From Candidatus Methylomirabilis sp. (GTDB taxonomy: Bacteria; Oederibacteriota; PGYV01; DYJU01), in contig DYJU01000003.1 in the NCBI GenBank assembly GCA_020722985.1, positions 1 to 54,193 of the forward strand: DNA of 54,193 nt, read 5' to 3'. Each line of letters starts with the position of its first letter. The first letter of the stretch is position 1. Positions 1-54,193 of the stretch are shown here, one piece after another. The notes beneath the pieces were generated by a model that saw only the letters and a list, made by a program, of their open reading frames with translations, was not told the origin of the DNA and did no database searches. The position numbers and the translations under genes were made by a program.

Positions 1-50
1 TCTTCCCAAATCCTCTTATTACAACAATATTCAGTTGTATTCCACACACC

Positions 51-550
51 TCAACTTACTTCCGCCCCCACCACCTCGCATACCCAATATCCTCTCCCTA
101 CTTCTCCTTCTGAACCGTCCCATACATAATCCAGATTCTCCATCTTCTTCCCAAATTCTTTACGCACATCGCTTAAGTCTATTGCTAATACCGTATCTTC
201 CCTGATTCGTCTTGCCCCTTCCTTTATCAAACCACTATTTATTTCTCCCGTCAAATATTCTTTTCTCATCTGATGCACCAATCTATTCTCTATATTTTTA
301 TTAACTTTATCTTTTCGCAAAGACTTCTTGCTATTTCTGACAACTTAACATCTCTTGCTGCCTGCATTCCATATATTACCTGTTTTACAAACTTCCTTCT
401 CGGCCTGCTCATCCCTTCACTTATTTTCATCGCAAATTTGTCAATTCGTTCTTTCGTTTCTATAAGAATTTTGTTATTATTTTTCATTGAGATTTCACCT
501 TTTGGGGAAAACTCTTTCCCCCGGGAAACTCTTTCCCTTTTTTTTATCAA
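51..550 (-). pseudogene. Decayed DDE-type IS transposase, frameshifted and 3'-truncated
   Basis: Two overlapping minus ORFs (290-550 and 51-320) read as consecutive transposase pieces (SRPRRKFVKQVIYGMQAARDVKLSEIARSL... then ENRL...DTVLAIDLSDVRKEFGKKMENLDYVWDGSEGEVGRGYWVCEVVGAE) in different frames, followed by a premature stop. Confidence 0.65.
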
Positions 551-727
551 AATTGAGTATACATGAAAAAAATCATTTTTTAAATCTTTTTTTGTTTTTC
601 CCTTTATTTATCAAGGGTTTTCTGGATTTGCAATGTAAAAAATGGGGAAACTCCAGCTGTTAAAATTTTTTGTAATATTATTTGCCTTATAAAATAATTC
701 TATAAATACTGATAAAAAAGTATGTAT

Positions 728-1044
728 GTAATAGTTTAGCCACTGGAAGAATAAAATTGATCAATAAATTTTTTCTGTTGTTATTTTAAAGTCAGGCGAA
801 TAATGCCCTTTATCTTCTATTCTACCGTTCATTGAGCCTGACAAAGAAATCTTGCTTTTACTTCCAATCGCCTTTTAATGTTACCTTCTTTCGTTTTTCA
901 ACTGCGAGATTGCTTCCTTAAGCCTCATATATTTTATTTTCCCCTCTACCCTCCTCTTTTGGCTTTCTAAGAATGACACTACCAGGTGTTTCCTTACTAA
1001 TAGCCACACTTTTACAAATGGACTCCTGCGGGCTGAACTATTAC
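728..1044 (+). repeat. MITE-like element copy 1 (complete), flanked by 8-bp direct repeat GTATGTAT (720-727 / 1045-1052)
   Basis: Starts GTAATAGTTTAGCCACTGG, ends GGCTGAACTATTAC; internal GTCAGGC/GCCTGAC and GCAATCTTGC/GCGAGATTGC inverted repeats; exact 8-bp flanking duplication. Confidence 0.9.
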
Positions 1045-1124
1045 GTATGTATTATAAAAGTAGGGACACGTCGACGAAAGAGACTGTCTCAAAAGTTTGG
1101 GGTTTTCTGAGTGCTATTCCAATA

Positions 1125-1160
1125 AAAAAGGACGGCAACAATGATTTGCCGTCCTTTTTA
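1125..1160 (-). terminator. Rho-independent terminator after ppdK
   Basis: Hairpin AAGGACGGCAA...TTGCCGTCCTT followed by a T-rich run on the minus strand, just after the ppdK stop. Confidence 0.85.
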
Positions 1161-1173
1161 AAATTTTTATATT

Positions 1174-3969
1174 TTATTTATCTCTCTCTTTAGTTTTTTT
1201 CCCTTTTTTTTCTATTTTTTCTTTTACTGCTGCCTGTGCAGCTGCAAGCCTTGCAATAGGAACTCTGAAAGGTGAGCAGGAAACATAATCAAGTCCAGTT
1301 CTATGACAGAATTCAACAGAAGCAGGGTCTCCACCATGTTCACCACATATTCCTAACTTTAATTTGGGTCTTGTTGACCTTCCTGCTTTAACTGCTATAT
1401 CAACTAATTTACCAACACCTTCCTGGTCAAGAGTCTGGAATGGATCCTTTTCAAATATGCCCTTATCTATATATACTTTTGTAAATTTCCCGGAATCATC
1501 CCGTGAAAAACCAAGTGTTGTCTGGGTTAAATCATTTGTTCCAAATGAGAAAAACTCTGCTTCTTTTGCAATTTCATCTGCTGTTATTGCAGCCCTCGGT
1601 ATCTCTATCATTGTTCCAACCATATATTGAATTTTTACGCCTTTCTCTTCCATTACTTTTTTGGCTGTTTCATCAATTATTTTCTTCTGATCAATAAACT
1701 CCTTTAAAAATCCAACAAGCGGAACCATAACTTCCGGAACTATTTTTTTACCTTTTTCTATAAGATTTGCCGCAGCTTCAAAAATAGCCCTTGCCTGCAT
1801 TTCTGAAATTTCAGGATAAGTAATACCAAGGCGACAACCTCTATGTCCAAGCATTGGATTAAATTCATGCAACTCTTCTACCCTATGAAGTAATTTTTCC
1901 GCTTTTTCAAGGTCATTTTTCCCTTCTGGAACAAGTTCAAGTGCTTTTTTAATTATTTCATTATTGGTTGTAGTTGTATTATTTGCTTTCATCGTAACTA
2001 TCTCAGACATTAATTCTTCTCTTTTGGGTAAAAATTCATGAAGTGGTGGGTCAAGTAATCTTATTGTAACTGAATAACCTTCCATTGTTGCAAATAATCC
2101 TTCAAAATCACTTCTCTGCATTGGTAAAAGTTTGTCAAGAGCATCTCTTCTTCCTTTTTCATCATGAGCAAGAATCATTGCCTGCATATGCGGCAATCTA
2201 TCTTCGGCAAAAAACATATGTTCTGTCCTACAAAGCCCTATCCCTTCTGCTCCAAAATTCCTTGCTACTTTTGCATCTCTTGGAATATCAGCATTTGCTC
2301 TTACTTTTAATTTTCTCATTTTATCAACCCATTTCATAAATATTCCAAATTCGCCTTCCATTTTAGGTTCAACAGTCGGAACTTTTCCTAAAATCACATT
2401 ACCGGTTGAACCGTCCAGAGAAATCCAATCACCTTCTTTTACTACTATATCTTTACCTTTTACTAAAAATTGCTTATTATCTTCATCAATTTTTAAATCC
2501 TCACATCCTGCAACACAGCATTTACCCATACCCCTTGCAACAACTGCTGCATGTGATGTCATACCACCACGTGCTGTTAAAATACCTTTTGCTTTATCCA
2601 TCCCATGTATATCATCAGGACATGTTTCTAACCTGACTAAAATAACCTTTTCGCCTTTTTCTGCCCATTCAACTGCTTCATCTGCTGTAAAAACAACCCT
2701 GCCTGAAGAAGCGCCTGGCGATGCTGGTAATCCTTTTGCAATTATATTAAGTTTTACTTTCGGATCAAAAACCGGATGCAACAACTGGTCAAGGGTATTA
2801 GGCGCAACTCTTAATATCGCTTCTTCTTCTGTTATTAATCCTTCCTTAACCATATCTACAGCAATTCTTACCGCTGCTTTTGCCGTTCTTTTTCCCGACC
2901 TTGTCTGTAACATAAATAATTTTTTCTTTTCTATTGTAAATTCAAAATCCTGAACATCCCTGTAATGTTTTTCCAATCTGCTGGTTATTTCTCTGAGTTG
3001 CCTGAAAACTTCTGGCATTTCTTTTTCAAGTTCTGAAATTGGTTTTGGTGTTCTTATACCAGCAACTACATCTTCTCCCTGTGCGTTTGTCAGGTATTCG
3101 CCATAAAATACTTTCTCTCCTGTTGCCGGATTTCTGGTAAAACCAACACCGGTTCCAGAATCATCTCCCATATTTCCAAAAACCATTGTCTGAACATTAA
3201 CAGCTGTTCCTAAATTATGTGGTATATCATTTAATTTCCTATATGTTATTGCCCTTTCATTCATCCACGAATTAAAAACTGCGTTTCTTGCTATTCTTAA
3301 TTGTTCAATGGGATCCTGCGGAAAATCAACACCTTTTTCTTTCTTATAAATTTCTTTAAATTGTTTAACAAGAGTTTTCATATCTTCAGCAGTAAGTTCC
3401 ACATCATGTTTTACACCTTTTTTTTCTTTTAACTCATCAATCTTTCTTTCAAAGAAATGCTTGGAGATACCAACTGCGACATCTGAAAACATCTGTATAA
3501 ATCTTCTGTAACTATCATAAGCGAATCTTTCATTACCGGTAAGTTTTGCAAGACCTTCTACAACTTTATCATTTATTCCTAAATTTAAAATTGTATCCAT
3601 CATACCAGGCATTGAAAATTTTGCCCCTGAACGCACAGAAACCAATAATGGATTATTAAGGTCTCCAAATTTTTTGCCTGTTACTTCTTCTAATTTTTTT
3701 ACATAAACAAGCATCTCTTTATCAACCGCATCTGGTATTTTTTTATTATTTTCGTAATACATATTGCATACTTCTGTGGTTATAGTAAAACCTGGCGGGA
3801 CCGGAATTCCTGCATTTGTCATTTCAGCAAGTCCAGCACCTTTCCCCCCTAAAAGCGCTCGCATTTCTCCATTGCCATCAGCTTTGCCTTTGCCGAAAAA
3901 ATAAATATATTTTTTTCCGGCTTTTTTTTCTGGTTTTGTTTTACCTTTTGCCTTTTTTATTTTTGCCAT
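1174..3969 (-). CDS. ppdK: Pyruvate, phosphate dikinase
   Basis: 931 aa; GGKGAGLAEMTNAGIPVPPGFTITTE, swivelling His motif GGMTSHAAVVARGMGKCCVAG, C-terminal FGTNDLTQTTLGFSRDD and GICGEHGGDP. Confidence 0.98.
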   Translation of the reverse strand: MAKIKKAKGKTKPEKKAGKKYIYFFGKGKADGNGEMRALLGGKGAGLAEMTNAGIPVPPGFTITTEVCNMYYENNKKIPDAVDKEMLVYVKKLEEVTGKKFGDLNNPLLVSVRSGAKFSMPGMMDTILNLGINDKVVEGLAKLTGNERFAYDSYRRFIQMFSDVAVGISKHFFERKIDELKEKKGVKHDVELTAEDMKTLVKQFKEIYKKEKGVDFPQDPIEQLRIARNAVFNSWMNERAITYRKLNDIPHNLGTAVNVQTMVFGNMGDDSGTGVGFTRNPATGEKVFYGEYLTNAQGEDVVAGIRTPKPISELEKEMPEVFRQLREITSRLEKHYRDVQDFEFTIEKKKLFMLQTRSGKRTAKAAVRIAVDMVKEGLITEEEAILRVAPNTLDQLLHPVFDPKVKLNIIAKGLPASPGASSGRVVFTADEAVEWAEKGEKVILVRLETCPDDIHGMDKAKGILTARGGMTSHAAVVARGMGKCCVAGCEDLKIDEDNKQFLVKGKDIVVKEGDWISLDGSTGNVILGKVPTVEPKMEGEFGIFMKWVDKMRKLKVRANADIPRDAKVARNFGAEGIGLCRTEHMFFAEDRLPHMQAMILAHDEKGRRDALDKLLPMQRSDFEGLFATMEGYSVTIRLLDPPLHEFLPKREELMSEIVTMKANNTTTTNNEIIKKALELVPEGKNDLEKAEKLLHRVEELHEFNPMLGHRGCRLGITYPEISEMQARAIFEAAANLIEKGKKIVPEVMVPLVGFLKEFIDQKKIIDETAKKVMEEKGVKIQYMVGTMIEIPRAAITADEIAKEAEFFSFGTNDLTQTTLGFSRDDSGKFTKVYIDKGIFEKDPFQTLDQEGVGKLVDIAVKAGRSTRPKLKLGICGEHGGDPASVEFCHRTGLDYVSCSPFRVPIARLAAAQAAVKEKIEKKGKKTKERDK

Positions 3970-4082
3970 ATTTTAAATCCTCCTCTTTTATATATTTTTA
4001 TTTATTAATTTTAAAATTTTACTACTATATTTTTTTGTGTCAAGAATAATTTTAAAAAACAAGTAATCAATGATTATGACAC

Positions 4083-4436
4083 GTAATGGTTTAGTTACTG
4101 AAAAAGCAACATTGAACAAAATATAAATTTTTAAAACATATATTTTATATCTTTGCAACCACTTTTATCTTTGCCATTTTAAAGTCAGGTGAATAATTCC
4201 CTCTGTCTTCTATTCCACCGTTCAATGGACCTGATAAAGCAATTTTGCTTTTATACCCGATCGCCTTTTCGCCTTGTTTTCTTCTGCTTTTAACTGCCAG
4301 ATTGATTCCTTAAGCCTCATATGTCCTTTTTTTCTCTTCTGCACTTTCCTTTCGGTTTCCTGAGAATGACAGTGCCATATATTTACTTACTGATAGCCAA
4401 ACTTTTCCAGGTTACTTCTGGTGGCTGAACTATTAC
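4083..4436 (+). repeat. MITE-like element copy 2 (complete)
   Basis: GTAATGGTTTAGTTACTG...GTGGCTGAACTATTAC with the same internal modules; no clear target duplication. Confidence 0.85.
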
Positions 4437-4698
4437 TTTTTCTTTCCTTACCTCTTTCGGATTTGTAAAAATGGCGCCTTAAAGAGTTTTTCTACTAATA
4501 TATATGAACTTTTGTAAGTTAATTTCAATATCTGAACTATTGATATGCCAATATTTTTGTATTTAAAATTTCATCTTTTATAATTCAACATCCAATAATA
4601 GATTTTTAAAAAGCAATCAACAACTAACAATTAACATCTGGAAACTTACAACCTGCATTTATAATCTGGCATTTGCTACTTACAATTCAATGTCTTTG

Positions 4699-5871
4699 TC
4701 AAACCTTTTGTTTTACCTGTTCTTTTATCAATTTAGCAGCAATTTCATTTAATTGTATCTGATTCGTACCTTCATATATTTGTGTAATTTTTGCATCTCG
4801 CATCATTTTTTCAACAGGATATTCTTTCATATAACCATAACCACCAAACACCTGAACAGCATTTGTAGTAACACGCATTGCAACTTCTGAAGCGAAATAC
4901 TTGCACATCGCAGATTCTTTTGCAAAATCTTTTGCACCAGAATCTATAGTTCTCGCCACCGAATATAAAAGAGCTCTGGCAGCTTCAACTTCAACTGCCA
5001 TATTTGCTAGCATATGCTGAACTGCCTGTATAGATGATATTGTTTTCCCGAACTGGACCCGCTGTCTGGAATATGCAAGTGCTTCTTCTAATGCACCAGC
5101 TGCTATACCAAGCGCCTGTGCCGCAACACCAGGTCTTGAATGATTTAAAGTATTCACCGCCACAATAAAACCGTGCCCTTCTTTACCTATAATATTTTCT
5201 TCTGGCACTTCACAGTCCTGAAAAACAAGTTCCCTTGTGGCAGAAGCCCTTATTCCCATTTTATTTTCTTTTTTACCAAAACTAAAACCTGGCATTCCTT
5301 TTTCAACTATAAAAGCTGTTGCCCCGCGTGTTCCTTTTGCTTTATCTGTAATTGCAATAACGCTATATACCTGGGCTTCGCCACCATTGGTAATCCATTG
5401 CTTGGTTCCATTTAATATATATTTATTACCTTTCTTCACAGCTGTTGTTCTCATATTCCCGGCATCTGAACCAGCATCTGATTCTGTTAATGCAAATGCA
5501 GCAAGATATTCGCCAGATGATATTTTAGGTAAATATTTTTTCTTTTGTTCTTCATTTCCAGAAAGTAATATAGGAAATGTTCCTAAAGCCGTTGCAGCCA
5601 TTGCAAGGGATATTCCACCACATACTTTACTTAACTCTTCAACGGCTAAACAAAGCTTTATTATACCTTTTTCATTGGGATGAGCCATACCACCATATTC
5701 TTCGGGTATATAAAGCCCAGTAAGTCCTGCGTTTGCCATCTCTTTTACTATATCCCATGGAAAAATCGCTTCTTCATCGTATTTTTCTCTTACTGGCTTT
5801 ATCTTTTTAATTGCGAGTTCTTTAGCTGTTTCAACTATCATTTGTTCTTCTTCTGTTAAAAAATAATTCAC
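4699..5871 (-). CDS. Acyl-CoA dehydrogenase
   Basis: 390 aa; FALTESDAGSD, NGTKQWITNGGEA, catalytic-region QIYEGTNQIQ; start overlaps the rnc stop by 4 nt. Confidence 0.95.
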   Translation of the reverse strand: MNYFLTEEEQMIVETAKELAIKKIKPVREKYDEEAIFPWDIVKEMANAGLTGLYIPEEYGGMAHPNEKGIIKLCLAVEELSKVCGGISLAMAATALGTFPILLSGNEEQKKKYLPKISSGEYLAAFALTESDAGSDAGNMRTTAVKKGNKYILNGTKQWITNGGEAQVYSVIAITDKAKGTRGATAFIVEKGMPGFSFGKKENKMGIRASATRELVFQDCEVPEENIIGKEGHGFIVAVNTLNHSRPGVAAQALGIAAGALEEALAYSRQRVQFGKTISSIQAVQHMLANMAVEVEAARALLYSVARTIDSGAKDFAKESAMCKYFASEVAMRVTTNAVQVFGGYGYMKEYPVEKMMRDAKITQIYEGTNQIQLNEIAAKLIKEQVKQKV

Positions 5872-6557
5872 TTTATGCCCTCCTTATATAAATTTTTTAT
5901 TGCAATTTTTGCTGCATTTTGCTCAGCATATTTTATCGTATCACCCTGTCCATTTCCATATAACTTATTATTTATATAAACTTCTATAAAAAATATTTTT
6001 TTATGCTCTTTACCTGCTGTTTTTACCAGTTTATACTCCGGTAAAACATTTTTAAAATTTTTATTAACCATCATCTGCAATTTTGATTTATAATCTTCAA
6101 AATCTTTTTTATTTTTAATATCAATTAAAATTTTCTTATATATTGATAAAATAAACTTCTCAGATTCATCATATCCTAAAATTAGATATATTGCTCCTAT
6201 CAATGCTTCTATAACATCACTTATTATTCTTTTATTTTTTTTTATATCTTCTTTTGTTAATGTTTTACCATATTTAATATATTTATAAACTCTATTTTCA
6301 ACACCAATATTATATAATATTTCCTTACTTACCAGATAACTTTTTATTTTTGAAAGATCGCCTGTAAGATAATCTGGAAAATTTTTATAAATATAATTAA
6401 TAATACAAAGACCTAAAACAGCATCACCTATAAATTCAAACTTCTCGTAATTTTTATCACCTGATGATTTATGAGAAAATGCAGTTTGAATTTCAGGCCT
6501 TTCTAATAATTTTTTTTCTTTTAAAAAATTTTCTAATTTATTAGATAAGAATATCAT
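5868..6557 (-). CDS. rnc: Ribonuclease III
   Basis: 229 aa; AFSHKSS...[14 protein letters not shown] signature, dsRNA-binding C-terminus. Confidence 0.95.
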
Positions 6558-7792
6558 TCATATTTTTTAAAAATCAAAGTAGCGTTATGACCACCAAACC
6601 CAAAAGAATTTGTGAGTGCGTATTTTACATTATGCTGTCTTTTAACATTGGGCACATAATCTAAATCGCATTCTGGATCTGGTGTTTCTAAATTTATCGT
6701 TGGATGTAAAACTCCATTCATAATGGATAAAATGCATACTATTGCTTCAACCGCACCTGTTCCGCCAAGCATATGCCCTGTCATTGATTTGGTTGAATTG
6801 ATAGGTATCTTATATGCATATTCTCCAAAAACCGATTTTATCGCCCTTGTTTCTGCCTGATCATTAAGTAAAGTTGATGTTCCATGAGCATTTATATAAT
6901 TTATTTCTTCTGGTTTTATTCCAGCATCTTTTAACGCATTTTTCATACATAAAGCACCACCTTCCCCATTTTCTGGTGGTGCCGTCATATGAAAAGCATC
7001 ATCAGATGCTCCATAGCCGAAAACTTCGGCTAAAATTTTTGCTCCTCTTTTTTTCGCAAATTCAAGTTCTTCTAAAATTAAAATTCCAGCACCATCAGCC
7101 ATAACAAAACCATCCCTGTTTTTATCAAATGGTCTTGATGCTTTTTCTGGTTCGTCATTTCTTTCTGATAAACTTCTTGCCGCACAAAAACCAGCGAGTC
7201 CAAGAGGAGTTATTGCACCTTCCACTCCTCCTGTTACTGCAACTTCTGCATCGCCCCTCTTTATCAATTTATACGCTTCTCCTATGGAATGTGTGCTTGT
7301 TGCACATGCAGTAACAATACAAAAATTCGGTCCTTTAAAACCATATCGCATTGAAATATACGCACCTGCCATATTTGGTATAAGCATAGGTATTAAAAAA
7401 GGTGAAATTCTGCTAACACCTTTTTGTAATAAAACAGTTTGCTGTTCTTCTATTATATTTAATCCTCCTATGCCCGAACCAACCACAACCGCCACCCGTT
7501 CTTTGTCAATTGTATCTAAATTTAAACCTGATTGTGTTAAAGCTTCTTTTGAAGCTTTTAATGCATATTGAATAAAACGTGGCGTTCTTTTTATTTCTTT
7601 TTTCCCCAGAACTTCTTCTGGATTAAAATTTTTTATTTCACCTGCAATTTTAGTTGGATAGGTGGATACATCAAAAAGGGTAACTTTTCCTATTCCGCTT
7701 TTTCCAGAAAGCAAATTTTGCCACATCTCATAAACTGAATTACCAACAGGAGTTAAAACTCCCATTCCTGTAACAACAACTCTTCTATTCAT
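6554..7792 (-). CDS. fabF: 3-oxoacyl-[ACP] synthase II
   Basis: 412 aa; [16 protein letters not shown], active-site [31 protein letters not shown]. Confidence 0.97.
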
Positions 7793-7813
7793 TTTAATTT
7801 CCTTATTTATAAA

Positions 7814-8065
7814 TTAATTTTGCTGTATTTTAACTTTTATATGCTCTATTGTCTCTCCAACGGTTTTAATTTTTTCTGCTTCTTCATCTGGTATTTCAAT
7901 ACCAAATTCTTCTTCAAGTGCCATAACTAATTCTACAGTATCAAGTGAATCTGCCCCTAAATCATCAACATAAGATGCTTCTGGTTTTACTTCAGAAGGA
8001 TCAATTCCTAACTGTGCCACTATAACGTCTTTTACTCTTTCTTCCACTGTTTTTTCGTCTGCCAT
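7814..8065 (-). CDS. acpP: Acyl carrier protein
   Basis: 83 aa; [33 protein letters not shown]. Confidence 0.98.
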
Positions 8066-8106
8066 TTTAAAACCTCCTTTAAATTAAAATATAATTTTTA
8101 AAATTT

Positions 8107-8850
8107 TTACATAGCAAGTCCGCCGTCGACCCTTATCACCTCCCCTGTAACATAAGATGAAAGATCTGAAGCAAGATATAAAACTGTATTTGCGACATCA
8201 TCAGGTGTGCCCAATGTTTTCATTGGAATATTTTCCAGATATTTATTTATAACATCTTGACTTAATTTATCTGTCATTGCCGTCCTTATAAAACCAGGAG
8301 CTACGGCATTTGCCCTGATATTTCTTCCTGCAAATTCTTTTGCGGTTGTTTTTGTAAGACCTATTACGCCTGCTTTTGACGCTGAGTAATTTGCCTGTCC
8401 GGCATTACCAAATAACCCAACAACAGAAGATATATTTATAATACTCCCGTTTCTCTGTTTTGCCATAATTTTTGTAACTGCCTTTGTAAAATTAAAAACG
8501 CCTTTTAAATTTATATTTATAACTAAATCCCAATCCTTTTCTGTCATTCTTAATAGCAAAGTATCTCTTGTTATGCCAGCATTGTTGACAAGTATATCAA
8601 TCTTTTTAAATCTATCAAAAATTTTGTTAACAATTCCCTCAACTTCTATTGTATTTGAAACATCAGTTTTATATGCTTCTGTATCAACTCCAGATTTTTT
8701 TATATCATCCGCTGTTGCTTTTGCTTTTTCGTAATTCACATCAACCAGTGCAATTGATGCCCCTTCTGATGCTAATTTCCTTGCTATTGCTTCGCCTATG
8801 CCCTGGGCTCCACCTGTAACTATTGCCACTTTATCTTTTAACAATGACAT
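8107..8850 (-). CDS. fabG: 3-oxoacyl-[ACP] reductase
   Basis: 247 aa SDR; VTGGAQGIGEAIA, NNAGITRD, YSASKAGVIG, VDGGLAM C-terminus. Confidence 0.96.
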   Translation of the reverse strand: MSLLKDKVAIVTGGAQGIGEAIARKLASEGASIALVDVNYEKAKATADDIKKSGVDTEAYKTDVSNTIEVEGIVNKIFDRFKKIDILVNNAGITRDTLLLRMTEKDWDLVININLKGVFNFTKAVTKIMAKQRNGSIINISSVVGLFGNAGQANYSASKAGVIGLTKTTAKEFAGRNIRANAVAPGFIRTAMTDKLSQDVINKYLENIPMKTLGTPDDVANTVLYLASDLSSYVTGEVIRVDGGLAM

Positions 8851-8864
8851 AAAATAATCTCCTT

Positions 8865-9797
8865 TTATAAATTTAATTTTTCTATATCCTGAACCTTTTC
8901 TATATTATATATTTTCAAATTTTTGTCAATCTTTTTTATAAGACCTGATAAAACATTTCCTGGTCCTAATTCAATAAAAGTATCAATACCTTTTGATTTT
9001 ATATACTCAATACTTTCTATCCATCTTACTGGATTTACAATTTGTTTTATCATAGATTCTTTGATTTCTTCTTTTTTTAGTATTTCTTTTGCATTATAAT
9101 TAGCAATTACAGGAATTCTAAGATTCATGATATCATAGTTATCTATTTCTTTTTTTAATTCATCAGAAGCATATTGCATAAGATTTGAATGAAAAGCTCC
9201 AGCAACCGAAAGTTTTATATATCTTTTGGCACCCAATTCTTTTGCGATATTTTCAGCAGCATTTATTGCATTTAAAGTGCCTGAAACTACTATCTGTCCG
9301 GGACAATTTATATTTGCATCTGTTAAATATCCTGTATCTTTTACCTTTTCACATAACAGATTAATCTTTTCTATGTCAAGACCTAAAACTGCAGCCATCC
9401 CACTTTTTTCTTTTTCAGAAGCAATTTGCATTAATTCACCCCTGCGCATTACTAACTTTAAACCTGTAAATAAATTAAAAGCACCAGCAGCATAAAGAGC
9501 AGAATATTCTCCCAGGCTATGTCCAGCACAAAATTTAATTTTATTTTCTATTTTTTCTTTGATAATCTCATAAATTAAAATAGACATTGAAAAAATTGCT
9601 GGCTGGGTTATGTCGGTTCTTTTTAATTCTTCTTCAGAACCCGCAAACATAATATTTTTAAAATTTTTACCAACAATTTTATCTGTTTCATCAATAATTT
9701 CTTTTGCAACAGTAAAAGATTCGTAAAAATCTTTTGCCATGCCAACAAATTGCGAACCCTGTCCAGGAAAAACAAGTGCAAAATTATTCAAAAACAA
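8865..9797 (-). CDS. fabD: Malonyl-CoA:ACP transacylase
   Basis: 310 aa; FPGQGSQFVGM, GHSLGEYSAL, GAFHSNLM. Confidence 0.95.
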   Translation of the reverse strand: MFLNNFALVFPGQGSQFVGMAKDFYESFTVAKEIIDETDKIVGKNFKNIMFAGSEEELKRTDITQPAIFSMSILIYEIIKEKIENKIKFCAGHSLGEYSALYAAGAFNLFTGLKLVMRRGELMQIASEKEKSGMAAVLGLDIEKINLLCEKVKDTGYLTDANINCPGQIVVSGTLNAINAAENIAKELGAKRYIKLSVAGAFHSNLMQYASDELKKEIDNYDIMNLRIPVIANYNAKEILKKEEIKESMIKQIVNPVRWIESIEYIKSKGIDTFIELGPGNVLSGLIKKIDKNLKIYNIEKVQDIEKLNL

Positions 9798-9870
9798 ATC
9801 CTCCTTAAAATAAATTTTAAAAATTTAAACATTTTTAAATTTAACTGTCAAGAAAATTTATAAAAAATTT

Positions 9871-9920
9871 TGGGAATAAGGATAGACATGGTATACACAT
9901 AAAGAAGTTAAAAATAATGA
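9871..9920 (+). repeat. Second repeat family, copy A
   Basis: TGGGAATAAGGATAGACATGGTATACAC..ATAAAGAAGTTAAAAATAAT, shared with the 50041-50087 minus-strand copy. Confidence 0.7.
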
Positions 9921-10497
9921 ATAAAGATAGACTATTAGCTCTTAAGAGAATATTACAAGATAAAGATGAGAAAAAAGGTAATGAATTAAAAATAGGGGGT
10001 AGATAAATATCTACCCCATCTGAGATCTCTCGTTTAAACGAATTTAAAAGCAAAATTTTTATAATTGCCTTAAAAAGTAATTTCTTTGATTTAAAAGTTG
10101 AATTCTTTGATATTAAAGAATTTTATTCTTTGCAAGATTTTATTAATAAAGCATATTTTCTTATATAATCCAATTCTTATAAAGAGAATGAGACGCCATG
10201 GGATATTTGTAAAAGAGAAAAATCCCGAGTTACCTGAAGAGATTTACTTGCAAAAATTTGCATGCTACCGCCGATTATTTTTGATAAAATGATTTCTAAA
10301 GATTATATAATGTATCTCATAATCCGTTAATATTGTTGACTCTTCAAAAAAGTTCTTTAAGAAATAAGGTGAAATATTAAGTATATATCTTTTAAACCTG
10401 TACCATTTTTTCTGTTAATTTATCTTTAATGCTACAGGAACTATAGATAATTTTAGTAAAATTCCTATAAAAATGTATTTTAGCTATCAAAAAATTT

Positions 10498-11304
10498 TTA
10501 ATCTACTTTTTTTATAATCCAACCATAAATCAAAAATAGCATAAATATTAAACCAAAAACTGCAACTATGGACGCTCCTGTAGGAAGGTCACCAAACACT
10601 GATAAAATCATTCCTCCGATACTCCCCACTATCCCTAAACCCCAAGAAAAATAAAGCCTGGATTTTAAACTATTAAATATAATAAAAGCGCTCGCTGCGG
10701 GAATGATAAGATAAGAAAAAACAAGAAGCACTCCTGCTATTTCTACTGATGAAGTAACAACAGCTCCAAATGTTGCATAAAAAAGAAAATCCCATAAAGG
10801 GATATTCTTTATTTTTTGGTTTTGATTGCCTGTAATTGAAATAAATTGATTTCTAAATATGTAATGAAATGCGCCAATGGCAGAATAAAATATAGCTATT
10901 TTTATCACTTCATTTGTTTTTATAAATAGAATATTACCTACAAGCATTGTTTTTATATGTTCTGCCTCTGAAGGAGTTTTTGAAAGTATAAGAACTGAAA
11001 CCGCTGCTGCTACTACATAAATAATCCCTATCACTGCTTCCATTGGGATTTTTTTATTCATTGACCTCGACGTAGAAAATAAAATAGCTCCGAGAAAAGT
11101 GAACCCAAGTGAAAAAAAATAAGAACCTGTAGTATGCAGTTCTATACCAAACAAAAATCCTGTCAGTGCGCCCAGGGCTGCTATCTGAGCAAGTGATAGG
11201 TCAACAAATATAACTCCCCTTTCAATTATATGAAGCCCGAGATAAGCGTGTATTCCGGTCAATATTACGCATGCTATAAATGGCAAAAAAAGTATTTCAA
11301 GCAT
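10498..11304 (-). CDS. Metal (zinc/manganese-type) ABC transporter permease
   Basis: ABC-3 family (ZnuB/MntB-like): HAYLGLHIIERGVIFVDLSLAQIAALGAL, VEIAGVLLVFSYLIIPAA. The track ORF extends to 11364, but the internal start MLEILFLPF (11304) lies after an intergenic hairpin. Confidence 0.88.
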   Translation of the reverse strand: MLEILFLPFIACVILTGIHAYLGLHIIERGVIFVDLSLAQIAALGALTGFLFGIELHTTGSYFFSLGFTFLGAILFSTSRSMNKKIPMEAVIGIIYVVAAAVSVLILSKTPSEAEHIKTMLVGNILFIKTNEVIKIAIFYSAIGAFHYIFRNQFISITGNQNQKIKNIPLWDFLFYATFGAVVTSSVEIAGVLLVFSYLIIPAASAFIIFNSLKSRLYFSWGLGIVGSIGGMILSVFGDLPTGASIVAVFGLIFMLFLIYGWIIKKVD

Positions 11305-11327
11305 TATTACCCTCCTGAGTTTAATAA

Positions 11328-11354
11328 GGAGGGGGAAGTTAAAAGTCCCCCTCC
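11328..11354 (-). promoter_or_regulatory. Intergenic hairpin between substrate-binding protein and permease genes
   Basis: GGAGGGGGA-AGTTAAAAG-TCCCCCTCC, perfect 9-bp stem. Confidence 0.65.
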
Positions 11355-11360
11355 AGAGAT

Positions 11361-12266
11361 TCATTCCGAAATTGCAGTGACAATTTTACTTACGTTCTGC
11401 TCAATCAAGTCTATATAAGTATTTGCCCCTTCAATACCGCCGACAGATGTAGGCATAACAACAATTTTTGCTCCTGTTTTTTGTGAAATTTTTTCAGGCG
11501 CTGACATGTTAAAAAATGGTTCAACAAACATTGCCTTTACTTCATTTTTTTTCATTTTATTAATCAACTCAACGATATCTGAAGGAGAAGGTGCTATACC
11601 AGGTTTTGGTTCTACAAAACCAATGACTTTAAGTTTACAATACTGTGCAAGGTAAATCCAGCAATTGTGCGAAAAAACAGCTGTTTTGTCTTCTATTTTT
11701 TTAATCTGTTGTTTGGTTTTTGCTATCATCGCATCTAAATTTTTTATATATTTTGTGTAATTTAATTCAAAATATTCTTTTTGTTCTGGATAAAGTTCAA
11801 CAAGTTTAATGTAAATATCCTTTGCAATTATTTTTCCATTTTCAGGGTTCAGCCAGTAATGAGGATTGCCGTAAATATGCACATCGCCCATTGACCCATC
11901 AACTTTTCCTTCAGGGACTTCCAGTTTGTCAATATGAAGTGACAGATCCAGATACCCGGTAGAACCTTTCAAAACCCTGCTGTTTTTCGCCGCCCCAAGC
12001 AACCCGTCTATCCACATATCAAGGTCCATCCCAACCACAATAACAATATCAGCATTCCTGACCTTTAAAACTGCAGAAGGCCTTGGTTCCACGCTATGTG
12101 GATCCTGCCACCCTTTCATTATGGAATAAACTTCTGCTTTATCACCTACAATGTTCTTTGCTATATCAGCAAAATCAGGTATTGTAGTTACAATGTTTAT
12201 ATCTCCGGCAAATGCAGACAACACGAAATATAGAATAAACGCTACTGTCAGTATATTTTTCATCAT
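11361..12266 (-). CDS. Metal ABC transporter substrate-binding protein (ZnuA/TroA-like)
   Basis: 301 aa; signal peptide, DPHSVEPRPS, GNPHYWLNPENG, FSHNCWIYLAQY, VEPFF. Confidence 0.92.
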   Translation of the reverse strand: MMKNILTVAFILYFVLSAFAGDINIVTTIPDFADIAKNIVGDKAEVYSIMKGWQDPHSVEPRPSAVLKVRNADIVIVVGMDLDMWIDGLLGAAKNSRVLKGSTGYLDLSLHIDKLEVPEGKVDGSMGDVHIYGNPHYWLNPENGKIIAKDIYIKLVELYPEQKEYFELNYTKYIKNLDAMIAKTKQQIKKIEDKTAVFSHNCWIYLAQYCKLKVIGFVEPKPGIAPSPSDIVELINKMKKNEVKAMFVEPFFNMSAPEKISQKTGAKIVVMPTSVGGIEGANTYIDLIEQNVSKIVTAISE

Positions 12267-12283
12267 TTTTCATCTCCTCCTTT

Positions 12284-13336
12284 TTACTGTAAGGGATGCG
12301 TGTGCGGTCCGATTCCAAAAACAATATTTAAAAGACCACTATGAGATTTGGATTCAAGCGTATAAGTATATTCAGCTCTGATCCTGAATGATTCAGTAAT
12401 ATAATTAGTAACTATAGCGGATAACCCTGATGTTTTTTCTTTTTCAGGGCCCGGGGTTTCTGAATAGTCATATTTACCGCCTATCTCCCAATGCTTATCT
12501 GGCTTATATCCGATAAAAGAATACATTCCCCAGCTTTCAAAAATTCCTGGCGGAACTTCTCTTTTAAGATACATCACTTCGGTCAATAACAAAATCCTTG
12601 AAAAAGCAGATGGCCAGATTTTAAAAATTAAATCAGCCCCTGCCATATTTATCCTGTCCATATGTTCAAGATAATGCGAACTGTTTCCTTTAAGACCACT
12701 AAAACCGACTTCCAGTTCTGACGCTTCAGATATTTCAAAAGATGACCATAAGCGAAGGTTGTAAAATTCTCCTGCAGGAGAAAAAGAATGATGATGTTCC
12801 TCTCCTTCCTCATGTTCTCCATGTTCTTCTGCTGGTTTTGTCCATATACCTGCCTCTACATTAAGAAAAAAAGGCAAAGGCAAAAGAATATCAATTGATG
12901 CACCATCACCCATTAATGCGTGTTCCCCCAGAAAATTTGAATAAATAAAAGGCTTGCCTGTAAAAAGCCATTCGTGTGAATGGATGTAATTTATCCTGCC
13001 AAAATTAGTAAGTTTTCTACCAGTTTTAATACCTGTATTTAAAGGCATGGATTTAAAAGACACAAACGCTTCTTCAACATCAAAGTGGACAGTTCCTTCA
13101 TGAAGATGTGCGCCCACTACAAAAGTTGCATCTGCATTAGGATGAAGTGCTGACTGCGCCTGTATTTCAAGACCGTTAAAAACTAAGTCAGCGTTTTTTT
13201 CATCACTATTCTGTGTCATAATTAGACCTGTTTCTCCGATAAAACTAATATCGGGCAATGCAGTAATGATAGTGCTGTCTGCTGCAGATATAAAAAATGG
13301 GAATAGACATAAAAAAAGTATAAGTAATCTCTTCAT
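12284..13336 (-). CDS. Predicted outer-membrane beta-barrel protein with His/Glu-rich loop, metal-uptake associated
   Basis: 350 aa; signal peptide, alternating beta-strand-like sequence, loop EEHGEHEEGEEHHHSF. Confidence 0.65.
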   Translation of the reverse strand: MKRLLILFLCLFPFFISAADSTIITALPDISFIGETGLIMTQNSDEKNADLVFNGLEIQAQSALHPNADATFVVGAHLHEGTVHFDVEEAFVSFKSMPLNTGIKTGRKLTNFGRINYIHSHEWLFTGKPFIYSNFLGEHALMGDGASIDILLPLPFFLNVEAGIWTKPAEEHGEHEEGEEHHHSFSPAGEFYNLRLWSSFEISEASELEVGFSGLKGNSSHYLEHMDRINMAGADLIFKIWPSAFSRILLLTEVMYLKREVPPGIFESWGMYSFIGYKPDKHWEIGGKYDYSETPGPEKEKTSGLSAIVTNYITESFRIRAEYTYTLESKSHSGLLNIVFGIGPHTHPLQ

Positions 13337-13378
13337 TTGAATTCCTCCTGTATATATAATTTATGTAAAATAATTAAA

Positions 13379-13750
13379 TTATACTGATAAAGGAGGTCCT
13401 CTGGAAAAAAACCAATTAAAGGAAACATAGGATGGTTGTAATTCAAAAAGTAAAATAACGATAAAAGTAAGCAAAAATAAAGTTAAAAAGAAAAGGTTGA
13501 CTAATAATATTTTATTAATCGCTTTTTTAAATTTGCATATTGAGCACTGTTCCTCGTTATCGTGACTTTTACTATGATGATGTATGGGGGGTTCCGTATC
13601 AGAATAAAAAATTAAGCATACATTTCTATAACATTTAACTTTGTGGTAATGAAAAGAGATACCAGTTATTAATAAAAATATATTTAAGGACAATAAAAAT
13701 GATAATAATCTATAGAAGCGACTTTTTTTATTTAATATATTTATTAACAT
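13379..13750 (-). CDS. Small membrane protein with His-rich and CxxC motifs
   Basis: 123 aa; SFHYHKVKC, HHHSKSHDNEEQCSICKF, second TM helix, C-terminal RGPPLSV. Confidence 0.55.
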   Translation of the reverse strand: MLINILNKKSRFYRLLSFLLSLNIFLLITGISFHYHKVKCYRNVCLIFYSDTEPPIHHHSKSHDNEEQCSICKFKKAINKILLVNLFFLTLFLLTFIVILLFELQPSYVSFNWFFSRGPPLSV

Positions 13751-13862
13751 GTTTAGTTTTTATACCTTCAAAATATAAAAATTTAGTTATAGTTAATAGT
13801 ATCATTTTTTAAAATATTTTAGCAAATAATTAAAGTTTTGCAATAAATTTTACAATTCTCAT

Positions 13863-13950
13863 TGGGAATAAGGATAGATATGAAAAATAGTTAAAAACAT
13901 CAATGATTTTAAATAATGATAGGTTACAAGTTCTAAAAGAGATATTGAAG
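13863..13950 (+). repeat. Second repeat family, copy B (diverged)
   Basis: TTGGGAATAAGGATAGATATG followed by a short reading frame NNDRLQVLKEIL, paralleling NKDRLLALKRIL after copy A. Confidence 0.5.
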
Positions 13951-13997
13951 AAATTTTCGTATTTAATTAAAGCGAAAACTTTTATTGTAATATTTTA

Positions 13998-14082
13998 GTA
14001 ATAGTTTAGCCATTGGTAGAACAAAATTGATTAATAAATTTTTTCTGTTGTCATTTTAAAGTCAGGCGAACGATGCCCTTTG
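13998..14082 (+). repeat. MITE-like element, left-end fragment abutting a complete copy
   Basis: GTAATAGTTTAGCCATTGGTAGAACAAAATTG...GTCATTTTAAAGTCAGGCGAACGATGCCCTTTG, stopping exactly where the next copy begins. Confidence 0.85.
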
Positions 14083-14402
14083 GTAACAGTTTAGTCACTT
14101 GTAGAATAAAATTAGTCTATAAATAAATTTTTATTCTGTCATTTTAAAGTCAGGCGAATGATAACTTCTGACTTCTATTCCCTCGTTTAATGAGCCTGAC
14201 AAAGCAATTTTGCTTTTATCACATGATGCCTTCTCTTCTTGTCCTCTTTCGCCTTTCAACTGCCAGATTGCTTCCTTAAGCCTCGTCCGCCCTTATTTCC
14301 CATTTTACATTCCTCTTTCTGCTTCCTGAAAATAACACCGCCAGGTATTTCTTACCAGTAGCCACATTTTTACAAGTAGACTTTTAGTATCTGAACTATT
14401 AT
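14083..14402 (+). repeat. MITE-like element copy 3 (complete)
   Basis: GTAACAGTTTAGTCACTTG...CTGAACTATTAT with the common internal modules. Confidence 0.85.
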
Positions 14403-14428
14403 CAATTTATTTTCAACCGACAATATTT

Positions 14429-15256
14429 TTACGTTCCTATATGTATCGGTTCTACTATCTTTTTTATCATTACAATAGTTGAAAGCGCAGTCAAATAGCT
14501 TGTTTTAGGATTTGTAGGCGATGGCAAATTCTCAGTAATTGCCCTGAATCTGCCAAAATCACCTTCTACAATAATCTCATGCATATTTGAACTTATGAAA
14601 GGATCTACTACTATTTTTACTTTTGTTATATCTGGTCCTAAACCAGCCATACTTAAAGTAGCAGCAACATTTATATTAGCCGGAAACTCTTTTATTGCTT
14701 CTTTTGCCGGGCCTTCAAAAATAACAAGTTCGCTTGTTATACCATCTAAACTAATATTTTTCTTTTTTAAATATTCATTACCTTCAAATGCTTTTGGTGG
14801 TTTCCTTGTTATTAACGTTACCTTTTTTAACCCATGATATTTTGCCGCATCCAATCCATCAATACCAACAACAGCACCAGAAGGGACGTACACATTTATT
14901 CCTTTTTGTTTTGCTTTTTCAACAAGTTCAAAATTTTCTAAAACGCCACCCGCACTTAAAAACATAACATCTTTATTATATTTTAAAGCCAGTTCAAAAA
15001 TTTCCTTAACCGCATCTTTTTTTGCGCATTCAATAACAAGATCAACTTTTTTTATCAATTTTTCTTTTGATAAAAATTTTGGTCTAATATTTTTTAATTT
15101 CTTTAAAAGTTCATCATATTTATTTTTATCAATATCATTACAACAATAAAGTATTACATTTATATCCTTTTTATCAACGGCAACTGCAATTTCAGTTCCT
15201 ATCGCACCACAACCTATCATACCAATTTTTTTTAAATTTTTTTTAAATAACATCAA
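14429..15256 (-). CDS. nadX: Aspartate dehydrogenase (NadX/DUF108-like)
   Basis: 275 aa; GMIGCGAIGTEIA Rossmann motif, LSAGGV, YVPSGAVVGIDGL, NINVAATLSMAGLGPD. Confidence 0.85.
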   Translation of the reverse strand: MMLFKKNLKKIGMIGCGAIGTEIAVAVDKKDINVILYCCNDIDKNKYDELLKKLKNIRPKFLSKEKLIKKVDLVIECAKKDAVKEIFELALKYNKDVMFLSAGGVLENFELVEKAKQKGINVYVPSGAVVGIDGLDAAKYHGLKKVTLITRKPPKAFEGNEYLKKKNISLDGITSELVIFEGPAKEAIKEFPANINVAATLSMAGLGPDITKVKIVVDPFISSNMHEIIVEGDFGRFRAITENLPSPTNPKTSYLTALSTIVMIKKIVEPIHIGT

Positions 15257-15259
15257 ATT

Positions 15260-15619
15260 TTACCTCCTTATTTTAGTTATTTTATTGTTTTTATCAACAT
15301 ACACTATCTTTGGTCTTAATTTTTTTGCTTCTTTTAATGTCAAAATTGCATAAGAAATAATTATTAAAATATCTCCTTTTTTAACCAACCGCGCAGCAGC
15401 ACCATTTACAACTACCTCCCCTGAATTTTCTTTGCCCTCTATTGTATAAGTTATAAATCTATTACCATTCATCACATCAAAAACATGAACTTTTTCGTTT
15501 GGTATAAGGCCCGCTGCTTTCATGATTTTTTTATCAATTGTAATACTACCTTCATAATCCAGAGATTTATCCGTAACTAAAGCTCTATGAATTTTTGACT
15601 TTAAAACTTCTATTAGCAA
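15260..15619 (-). CDS. panD: Aspartate 1-decarboxylase
   Basis: 119 aa; KSKIHRALVTDKSLDYEGSITID (Gly-Ser cleavage site), NGAAARLVKKGDILIIISYA. Confidence 0.97.
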   Translation of the reverse strand: MLIEVLKSKIHRALVTDKSLDYEGSITIDKKIMKAAGLIPNEKVHVFDVMNGNRFITYTIEGKENSGEVVVNGAAARLVKKGDILIIISYAILTLKEAKKLRPKIVYVDKNNKITKIRR

Positions 15620-15629
15620 TTTTTCCTCC

Positions 15630-16484
15630 TTAATCTGGAATATTTATTATTGTATTATCTATTAAACGGGTTTTCCCAATATAAATTGCTGCAGCAATTA
15701 AAATTTTTCCTTGAAGTGTTTCTTTCTTCTGAAGCGTATCAGCATCAACTATTTCAATATAATCAATTTTTATATTTGCTTTATTTAATTTTCTTTTTAC
15801 CTCATCTCTTATTTTTTCTATATCTTTTTCACCTAATTCTATCATACTTTCTGCAATTTGTAAAGATTGGTGAAGGATGGGTGCCAGTTCTCTTTCTTCT
15901 GGCGAAAGGTAGGTATTCCTCGAACTCATTGCAAGTCCATCCTTTTCTCTTACAATAGGACAAATTACAACTTCTGTATCATAATTTAAATCATCTATCA
16001 TTTTTTTTAAAATAACTGCTTGCTGCATATCTTTCTGTCCGAGGTATAACCTGTCTGATTGGACAATATTTAATAATTTTGCAACAACCGTTGTAACACC
16101 AACAAAGTGCCCTGGTCTTGAGACACCACATAGAACGTTGGGCATATTATTTTTTAATTCAACATAAGTTGCGAAATCTTCTTTATACATATCCTTTGCT
16201 TCTGGCATAAAAACACAATCAACACACTTTAATTCTTTTAACATCTTTAAATCTCTTTCAGTATCTCTCGGGTATTTATCAAAATCTTCTGCGGGTCCAA
16301 ACTGGATAGGATTTACAAAAATACTGACAATAACTTTTTTATTCTCTTCTCCTGCTCTCCTGACAAGGGATAAATGTCCTTCATGCAAATAGCCCATTGT
16401 AGGCACAAATCCTATACTACTTCCACGTTTTTTTATTTTCTTTATATAATCATGCATTTCTTTAATATCTACAATAATTTTCAT
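15630..16484 (-). CDS. panC: Pantothenate synthetase
   Basis: 284 aa; GFVPTMGYLHEGHLSLV, FVNPIQFGPAEDFDKYPR, MSSRNTYLSPEER. Confidence 0.97.
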   Translation of the reverse strand: MKIIVDIKEMHDYIKKIKKRGSSIGFVPTMGYLHEGHLSLVRRAGEENKKVIVSIFVNPIQFGPAEDFDKYPRDTERDLKMLKELKCVDCVFMPEAKDMYKEDFATYVELKNNMPNVLCGVSRPGHFVGVTTVVAKLLNIVQSDRLYLGQKDMQQAVILKKMIDDLNYDTEVVICPIVREKDGLAMSSRNTYLSPEERELAPILHQSLQIAESMIELGEKDIEKIRDEVKRKLNKANIKIDYIEIVDADTLQKKETLQGKILIAAAIYIGKTRLIDNTIINIPD

Positions 16485-16498
16485 AAAACACCATTCCT

Positions 16499-17287
16499 TT
16501 AAAAATAATATTTTTTAGATGGATATTTACCTTTCTTCACATCTAAAATAAAATTCTTAATTGCTTTGATTGATCTTTCACCAATTTTTTCATATTGTTT
16601 TACAAATTTTGGTTTAAAATCTAAAAAAGCACCAAGTAAATCATGCGTTACTAAAACCTGTCCATCACAGTAAGGGCCAGCCCCTATACCAATTGTTGGT
16701 ATGTTTAACATATCAGTAATTTCTTTTGCAACATCAGCTTTTACTTTTTCTAAAACTATAGCAAAAACTCCTGCTTTTTCAAGGGCTTTACAATTTTCAA
16801 TTAATTTTTCTTTTTCTTCAGGTTTTTTACCAAAAACAGGATAACCTCCATATTTTCTTACTGATTGTGGTTGCATACCTGTATGTCCCATTACAGGAAT
16901 ACCAATATCAATAAGCGCTTTTATTTGTTCAACTATCTCTATCCCGCCTTCCATTTTTACTGCTGCTGCCCCTGTTTCTTTTAAAATTTTCCCAGCATTT
17001 TTTTTCGCATCAGCGCATGATGCCTGATATGACATAAATGGCATATCAACAATTACAGGAATATCTTTTACTCCACGCATCACTGCTTTTGTATGATAAA
17101 TAATATCATTTATGGTAACAGGCAAAGTATCCTTATACCCTGAAAAGACCATGCCCGATGAATCACCAACCAAAATTAGATCAACGCCGGATTTTTCTAA
17201 ATAGTATGCAGTTAAATATTCATAAGCAGTTAGCATTATTATTTTTTCTTTATTTTTTTTATTAATTATATTATTTAAATTGATCAT
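16499..17287 (-). CDS. panB: 3-methyl-2-oxobutanoate hydroxymethyltransferase
   Basis: 262 aa; MLTAYEYLTAYYLEKSGVDLILVGDSSGMV, MGHTGMQPQS, IGIGAGPYCDGQVLV. Confidence 0.97.
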   Translation of the reverse strand: MINLNNIINKKNKEKIIMLTAYEYLTAYYLEKSGVDLILVGDSSGMVFSGYKDTLPVTINDIIYHTKAVMRGVKDIPVIVDMPFMSYQASCADAKKNAGKILKETGAAAVKMEGGIEIVEQIKALIDIGIPVMGHTGMQPQSVRKYGGYPVFGKKPEEKEKLIENCKALEKAGVFAIVLEKVKADVAKEITDMLNIPTIGIGAGPYCDGQVLVTHDLLGAFLDFKPKFVKQYEKIGERSIKAIKNFILDVKKGKYPSKKYYF

Positions 17288-17301
17288 AAAATTTTCCTTT
17301 T

Positions 17302-17949
17302 TTAAGATGGGGTGTAATAATGAACTCCGCCTTTTACATTTAAAATAAATTTCTTAATTTTTTCATACAGGTTATCGTCTTTTAAAACATTAAATTCATC
17401 GGTATTCACTATAACAAGTGGTATGGTTCTTGGAAAATGTGAAAAAAAATAATTATAAGCTTCTGTTATTTTATTCAAATATTCATGCGAAATACTTTTT
17501 TCATATTCACGCCCGCGTTTTTTTATTCTTTCAAGCAAAGTTTCAATACTTGCCTGTAAAAAAACTACCAGATCAGGCTTTAACAATTCATTTGTATCCA
17601 TTATTATTGAGTATATTTTTTCATATAAATTTAACTCATCTTCGGATAAATTAACATAAGCAAATATTCTATCCTTTTCTATCAAATAATCAGAAACAAT
17701 TTTTCTCTGGAAAAGATCTATCTGTTTTAATTCTTTTTGTTGTTTTACCCTATTTAATAAAAAATATAGTTGAGTCTGTAAAGCTGTATTTTTCATATCT
17801 TTATAAAATCTCTCTAAAAAAGGATTATTATCAACATCTTCTAAAACCAACCTTGCATTAAGGTCAATGGCTAATTTTTTAGCAAAGGTTGTTTTTCCCA
17901 CGCCTAAAATACCTTCTATGGCTATATAATGAAATTCTTTTTTATCCAT
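17302..17949 (-). CDS. Deoxynucleoside kinase family protein
   Basis: 215 aa; IAIEGILGVGKTTFAKKLA, NPFLERFYKD, LLERIKKRGREYE. Confidence 0.9.
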   Translation of the reverse strand: MDKKEFHYIAIEGILGVGKTTFAKKLAIDLNARLVLEDVDNNPFLERFYKDMKNTALQTQLYFLLNRVKQQKELKQIDLFQRKIVSDYLIEKDRIFAYVNLSEDELNLYEKIYSIIMDTNELLKPDLVVFLQASIETLLERIKKRGREYEKSISHEYLNKITEAYNYFFSHFPRTIPLVIVNTDEFNVLKDDNLYEKIKKFILNVKGGVHYYTPS

Positions 17950-18451
17950 ATAATTTTTCTTTTACCTTTTTTACTTTCTCTTTTAACTTAACTTTTTTCA
18001 ATAAATCTTTCACACTCAAATTAAACTCAGGATGAATAATTTTGCTATCTATTTCATATAAAGGTTTTAAAACAAATTTTCTTTTTAAAATCTCTGGATG
18101 TGGTATTTTTAAATTTTTCCTTTTTAATATTATATTATTATAAAATAGTATGTCAATATCTATAATTCTTGGTCCCCATTTTTTACTTTTTTTTCTGCCA
18201 ATTTTTTTCTCTATTTTTTTTATAATTTTTAATAAATTTAAAGGAGATATTTTGGCAAAAGCTTTTATGCATACATTATAAAAAAATGGCTGCTTTTTAT
18301 AGCCAACTGGTTCTGTTTCATAAATTGAAGAAATTTTTTCTATTTTTATTTTATCTTTTTTTAAATGATAAATTGCTTTTTTTAGATTTTCTTTTCTGTT
18401 CCCGAGGTTGCTTCCAATTGAAAAAAAAACTATATTATTATCATCTTTCAT
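17942..18451 (-). CDS. folK: 2-amino-4-hydroxy-6-hydroxymethyldihydropteridine pyrophosphokinase
   Basis: 169 aa; SIGSNLGNRKENL, YETEPVGYKKQPFFYN, WGPRIIDIDILFY. Confidence 0.95.
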   Translation of the reverse strand: MKDDNNIVFFSIGSNLGNRKENLKKAIYHLKKDKIKIEKISSIYETEPVGYKKQPFFYNVCIKAFAKISPLNLLKIIKKIEKKIGRKKSKKWGPRIIDIDILFYNNIILKRKNLKIPHPEILKRKFVLKPLYEIDSKIIHPEFNLSVKDLLKKVKLKEKVKKVKEKLYG

Positions 18452-18458
18452 TTTTTAA

Positions 18459-19622
18459 TCATAAAATATCTTTTAGTTTTTTGAATCTTTCAATTGCTTT
18501 GTGTATCTCATCTTCTTCTACCGTTAATGCGATTCTGAAGTATCTATCTCCTTCTTTTCCGAAACCTATACCCGGAGTTATAACAAGATCTGCCATATCA
18601 AGAGCAATATTTGCAAATTCAAGAGATGAATAATTTTCTGGTACTTTAACCCAGAGGTATAAAGTTGCCTGTGGAGCAAAAACTTCATAACCAATTTCTT
18701 TAAGTCCAATATAAAAAATTGCTGCCCTTTTTTTATATAGATTTCTTATTTCTTCTGCTTCCTTATCACAGTAAAGCAATGCATTTGCCGATGCTTCCTG
18801 CAAAGCACAAACTGTACCCGAATCCATATTTTCTTTTACGGTTGAAAGTCCATTTATAATTTTTTTATTGCCAACAGCAAAACCCACCCTCCATCCAGTC
18901 ATATTGAATGTCTTTGACATAGAAAAAAATTCTATACAATTCTTTTTTGCTCCTTTTATTTCTAAAATTGAAATAGGTGGTTCTTTAAAATAAGTTTCTG
19001 AATATGCTGCATCCTGAGCTATTATAAAAGAATTTTCTTCTGCATAGGATAGAACCTCTTCATAAAAACTATAATCAGCCATGGCAGATGTAGGATTATT
19101 GGGATAATTAAGCCACATTATTTTTGTCTTTTTGAATACCTCAGGTGGAATAGCACTTAAATCCGGCAAAAAACCATTTTCTTCTTTTAAAGGCATAAAA
19201 TATGGTTCACCACCAGCCATTAAAGTGCCTGCAAGATAACCAGGATATCCAGGATCAGGAATTAAAACTATATCACCTGGATTTACAAAAGCAAGTGGAA
19301 GATGTGTAATACCATCCTTTGCACCAATCAATGCCAATACTTCATCATTTTCAACTCCAACATTAAATCTTTTATCCATCCATGTTATAATTGCATCTTT
19401 AAAAATTTTACTTCCCCTTCCTATTGGATATTTATGATTTTCATTTTTTTCTGCTGCTTCTTTTATAAATTTAAGTATTTTTTCTGGAGTTGGTCTATCC
19501 GGATCTCCTATACCTAAATTTATTATATCCCTGCCTTGTTCTAAAGCCTTTTTTTTCTTTTTATCAATTTCAACAAAAATATAAGGTGGTAATTTTTTTA
19601 ACCTTTCAGCGTAATCCATCAA
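18459..19622 (-). CDS. dapL: LL-diaminopimelate aminotransferase
   Basis: 387 aa class-I aminotransferase; INLGIGDPDRPTP, LNYPNNPTSA, SKTFNMTGWRVGFAVG; in a dap operon. Confidence 0.88.
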   Translation of the reverse strand: MMDYAERLKKLPPYIFVEIDKKKKKALEQGRDIINLGIGDPDRPTPEKILKFIKEAAEKNENHKYPIGRGSKIFKDAIITWMDKRFNVGVENDEVLALIGAKDGITHLPLAFVNPGDIVLIPDPGYPGYLAGTLMAGGEPYFMPLKEENGFLPDLSAIPPEVFKKTKIMWLNYPNNPTSAMADYSFYEEVLSYAEENSFIIAQDAAYSETYFKEPPISILEIKGAKKNCIEFFSMSKTFNMTGWRVGFAVGNKKIINGLSTVKENMDSGTVCALQEASANALLYCDKEAEEIRNLYKKRAAIFYIGLKEIGYEVFAPQATLYLWVKVPENYSSLEFANIALDMADLVITPGIGFGKEGDRYFRIALTVEEDEIHKAIERFKKLKDIL

Positions 19623-19647
19623 AAGCCTCCTTTTTTTAATTTAAAAT

Positions 19648-20409
19648 TCATTCAACAAAATTTATAAGTCTCCCTATATTTTCTATTTCTACTTCTACTT
19701 TATCTCCTTTATGAATAGGTCCTACGCCTTTTGGAGTTCCTGTTGTTATTATATCTCCTCTATTTAAAGTCATAATTTTAGAAATAAAAATAACAAGAGT
19801 TTTAACGTCAAATATAAAATCTGATGTATTAGATGATTGCTTTAATTCATCATTTAAATATAATTTAATATTAACATTATCCGGCTTTATATCTGTTTCA
19901 ATATAAGGACCTATCGGTGCAAAAGTATCAAATGATTTAGCTCTGGTCCATTGCCCGTCTTTTTTCTGCAAATCACGGGCAGTAACATCATTAAGGCAGG
20001 TATATCCTAAAATATTTGGAAAAACTTCATCTTCGCTTAAATTTCTAACCTTATTTTTTATAATAAGCGCAAGTTCGGCTTCATAATCAACCTGTTTACT
20101 CTGTTCAGGATAAATTATTTTATCTAAATGCCCGATAACCGCTGTTGCTGGTTTTATAAAAATTATTGGTTCATCAGGTATTGGCATATTTAATTCTTTT
20201 GCGTGTTCTTTATAATTTAAACCAACAGCAACAATTTTAGTAGGCATAACAGGTGGCAAAATTTTTACTTTATCAGGTTCTACTATTTTGTCAGTTATAA
20301 TAAATTGAGTAAAAATATCCCCTTCTATTTCTTTGAAATATCCCTTTTCACTTACAGTCCCCCATCTCTCTTCTCTTAGTTCATTTAAAAATCTAACAAA
20401 TTTCGTCAT
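19648..20409 (-). CDS. Fumarylacetoacetate hydrolase family protein
   Basis: VGLNYKEHAKELN, DYEAELALIIKN, GYTCLNDVTARDLQKKDGQWTRAKSFDTFAPIGP, GDIITTGTPKGVG. Likely start MTKFVRF at 20409 rather than the track's 20469. Confidence 0.92.
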   Translation of the reverse strand: MTKFVRFLNELREERWGTVSEKGYFKEIEGDIFTQFIITDKIVEPDKVKILPPVMPTKIVAVGLNYKEHAKELNMPIPDEPIIFIKPATAVIGHLDKIIYPEQSKQVDYEAELALIIKNKVRNLSEDEVFPNILGYTCLNDVTARDLQKKDGQWTRAKSFDTFAPIGPYIETDIKPDNVNIKLYLNDELKQSSNTSDFIFDVKTLVIFISKIMTLNRGDIITTGTPKGVGPIHKGDKVEVEIENIGRLINFVE

Positions 20410-20419
20410 TTTAAAACCT

Positions 20420-21196
20420 TTATATACCAAGAACATCTGCCATTGAATAAAGCCCTGGCTTCTTACCAATTATAAATTTAGCAGCCTTAATTGCGCCTAT
20501 AGCAAAAGTCTCCCTTGAAAAAGCTGTATGTTTTATTTCAAGTTTATCTCCATCACTTGCATAAATTATCGTATGCTCTCCTATAACACCACCACCCCTT
20601 ACTGCTAAAATACCTATCTGGTCTCTTGGTCTTTCGTTTTCCCGACCTTCACGCCCAAAAATTACATTTTTTTCAAAATCTATTTTCTTTGTTTCAGCAA
20701 TTATTTTGCCACAGGTAATTGCTGTTCCTGATGGAGCATCTTTTTTATTCTTATGGTGTGATTCAACAATATCAATATCATAATCATCTTTAAGAATTGG
20801 CGTTATATCTTTTAAAATCTTCCACATCGTATTTACACCAACACTATAATTTGATGATAAAACCAATGGAATTTTTCCCGAATATTCTTTTATAATTTTT
20901 AATTCATTTTCATTAAAACCTGTTGTTCCTATAACAGCAGTTTTTTTATGTTTACTTATAATTTTTAAATTAGCAATTGTTGCCTGTGGCTTTGTAAAAT
21001 CAATAAAAACATCTATTGCATCTATATTATCTTTTAAATTATCAGTAATCTTTACTCCGTAAAAATCACTCCCTATACTTTTATGTCCTGAAATCTCAAG
21101 TGCAAGGGTTATTTTTATCTTATCATCTTTACTTGCACAGGCACCAATTGCAGTTCCCATTCTACCATTTGCACCTGCTATACCTATTTTTATCAT
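20420..21196 (-). CDS. dapB: 4-hydroxy-tetrahydrodipicolinate reductase
   Basis: 258 aa; IGIAGANGRMGTAI, IGTTGF, ESHHKNKKDAPSGTA. Confidence 0.97.
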   Translation of the reverse strand: MIKIGIAGANGRMGTAIGACASKDDKIKITLALEISGHKSIGSDFYGVKITDNLKDNIDAIDVFIDFTKPQATIANLKIISKHKKTAVIGTTGFNENELKIIKEYSGKIPLVLSSNYSVGVNTMWKILKDITPILKDDYDIDIVESHHKNKKDAPSGTAITCGKIIAETKKIDFEKNVIFGREGRENERPRDQIGILAVRGGGVIGEHTIIYASDGDKLEIKHTAFSRETFAIGAIKAAKFIIGKKPGLYSMADVLGI

Positions 21197-21214
21197 ATCA
21201 AATCCTCCTTAAAA

Positions 21215-22087
21215 CTATATAACCCCGTAATTTTTCATTGCAGTTATTAATTTTTTCTTATTTTCTTCTTCCATTTCTGTTAAAGGAAGTCGTATTTCAG
21301 GAGAAATAAAACCCATTATATTTAATGCTGCTTTCACAGGAATAGGATTGGTTTCAATAAACATTGCTTTGATAAGTGGAAATAATTTTAAATTTATTTC
21401 CTGAGTTTTCTTAATATTCCCTTTTTTAAAATTTTCAATCATTTCTTTTACATCTTTTGGAACTATATTTGCAACAACCGATATTACTCCTTTGCCTCCT
21501 ACGGAAAGCAAAGGTAAAGTTAAAGCATCATCGCCTGATAAAACATCAAACTCTTTTGGGCATAACCTTATTACATCTGTCATCTGAGATAAATCACCAC
21601 TTGCTTCTTTTACTCCGACAATATTTTTGATTTTTGCGAGTTCAACAACTGTTGGCATTGTTATATTAACCGCTGTCCTTGATTGTATATTATACAAAAC
21701 TATCGGGATATTTACTGATTCTGCTATTTTTTTAAAATGTTGATATAATCCTTTCTGGGTGGGTTTGTTATAATAAGGACTTACAACTAAAGCCCCATCT
21801 GCCCCCGCTTTTTCTGCTTCTTTGGTAAGTTCTATTGCATCTTCTGTGCAGTTAGAACCTGTTCCTGCTAAAACCTTCATTTTTTTATTTACGAGTTTAA
21901 CTGTAAGTTCAATCATATAAATATGTTCTTCCATAGTTAATGTGCTTGCTTCTCCTGTTGTGCCGCATGGCACAAGACCATCTGTTCCAGCTTCTAAATG
22001 CATCTCAATTAATTTTTTATATGCTTCCTCATCAATTTTTCCATTTTTAAATGGTGTTACTATTGCTACATAGGAACCTTCAAACAT
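21215..22087 (-). CDS. dapA: 4-hydroxy-tetrahydrodipicolinate synthase
   Basis: 290 aa; GLVPCGTTGEASTLT, SPYYNKPTQKGLYQHF, LYNIQSRTAVN. Confidence 0.97.
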   Translation of the reverse strand: MFEGSYVAIVTPFKNGKIDEEAYKKLIEMHLEAGTDGLVPCGTTGEASTLTMEEHIYMIELTVKLVNKKMKVLAGTGSNCTEDAIELTKEAEKAGADGALVVSPYYNKPTQKGLYQHFKKIAESVNIPIVLYNIQSRTAVNITMPTVVELAKIKNIVGVKEASGDLSQMTDVIRLCPKEFDVLSGDDALTLPLLSVGGKGVISVVANIVPKDVKEMIENFKKGNIKKTQEINLKLFPLIKAMFIETNPIPVKAALNIMGFISPEIRLPLTEMEEENKKKLITAMKNYGVI

Positions 22088-22108
22088 TTTTAAAACCTCC
22101 TTTTGCTT

Positions 22109-22918
22109 TTATAAAAATGCTTCTTTTTTTATTTTTCCTTCTGCCACAAAAGTAGCAGGTCCTTCTAAATAAATATTTTTAAAATTATTATTTTCTTTTT
22201 CAAAATAAACTTTTAATAAACCACCTAAAACTTTTATCAAAACAGGCGATTTATCCATAGATAGAATAGCGGTCGCAACTGCCCCAGTGCCACATGCATA
22301 AGTTTCATTTTCAACACCACGTTCATAAGTTCTTAAAATAATTTTATCATCTTCTATTTTTGCAAAATTAACATTAGTCCCTTTAGGAGCAAAAAATTTA
22401 TGAAATCTTATTTGCCTGCCCAATTTTACTACATCAACAGATTCTATATTTTTAACTGGAATAACAAAATGCGGAACTCCTGTATTCGCAAAATGTCCTG
22501 TTATTATTTTACCATCTATTTTAATTTTAATTTCTTTTTTAATATCAAAAGAATTTATCATTTTTAATTTTACATTACAACCATTTTTTATTTCCGCTAT
22601 ATGTTCACCATCTTTAGCAAGGAATTTCATTTTTCTTTTTGCATATCCTTTTAAATACGCAAATCTGGCTATACATCTTCCACCGTTGCCGCACATTTCC
22701 GCCTCTTTTCCGTCTGCATTATAATAACTCATTATAAAATCATAATTTTTATCAGAAGATTTTTTAATATACATCAAACCATCAGCACCTATTGCAAAAC
22801 CGCGTCTGCATATCTTTTCTATCTGTTTTTGATTTAGTTTTATAATTCTATTAAAACTATCTATAATAATAAAATCATTTCCGGCGCCTGACATTTTATA
22901 AAAATATATATCCCGCAT
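22109..22918 (-). CDS. dapF: Diaminopimelate epimerase
   Basis: 269 aa; KMSGAGNDFIIID, EMCGNGGRCIARFA, ERGVENETYACGTGAVATA. Confidence 0.97.
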   Translation of the reverse strand: MRDIYFYKMSGAGNDFIIIDSFNRIIKLNQKQIEKICRRGFAIGADGLMYIKKSSDKNYDFIMSYYNADGKEAEMCGNGGRCIARFAYLKGYAKRKMKFLAKDGEHIAEIKNGCNVKLKMINSFDIKKEIKIKIDGKIITGHFANTGVPHFVIPVKNIESVDVVKLGRQIRFHKFFAPKGTNVNFAKIEDDKIILRTYERGVENETYACGTGAVATAILSMDKSPVLIKVLGGLLKVYFEKENNNFKNIYLEGPATFVAEGKIKKEAFL

Positions 22919-22932
22919 AATTTACATCTCCT

Positions 22933-24180
22933 TCATTCAATTATTTTTTCTAACTTTATCAAATCTTCATAAGTTTCTCTTTTACGAATTAAATAATGCT
23001 TGTTTCCTTTTACAAGGACTTCTGCACACCTTAACCGTGAATTATAGTTAGAAGACATTGAAAAACCATAAGCGCCAGCGCTTCTTATTGCAAGAAGATC
23101 GCCTTCTTTTGACTCGGACAAAGTTCTTTCTTTACCTAAAAAATCTCCACTTTCACAGATTGGTCCTACTATATCATAAATCATCTTTTCCTTTGCTGAT
23201 AAATTTACAGGAATAATTTTGTGAAAAGCGCCATATAAACTCGGTCTTATGAGGTCATTCATTCCAGCATCAACTATTAAAAAATTTTTTTTAATTCCTT
23301 TTTTATCATAAATAACTTTTGTTAATAATATACCGGCGTTCCCTACTATAAATCTTCCTGGTTCTAATATTATTTTTACATTAAGATTTGCCAGATATGG
23401 TTTTATAGCATAAGCAAATTCATCTGCTGTTGCTGGTTTTTCCTCGTTATAGATAACGCCAAGTCCGCCACCAATATTTAGATATTCAATAATTATATCT
23501 TCTGTTGTTAAATCCTTAATAAATTTAGTAATTTTGACAATTGCATCAATATACGGGACAACTGTGGTAATCTGTGACCCTATATGTATATGTATACCTT
23601 TTATATCAATATGTTTCAATTTTTTTGCTATCCTGAAAATATTAAATGCTAAAACTATATCAATTCCAAATTTATTTTCTTTTTTCCCTGTTGTTATATA
23701 TTCATGAGTTGAAGCATTCACATCAGGATTTATCCTTATTGCAACCGCTGCTTTCTTTTTTAATTTTTTACTAACCAAATCTATTATTTTTAATTCATTT
23801 ATACTTTCTACATTAAACATAAGTATATTAGATTTTAAAGCATATTCTATTTCCTGCTTGGTCTTACCAACTCCCGCGTATACTATTTTTTTAGGGTTGG
23901 CATTGATTTTTAAAACTCTGTAAAGTTCGCCTCCTGAAACAATATCAAATCCGGAACCTAATTTTTTCATTTCATTTAATATTCCTATATTTGAATTTGC
24001 CTTTACTGAATAGCATATTATTTTATCAATATCAGAAAATGCACTTTCTATTTTTTTATAATGTTCAGTCATTGTTTTCAAACTATATACATAAAGTGGG
24101 GTGCCATATTTTTCAGCAAGTATATTAAGGTCAACATCTTCAGCATATAGAGTATTTTTTTTGTAATTAAAATAATCCAT
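22933..24180 (-). CDS. lysA: Diaminopimelate decarboxylase
   Basis: 415 aa; YSVKANSNIGILN, GIHIHIGSQ, LNIGGGLGV, EPGRFIVGNAG, GPICESGDFLG. Confidence 0.97.
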   Translation of the reverse strand: MDYFNYKKNTLYAEDVDLNILAEKYGTPLYVYSLKTMTEHYKKIESAFSDIDKIICYSVKANSNIGILNEMKKLGSGFDIVSGGELYRVLKINANPKKIVYAGVGKTKQEIEYALKSNILMFNVESINELKIIDLVSKKLKKKAAVAIRINPDVNASTHEYITTGKKENKFGIDIVLAFNIFRIAKKLKHIDIKGIHIHIGSQITTVVPYIDAIVKITKFIKDLTTEDIIIEYLNIGGGLGVIYNEEKPATADEFAYAIKPYLANLNVKIILEPGRFIVGNAGILLTKVIYDKKGIKKNFLIVDAGMNDLIRPSLYGAFHKIIPVNLSAKEKMIYDIVGPICESGDFLGKERTLSESKEGDLLAIRSAGAYGFSMSSNYNSRLRCAEVLVKGNKHYLIRKRETYEDLIKLEKIIE

Positions 24181-24369
24181 GATCTATAAAACTCCTTTTA
24201 AATTGTTTAATTTAAGATTTAGCAATAATAACATAAAAAGAAATATGTTGCAATAGTTTCATAAAGCCCTTAAAATCGCATTAAAAAATAATTGAAAAAG
24301 GCTGTTTCCCCACTTATAAGAAATAATAGTAATAATTAAAATATTTAACTCACCCAATATTCTTTTTTT

Positions 24370-24685
24370 GTAATAGTTTAGCCGTTGGTAGAACAAAATT
24401 GGTCCATAAATAAATTTTTTCATTTGTCATTGCGAAGTCAGGCGAATGATAACTTCTGGCTTCTATAATTTCGTTATTTGAGTCTGACAAAGCAATCTTG
24501 CTTTTATACCCGATCGCCTTTTTATCTTGTCTTCTTTCGTTTTTTAACTGCGAGATTGCATCGTCATGCTCATACGCCCTTATTTTTCTTTCTACACTTT
24601 TCTTTCGGCTTCCTGAGAATGACATCGCCAGGTGTTTCTTTTATTATACGAACTTTTTAATTAATTCTTGTGGCTGAACTATTAC
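24370..24685 (+). repeat. MITE-like element copy 4 (complete)
   Basis: GTAATAGTTTAGCCGTTGGTAGAAC...GTGGCTGAACTATTAC; contains GTCATTGCGAAGTCAGGCGAA and GCGAGATTGC modules. Confidence 0.88.
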
Positions 24686-24697
24686 TCTGAATTATCA

Positions 24698-24733
24698 TAA
24701 ATTTTTTTCTACCAATGGTTAAACTATTCTTTT
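24698..24733 (-). repeat. MITE-like element, inverted left-end fragment next to copy 4
   Basis: TTTTTTTCTACCAATGGTTAAACTATTCT is the reverse complement of the family left end AATAGTTTAGCCATTGGTAGAA. Confidence 0.65.
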
Positions 24734-24783
24734 AAACTAAATGCTATGTCTTTCTTTATTCCCATTTAAGGTTATTTTCTTAT

Positions 24784-25314
24784 TTAATAGTATAATATTT
24801 TACTTAAATATTTAAAAATCATATTAAAATAATGATAAATTTTACCATTTGTTTCAATGTAAATAATCATCAGGCAACCAATTATTAAGATTATACTTAA
24901 CCATTTTGTATAAATACCTATTGTTCTTACCAAAAGAATCAATGCTAATAATATTATTATTTCAGAAAAAATATATCTCAATTCACCAAATTTAATATTA
25001 ATCCCAGCAAGAAATATTTCTTTTTTAAAAAATAACTTTAATAAATCTATATTAACATTCGCTGATATAATATAAATTTCTAAAATCAAAATAAATAAAA
25101 GTAAAATTGAAGCTAATTTTGTAAATATTCCATATGTTCTGTATATTTCATATAAACTTACCGGTAATAACCCAATCATTAAATATATTGAATTTTTTGT
25201 AACAAAAGATAAAAAACAACTTATAATAAAAAAAATAGTTAAAAACAGGCAATAATAAACTGGATAATTATCAAGGGAGCTTTTTAAATTAAATTTTGTT
25301 CTCTGACTTTTCAT
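24784..25314 (-). CDS. Hypothetical integral membrane protein
   Basis: 176 aa, several hydrophobic segments, adjoining the CNNM gene. Confidence 0.55.
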   Translation of the reverse strand: MKSQRTKFNLKSSLDNYPVYYCLFLTIFFIISCFLSFVTKNSIYLMIGLLPVSLYEIYRTYGIFTKLASILLLFILILEIYIISANVNIDLLKLFFKKEIFLAGINIKFGELRYIFSEIIILLALILLVRTIGIYTKWLSIILIIGCLMIIYIETNGKIYHYFNMIFKYLSKILYY

Positions 25315-25339
25315 AACCCCTCCATAAATAAATATAATT

Positions 25340-26608
25340 TTATAATTTTGTTATCTTTACCTTTATAATTTTTTTCGCATCAGATTTTATAATGGTAAAT
25401 ATAAGATTGCCAAATTTTATCTGTTCTCCTTCCTGAGGAACCTTATTAAAAAGTGCAAGTAAAAATCCACCCAAAGTCTTTACCTCTTCAGTTTCCGAAA
25501 GATCTATATTATATTCATTTTTTAACTTTATTATCTCAACAGTTGCTTTTGCTATTAAATTTTTATCATCTGTTTTTTCTATCTCTCTTTCTTCTATGTC
25601 ATATTCATCCTTTATGTCACCTACTATCTCTTCTAATATATCTTCTAAAGTTATAATACCTGCTGTTCCGCCAAATTCATCAACTACAATAGCCATATGC
25701 AGTTTACCTTTCTTAAATTCCTTTAAAAGGTCATTCAAATTAGTTGTTTCAGGAATAAAAAAAGGAATCCTTATCAAATCCTGAAATATTATGAGTCCAC
25801 GATTTTTTATCATACTTAACATATCCTTGGTATTTATTATTCCAACGATATTATCAAGATTATCTTTATAAACTGGCATCCTGGTATAACCTTCTTCTAA
25901 AACAAAATCAATTATTCTATTCGGCTCCCATTTTATATCTATGGCTACTACAGAAGTTCTTGGTATCATAACATCTTTTACTATCAAATTTTTAAATCGT
26001 AAAATACTGTTCATCATTGATTTTTCCTGAATGCTTATATAACCTTCTTCTAATCCAGCATCTAAAACTGAAGTTATATCTTTTGAAGAAATTATTGGTA
26101 TGCCGGAAGTTGGTGTCCCACCAAATAATTTCACTGTTAAATTACTTATTTTCACAAAAACCTCTGTTATTGGTCTTATAATATAATAAATATAAACTAT
26201 TGGTTTTATAAGCAATAATCCCATTTTTTCTGTATTCCTTATTGCAAATATCTTTGGAGATATTTCGCCAAAAATAATTATTATAATTGTAATAAAAATT
26301 GCTATTATTGTGGCTACAAATGATTCTGAAATTTGGTAATTCTTGGCTATTTGAATTGATAAAAAAGCACCTACGGTTGATGAAGAAATTGCAACAGCAT
26401 TTATTAATATGGAAAGCGTTGCCAGAATCTTATTTGGTTCATTTAACCATAGTTGTAAATATTTTGCTTTTGGATGATTATTCTTTATATTTGCAAGTAT
26501 TCTGATACGATTCATCCCTATTAGTGAAGTTTCAACTATTGATAAAAATGCAGCTAAAATGAAAAGAATAAATAAACTCAACAACTCAACCTGCATTAAA
26601 ATATTCAT
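25340..26608 (-). CDS. CNNM/HlyC-CorC family transporter (DUF21-CBS-CorC_HlyC)
   Basis: 422 aa; DUF21 membrane domain, VKDVMIPRTSVVAID CBS region, VVDEFGGTAGIITLEDILEEIVGDIKDEYD. Confidence 0.95.
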   Translation of the reverse strand: MNILMQVELLSLFILFILAAFLSIVETSLIGMNRIRILANIKNNHPKAKYLQLWLNEPNKILATLSILINAVAISSSTVGAFLSIQIAKNYQISESFVATIIAIFITIIIIIFGEISPKIFAIRNTEKMGLLLIKPIVYIYYIIRPITEVFVKISNLTVKLFGGTPTSGIPIISSKDITSVLDAGLEEGYISIQEKSMMNSILRFKNLIVKDVMIPRTSVVAIDIKWEPNRIIDFVLEEGYTRMPVYKDNLDNIVGIINTKDMLSMIKNRGLIIFQDLIRIPFFIPETTNLNDLLKEFKKGKLHMAIVVDEFGGTAGIITLEDILEEIVGDIKDEYDIEEREIEKTDDKNLIAKATVEIIKLKNEYNIDLSETEEVKTLGGFLLALFNKVPQEGEQIKFGNLIFTIIKSDAKKIIKVKITKL

Positions 26609-27051
26609 AATAAAATTACTCTGTATAAAAAATTTATATAGTTTTCCTGTTTTTTAAACATTTCTTTCTTTTGTTTCGTTTTTATGTGGTCATAACCCAA
26701 TATGTGTAAAACACCATGAACAAGTATGCGTTTTAATTCATTTCTAAAACTTATTCCATATTTTTTAGCATTTTCTTTTACCTTTTCAAGAGAAATAAAA
26801 ATATCTCCACCAAATAACTTTTTTTCATCATTAAAAGGAAAAGAAATAACATCCGTTGAATAATTTTTATTTCTATATTCTAAATTTATATCTTTTATTT
26901 GTTTATTATCTACAAAAATAATATTAATATCAAGGTTGCTCTGATCTTCTTTTTCTAAAATTTTTTTTATTCCTTCCTTTATACATTTTTTATTTATACT
27001 GATTTTAGAATCACATTTAACTATCAAATTTATATTATTTATTTTTTTCAT
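26605..27051 (-). CDS. ybeY: Endoribonuclease YbeY (rRNA maturation factor)
   Basis: 148 aa; RNKNYSTDVISFPF, LVHGVLHILGYDH metal-binding motif. Confidence 0.95.
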   Translation of the reverse strand: MKKINNINLIVKCDSKISINKKCIKEGIKKILEKEDQSNLDINIIFVDNKQIKDINLEYRNKNYSTDVISFPFNDEKKLFGGDIFISLEKVKENAKKYGISFRNELKRILVHGVLHILGYDHIKTKQKKEMFKKQENYINFLYRVILL

Positions 27052-28006
27052 ATCTTTCGTAAGCTTCTAAAATCTTTTTTACAATTTCCGCACGCGAAAC
27101 ATCCTCTGCTGTAAAATAGATAAATTTCATCCCATCAGTGCCTTCAAAAATTTCTCGTGCATGGATCAACCCAGATTTTTTACTAACCGGAAGATCAATC
27201 TGCGTTATATCTCCGGTTATCACTACTTTTGAATCATTGCCGGTTCTTGTTAAAAACATTTTCATCTGGTCTATGGTTGTATTCTGCGCTTCATCAAGTA
27301 TGATAAATGATTTATTAAGTGTCCTACCACGCATATAGGCAAGCGGTGCAATTTCGATTATTTCATTCTGCATAAGTTCTTTGAATATCCTGGGTTCAAT
27401 CATATCGTATATTGCATCATATAGCGGACGTAAATATGGATCTATTTTTTCTTTCATATCACCAGGTAAAAACCCTAAACTTTCACCTGCTTCTACAACA
27501 GGTCTTACCAGGACAATTCTCTCTACCTTTTTTTCACGCAAAAAATAAAGACCTGCAGCCGTTGCCAGATAAGTTTTTCCTGTGCCTGCAGGTCCTATAG
27601 CAAATACAATTTGATTATCAAATATTGCTTTAATATAATTTTTCTGATTCTTTGTTTTTGGTTTTACCAGTTCTCTTCTTGATGAAACTAACAAACCTTC
27701 TTCAATATTGATCTGGTCATCATTAGCAATTGTAAAATATTTTTTCCCATTTCTAATATTTCCAATAACTTCTTCTACTGAAACCTTTGATATTGAAATA
27801 CCATCCTCTATCTGCTCGCATAAATTTTGTATGACAAATTGCGCATCTTGTATATCTTTTTTTTTGCCTTTTATTAATATCTTATTTTCTTTTCCTATTA
27901 TATTTACATGTAAATATTTTTCAATCAACCTTAAATTTTCATCTGCTATGCCATACAGATTTACAAGCGAACTATGATTCAAATCTAAAAATAATTTTTT
28001 TTTCAC
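27035..28006 (-). CDS. phoH: PhoH family ATPase
   Basis: 323 aa; VFAIGPAGTGKTYLATA, FIILDEAQNTTIDQMKMFLTR. Confidence 0.95.
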   Translation of the reverse strand: MKKKLFLDLNHSSLVNLYGIADENLRLIEKYLHVNIIGKENKILIKGKKKDIQDAQFVIQNLCEQIEDGISISKVSVEEVIGNIRNGKKYFTIANDDQINIEEGLLVSSRRELVKPKTKNQKNYIKAIFDNQIVFAIGPAGTGKTYLATAAGLYFLREKKVERIVLVRPVVEAGESLGFLPGDMKEKIDPYLRPLYDAIYDMIEPRIFKELMQNEIIEIAPLAYMRGRTLNKSFIILDEAQNTTIDQMKMFLTRTGNDSKVVITGDITQIDLPVSKKSGLIHAREIFEGTDGMKFIYFTAEDVSRAEIVKKILEAYERYEKNK

Positions 28007-28040
28007 TACTTTTTATTTGCCTCTTAAATATTCTTAAAAA

Positions 28041-28469
28041 TTAATAACGCAGTGGTAATTTTTTTCTCGGTGTTGTATGTGGCACGTAAGGCGGAGTATC
28101 TTTTGCTTTTTGAATAGCATCATTTACTTCTATATTTGACCAATCGGTTTTTACATCAAGTTCCTGATTAACTTCTATTATATCAGGATCTTCCACCTGG
28201 TCTCTATTTGCTTTAAATAAAAGTGGCCACTGAAAACTATCGTTATAAATTGAACCCTGGGCTGATATATCCCACAGCGTATCACCTTTTTTTACTATGT
28301 ATTTTTTCCCTGATGTTTTTGCAACTTCTGGAGTTGGTTCTTCAACAACTCCTGTCGTTGGTTCTTCTACTGTGGTTTCTTTCTGGACCGTCTGTCTTGC
28401 CGCACAACCAATACTCAAAACAACTGCAAAAAGCAATAACACCGCTAAAAAAACTCGTAAAAACTTCAT
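28041..28469 (-). CDS. LysM-domain lipoprotein
   Basis: 142 aa; lipobox-like LSIGCAA, KYIVKKGDTLWDISAQGSIYNDSFQWPLLFKANRDQVEDPDII. Confidence 0.85.
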   Translation of the reverse strand: MKFLRVFLAVLLLFAVVLSIGCAARQTVQKETTVEEPTTGVVEEPTPEVAKTSGKKYIVKKGDTLWDISAQGSIYNDSFQWPLLFKANRDQVEDPDIIEVNQELDVKTDWSNIEVNDAIQKAKDTPPYVPHTTPRKKLPLRY

Positions 28470-28483
28470 AAATCAACCTCCTT

Positions 28484-28852
28484 TTAAAATTTTTTTGTAA
28501 TTGATAAATTAAAATTCTCAATTTTTAAATATAAATCATTTTGATTATATAATATTCCTGTCTGCTTTTGCAACTCTTTTCTTTCCTGAGTGTTTCTTAT
28601 TATATCATAAATACCATAAATAAAACCTAACCCCGCACCTATTAAGGCGCCATAACTCGCGCCTACATAAAGAACCGTTGAATTCTGACTACCGCCCTGC
28701 ATAAAAGATGGTAATGAAAGCAATGATCCAAAAGCAGAACATATTGATGTTCCAAGTAAAATATCAAAAGCCATTGTATTACCTGCGTTACCAGCATTAA
28801 TATTTATAATAAATATTAAAATTATAACTATGATAAAAATAATCTTTTTCAT
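28484..28852 (-). CDS. Hypothetical Gly-rich membrane protein
   Basis: 122 aa; signal peptide plus glycine-zipper-like segment GASYGALIGAGLGFIYGIYD. Confidence 0.5.
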   Translation of the reverse strand: MKKIIFIIVIILIFIININAGNAGNTMAFDILLGTSICSAFGSLLSLPSFMQGGSQNSTVLYVGASYGALIGAGLGFIYGIYDIIRNTQERKELQKQTGILYNQNDLYLKIENFNLSITKKF

Positions 28853-28864
28853 AATTTTTCCTTT

Positions 28865-29599
28865 TTAATATTTTAAATTATAAAAAGCAAGTATTTTTTT
28901 ATTATCATAAAAAATATTAAATGCTCTTCCTTTGCTTTCGCTCTCAAATCTTCTCTGTCTTAATTTTTCAGAACCAAATGTTTCTATAAAACCCATTATT
29001 AAACCGCAGAAAGAACCAATTGCAATTCCATAACCAATTCCTTCTGAAAGATTTTCAGTATCCTTAGTTTTGCCATAAGAAATTATACCACCTGCCAGAC
29101 CTAATAATCCACCTGTGAAAGAATAAATTATAAGATTCAGTCCCATATCTTCTGATGAATAATATTTTCCAGTGCCGTATTGAAATAAAGAAAGAGAAGC
29201 ACCTAAAATTGCACCTGAAACACCACCTGCTATAGCACCATTTATTAATGGTGTTATATCTTTATTTTTTAATTGAGAATAACCTATTAACCCGCACCCG
29301 GTTCCTATTGCTGCCCCTTCAAAAATACCTGCAACTATATTTAATATAGTTAAATCAAGCATTGCATTTATCTGATATTTTGTTTCTTTGCTTTCTTCTA
29401 TTTTTCCGCTTTTTTTTAATATTTCTTCTTTTGTTATTTCTCTTTCAAAGACCTTCCCTTTTTTATCGGATTTCTCAATTGACTGTAATTTTTCTTTTAT
29501 TTTTTCATCTAAAATATTTACAGTTCCTTTTTTATCCTCACCAAAACTGTAATTACTAATTAATATTATTAATAAAATTGTCAAAAAAATTTTTTTCAT
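28865..29599 (-). CDS. Hypothetical exported protein with glycine-zipper repeats
   Basis: 244 aa; signal peptide, repeated GxxxGxxxG hydrophobic segments. Confidence 0.55.
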   Translation of the reverse strand: MKKIFLTILLIILISNYSFGEDKKGTVNILDEKIKEKLQSIEKSDKKGKVFEREITKEEILKKSGKIEESKETKYQINAMLDLTILNIVAGIFEGAAIGTGCGLIGYSQLKNKDITPLINGAIAGGVSGAILGASLSLFQYGTGKYYSSEDMGLNLIIYSFTGGLLGLAGGIISYGKTKDTENLSEGIGYGIAIGSFCGLIMGFIETFGSEKLRQRRFESESKGRAFNIFYDNKKILAFYNLKY

Positions 29600-29691
29600 T
29601 CTTTTTAACCCTTATAAAATTTTTTATTATTTACCATAAAAAACACATTTTGTCAAGAAATTTAAAATCTTTTATAGTAGGACATCATTTG

Positions 29692-30013
29692 GTAATGGTT
29701 TAGCCACTGGTAGTACAAAATTAGTCCATAAATAAATTTTTTGTTCTGTCATTTTAAAGTCAGGTGAATAATTCCCTCTTTCTTCTATTCCACCTTAACT
29801 TTCGCTTGACAAAGCAATCTTGCTTTTATTACGATTGCTTTCTCTACTTGTTTTCTTACGTTTTCAACTGCAAAATTGCTTCGTTCGGCTCATACGCCCT
29901 TTATTTTTCTCTCTTCACTTCTACTTCGGCTTCCTCACAATGACAGCGTTTTCAAGTGTTTTCTATAAATAGATAAACTTCTACAAGTGGACTCCTGGTG
30001 GCTGAACTATTAC
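29692..30013 (+). repeat. MITE-like element copy 5 (complete), flanked by 7/8-matching duplication ATCATTTG / ATCATTTA
   Basis: GTAATGGTTTAGCCACTGG...GTGGCTGAACTATTAC; flanks 29684-29691 and 30014-30021. Confidence 0.88.
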
Positions 30014-30278
30014 ATCATTTATCAGGGTTTCAAAGATCATTTTATAAAAAGTTGGGGTTCTTTGAAGAAAAGAATTATACCACAACTACATTTGTTCTCA
30101 AGTTTACGTTTATCCTCTATTGTGTTTGCTTCATATCCTTTTTGTTGCCCGCTGTGTTGCAAAAAAACCATAAATTAATAAGCATTCTAAAGCAACGCTT
30201 AATTTACCTATAAGGTCTATTTATTTGCAAAAAGAACTCCTGCACCTTAAAACGGCTTCATAAACAACATATTACTCT

Positions 30279-32039
30279 TTATAAATCAATTTTAATATTT
30301 AACTCTTTTAATTGTTTTTCAGTAACTTCCGAAGGAGCATCGGTCAATGGGCATTGCGCTTTTTGTGTCTTAGGGAAAGCAATAACATCCCTTATTGAAG
30401 AACTATTTGTTAAAATCATAACCAATCTATCAAGTCCTATTGCAAAACCACCATGTGGTGGAGCTCCAAATTTAAAAGCATCTAATAAAAATCCAAATTT
30501 TTGTTTTCTTTCTTCCTCATCTATTTTTAATATTGAAAACATTTTATCCTGCAAATCTTTCTTATGTATTCTTATACTCCCACCGCCTAATTCAGTTCCA
30601 TTTAATACCAGATCATACGCCTTGGCTCTTGCCTTTTCAGGTGAAGAATCAAGTAAATCTTTATCTTCATTCATAATTGATGTAAATGGATGATGCATTG
30701 CAACATATCTTTTTTCCTCTTCACTATATTCAAGTAACGGGAACTCTTTTACCCATAAAAAATTTAACTTGTTTTTATCAATTAAATTATACTTTTCACC
30801 TATATAAAGTCGCACCCTGCCTAAAATTTCGTTTACTTTGTTTTCGTTGTCTGCCATAAAAAAAACAATGTCACCTCTTTCAACATTGGTAATCTGTTTT
30901 AAGTTATTGATTTTTTCTTCATTTAAAAATTTAACTATAGGGGATTCTGCTTTTTCTACAAACTTAATCCACGCCATACCTGATGCCCCATTAGATTGTG
31001 CATACGCAACCAGATCATCTATGTCTTTTCTTGATAAATTTTCTGCTGCTTTTTTAAAATTTATTGCTTTTACTATCCCTCCATTTTCAATAACCTGATT
31101 AAAAATTTTAAAACCCGACCCTTTAAAAACATCGCTAACATTTATAAGTTTCATTTCAAATCTTGTATCTGGTTTATCAGAACCATATTGATCCATCGCA
31201 TCCTTATATTTCATATGCGGAAAACTCTGATTAAAAACTATACCTAAAATTTTTGAAAAGATATCTTTAACCAGTCCTTCTATTATATTAATTACATCTT
31301 CCACATCAACAAATGACATTTCTAAATCTATCTGTGTAAACTCCGGTTGCCTGTCTGCTCTTAAATCTTCATCCCTGAAACATCTTACAATTTGATAGTA
31401 TCTATCAAAACCAGAAACCATTAAAATCTGTTTCATCGTCTGTGGCGACTGTGGCAACGCATAAAATTTTCCCGGATTTACTCTACTCGGGACAAGATAA
31501 TCCCTTGCACCTTCTGGTGTGCTTTTAATAAGAAATGGAGTTTCTACTTCTATAAATCCATTTTTATTTAAGTATTCTCTTGTAATTTGATAAACCTTAT
31601 GTCTGATATAAAGATTATTAAAAATTTTATGGCGTCTTAGATCTAAATAACGATATTTTAAGCGAACATCTTCACTAACATCAATATCGTCTTCTATCAT
31701 AAATGGTGGTGTTTCTGATTCATTAAAAACTTCTAATTCTTCAGCAACAATCTCAACTTCACCTGTTTTTATTTTTGTATTTTCAGTTCCTGGTGGTCGC
31801 TTACGAACTATACCTTTTATACCAAGGACATATTCATTTCTTAATTTATGAGCTTTTTCATGTAATTCCCTATTTTTTTCCGGATCAAAAACAATCTGAA
31901 CAATTCCTTCTCTATCTCTTATATCCAAAAAAATAATTCCGCCGTGATCGCGTCTTGTTGAAAGCCATCCGTTAATAATTACTTCTTTACCAATATCACT
32001 ACTATTAACTTCACCACAATACTTTGTGCGTTTTAACAT
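30279..32039 (-). CDS. aspS: Aspartyl-tRNA synthetase (bacterial type)
   Basis: 586 aa; [78 protein letters not shown]. Confidence 0.98.
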
Positions 32040-32083
32040 TTTCCCTTTTCCTTATGTAAAAATTTATGAAATTTTAATTAAGA

Positions 32084-32587
32084 TTAGAATCTGAAATTAT
32101 AAGCTAATAAGGGGTGAAAATTATCATATGATTCCTGCTGAACTTTAAATTCCAGGTTATGTTCTATATTATATTGTTCTGCTGCCCTTCCAGCCATCGC
32201 AATGTCTGCAACCCATCCAATTGCAAATAACGCAACACCTGAAAATAAAGTAATAAGCCCTCCCCTTTTTACTGTATCTGTATTTCCACCAATTGAAGTA
32301 AAATTATTTGGTGTTGCAGTTATCAAATAACCCACACCTATTGTAATAAGCGAAATTACTTCTGTTCCAAATAATGTAAGTCCCATCCTGTAATCCTCTG
32401 AATAAAAATGTCCAAACCCATGCGCCAAAAGGCCAGGTCCAATTGCAATTACTGTTGCAAGTATAGGGTCTTTTGGTTCTAAAATTGCCTCATCAATAAC
32501 AACATCAGAAGTCTGGGAAAAAACAGGAAATAATATTACAAAAGAAAAAATTAATATCAAAGTTAAAGATATTATTCTTTTTTTCAT
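32084..32587 (-). CDS. Hypothetical exported/membrane protein
   Basis: 167 aa; signal peptide, GPGLLAHGFGHFYSEDYRMGLTLFGTEV, two further TM segments. Confidence 0.6.
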   Translation of the reverse strand: MKKRIISLTLILIFSFVILFPVFSQTSDVVIDEAILEPKDPILATVIAIGPGLLAHGFGHFYSEDYRMGLTLFGTEVISLITIGVGYLITATPNNFTSIGGNTDTVKRGGLITLFSGVALFAIGWVADIAMAGRAAEQYNIEHNLEFKVQQESYDNFHPLLAYNFRF

Positions 32588-32755
32588 TAAAAGTCCTCCT
32601 GAATTCTATAAAGTATTTTAAAAATAACATAATAATATTAAAAAGTCAATGTTTTTTTGGATTTTTGAACCTTGGAACCACAATAAAAAGGAAAAGTGTC
32701 TTTCTTATAAAATAATAGTAATAATAAGAATATTTAATTTGCACAGTAGCCAACA

Positions 32756-32900
32756 TTTTGTTTTTTCAACTACTATACTGCTTCATTAAGACTCATTATT
32801 ACCCTTATTTTTCCAGTTATACTTACCTTTCGGTTTCCTGAGTATGAAACTTCAAGTGTTTTATATAACTTTTATAAGTTCCTTCTGGCAACTAAATTAC
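32756..32900 (+). repeat. MITE-like element, degenerate right-half fragment
   Basis: CAACTACTATACTGCTTCATTAAGACTCAT...CTTTCGGTTTCCTGAGTATGA...CTTCTGGCAACTAAATTAC aligns with the right half of the family. Confidence 0.65.
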
Positions 32901-33000
32901 GTAAAAACCATATCAAAAATAGAAAAAAGTGAAGATGAATAAATGAGGAATTATTAGTATTCTATGAATGTCCCAAAGGGCACTGGAAATAAAATTCCTC

Positions 33001-33324
33001 GTAACAGTTTAGCCACTGGTAGAATAAAATTAATCTATAAATAAATTCTTGTTTTATCTGTCATTGCGAAGTCAGGCGAACGAGACCTTTGGTCTTCTAT
33101 TACACTGTTTGATGAGTCTGACAAAGCAATCTTGATTTTATACCCGATTGCCTTTTCGCCTTGTTTTCTTCCGCTTTTAACTGCCAGATTGCTTCCTTAA
33201 ACCTCATATACCCTTATTTTTCCTTCTTAACTTTTCTTTCGGCTTCCTTGCAATGACAGTGTTATATATTTACTTAATTGTAGCCACACTTTTCCAAGTT
33301 CACTTCTGGTGGCTGAACTATTAT
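33001..33324 (+). repeat. MITE-like element copy 6 (complete), flanked by exact 8-bp duplication AATTCCTC
   Basis: GTAACAGTTTAGCCACTGG...GGTGGCTGAACTATTAT; flanks 32993-33000 and 33325-33332 identical. Confidence 0.93.
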
Positions 33325-33401
33325 AATTCCTCAAGTCTGACAATCCTACAATAATTAGTTAGATTCCCCAAACATAAGTGATCCATTATCATAAAAACAT
33401 T

Positions 33402-35561
33402 TTATATCTCGTCCCTCAACTTTTTTGCTAATTTTATTAAATTACTTAATGAAGATCTTGTTTCTTCCCAATTTCTTGTTTTTAAGCCACAGTCAGGATT
33501 GATCCAGAAATTTTCTTTAGAAATCTTTTGTAATGCTCTTTTAACAATATCCATCATTTCTTCTACTGATGGAACAATTGGTGAATGAATATCCCATACC
33601 CCAAGTCCAATCTGATGTTTAAAATCAATTCCTTCAAAAGACTCAATGATATCCCCTTTACTTCTTGATGCCTCAATAGAGATAACATCAAAATCCATCT
33701 TATTAATATAATCTATAATTTCTCCAAATTCCGAATAACACATATGGGTATGTATTTGGATTTCAGGAGAAATATTTGTAGTTAAATTAAATGCTTTAAT
33801 TGCCCAATCAAAATATCCTTTCCAATCTCTCTTTTTAATAGGGGCTTTTTCACGAAAAGCAGGTTCATCAATCTGAACAATCTTGATTCCCTCTTTTTCG
33901 TAATCTAAAATTTCATCCCTTAAAGATAAAGCAAGTTGATATGCTATATTTTCAATAGGGATATCCTCCCTGTAATAACTCCAGGCAAGAATTGTAACAG
34001 GACCAGTTAACATTCCTTTAACAGTTTTATTGGTCTTTGATTGTGCATATTTGATTTCATCTATTGTCATTGGATTTGGCCTTGAAATATCACCAAAGAT
34101 GATTGGCGGTCTATAAACACGCGTTCCATAAGATAATACCCACCCATTTTGTGTGGTAACAAAACCAGAAAGTTTTTGAGCAAAGAATTCAACCATATCC
34201 GTTCTTTCAAACTCACCATGTACTAAAACATCTAATCCAATATCTTCCTGGAATTTTATTACCTTATCAATCTCACTTCTAATAAATGCTTTATATTCTT
34301 CAAATGATATTTCTTTTTTCAGGTAAGATTTTCTTTTTTTTCTAACTTCACCTGTTTGGGGAAAACTTCCTATGGTTGTGGTTGGAAATAGTGGAAGATT
34401 CAGTAATTTATCTTGTATTTTTCTTCTTTCCTGGTAAGAAACTTTTTTAACAAAATCTTCTTGCTTTAAAGTATCTATCCTTTTTTGAACTTCATCATTT
34501 CTGCCATAACTTCCTAATACATATTTTTCAGGAGTCTCCTTTTTGTCTTCAAAACACAGACCAATCGTTTTTAATTCTTCCAGTTTCTCTGTGGCGAAAG
34601 ATAAAACTTTCTTTAAATTAACATCCATCTTATTTTCAAATGCAGTAGAAATAGGAAGATGATACAAAGGTGCAGCATTAGAAACCATAAGATTAGTTAC
34701 TTTCTTTGATAAAATTTTTAACTTGCTAACTGCGTTATAAATATCTTCTTTCCAGACATTCCTACCATCTACTAATCCAGCTATTAGTATTTTATCCTCA
34801 GGAAAACCTTTTTCTAATATGTATTCATAATTTGTCTTATCATGAACAAAATCCAGTCCTATTGCTGAAACAGGCAAAGATAGTAAATCTTCTATAAAAT
34901 CAACTGAACTATAATAAGTCATAAGAGTTACTTTACATTTTAAATCTCCAAGTGAATTATATCCTTTCTTTATAAGAGAAATTTCATCTTTTTCTAAATC
35001 CATAACAAATGCTGGTTCATCAATTTGGGCCTGTTTATAATTAGACAAAATCTCTCTATAAACATTAATCAAATTTAAAAACAAATCAGGAAAATCTTTT
35101 TTATCAATCCCCTTAGATAATTTTAAAAAAGTAAATGGACCTATAAATTGAGGGAAGGAACATTTTTTAAACTGAACAGCTATATTTTCAAGATTTACTT
35201 TAAAAGAAGGATTTTTTATTTTACTAAAATCAGTAACTAAGTAGTGATAATTAGTATTGAACCATTTCGTCATTTCTAATGCTTTCATACCACGGCTAAG
35301 TTCATAATATTCTTTTAAATTTTTTGGTTCATAAATTCCTGACAATATAGTTGTATCAAGCATGGGGTCATAAAAAGATATTTCACCTTGAGGAAAAGTG
35401 TCCACATATTTAGTATATATTTCAATTTGTTGTTTTTGTATATTGGATAAAACACCGATAACTTTTTCTTCATCTACTTCATCTTTCCAGTAATCCTCTA
35501 TAACTTTCTTATATTCTCTGTTAATTCCGATCCTTGGAAAACCATAAGCATAAATTTTCAT
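33402..35561 (-). CDS. metE: Cobalamin-independent methionine synthase
   Basis: 719 aa two-domain MetE; FPTTTIGSFPQTGEVRKKR, VHGEFERTDMVEFFA, GMLTGPVTILAWSY, IQIDEPAFRE, HTHMCYSEF, NPDCGLKTR. Confidence 0.96.
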   Translation of the reverse strand: MKIYAYGFPRIGINREYKKVIEDYWKDEVDEEKVIGVLSNIQKQQIEIYTKYVDTFPQGEISFYDPMLDTTILSGIYEPKNLKEYYELSRGMKALEMTKWFNTNYHYLVTDFSKIKNPSFKVNLENIAVQFKKCSFPQFIGPFTFLKLSKGIDKKDFPDLFLNLINVYREILSNYKQAQIDEPAFVMDLEKDEISLIKKGYNSLGDLKCKVTLMTYYSSVDFIEDLLSLPVSAIGLDFVHDKTNYEYILEKGFPEDKILIAGLVDGRNVWKEDIYNAVSKLKILSKKVTNLMVSNAAPLYHLPISTAFENKMDVNLKKVLSFATEKLEELKTIGLCFEDKKETPEKYVLGSYGRNDEVQKRIDTLKQEDFVKKVSYQERRKIQDKLLNLPLFPTTTIGSFPQTGEVRKKRKSYLKKEISFEEYKAFIRSEIDKVIKFQEDIGLDVLVHGEFERTDMVEFFAQKLSGFVTTQNGWVLSYGTRVYRPPIIFGDISRPNPMTIDEIKYAQSKTNKTVKGMLTGPVTILAWSYYREDIPIENIAYQLALSLRDEILDYEKEGIKIVQIDEPAFREKAPIKKRDWKGYFDWAIKAFNLTTNISPEIQIHTHMCYSEFGEIIDYINKMDFDVISIEASRSKGDIIESFEGIDFKHQIGLGVWDIHSPIVPSVEEMMDIVKRALQKISKENFWINPDCGLKTRNWEETRSSLSNLIKLAKKLRDEI

Positions 35562-35666
35562 TTCTAACCTCCTCTTATGATAAAAATAAAAATTTTTTAA
35601 AATATCTAATTTTATTTAGTAGTTCTTAAATCAACAATAAAATAAATTTTAAAAATTTATTAAAAA

Positions 35667-37667
35667 TTATAAATTAACTTCTACTCCTGCCATAACTTCC
35701 CTGCCGGGCATCGGGATTTTGTTTATTACCATATAATCTTTATTATCAAAAATGTTAGAAATATTTAAATTTATTAAAAAATTTTCATTTAATTCATGAA
35801 TAAAATAACCATTAAAAATATAATAATCTTTCATTAACCTTTTTTTCGTATCAAATCTAAAATCAACATACTCCCCATTTAAACCCACTCTTGCCTTATA
35901 TGGTAAAATTATTTCACAGAATCCTGTTATTTTATCTTCGGGACTGTATGGCAATTTTTCTCCTGTTTTCCCATCAATTGCATAAAGATAAGTATAATTA
36001 AAACCGGTATTAAAAAAATTAAACGGCATAAACTTAACTGATGTTTCAATACCAAATATACTGGCCGAATCAATATTCACAGGTTGACTTTTATCATAAC
36101 TCATATAATCTGTTTCAACCTGCCATTTTATTAAATCAACAACATCTTTTTTAAAAACACTTATTGATTCTGATATATTTTTATCTTTTTTGGTTAAGCC
36201 AGTTTCATAAGAATATGATTTTTCTGTTTTTAAATTTTTATTACCATATATTTCAGAAGTATAGGTAAATCCTCCACCAAAATCATATACTGTTTTTTCA
36301 TTCCAGAAAAGTTCCATTAAAGTCGGCGCTGAAAAACCATATTCTAATGTCCCAAAAATTTCTAAACCCTGGTCAAAAAGATATTTAATTCCTATACTTC
36401 CACTTTTTCCCTGACCAAAAAATTGATTATTATCTATCCTGCCAGAAGTATTTAAGGTTAACCTGTCAAAAAGAAAAAAGGTAATATTGGCAAAATAAGC
36501 ATTATTATTTACAGAATTCTCCCCTGCCTTTGTGCTGTTTAAACCCTGATTGGAAATTTCAAATCCTAAAATTCCTTTAAAAAAATCACCTTCCTCATAA
36601 AGTCCTGAAATTTGAATTAAATTTTCTTTTTTTATGTGCCTGTCATCTATACCAAAAGAAACATCTTTATAAATCAAATCTCCGCCTCTCATAAATCCGA
36701 ATGCTTTTAATTTAACCAAATTCAAATTTACAAATTCATTAAATCCAACGCCAAAGATCTCATCATATTGTTTTGCATCTGGGGTTGGTCCAAATTCATT
36801 ATAAGGTATGCTGTTATTTCTTTTCGCATAATATCCTGATACCTCAGTTAAACTATTTTCTGTGCCAAAACTTCCTTTAAAATTTGCATTTCTTTTTAAA
36901 TAATTGGAATTAATAAAATAACCATTTGACTTTTCTTCTGAACCAGAAATTGTGTAATCAAAATTAAAAATTTTATAATTACTTAATAGGACTAATTTTT
37001 GTGTATTATTTGATCCATAGCCCGCCTCACCCTTTATTAATCGCTTTTCTTTTTCTGCGCTTATTAGATTAATAACGCCTGCTGATGAATTAGCACCATA
37101 AATTGATGATAACCCTCCCTTTACAACTTCTATTTTATCAATTCCAGAAAGGTCTAGTAAAGAAAGATCCGTATCCTGAGTGCCTAAATCATTTACAGGA
37201 ATACCATTTATCAATATTAAACTCTGCCTTGAACCTGAGTTTCTTAAAGATAAAGTTGCAAGTGTATTTTTAGGGCCATATCGTCTTATATTAATTCCTG
37301 GCACATATTCTAAGACATCCTGAACACTCCCGGTATTTGTGTATCTTTTAAATTCACTATTCTCTATTTTACTAACACAGCGAGGTATTAATCCTATATT
37401 TTCTGTTATTTGCCCTGCTGAAACTATTACTTCTCCTATATCTTTATTTGATTTTTCCATATCAACTTCCTTTGGTTTAAATTCATAAATTCCAGTATTT
37501 TTAGGTTGTTGATAAGAAGGTTGCTGCAAATCTTTTCCAGTGGCTGGCTGTTTTTGGTCTGTTTCTCCGCTTTCATAGATTCCCTTGATAACATTGTAAT
37601 CCTCAGAATAAGAAAAAACATTTAAAACAAAAAACAAACTGAAAACTAAAAATAAAAATCTCTTCAT
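35667..37667 (-). CDS. btuB: TonB-dependent receptor (BtuB-like, probable cobalamin receptor)
   Basis: 666 aa; plug domain VQDVLEYVPGINIRRYGPKNTLATLSLRNSGSRQSLILINGIPVND, barrel, C-terminal strand; first position in uptake cluster order. Confidence 0.88.
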   Translation of the reverse strand: MKRFLFLVFSLFFVLNVFSYSEDYNVIKGIYESGETDQKQPATGKDLQQPSYQQPKNTGIYEFKPKEVDMEKSNKDIGEVIVSAGQITENIGLIPRCVSKIENSEFKRYTNTGSVQDVLEYVPGINIRRYGPKNTLATLSLRNSGSRQSLILINGIPVNDLGTQDTDLSLLDLSGIDKIEVVKGGLSSIYGANSSAGVINLISAEKEKRLIKGEAGYGSNNTQKLVLLSNYKIFNFDYTISGSEEKSNGYFINSNYLKRNANFKGSFGTENSLTEVSGYYAKRNNSIPYNEFGPTPDAKQYDEIFGVGFNEFVNLNLVKLKAFGFMRGGDLIYKDVSFGIDDRHIKKENLIQISGLYEEGDFFKGILGFEISNQGLNSTKAGENSVNNNAYFANITFFLFDRLTLNTSGRIDNNQFFGQGKSGSIGIKYLFDQGLEIFGTLEYGFSAPTLMELFWNEKTVYDFGGGFTYTSEIYGNKNLKTEKSYSYETGLTKKDKNISESISVFKKDVVDLIKWQVETDYMSYDKSQPVNIDSASIFGIETSVKFMPFNFFNTGFNYTYLYAIDGKTGEKLPYSPEDKITGFCEIILPYKARVGLNGEYVDFRFDTKKRLMKDYYIFNGYFIHELNENFLINLNISNIFDNKDYMVINKIPMPGREVMAGVEVNL

Positions 37668-38470
37668 CTTTTACCTCCTTTTGTTTTGTTTTTATAAAAA
37701 ATAAAAATATTTGTTTTATTTGTAACAGGATTTTTACCTATTTTAAAATTATTTATTTTATAAATATTTTTAATTAAATTTTTATTCAAAACTTCGTTTA
37801 TTTTACCTGATTTTATTATATTGCCGTTATTTAATAAGATAATTTTATCGCAAATTTCAGAAGCTAAATTTATATCATGCAATACCAGCAAAATGGTTTT
37901 GCCATTTCCTTTTAACTCATTTAATATATTTACAAGTTCTATCTGATGTAAAATATCTAAATATGCAAGAGGTTCATCAAGTATAATAAAATCCGAATTC
38001 TGACATATAGCCCTTGCTATTAAAACTATTCTTTTTTCGCCACCGCTTAACATGAAAAATTTCTTATCTTTCTTTTCTAATAAATTAAATTTTATCAATA
38101 AATCTTTAACTATTTTTTTATCATTTTCACTGAAAAATCCGATACTATTTGAAAAAGGCCTTCTACCCATAAAAATTATCTCTTCCACTGTATAATCAAA
38201 TAACCCTTCAAATATCTGGGGGATATAAGAAATTTTTTTTGCTTTTTCTATTGCTGATAATTCTTTAATATTTTTTTCATTAACCCAAATTACACCTGAA
38301 AAATTTTCAATTATTCCACATAAAATTTTAGAAACAGTCGTTTTCCCGGCTCCATTCGGTCCTATCAAAGCAGCGATTTCCCCTTTTTCTATTTCAAAAT
38401 TAATATTATTTAATTTAAAACCATTATTTTTATAAGTAAAATTTAAATTTTTTACTTTTATAAAATTCAT
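37664..38470 (-). CDS. btuD: Cobalamin-type ABC transporter ATPase
   Basis: 268 aa; ALIGPNGAGKTTVSKIL, LSGGEKRIVLIARAI, FIILDEPLAYLD. Confidence 0.9.
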   Translation of the reverse strand: MNFIKVKNLNFTYKNNGFKLNNINFEIEKGEIAALIGPNGAGKTTVSKILCGIIENFSGVIWVNEKNIKELSAIEKAKKISYIPQIFEGLFDYTVEEIIFMGRRPFSNSIGFFSENDKKIVKDLLIKFNLLEKKDKKFFMLSGGEKRIVLIARAICQNSDFIILDEPLAYLDILHQIELVNILNELKGNGKTILLVLHDINLASEICDKIILLNNGNIIKSGKINEVLNKNLIKNIYKINNFKIGKNPVTNKTNIFIFYKNKTKGGKR

Positions 38471-39441
38471 ATTTTTTTCCTTTTTAAAATAAGAAAAATA
38501 AAAACAGGCGCTCCAATTAATCCTGTAATTATACCAACAGGTATTTCACCAGGCAAAAATAAAGAACGAGCAAGTGTATCAGAAATCAATAAAAATAACC
38601 CTCCTCCTAAAAATGATGCTGGCAATAGAAATCTGGCATCATTTCCAATAAAATATCTCATGATATGCGGAATAACAAGCCCAATAAAACCAATAACACC
38701 ACTTAAAGAAACACAAAAAGCAACTATCAAACTTGATAGAGCAAAATAATAGAATTTTATGAACTCCACATTAACCCCTAATGTTTTTGCTTCTTCTTCA
38801 CCTAAGGAGAGTATATTTAAATCATAAGAAAATATAAATGATAATAAAAAAACAATTAATAAAAAAATAAAAGTAATATTAATATATATACTTTTCATAC
38901 TTGATAAATCTCCCATTAACCAGAACATTACTTTTATCAAATCTTTATTAAAAATAGCAGAGAGCAACATAACAATAGATGATAAAAATGATCCTGTAAT
39001 AACCCCAATAAGCAATAAAGAAATTATATTGATTTTCCCATCTGCCAGAGAAATCCTGTATACAAAAAGCATTGTTAAAAGTGAAGTTAAAAAAGCCAGA
39101 AAAGTTATATTACTGAATCCTGCTATTATGCCAATGGATGCGCCCAATGCTGCACCTGATGAAATACCAGTGATAAAAGGATCTGCAAGCGGATTTTTTA
39201 AAATACTCTGTAGAATAACTCCACTTATTGCAAGTAACCCACCTATAAAAATACTTAATAAAATTCTGGGCAATCTTATTTCCAGTATTATTGTTTTAAC
39301 GTCACCATCTATATTTTTATTTAAAATGTTTGATATGATTTCATTATAACCAATATTTATACTCCCTATTTTTATTGTCCAAAAAAAAGAAAAAATAAGT
39401 ACAAAAAACAAAACAGATAAAAAAATAATTTTATTTTTCAT
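38467..39441 (-). CDS. btuC: FecCD/BtuC family ABC transporter permease
   Basis: 324 aa; RLPRILLSIFIGGLLAISGVILQSILKNPLADPFITGISSGAALGAS, GVIGFIGLVIPHIMR. Confidence 0.92.
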   Translation of the reverse strand: MKNKIIFLSVLFFVLIFSFFWTIKIGSINIGYNEIISNILNKNIDGDVKTIILEIRLPRILLSIFIGGLLAISGVILQSILKNPLADPFITGISSGAALGASIGIIAGFSNITFLAFLTSLLTMLFVYRISLADGKINIISLLLIGVITGSFLSSIVMLLSAIFNKDLIKVMFWLMGDLSSMKSIYINITFIFLLIVFLLSFIFSYDLNILSLGEEEAKTLGVNVEFIKFYYFALSSLIVAFCVSLSGVIGFIGLVIPHIMRYFIGNDARFLLPASFLGGGLFLLISDTLARSLFLPGEIPVGIITGLIGAPVFIFLILKRKKI

Positions 39442-40261
39442 AATCCATACTCTTGTATATTCTATAAAGAAAATTTATGGCTTCAATAATTCTTGGGCCA
39501 GGTCTTAAAAAAATATCCTGTTTTTCTTTTTGTAAAATATAAATTTTATCTTTGAATTTTTTTAAAATAAAATTATTATTTTCTGGTTCATAAAATAAAA
39601 TTATTACTTCTGGAGATTTTTTTAAAATTTCTTCTTTTGATATTTTGGGATATTCTGATATTGTATTTTTAAAAATATTTTCACCACCAGCAAACTCAAC
39701 AATATCATTTATAAAAGAACTTCCACCTATTGCCATTTCTGGATTTCCCCATAATTCAAGATAAGTTTTTATCTTTTTTTTTGTATTTTTAACTTTTAAA
39801 TGACTTTTAAATTCTTTTATTTTATTGCAATTACCATCTAATAATTTACATAATAATTCCATATTTTTTATAATACCATTTATATTTTCAGGATATAAAA
39901 CAATAACCCCTATTTTTAATTCTTCTAATTTTTTTATTGCCTTTTTTTGTATTCCACCACCGGAAATAACAATATCAGGTTTTAATTTAACTATTGTCTC
40001 AATATCTGGATTTAAAAATGTTCCTGCCTTTTTTTTATTTTTGGTGTCCGGAGGGAAATCACAATTTTCTGATACAGCAATTAATTTATCCTGAGCACCT
40101 AAAAAATAAATTATTTCAGTATGTGCCGGAGATAAACTAATAATCCTTTTTACAGTGTTTTTTATTTCTATGCTTCTTTTTACGTCATCGGTAATTAAAA
40201 TTGCAAAAATATTGTTTAAAAATATTAAAAATTGTATAAATAAAATAACCCTTTTCATCAA
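39431..40261 (-). CDS. btuF: Cobalamin-type periplasmic binding protein
   Basis: 276 aa; RIISLSPAHTEIIYFLGAQDKLIAVSENCDFPPD, NPDIETIVKLKPDIVISGG. Confidence 0.88.
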   Translation of the reverse strand: MMKRVILFIQFLIFLNNIFAILITDDVKRSIEIKNTVKRIISLSPAHTEIIYFLGAQDKLIAVSENCDFPPDTKNKKKAGTFLNPDIETIVKLKPDIVISGGGIQKKAIKKLEELKIGVIVLYPENINGIIKNMELLCKLLDGNCNKIKEFKSHLKVKNTKKKIKTYLELWGNPEMAIGGSSFINDIVEFAGGENIFKNTISEYPKISKEEILKKSPEVIILFYEPENNNFILKKFKDKIYILQKEKQDIFLRPGPRIIEAINFLYRIYKSMDYEK

Positions 40262-40794
40262 TATTCAATTCCTTTTCTTGCAAAAATTTTCTTATTAAAA
40301 TAATGTTTTTTATTTTTAATTACAGAAACAAGATCTGCTATTTTTATCAAATCCCTATCTGCATCTCTTCCAGTTATAATTATTTCAACAAATTCGGGTT
40401 TTTTTAAAAGATTTTTAATGATTGAATTTTTATCAACCAATTTTAAATTTAAAAGATAAGTAAATTCATCAAGTATCACGACATCAAATTTTTTAGATGA
40501 AATAATTTTAAATACCTTTGATATATCTTTATTTACCTTTTCTTTTAGTTTTTCACTATTTAAATTTTTGTTAAAAAATGGGGCTTCCTGATTAAATCTT
40601 ATAAATTTAATATTTTTGATTCTTTTTAAAATTTTTTCCTCACTTATCTGGAAATTACCTTTTTTTAAAAATTGGCAAAAAAATACTTTTAAATTAGCGC
40701 CTGCTGCCCTTATTGCCAATCCTGCTGCTGCCGTTGTCTTCCCTTTGCCATTACCTGTATAAACCTGAATAAAACCTTTTTTTAATTTCATCAT
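40258..40794 (-). CDS. cobO: Cob(I)alamin adenosyltransferase, CobA/CobO type
   Basis: 178 aa; GFIQVYTGNGKGKTTAAAGLAIRAAGANLKVFFCQFLK, VVILDEFTYLLN, ITGRDADRDLIKIADLVS. Confidence 0.93.
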   Translation of the reverse strand: MMKLKKGFIQVYTGNGKGKTTAAAGLAIRAAGANLKVFFCQFLKKGNFQISEEKILKRIKNIKFIRFNQEAPFFNKNLNSEKLKEKVNKDISKVFKIISSKKFDVVILDEFTYLLNLKLVDKNSIIKNLLKKPEFVEIIITGRDADRDLIKIADLVSVIKNKKHYFNKKIFARKGIEY

Positions 40795-41400
40795 TTAAAT
40801 TCCTTTTATATGTAATTTAACCTTTTCTCTATCTTTTTTGCTTAAATGACATAATGAATTTAAACCAGGTACAAATGTAAAATTTTTCTTTTCATCATAA
40901 AAAATTTCTGAAATAGAAGCATTGTATATACGGATTCTTTTATATTCTTTTAAATTAAGAGCAAACGAAATAAAAGCTCTGACAACTCCTCCATGAGTTA
41001 CAACTAAAACATTTTTATATTTATATTTATTTAAAATATTTTTAAATATTTTTTTTAATCTTGCGAAAAATTCTTTATCCTTTTCACCATCAAATTTTTC
41101 CCTTGAAAAGAATAAATTATAATCTTTGCCTTCTAAACTGCTATAATTCCTTTCCCTTAATAATTTTGATTTTATAATTTCACCTTTAAATTTAATTTCT
41201 TTTTTTATTTTCTCAGCAGTCTTATATGCTCTTCTTAAATCACTTGATAAAATTACATCTATTTTTTTATCTTTAAAATATTTTCCTATCCTTTTCGCCT
41301 GATTTTCTCCATTTTTATTTAATTCAGTATCGCTATGTCCCTGAAATAAAAATTTATTATTCCATTCTGTTTCACCATGCCTTATAAGATAAATAATCAT
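40795..41400 (-). CDS. Histidine phosphatase family protein (CobC-like)
   Basis: 201 aa; IYLIRHGETEWNNKFLFQGHSDTELNKNGENQA, VVTHGGVVRAF; first gene after the riboswitch. Confidence 0.88.
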   Translation of the reverse strand: MIIYLIRHGETEWNNKFLFQGHSDTELNKNGENQAKRIGKYFKDKKIDVILSSDLRRAYKTAEKIKKEIKFKGEIIKSKLLRERNYSSLEGKDYNLFFSREKFDGEKDKEFFARLKKIFKNILNKYKYKNVLVVTHGGVVRAFISFALNLKEYKRIRIYNASISEIFYDEKKNFTFVPGLNSLCHLSKKDREKVKLHIKGI

Positions 41401-41422
41401 AAATAAATTCTCCTTAAAATAA

Positions 41423-41455
41423 TAAAACCCGGCAGCCTTCGCCGGGTATTTTTTA
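41423..41455 (-). terminator. Hairpin terminator between cobalamin riboswitch and operon
   Basis: ACCCGGCGAAGGCTGCCGGGT followed by TTTTATTATTTT on the minus strand. Confidence 0.85.
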
Positions 41456-41471
41456 TTTTAAATTAACATAT

Positions 41472-41612
41472 CTAAAAAACTTTCTTCCCTTTACGCGAAG
41501 GTACTTACCGGATTTAATGATAGACCGGGCTTATCGTTTTATTACAAAACGCATTACCGTTGCGCGACAGCGCTCCGAATCTCACAGAGACTTCCTTCAT
41601 TAAATCAGTTAT
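41472..41612 (-). promoter_or_regulatory. Cobalamin (B12) riboswitch
   Basis: Minus-strand GAAGGAAGTCTCTGTGAGATTCGGAGCGCTGTCGCGCAACGGTAATGCG...GATAAGCCCGGTCTATCA, with B12-box-like core GCGCTGTCGCGCAACGGTAA, upstream of the terminator and B12 genes. Confidence 0.93.
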
Positions 41613-41658
41613 AAAAATTTTAAAATATTTTTTTATTTATGTCAACTGTTTTTATAAT

Positions 41659-41977
41659 ATAATAATTTAGCCACTTGTAGCCCAAAATTGCTCCATAAAT
41701 AAATTTTTTTATTTTGTCATTTTAAAGTCAGGCAAACAAGCCCCTTTGTCTTCTATTTCCCCGTTCTTTGAGCCTGACAAAGCAATCTTGCTTTTATATC
41801 CGATCGCCTTTTTATCTTGTCTTCTTTCGTTTTTCAACTGCCAGATTGCTTCGTCGGACTTCTCATATTTTCCCTTCTATATTCCTCTCTTTCGGCTTCC
41901 TAAGAATGACACGGTCAAGTGTTTCCTTACTGGTAGCCACATTTTTATAAGTTTCCTCCCGTTGACTGAACTATTAT
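41659..41977 (+). repeat. MITE-like element copy 7 (complete)
   Basis: ATAATAATTTAGCCACTTG...GTTGACTGAACTATTAT with the shared internal modules. Confidence 0.85.
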
Positions 41978-42074
41978 AATACCGCAGAAATGCAATTAAG
42001 ACCTAATGTCATATTGAGAAAATTAACTTTTCGAAAATAGATCTGAAATTGTTGAAAATAACTATAAAATCTTA

Positions 42075-42185
42075 ATGGATATAATTCAAACTGCCAGAAA
42101 GAATAACATCAATCCTTTACATATTCTTATTTCGTTAGCTACTAAATCTAACAATCCATCCCTTCCCTCTCTTAAAATGCAATAG
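42075..42185 (+). pseudogene. Possible IS66-type transposase C-terminal remnant
   Basis: ORF MDIIQTARKNNINPLHILISLATKSNNPSLPSLKMQ* resembles the TAKxNGxNPxxYL-type IS66 transposase C-terminus; followed ~90 bp later by an isolated family right end. Confidence 0.45.
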
Positions 42186-42270
42186 CATCCGCAATGGTGC
42201 TATCTCACAAACTAATTAAAAATAGTTTTTTATTTTATCCTGTTGACATTTTATATATTGGTTTTACTCC

Positions 42271-42288
42271 TGATTGCTGAACTATTAC
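42271..42288 (+). repeat. Isolated right terminal repeat of the MITE/IS family
   Basis: TGATTGCTGAACTATTAC matches the right end of the complete copies. Confidence 0.7.
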
Positions 42289-42343
42289 TCTAACTCAGAT
42301 AAAAAATCAAATTCTAAAATTAAAAAAAAGAAAAACCGTTTAA

Positions 42344-43510
42344 TCATGTTCTATATTTTTTGATTAAGTCTGGATTATTTTTATATCCTTTACAAAGTTC
42401 TTTAATCGGACAATCTTCACATTTAGGATTTTCGTGATTAAAACAGAAATTCGTACCTATATATACTAACCCATCATCTAATTCTCCAATGCCATAACCA
42501 GTCCCCAATAATAAAGCATTCGGTACTTGTTGGATTTCTATTGTTTGGGGTTTTTTTTTGGTACAAAGATATTCAGCACAAATAGTTTTATATCTTTCAA
42601 ATAGTTTATTGTCCTGTAGTGCCACATCGGACTTTTTCCCTCTGATATTAGTAACTCTGATATAATTTAATCCGCCTTTGCCTTTTCCTTTTTGAATTAC
42701 TTCCCATTTTTCATAGTCATTGATACTTGCCCAGGTTAATAAAAAACCCGTTCGAAAAAATATACGACCAGCATTACTATCAAAAGGTATTTCAAAAGAT
42801 AAATTTTGCCAACCTTTATCCTGTCTTTTTACTAACCTAAAGCTATAGACATACCATTTTACAAAGAGATGTCCTGCTTTATCCCCAATTGCTTTACCAA
42901 GTCCATATCGTTCATTATCTTTAATTGCCTTGCTCATTAACTCAGCAGATTTGAATTCTTCCAAATAATCAACAAGATTCCTTGCATCTTTTTCTAAAAT
43001 TAAAGAAACACATAATGGAACGCCTCAACGAAACACTGCATAATTTAAAACCTGTTTGGAGTTATTCATAAATAAATTGTATTTTTCTGGATTAGATTGA
43101 TTTTCCTTAGCCCATATAGGTGCGTGCACCTTTTTAACACCTTCATGCACAGTGCAAATTTTATCTATAGAAATATTCAATTCTTTGAAAAAGTCCAGTG
43201 GACGATGGAATATTCTAATTTCTTTTTTATAAAGTTCATTAGTAACCTTTATCAGCATTTGACGAAGTCCTTCAATATCAGGGCCCTGGTCTAATACCGC
43301 ATTTAATAACAAAAATCTGGCGATCAACTCACGGCGTGTCCATGGTCCATCTTGTTTGTCCAATTCTTGTATAATCAGGTTCTTGTTATTATCAAAAAAA
43401 TGATTAAAAGGTTCTATCAAATGTATATCTGGTTTGGCACCATATTTCCTACCTATTTTGGCAATGGTAATTAAAAATTCCTGCTCTTGTTTTATAATGT
43501 CTAATGGCAT
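42344..43510 (-). pseudogene. HhH-GPD/endonuclease III-like protein, possible restriction glycosylase, split by in-frame TGA at 43027-43025
   Basis: ORFs 43025-43510 and 42344-42964 are in the same frame, with 20 open codons between the TGA and the annotated downstream start. C-terminal FCFNHENPKCEDCPIKELCKGY resembles the EndoIII Fe-S loop; GLGKAIGDKAGHLFVKW and IPFDSNAGRIFFRTGFL resemble the HhH and VDTHxxR segments. Confidence 0.6.
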
Positions 43511-43518
43511 AATTTTAC

Positions 43519-44409
43519 CTATCTATTAAATAGTTCTAACGATTGAGGAATATTTTTTTTGAATTCTTTTTTAATTCGATAAATATCTTTATCCAATCTC
43601 TCTTTAGCAAACTCATAATATTCCTTTACAATCTCAAAACCGATATATTGACGTTTAAGCATTTTGCTGATGACCGCAACCTGGCCTGATCCTAAAAATG
43701 GATCCAAAATCAAATCCTCTTCTTCACTGGAATAAAGTAATATTTTTTTAATTAGTTCGGCTGGCAATTTAGTCGGTGTCTTCTGGTCACCATTCCAGTA
43801 CTCCCTTTTTATGTACCAGACATCTTCCTTATCCTGATAATGTAAACTTCCACCTGTATCATTTTTATCGCATTTTCCAAAACGTGCATAAGGAAAAAAT
43901 TTCCTTTTCTGTTCATTCTTGCAAACATATAAGCAATGATAATGCGAGGTAACGAATTTCTTTTGAGTTGCCACGCCAAATTGGTATTTCCAGATAATAT
44001 GATTAACTGTTATAAAACCAATTTCATCAAGCGCATTAAGAATATCTTTAAGATTGTTCCATCCCGAAAAAACATACATACTACCAGATTCTTTCAGGAT
44101 GCGGTAAACTTCTTTCATCCATTTTAAGGTAAATTCAAAGTATTTATCTTTAGGAATTTCATGGTAACCTTCAATAACACGTGATTGAGTACGGTTGTAA
44201 TTGCTTCGTTTTGCCTTAAATTCTATAGCAAAGGGCGGATCGGTAATTACTAAATCAATGCTGCTATTAGAAATTTGTTTCATTCCATCTATACAATCCA
44301 TGTTATAAATTTCATTAACAGATGGCTGATAAAAAAGTGCCGGTGCTATCTTTTCTTTTACAAAGAATTGTTTCTTTTTTTTCTGTTTATATTTTACTTT
44401 TGTTTTCAT
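43519..44409 (-). CDS. DNA methyltransferase, beta-class N6-adenine type by motif order
   Basis: 296 aa; motif IV ITDPPFAIEF N-terminal to motif I LDPFLGSGQVAVISKML...YIGFEI. Confidence 0.92.
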   Translation of the reverse strand: MKTKVKYKQKKKKQFFVKEKIAPALFYQPSVNEIYNMDCIDGMKQISNSSIDLVITDPPFAIEFKAKRSNYNRTQSRVIEGYHEIPKDKYFEFTLKWMKEVYRILKESGSMYVFSGWNNLKDILNALDEIGFITVNHIIWKYQFGVATQKKFVTSHYHCLYVCKNEQKRKFFPYARFGKCDKNDTGGSLHYQDKEDVWYIKREYWNGDQKTPTKLPAELIKKILLYSSEEEDLILDPFLGSGQVAVISKMLKRQYIGFEIVKEYYEFAKERLDKDIYRIKKEFKKNIPQSLELFNR

Positions 44410-44638
44410 TTTTTACCATTAAAATATATCTGTAATTGTTTAGTTCTCACAAGTAAAATTTTTCTTACCAATATATTAACAAATTATTTTAACAAATGCA
44501 CATTAGTTAAATTCCTATCTATTACTCGCATATTATAGCATACCATCCTCGATGTCAAGTCCTATAAAAAATCGTTAATATATAATATTGTGTGGTTTTT
44601 TCAAAAAGGGCTTCTCACTATAAAATATTAAATTTATT

Positions 44639-44701
44639 TCAATAGTTTAGCCACTATCAAAACAAAAGTTATCCATATATAAATTTTTCGCTTTGTCATT
44701 T
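44639..44701 (+). repeat. MITE-like element, left-end fragment abutting a complete copy
   Basis: CAATAGTTTAGCCACTATCAAAACAAAAGTTATCCATATATAAATTTTTCGCTTTGTCATT, then the next copy starts. Confidence 0.8.
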
Positions 44702-45063
44702 GTAATAGTTTAATTACTGGTAAAACAAAATTTGCTAATAAATAAATTTTATTGCTATCATTGCAAAGTCAAACAAATGAATCTCTCTATCTTCTATTCT
44801 CCGGGTGTAGACACCCATGGATGGGCGTCTCTACCCTCTAAACCATTCATTGAGTCTGCCAGAGAAATTTTGCTTTTATTGCCGAGCGTATTCTTATCTT
44901 GTCTTCTTTCGTTTTAAACTGCAGGATTGCTTCCTTAAGTCTCATATTACCTTTATTTTCCCTTCTTAACTTTCCTTTCATCTTCCTGAGAATAACATAG
45001 CCATGTATTTACTTACTAATAGTTACACTTTTACAAGTGGACTTCTGGCGTCTGAACTATTAC
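44702..45063 (+). repeat. MITE-like element copy 8 (complete, with an internal insert)
   Basis: GTAATAGTTTAATTACTGG...CTGAACTATTAC; longer than other copies because of CTCCGGGTGTAGACACCCATGGATGGGCGTCTCTACC. Confidence 0.85.
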
Positions 45064-45101
45064 CATGAATTATTATTCACACTTGCTATTTTTAATTAAT
45101 T

Positions 45102-46466
45102 CTATTTAACAATAAACAATCCATATCCCTTTTCAAAATTCATAGGTTTTATATTATTTAGAATAAAATATTTAAAAAGTGGAGAATTTCTATCTATTAA
45201 AAATATTTTTAAATTATATTTTTTTATCACATCTTTAAAATTTTCTTCACAATGATAAATTGCTGAATAATCATATAATATCTCTTTTTTTGCATTTAAT
45301 CTGCCGTTAAGAAAAACTTTATTTTCCGGATAAGAAAAAAACTCAACAAAACCACCAATTTCAAATGAACTGAAAATACATTCATTATAAATTTTTGTCT
45401 TTATATTTTTTATTATATTATATGGATAATTTATATTAACTTTATTTGATAAACTTAAAAATGAAATTAAAATAAATAAGATATAAAGTAAAATAAAGGT
45501 CATTTTTTTAATTTTTATATCACTAAAAAAAATTGAAATAATCGGAAATGAGATAGCAAAAAATAAAATTATTTTTTTTGAAAAAATACCCGATATAAAA
45601 AAGGGGAATAAAATAAAAAACTGCTTTAAAACATCTATCTTACTAATATTATTATATTTTTTTATGATATATATAGTTATAAAAATACCAGTTAAAAAAT
45701 AAACAATTTGATAAATTAAAAAATTCAAATCCGAAAATTTAAGCAATCCCTGCCATTCCCTGATATATTGTTTAAGCCATAAATCCTTACTAAAAAAATT
45801 AAAAATTTTTATACCATCCGGATTTAAAGCAGAAATAAATATTAAAACAAGTATAAAAAAAATATTTAATAACAGGCCTTTTAAATTTTTGCCGGAAAAA
45901 ATAGTGTATATTAATAATACATATATAGCGGCTGTCACTGTATAATGGATATTAACCCAGATTAAAAATAAAATGCCCAATAAAAAGAGCCATATAAAAT
46001 TTATATTGTTAAATTTATTTGCACAAAAATAAATAAAAAATGAAAAAAATAATATTGTAAATAATTGAGGTCTTTCTTCTGTGAAAGGCAATAAAAAAAA
46101 CAATGAAAGTGAAGTAATTATAAATGCACTATCAATATTCTTTAATGATAAAAAATAAGAATTAAAAAGAATTAAAAAAATAGTTATTACAAAAATCAGA
46201 TAATAAAAAATTTTAATACCATATTTTCCCGTTTTATTATATATAAGGAAAGAAATAACATCAAAAAGCCACTCATGGTTATACCATTTATATTCGCCAA
46301 CACAATAAAAATTATCAATCTCTGGCAAAACTTTATTTGATATTATTTGTTTCCCTGATGAGATATGCCACCATAAATCTGATGAAACATCAAAATAAAA
46401 AAAAGCAATTGCAGTTATCGCAAAAAAATAAATCAAAATTAAATATATTTTATTTTTATTATTCAT
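45102..46466 (-). CDS. Multi-spanning membrane protein, glycosyltransferase-like
   Basis: 454 aa; SDLWWHISSGKQIISNKVLPEIDNF...YKWYNHEWLFDVI followed by many TM helices. Confidence 0.65.
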   Translation of the reverse strand: MNNKNKIYLILIYFFAITAIAFFYFDVSSDLWWHISSGKQIISNKVLPEIDNFYCVGEYKWYNHEWLFDVISFLIYNKTGKYGIKIFYYLIFVITIFLILFNSYFLSLKNIDSAFIITSLSLFFLLPFTEERPQLFTILFFSFFIYFCANKFNNINFIWLFLLGILFLIWVNIHYTVTAAIYVLLIYTIFSGKNLKGLLLNIFFILVLIFISALNPDGIKIFNFFSKDLWLKQYIREWQGLLKFSDLNFLIYQIVYFLTGIFITIYIIKKYNNISKIDVLKQFFILFPFFISGIFSKKIILFFAISFPIISIFFSDIKIKKMTFILLYILFILISFLSLSNKVNINYPYNIIKNIKTKIYNECIFSSFEIGGFVEFFSYPENKVFLNGRLNAKKEILYDYSAIYHCEENFKDVIKKYNLKIFLIDRNSPLFKYFILNNIKPMNFEKGYGLFIVK

Positions 46467-47560
46467 TTGTTAAATTTTATAAATAAAATATCACCATCTT
46501 CTACGATATAATCTCTTCCATGAACATACATCAATCCATTTTCTTTTATTTTATTTATATCTTTTAGTTGCTCCATATCTTTAAATTTAATAACTTCTGT
46601 TTTTATAAATCCTCTCTCCATATCAGAATGTATTTTACCTGCAGCTTTTTCAGCGGTTGTTCCCCTTTTAATATCCCATGCTCTTATTTCATTTTCCCCT
46701 ACCATTGTAAAAAAAGTTATAAGGTCTAACAATTTATATGCCGCCTTTATAAATTCTTTTAATCCTATAAAATCTAAATCCATTTCCTTTATAAATTCAT
46801 TTTTTTCATTCTCAGTCATATTGATAAGTTCAGATTCTATCTTTGCTGATATTTTCACATATCTGGCATTTTGTTTTTTTAAATATTCAATAAGATTACT
46901 ATATATAGTTTCAAAATCTTTTATTTCATTCTCTCCTACATTAAAAACAAAAAGAATTGGTTTGATAGTTAAAAAATTATATTCTTTTATTTCAGAAATT
47001 TCTTCTTTTGTTAATTCCAGTGTATTTAACATTTTGCCTTGCTCAATTGTTTCTTTACATTTTTGTAATACTTTTAATTTATTTATTTTCTCTTTATCCC
47101 CGGTTTTTGCCTGTTTTTCAATTTTAGAAAAATTATTAGAAACAATTTCTAAATCAGCAAGCATAAGTTCAGTATTTATAGTTTCTATATCTGATATGGG
47201 GTTAATTTTACCTGACACATGTGAAATATTTTTATTTTCAAATACGCGAACAACATGCGTTATGGCATCCACTTCTCTTATATTTGATAAAAATTTATTT
47301 CCTAATCCTTCGCCTTTACTTGCACCTTTTACAAGCCCTGCAATATCAATAAATTTAATTGTTGCATAAGTGCATTTTGTGTTTTCTTTTTTAAAATTTT
47401 GAAAAATAAAATCAAGACGCTCATCGGGAACATTTACAATGCCAATATTGGGTTCTATTGTTGTGAATGGATAATTTTCCGCAGGAACATTTGATTTAGT
47501 TAAAATATTAAAAATTGTTGATTTCCCAACATTGGGAAGTCCGACAATCCCTATTTCCAT
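46463..47560 (-). CDS. ychF: Redox-regulated ATPase YchF
   Basis: 365 aa; IGIVGLPNVGKSTIFNILT, DIAGLVKGASKGEGLGNKFL, C-terminal TGS domain. Confidence 0.97.
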   Translation of the reverse strand: MEIGIVGLPNVGKSTIFNILTKSNVPAENYPFTTIEPNIGIVNVPDERLDFIFQNFKKENTKCTYATIKFIDIAGLVKGASKGEGLGNKFLSNIREVDAITHVVRVFENKNISHVSGKINPISDIETINTELMLADLEIVSNNFSKIEKQAKTGDKEKINKLKVLQKCKETIEQGKMLNTLELTKEEISEIKEYNFLTIKPILFVFNVGENEIKDFETIYSNLIEYLKKQNARYVKISAKIESELINMTENEKNEFIKEMDLDFIGLKEFIKAAYKLLDLITFFTMVGENEIRAWDIKRGTTAEKAAGKIHSDMERGFIKTEVIKFKDMEQLKDINKIKENGLMYVHGRDYIVEDGDILFIKFNK

Positions 47561-47585
47561 AAGTTCTCCTTAAAAAAAATAAAAA

Positions 47586-47613
47586 AAGGGCGGTTAAAAA
47601 TAACCGCCCTTTT
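47586..47613 (-). terminator. Rho-independent terminator after hppA
   Basis: AAAAGGGCGGTTA-TTTTTAACCGCCCTTTTTTT hairpin on the minus strand. Confidence 0.85.
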
Positions 47614-47621
47614 AAAATAAT

Positions 47622-49913
47622 TTAATTATCTTTATATCCTTCCATTGCTTTTTTAGCAACTTCTGCCGCAATACCTGATGTTTCTTCTCTTTTTGAAAAG
47701 AAAATTGCCGTTCCAATTATTATAATCCCTGCAACTATCGCAAGAATTATCCATATGCCATATTGTTTACTCTGTGCGCTTACAAATGCAAGTGGAGCGA
47801 TTATCAAAGAAACAAGATTCATAACTTTTATTAAAGGATTTAAAGCAGGTCCAGCGGTATCTTTAAAAGGATCGCCAACTGTATCGCCTGTTACTCCAGC
47901 TTTATGTGCTTCTGATCCTTTCCCGCCATATAATCCATTTTCAATGAGTTTCTTTGCATTATCCCACGCACCACCTGAATTAGCAAGAAATACTGCAAGT
48001 AACTGACCTACAAGTATTGTTCCTGCAAGATAACCTGCTAATGCTTCTGCTTTAAAAAGCAAACCAACAATCACAGGTGTTAAAATAGCAAGCAATCCAG
48101 GTCCAATTAATTCTTTTAATGCTGCAGATGTGCAGATATCAACAACTCTCGCAGCATCTGGTTTTGCTTTACCTTCCATTAAACCTTTTATTTCTTTAAA
48201 CTGTCTCCTTACTTCACTTACAACTAAAAAAGCTGCTCTGCCTACTGCTCTTACAAGCAAAGAAGCAAACAGGAATGGGACAGCACCACCAATTAACAAG
48301 CCCACAAAAACCATTGGATCAGAAAGGTTAATAAAAGGTAATTTGGTTACCTCATTATATGAACTAAAAAGCGAAACCGCTGCAATAACAGCAGTTGCTA
48401 TCGCAAAACCTTTTGTTATTGCTTTTGTTGAATTACCAACTGAATCCAGTTCGTCAAGAATTCTTCTTTCCTTTGGAGTCATATGAGACATCTCGCCAAT
48501 ACCCTGCGCATTATCAGATACAGGACCATAACTATCTTCTGAAACAATTATACCTGTTACAGTTAACATCCCTAAACCGAGCAAAGATACTCCATACAAA
48601 ATTTGCTGAACAATCATATGAGAATCGCCAACAGGATATATGTTAAAAATAACTATTGAAGATACTATTGCAATTGCAATTGCAACAATTGCCCATACAC
48701 TACTTTCCATACCTTCTGCTATACCCTGAATTATTGTTGTTGCATGTCCTGTTAATGTAGATTTAGCAACTTCTTTTACTGGTTTAAATTCTGTTGACGT
48801 AAAATATTCGGTCAATTTTGAAATCACAAAAGATAATAAAATCCCTATCGTTGTAATAGCAAAAAGTTTCCAGCCAAGATTAACTCCATTACCTTTGTAA
48901 GCACTGAATTTTTCTAAAGCAAATTTTTCAATTTCAGGAATCAAATAATAATACGTAACAAGCGCAAAACCTATAATAGAAAGAGTTGATGCAATAAAAA
49001 ATCCTCTGTTTATAGGCTTCATAACATGTTCTGATTCATCTTTTGCTTTTACAAAATATGTTCCAATTATAGAAGTTAAAACTCCAACTGCTCTTAACAT
49101 AAGAGGAAAAAGAACTCCAACTGTTCCAAAACTCGCAAAACCTAAAATCATTGCTGCAACCAGGGTTACTTCGTATGATTCAAAAATATCTGCTGCCATA
49201 CCTGCGCAATCACCAACATTATCACCAACATTATCAGCAATTGTTGCAGGATTTCTCGGGTCATCTTCTGGTATATTTTTTTCAACTTTTCCAACTAAAT
49301 CTGCACCAACATCAGCTGCTTTTGTATAAATACCGCCGCCAACCCTCATAAATAATGCAAGTAAGCAACCACCAAAGCCAAATCCAACCAATACCTTTGA
49401 CGCATCGCCTTTAAATATCATAAAAATGGCTGTTGCTCCCAATAAGCCAAGTCCAATTGTAAACATCCCTGCTATCGCTCCTGTCCTGAACGCTATTGTA
49501 AGTGCTTCTTTTTTACTTGTTAATGATGCATGAGCAACTCTTGCGTTTGCTCTTGTTGTTAAACTCATACCAGCAAAACCAGTAAGAGCTGAAAATGATG
49601 CTCCCACTAAAAATGCAATTGCGCGACCTATACTAATAGGAGAAGTCGGCTGTCCATCTAAAAGCCAGAGAATAATACCCAATAAAATCGTAAAAAAAGC
49701 AATAGTTTTAAATTGTCTGGCAAGATAAGCATTTGCTCCTTCCTGCACACTTTTTGAAATACTCTGCATAAGTTCTGAACCAGAACTTTTTCCTAAAACC
49801 TGACGCATCAAATAAAACGCATAAAGCAAAGCAATAACCGCAATGGAAAGGATAACCCATAATGTCGTCATTTCCATTTGTCCGAGGACCACATCCAACG
49901 CGCCATGCTCCAT
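47622..49913 (-). CDS. hppA: Membrane-bound ion-translocating pyrophosphatase
   Basis: 763 aa; [90 protein letters not shown]. Confidence 0.98.
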
Positions 49914-50040
49914 ATAAAAACCTCCTTTTTTAAAATTTTAGTTTGAACTACAAAATTGCTATAATTTTTACATATAAAAAAATATTTGTAAAGATTTTTT
50001 TATAAAAATTTTTTATTTAATCAAAAAATAAAGAATATCA

Positions 50041-50087
50041 TTTTTAACTTCTTTATCAGTGTATACCATGTCTATCCTTATTCCCAT
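50041..50087 (-). repeat. Second repeat family, copy C
   Basis: Minus strand TGGGAATAAGGATAGACATGGTATACACTGATAAAGAAGTTAAAAAT, near-identical to copy A. Confidence 0.7.
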
Positions 50088-50164
50088 AACTTTTTTATTT
50101 TTCTCTTGAATTCAACTTTAAAATAATCTAAAATAATTCAAAATTTATTAATGAGGTTTATAAA

Positions 50165-52384
50165 TTGGAATATAAAAGTATTTATAATAAACCACAGATA
50201 CCTTCAAATAAACAAACGAATATTAAAAATGTAAAAAATCTAACACCTTTAGGCAGTAATAAAAAAGTTTTATTAACGCTTTTAATTCTCACGTTTTCTA
50301 TAATAATAGGTTCAATAGCAGGTTTATATCTTGCTTTTACCCAGGAAGTGCCAGAAATAGCTGATCTTAAAAATTATAAACCCAATTTATCAACTTCTCT
50401 TTATGATACAAATTCCAATCTGGTTACACAGTTATATACAGAACAAAGAACGCTGGCGCGGCTTTCTGATATACCACTCAACTTACAGAACGCCATTATT
50501 TCAAAAGAAGACCCCAGATTTTATCAGCACGGGGGTTTTGATTTAAAAGGAATTGTTCGCGCAACTATTAATAATCTTGCCCACGGCAAAGTAGTAGAAG
50601 GTGGCTCTACATTAACCCAGCAACTTGCAAGAAATCTTTTCTTAACTGGAGAAAGAACTTTTACCAGGAAAATAAAAGAAGCCTTACTTGCTCTGCAAAT
50701 AGAAAAATATTATACAAAAAAAGAAATACTTGAACTTTATTGCAATCAGGTTTACTTTGGTAATGGTGCTTATGGTGTAGAAGCTGCGGCAAGAACATAT
50801 TTTGGCAAACATGTAAATGATTTAACTTTAGAAGAATGCGCCACTTTAGCTGCCTTACCGCAGGCACCTTCACAATTTAATCCATATAAATATCCTGATA
50901 TTGCAAAGGAAAAACGTGATATTGTTCTTGAAAAAATGGCAAATTCAGGATTCATATCAGAAGAAGAAAAAGAAGAGGCACAAAATAAACCCATCATTTT
51001 AAACAAATTAGAAGTTAAAAATGCCCCATATTTCATTGAGTATGTTAGACAAAAATTAGAAGCAATTTATGGTAGTAATATATTATATAGTGGCGGGTTA
51101 AGAGTTTATACATCTATTGATACTATACTTCAAAATACCGCTCAGGAAGTATTTAATTATCATATTGCTAAATTAACACAAAGAATAGAAAAACTTAAAG
51201 GAAAAAAATTAGAAAAACCCCTGCAGGGTGCAATGATTGGTATGAATCCACAGACAGGGCACATAAAACTGATGATTGGCGGTGTTGACTTTTCTCAAAA
51301 TGAATTTAACAGGGCTGTTCAGGCAAAAAGGCAGACAGGTTCTGCTTTTAAACCAATTATTTACTCCTGCGCAATTGAAAACGGTTTTAGATTATCAGAC
51401 ATAATCATGGATTCTCCAATTTTATTTAAAAATGAAGATGGAACTGATTGGAAGCCAGAAAATTTTTCGGGTAAATTTTTAGGTCCCACCACTATATTAA
51501 ATGGGCTTACACATTCTATAAATATTGTTACAGTTAAACTCCTTAATAAACTTGGCACAAAAACTGTTGCAAGTTATGCTAAAAAACTTGGAATAACATC
51601 AGATCTTTCTAATGATCTCACAATGGCTCTTGGTTCATCAAGTTTATCTCTTTTAGAATTAACTTCTGCCTTTTGTGCTTTTGCAAACGGCGGAATGAAA
51701 GTAGAACCTATTGCTATTTTAGAAGTAAAAAATAGCAATGGAAGAACCCTGGAACAAAACATCCCAAAATTAGAAGATGCAATATCTGAAACAACTGCTT
51801 ATCTTACAACCTTTGCACTTGAAAATGTCATAAATAAAGGAACTGGCAAAGAAATAAGGAATATGGGATTTAAAGGAGCATGCGCAGGAAAGACTGGTTC
51901 TACCAATGATTATACCGATGCATGGTTTATCGGTTATACCCCGGAATTTGTTTTAGGTATATGGATAGGATTTGATGATAAGGAAACTATGGGTAAAAAT
52001 ATGGTTGGCGGAACTGTTGCTGCTCCTATATGGGCTGATTTTATGCTTAATGCATTTCCCGACACAAACGTAGAATTCTCAGTGCCTGATAAAATAATTT
52101 TTAAAAAAATTTGCTCAAAAAGTGGATTGTTAGCAACTCAGTATTGTCCTTCTAACATTGATATTCCTTTTATAGAAAATACCGAACCGAGTCAAAATTG
52201 CAATCTGCATAGCAATATACAGGTTAGTGATTTTTTAAATAAAGATATGGAAGATTATGAAGTTTCGGACTCTGAAATTTATGAAAAATTAGACGGTGAA
52301 ATGTCTGCTAATACTGCAACGCCCACTATAAAACCAAAAAATGAGACTAATACAACAAAAGAAAATGAAGAATTGGGTTTTTAA
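50165..52384 (+). CDS. mrcA: Penicillin-binding protein 1A (transglycosylase/transpeptidase)
   Basis: 739 aa; SKEDPRFYQHGGFDLKGIVRA, GGSTLTQQLARNLFL, KRQTGSAFKPIIY, GKTGSTNDYTDAWFIGYTP. Initiates with TTG. Confidence 0.95.
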   Translation: MEYKSIYNKPQIPSNKQTNIKNVKNLTPLGSNKKVLLTLLILTFSIIIGSIAGLYLAFTQEVPEIADLKNYKPNLSTSLYDTNSNLVTQLYTEQRTLARLSDIPLNLQNAIISKEDPRFYQHGGFDLKGIVRATINNLAHGKVVEGGSTLTQQLARNLFLTGERTFTRKIKEALLALQIEKYYTKKEILELYCNQVYFGNGAYGVEAAARTYFGKHVNDLTLEECATLAALPQAPSQFNPYKYPDIAKEKRDIVLEKMANSGFISEEEKEEAQNKPIILNKLEVKNAPYFIEYVRQKLEAIYGSNILYSGGLRVYTSIDTILQNTAQEVFNYHIAKLTQRIEKLKGKKLEKPLQGAMIGMNPQTGHIKLMIGGVDFSQNEFNRAVQAKRQTGSAFKPIIYSCAIENGFRLSDIIMDSPILFKNEDGTDWKPENFSGKFLGPTTILNGLTHSINIVTVKLLNKLGTKTVASYAKKLGITSDLSNDLTMALGSSSLSLLELTSAFCAFANGGMKVEPIAILEVKNSNGRTLEQNIPKLEDAISETTAYLTTFALENVINKGTGKEIRNMGFKGACAGKTGSTNDYTDAWFIGYTPEFVLGIWIGFDDKETMGKNMVGGTVAAPIWADFMLNAFPDTNVEFSVPDKIIFKKICSKSGLLATQYCPSNIDIPFIENTEPSQNCNLHSNIQVSDFLNKDMEDYEVSDSEIYEKLDGEMSANTATPTIKPKNETNTTKENEELGF

Positions 52385-52395
52385 TTTTATTTTTA

Positions 52396-53145
52396 TTATA
52401 AATTAGACATTTCAGTGACTTTGTTGTAATCCAATTTATATCTATCTATTAATCCATTTTCATAGAAACTAAAATAACCTTTATCTTCTGTGCCAATGAT
52501 AATATGGTCAAGTAAATTTATGTCCATTTCTTTTAAAGCGAAAATCAATTTTTTTGTTATTTTTTTATCATTTTCCGATGGTTCCGGATTACCACTCGGG
52601 TGGTTATGAACAACTATTAAACTTAATGCTGATTCCTTTATTGCTTCTTTTATTATTTCTCTCGGATATAGAAGCGACTGCGTTAAAGTCCCTTCTGATA
52701 TTTTTTTATTTGCTATTATTTTATTTTTTGCATCAAGAAATAAAATATAAACAACTTCTTTATCATTATTATTATATAAATTTTTAAAATAATTTATCAC
52801 ATCATCCTGTATGGAAATTTTATATTTTCTTTTTATGAATTTTTCCTGGTTCAGTATTTCTGTAAAATTTTTTATAAGATAAAAAAATAATTTGGTTTCT
52901 TTTCCTATGCCTGAAATGTTTTCATTTTCTACAACTTTAAATACTTCCCTGAAATTGCCTTTGCTTTTTTTATAAATTTCTTTTGCCTGAAATTTTACAT
53001 CTTTACCTTTTATCACATAGGATAGTAATAATTCTATTATTTCTTCTTTTGATATTTTACCGGATATGGCTCTTTTTTTTAATCTTGAAATATGACCTAA
53101 ATAATATTTTTTATCTTTTATGCTATCTATCTTTAATAATGGCAA
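52396..53145 (-). CDS. radC: DNA repair protein RadC (JAMM/MPN+ family)
   Basis: 249 aa; VVHNHPSGNPEPSENDKKITKKL, LLDHIIIG. Confidence 0.93.
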   Translation of the reverse strand: MPLLKIDSIKDKKYYLGHISRLKKRAISGKISKEEIIELLLSYVIKGKDVKFQAKEIYKKSKGNFREVFKVVENENISGIGKETKLFFYLIKNFTEILNQEKFIKRKYKISIQDDVINYFKNLYNNNDKEVVYILFLDAKNKIIANKKISEGTLTQSLLYPREIIKEAIKESALSLIVVHNHPSGNPEPSENDKKITKKLIFALKEMDINLLDHIIIGTEDKGYFSFYENGLIDRYKLDYNKVTEMSNL

Positions 53146-53187
53146 TATAAATATAACCCCTCTATAAAATATCTAATCTTTACTCTA

Positions 53188-53883
53188 TTAGAATATAAAT
53201 AATACCCCTATTGCACCTGCAAAAAGTAAGGCAAGTAATAGTGGGTGAACTCCCATCTGCTGGCTTATTCTTGCTTCTCCGCCTGCTGCACCACCTGAAG
53301 AATCAATCCTTGATAAAATACTTCTCACTTGTGGATTATTAGGATTTAATTGAAGTGATTGTTCATACGCTGCTTTTGCATTTGCCATATCACCTTTGTA
53401 ATAATAGGCAGTTCCTAAATATTGATATGCCTGATAAGTAGGATTTGTATTTATGCTTGCCTGATAATATTTAATTGCCATATCAAATTGTTTTGCTTTT
53501 AAATATTTATGACCTGCGAGTAAATATTGATCTTGTCCTGCTGCGCCTGCTGTTCTTGCTGCACCAGCAAGCGAATCAACTAATTTTTTTGCATTTGAAT
53601 TAGAAGGATTAAGTTTTAGCGCATACTGTGCATTTCTTAATGCCTGATCTTTATCTCCTTTATAATAATATGCAAGGGCAGTATAATAATATGCTTCTGA
53701 TGTTGGTTGCATTTTTATGCTATAAGCATAATATTTTATAGCATTATCATATTGTTTTGCCTGCAAATACTTATTTCCATAATTTAAATACTGTTTTGCT
53801 TTTGCAGGATCTGCAGAAAATAAAAAATTAACTACTAATAAAACAATTAGAACAGTTGTCAATAAAACTTTTAACTTTTTCAT
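53188..53883 (-). CDS. Exported tetratricopeptide repeat protein with C-terminal TM
   Basis: 231 aa; signal peptide, AKQYDNAIKYYAYSIKMQPTSEAYYYTALAYYYKGD repeats, PLLLALLFAGAIGVLFIF tail. Confidence 0.9.
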   Translation of the reverse strand: MKKLKVLLTTVLIVLLVVNFLFSADPAKAKQYLNYGNKYLQAKQYDNAIKYYAYSIKMQPTSEAYYYTALAYYYKGDKDQALRNAQYALKLNPSNSNAKKLVDSLAGAARTAGAAGQDQYLLAGHKYLKAKQFDMAIKYYQASINTNPTYQAYQYLGTAYYYKGDMANAKAAYEQSLQLNPNNPQVRSILSRIDSSGGAAGGEARISQQMGVHPLLLALLFAGAIGVLFIF

Positions 53884-53924
53884 TTTACGCTCTCCTTAAA
53901 TATAATTTTATTTTATTATTTTTT

Positions 53925-54193
53925 TTATGGTAATGGCGGTAATAAATCTCCTGCCATTGGCATCTCTGGTTCTCCTGGTAAACCAGGTTCTGCTCCTGGC
54001 AGTCCTGGTTCTCCGGGTAATCCAGCTTCCATCCCTGGCATTCCCGATTCTCCTGGAAGTCCCGGTTCTCCTGGAACCCCTGGTTCACCTGGCAATCCTG
54101 GCTCTGCCTCAGGCAACCCAGGCTCTGCTCCTGGCAGCCCTGGTTCTCCGGGTAATCCAGCTTCCATCCCTGGCATTCCCGATTCTCCTGGAA
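53925..54193 (-). CDS. Collagen-like Gly-X-Y repeat protein (5' end beyond window)
   Basis: [16 protein letters not shown]... tripeptides to the window edge; ~68-bp near-identical DNA segment repeated at a 135-bp spacing (53991.. and 54126..). Confidence 0.8.

What the first reader, a model, noticed from the sequence alone, without database searches (positions are those of the whole stretch)
42344..44409. Methyltransferase paired with an HhH-GPD/EndoIII-like DNA glycosylase: possible base-excision restriction system
The gene after the adenine-type methyltransferase shows no obvious PD-(D/E)xK or HNH motif. It has features resembling EndoIII-fold glycosylases: ELIARFLLLNAVLDQG (first barrel helix), GLGKAIGDKAGHLFVKW (HhH with a Lys), IPFDSNAGRIFFRTGF (compare VDTHxxRvxnR), and a C-terminal CFNHENPKCEDCPIKELC four-Cys motif. 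Known restriction glycosylases (R.PabI) use an unrelated fold, and Mig-type mismatch glycosylases accompany m5C enzymes. A HhH-GPD partner of an apparent m6A enzyme would be unusual. It could excise unmethylated target bases or repair methylation-linked lesions.
Basis: partly seen in the sequence, partly recalled or inferred. Interest (0 to 1): 0.8.

Follow-up and report, generated by a model that had tools for sequence, protein, structure and literature searches.

The report
Methyltransferase paired with FeS DNA glycosylase
A two-gene module found patchily in archaea and in this bacterial genome pairs a DNA methyltransferase with a protein built like a DNA-repair glycosylase, which suggests a restriction system that destroys foreign DNA by pulling out a base instead of cutting the backbone; in this genome the glycosylase gene carries a premature stop.

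Summary
ORF 43519-44409(-) is a beta-class amino-methyltransferase (PF01555, E 2e-41). The next gene, 42344-43510(-), is a 388-codon frame broken by one in-frame TGA at codon 162. Relatives occur in five archaeal genomes: intact in two, split in a third, cut off or decayed in two. A PF01555 methyltransferase adjoins the gene in 6 of 6 genomes, mostly co-directional, once divergent. The partner matches no Pfam domain above cut-off. A newly assembled bridging family from Thermoproteota links it to HhH-GPD glycosylases: it shares the C-terminal 4-Cys FeS region, the catalytic Lys and Asp in register (0 of 2500 shuffles) and an N-terminal helix. The bridging family itself matches AGOG (1.7e-7), Q_salvage (1.1e-9) and EndoIII FeS profiles. 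The partner carries extra segments, including a basic KGKG loop. AlphaFold was uninformative (pLDDT 53, no Foldseek hit), so fold membership rests on sequence. I infer a restriction-modification system whose R component is an FeS HhH-GPD glycosylase/AP lyase, unrelated to R.PabI (HALFPIPE). Repair of methylation-linked lesions is the main rival. The window copy is probably inactive. Base excision could not be tested here.

The parts
43519..44409 (-). Beta-class amino-methyltransferase (DPPF motif IV before DPFLGSG motif I), 296 aa; predicted N6-adenine (or N4-cytosine) DNA MTase, CcrM-like
   Evidence: PF01555 1.9e-41; NF050803 CcrM 5.7e-38, below the equivalog cut-off; PDB 6pbd CcrM 3e-26; PADLOC MTase_II 4.9e-70
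42344..43510 (-). Partner gene: FeS HhH-GPD-like glycosylase, 388 codons, interrupted by one in-frame TGA
   Evidence: 53-58% identical relatives with an uninterrupted frame; single stop
43025..43027 (-). In-frame TGA, codon 162 of the partner; splits it into ORFs 43025-43510 and 42344-42964
   Evidence: intact copies exist in L002 and L028
43277..43330 (-). N-terminal helix ELIARFLLLNAVLDQGPD (residues 61-78), the counterpart of the bridging family's EDVLRYFIVMVAMDHR
   Evidence: hhalign; alignment A7 (the Asp of VLDQ is invariant in 28 of 28)
42878..42880 (-). Predicted catalytic Lys K211 (IGDKAGHLFVK), aligned via the bridging family with AGOG K140
42779..42781 (-). Predicted catalytic Asp D244 (IPFDSNAGRIFFRTG), aligned via the bridging family with AGOG D172 and the EndoIII Asp
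42632..42706 (-). Basic insert WEVIQKGKGKGGLNYIRVTNIRGKK (residues 269-293), largely absent from the bridging family; candidate sequence-recognition loop
   Evidence: alignment A7; function is inference
42392..42445 (-). FeS-cluster motif C356-X7-C364-X2-C367-X5-C373
   Evidence: PF10576 E 0.0063; TIGR01084 mutY 2.5e-4 here, 1.9e-5 in L028; hhalign to EndoIII/MutY 1.7e-8
41660..41976 (+). Copy of a dispersed ~320-bp repeat flanking the module on one side
44640..45062 (+). Second copy of the same repeat (with a partial duplication) flanking the module on the other side, same orientation

Best explanation
The two genes are (or were) a mobile Type II-like restriction-modification system. The MTase methylates an amino group (probably N6 of adenine) in a specific sequence. 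The partner is an FeS-cluster HhH-GPD glycosylase/AP lyase related to archaeal AGOG/EndoIII-like enzymes. It recognises the same sequence when unmethylated and flips out and excises an undamaged base. Using the conserved Lys/Asp pair (K211/D244 here), it forms a Schiff base and breaks the strand by beta-elimination; host AP endonucleases may finish the cut. Shown here: MTase identity, invariable adjacency, HhH-GPD-type signatures with catalytic Lys and Asp, FeS motif, patchy distribution, decay of the partner with the MTase kept. Inferred: sequence specificity, base excised, methyl-protection, restriction. In this window the glycosylase is probably inactive because of the TGA, leaving the MTase as an orphan.
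For: (1) Linkage: 6 of 6 genomes have a PF01555 MTase adjacent: 8-bp gap in the window; overlapping in L028 (partner start 1474, MTase end 1508) and L009 (1471, 1483); divergent in L002; same strand and adjacent in L012 and L024 (MTase family). (2) Superfamily: hhalign of the partner vs the bridging family spans nearly the whole protein collinearly, E 4.5e-7; the bridging family hits AGOG, Q_salvage, EndIII_4Fe-2S and HhH-GPD in Pfam, AGOG at 1e-10 and EndoIII at 2e-9. K/D blocks land on the predicted catalytic residues, 0 of 2500 shuffles. (3) K, D and the 4 Cys are conserved across the partner and bridging families. (4) Patchy: 6 genomes found among more than 900 searched with protein or profile plus one scan of 85,462 species genomes, across a bacterial phylum, Thermoproteota and Altiarchaeota. 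(5) Partner broken beside an apparently intact MTase in the window and G097, with a deletion remnant in G081; R.PabI-family genes are likewise often inactivated (PMC10273834). (6) Purifying selection before the stop: pN 0.30 with saturated pS. (7) No nuclease gene inside the module in the window or in L002.
Against: No activity data. AlphaFold gave pLDDT 53 and no Foldseek match. Outside the FeS region, whole-core profile scores alone are not above the shuffles (21.6 vs null maxima 21-27); a blind six-block test gave 26 of 3000 and fewer blocks gave nothing; direct K/D matching to AGOG gave 21 of 2500 and placed the Lys block one Lys off. Only two full-length intact sequences are known. Repair-type FeS glycosylases can also accompany MTases (Mig.MthI).
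Confidence: 0.6

Rival explanations
1. Methylation-linked repair: the glycosylase removes deaminated or otherwise damaged products at the MTase's own target sites (like Mig.MthI with an m5C system), and the MTase is orphan or regulatory.
For: Repair is the default job of HhH-GPD FeS glycosylases (general knowledge). Mig.MthI is a known T/G mismatch glycosylase (PMC2714593). The MTase is kept where the glycosylase decays.
Against: No separate restriction nuclease lies in the module in the window or L002, so repair would serve a bare MTase. m6A and m4C deamination is not a recognised major mutagenic problem (general knowledge). The family carries extra segments relative to its housekeeping relatives, as expected of sequence recognition. 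Patchy gain and decay is RM-like.
Confidence: 0.2
2. The partner is a restriction endonuclease of another fold that has acquired an FeS-binding C-terminus; the K/D match is convergent.
For: The N-terminal two thirds have no significant Pfam hit. The core alone is weak in hhalign. AlphaFold is not informative.
Against: K and D blocks fall in the right order and spacing, 0 of 2500 shuffles. The alignment to the bridging family is nearly full length and collinear. No PADLOC REase model matches and no PD-(D/E)xK or HNH motif was seen.
Confidence: 0.1
3. The partner is a Type IV-like glycosylase acting on modified bases of invaders, as Brig1/Brig3 do, and only travels with MTases in defence cassettes.
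For: Base-excision defence exists (PMC11078745, PMC13160076). The divergent MTase orientation in L002 shows the pair need not be one operon.
Against: Adjacency is invariable and mostly same-strand, with overlapping frames in two cases. Brig1/3 are UDG-fold, and neither paper's text mentions a methyltransferase.
Confidence: 0.08

Closest known systems
R.PabI / HALFPIPE restriction glycosylases with M.PabI (PabI, CcoLI, HpyAXII)
   Same: Amino-MTase gene adjacent to a proposed base-excising R gene; frequent inactivation of R; occurs in archaea
   Different: HALFPIPE fold, no FeS, no HhH-GPD; no sequence relation found. The 2023 review lists PabI as the only glycosylase class of RM (PMC10273834)
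AGOG (PF09171), archaeal 8-oxoguanine glycosylase/AP lyase
   Same: K...D core aligned through the bridging family (K140/D172, PMC9638937); all-alpha HhH-GPD
   Different: Lacks the C-terminal 4-Cys FeS motif (alignment A9); chromosomal repair gene; lacks the partner's inserts; direct profile match is not significant
Endonuclease III / MutY
   Same: C-terminal FeS region; MutY removes an undamaged adenine from A:G or A:8-oxoG mispairs
   Different: Spacing X7 not X6 in the first Cys loop; partner is longer with inserts; EndoIII/MutY are housekeeping repair genes
Mig.MthI
   Same: HhH-GPD FeS glycosylase tied to a DNA MTase system
   Different: Mismatch (T/G) repair enzyme accompanying an m5C MTase; repairs, does not restrict
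Brig1 / Brig3
   Same: DNA glycosylases used for antiviral defence
   Different: UDG superfamily, target phage-modified cytosines, no MTase partner mentioned
Uncharacterised Thermoproteota FeS family (alignment A6)
   Same: Shared D, K, D, R and 4 Cys in the joint alignment; closest homologues found outside the partner family
   Different: Chromosomal, in 77 of 300 genomes, ~317 aa, without the partner's inserts; function unknown

Membership tests
HhH-GPD superfamily glycosylase | Helix-hairpin-helix with catalytic Lys followed by G/P-rich stretch and catalytic Asp | tested here: met
   IGDKA...IPFD in register with the bridging family, 0 of 2500 shuffles, A7; bridging family to AGOG/EndoIII 1e-10 / 2e-9
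HhH-GPD superfamily glycosylase | Score above Pfam PF00730 or PF09171 cut-off (a recognised member; not strictly defining) | tested here: not met
   No PF00730/PF09171 hit for the partner proteins; only sub-threshold PF10576. Remote membership rests on the bridging family
HhH-GPD superfamily glycosylase | Two-domain all-alpha fold | tested here: inconclusive
   AlphaFold pLDDT 43 and 53, mostly helical, no Foldseek match
EndoIII/MutY FeS glycosylases | C-terminal 4-Cys FeS motif C-X6-C-X2-C-X5-C | tested here: inconclusive
   Four Cys conserved but X7 in the first loop; mutY profile 1.9e-5 over this region
Restriction-modification system (Type II) | DNA MTase gene adjacent to the partner in independent genomes | tested here: met
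   6 of 6 genomes
Restriction-modification system (Type II) | Partner damages unmethylated DNA at the MTase's site | not testable with these tools
   Needs biochemistry
R.PabI / HALFPIPE restriction glycosylase | HALFPIPE fold / sequence similarity to R.PabI | tested here: not met
   Pfam, NCBIfam, PADLOC and PDB-sequence searches give no such match
AGOG | Significant match to PF09171 over its length | tested here: not met
   No partner hit in Pfam; hhalign 0.42
Mig.MthI-type mismatch repair | Accompanies an m5C MTase | tested here: not met
   The MTase is an amino-MTase (PF01555); no nuclease gene in the module either

The most novel reading that the evidence does not exclude
A second, independently evolved class of base-excision restriction enzyme: a sequence-specific, FeS-dependent HhH-GPD glycosylase/AP lyase recruited from an archaeal AGOG/EndoIII-like lineage, which excises an undamaged, unmethylated base and is kept in check by a cognate beta-class amino-MTase.
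Probability: 0.55. Interest if true: 0.85.

Novelty: new variant of a known kind. Interest (0 to 1): 0.7.

Why it matters
All restriction glycosylases of methyltransferase-paired systems described in the papers found here belong to one fold (HALFPIPE). A repair-type HhH-GPD enzyme turned into a restriction enzyme would show that base-excision immunity of this kind arose more than once. It would be the first restriction enzyme derived from the classical base-excision-repair superfamily, and would give a sequence-specific FeS glycosylase to study how such enzymes acquire DNA sequence recognition. The intact archaeal copies (L028, L002) make it directly testable.

Tried and rejected
Structure: two AlphaFold jobs (6-row and 28-row alignments) reached only pLDDT 43 and 53, and Foldseek against PDB gave no match; not used as evidence. 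Viral-contig scans did not complete, so virus carriage is untested. Plasmid and phage tblastn found nothing. Direct hhalign to AGOG was not significant. Hhalign of the core without the FeS region was not above shuffles and a blind block test was only marginal with six blocks. An alternative genetic code as the reason for the TGA was considered and set aside: the other genes near the module are long and open under table 11 and the partner is broken in other genomes too.

Full report
What is there. On the minus strand, 44409-43519 encodes a 296-aa protein with the beta-class order of amino-methyltransferase motifs (DPPF, then DPFLGSG). It matches Pfam N6_N4_Mtase at 1.9e-41, CcrM-type models below their equivalog cut-off and CcrM in the PDB at 3e-26. 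Eight bases downstream begins a second frame, 43510-42344, of 388 codons with one in-frame TGA at codon 162 (43025-43027). It could be a recent inactivation or a sequence error; pN is 0.30 with saturated pS against intact relatives, so selection acted on it until recently.

Relatives. A scan of 85,462 species genomes and profile searches in more than 900 genomes found the partner gene in only five other genomes, all archaeal: L002 (Thaumarchaeota MAG, intact, 407 aa), L028 (genome G277, intact, 416 aa), L009 with L003/L010 (an Altiarchaeales genome; the gene runs into what looks like a transposase frame on one contig and its C-terminus lies on another), L012 (G097, frameshifted and without the FeS region) and L024/L013 (G081, gene start at a contig edge and a deletion remnant elsewhere). 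None of the other 44 genomes searched in the window's own phylum has it; two distant hits there are MutY-type proteins matched by the FeS motif. This is the pattern of a rare, horizontally moving gene.

Linkage. Every one of the six genomes has a PF01555-type methyltransferase beside the partner: same strand with an 8-bp gap (window), overlapping frames (L028, L009), same strand (L012, L024), or divergent (L002). As a rough estimate, at a handful of such MTases per 2000 genes, chance adjacency would be about 1% or less per genome. The MTases are 31-67% identical to the window's; L009's is a divergent subtype (31%) although its partner protein is 58% identical to L028's. No nuclease gene lies in the module in the window, where the neighbours are cobalamin-related genes with a riboswitch on one side and an unrelated membrane protein on the other, nor in L002. 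In the Altiarchaeales contig L003 two further small genes follow the partner, one of them with a PD-(D/E)xK-like GNTEFDGF...WDFKSH stretch (by eye only); they are absent from the window.

What the partner is. Standard libraries barely see it: sub-threshold EndIII_4Fe-2S (0.0063), mutY up to 1.9e-5 over the C-terminal 47 residues of L028, nothing in PADLOC REase models, nothing in PDB by sequence beyond weak EndoIII/MutY hits. Profile searching, however, pulled in an unnamed ~317-aa family present in 77 of 300 Thermoproteota genomes. Aligned (A6, 24 rows), its members individually match AGOG (18 of 24, best 1.7e-7), Q_salvage (14 of 24, 1.1e-9), EndIII_4Fe-2S and HhH-GPD, and profile comparison aligns the family to AGOG at 1e-10, with the catalytic Lys and Asp in register, and to EndoIII/MutY at 2e-9, with the Asp and the FeS motif in register. 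The partner family aligns to this bridging family along nearly its whole length, E 4.5e-7. In the joint alignment of 28 proteins the invariant positions include the aspartate of the N-terminal helix, the Lys, the Lys seven residues on, the Asp and two Arg, while the four Cys are conserved wherever that region is present.

How firm that is. Much of the E-value comes from the FeS region. Without it, hhalign on the core gives 21.6 against shuffle maxima of 21-27, and a blind test with six automatically chosen blocks gives 26 of 3000, with three to five blocks showing nothing. A test of the two catalytic blocks, with spacing limited to 15-45 residues, lands exactly on GDKACHLFAK and VPFDSNAGRVLFRTG, with 0 of 2500 shuffles as good; against AGOG directly it is 21 of 2500, and the Lys block falls one Lys off. 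These are shuffles of columns, not real proteins, so the p-values are generous. Two AlphaFold runs were too poor to confirm a fold. I put HhH-GPD superfamily membership at about 0.9 and restriction by base excision at about 0.6.

Mechanism proposed. The MTase marks its sequence. The partner binds the unmarked sequence, flips and excises an undamaged base and, having the Lys of bifunctional HhH-GPD enzymes (K140/D172 in Pae-AGOG, PMC9638937), forms a Schiff base and breaks the strand. Relative to the bridging family the partner has inserts, notably a basic KGKG...RVTNIRGKK stretch (window residues 269-293), which are candidates for sequence recognition. These functional steps are inference.

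Known versus new. In the literature searched, methyltransferase-paired restriction glycosylases are all PabI/HALFPIPE (PMC10273834, PMC4081073), and the defence glycosylases Brig1 and Brig3 are UDG-fold enzymes against modified phage DNA (PMC11078745, PMC13160076). No paper combining HhH-GPD with restriction glycosylases was found, though the library lacks most subscription journals and REBASE could not be consulted. Works like a restriction glycosylase: plausible. Is a PabI-family member: no.

Surroundings. The module sits between two same-orientation copies of a ~320-bp repeat that has at least 47 matches in this genome and no real match in the 14 relatives checked, including the one of the same genus. 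Whether the repeat moved the module is open; the repeat is so common that flanking may be coincidence.

Noticed in passing
window 726-1043, 4163-4435, 13999-14377, 24371-24641, 29693-30012, 33002-33333, 41660-41976, 44640-45062: A dispersed ~320-bp repeat, about 72-80% identical, all copies in the same orientation in the window; at least 47 matches in the genome and only trivial short hits in 14 relatives including the same genus. No Rfam match.
   Followed up: partly
L034-L063, L016, L017, L019-L021: An unnamed, widespread Thermoproteota family (~317 aa) joining Q_salvage-like, AGOG-like and EndoIII FeS features; in L016, L017, L019 and L021 it lies convergent to a conserved DPPRF methyltransferase. 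Function unknown.
   Followed up: partly
L003 357-1548: Downstream of the partner's C-terminus in an Altiarchaeales genome: a 171-aa gene and a 230-aa gene with a PD-(D/E)xK-like stretch; no convincing family match.
   Followed up: no
window 41476-41622: AdoCbl (B12) riboswitch on the minus strand ahead of a histidine-phosphatase gene and cobalamin-related genes; ordinary.
   Followed up: no
L009 1471-2703 and 2544-3944: The Altiarchaeales partner gene runs into a 466-aa minus-strand frame that looks like an IS transposase, and its C-terminal part lies on another contig: insertional inactivation or strain mixture.
   Followed up: no
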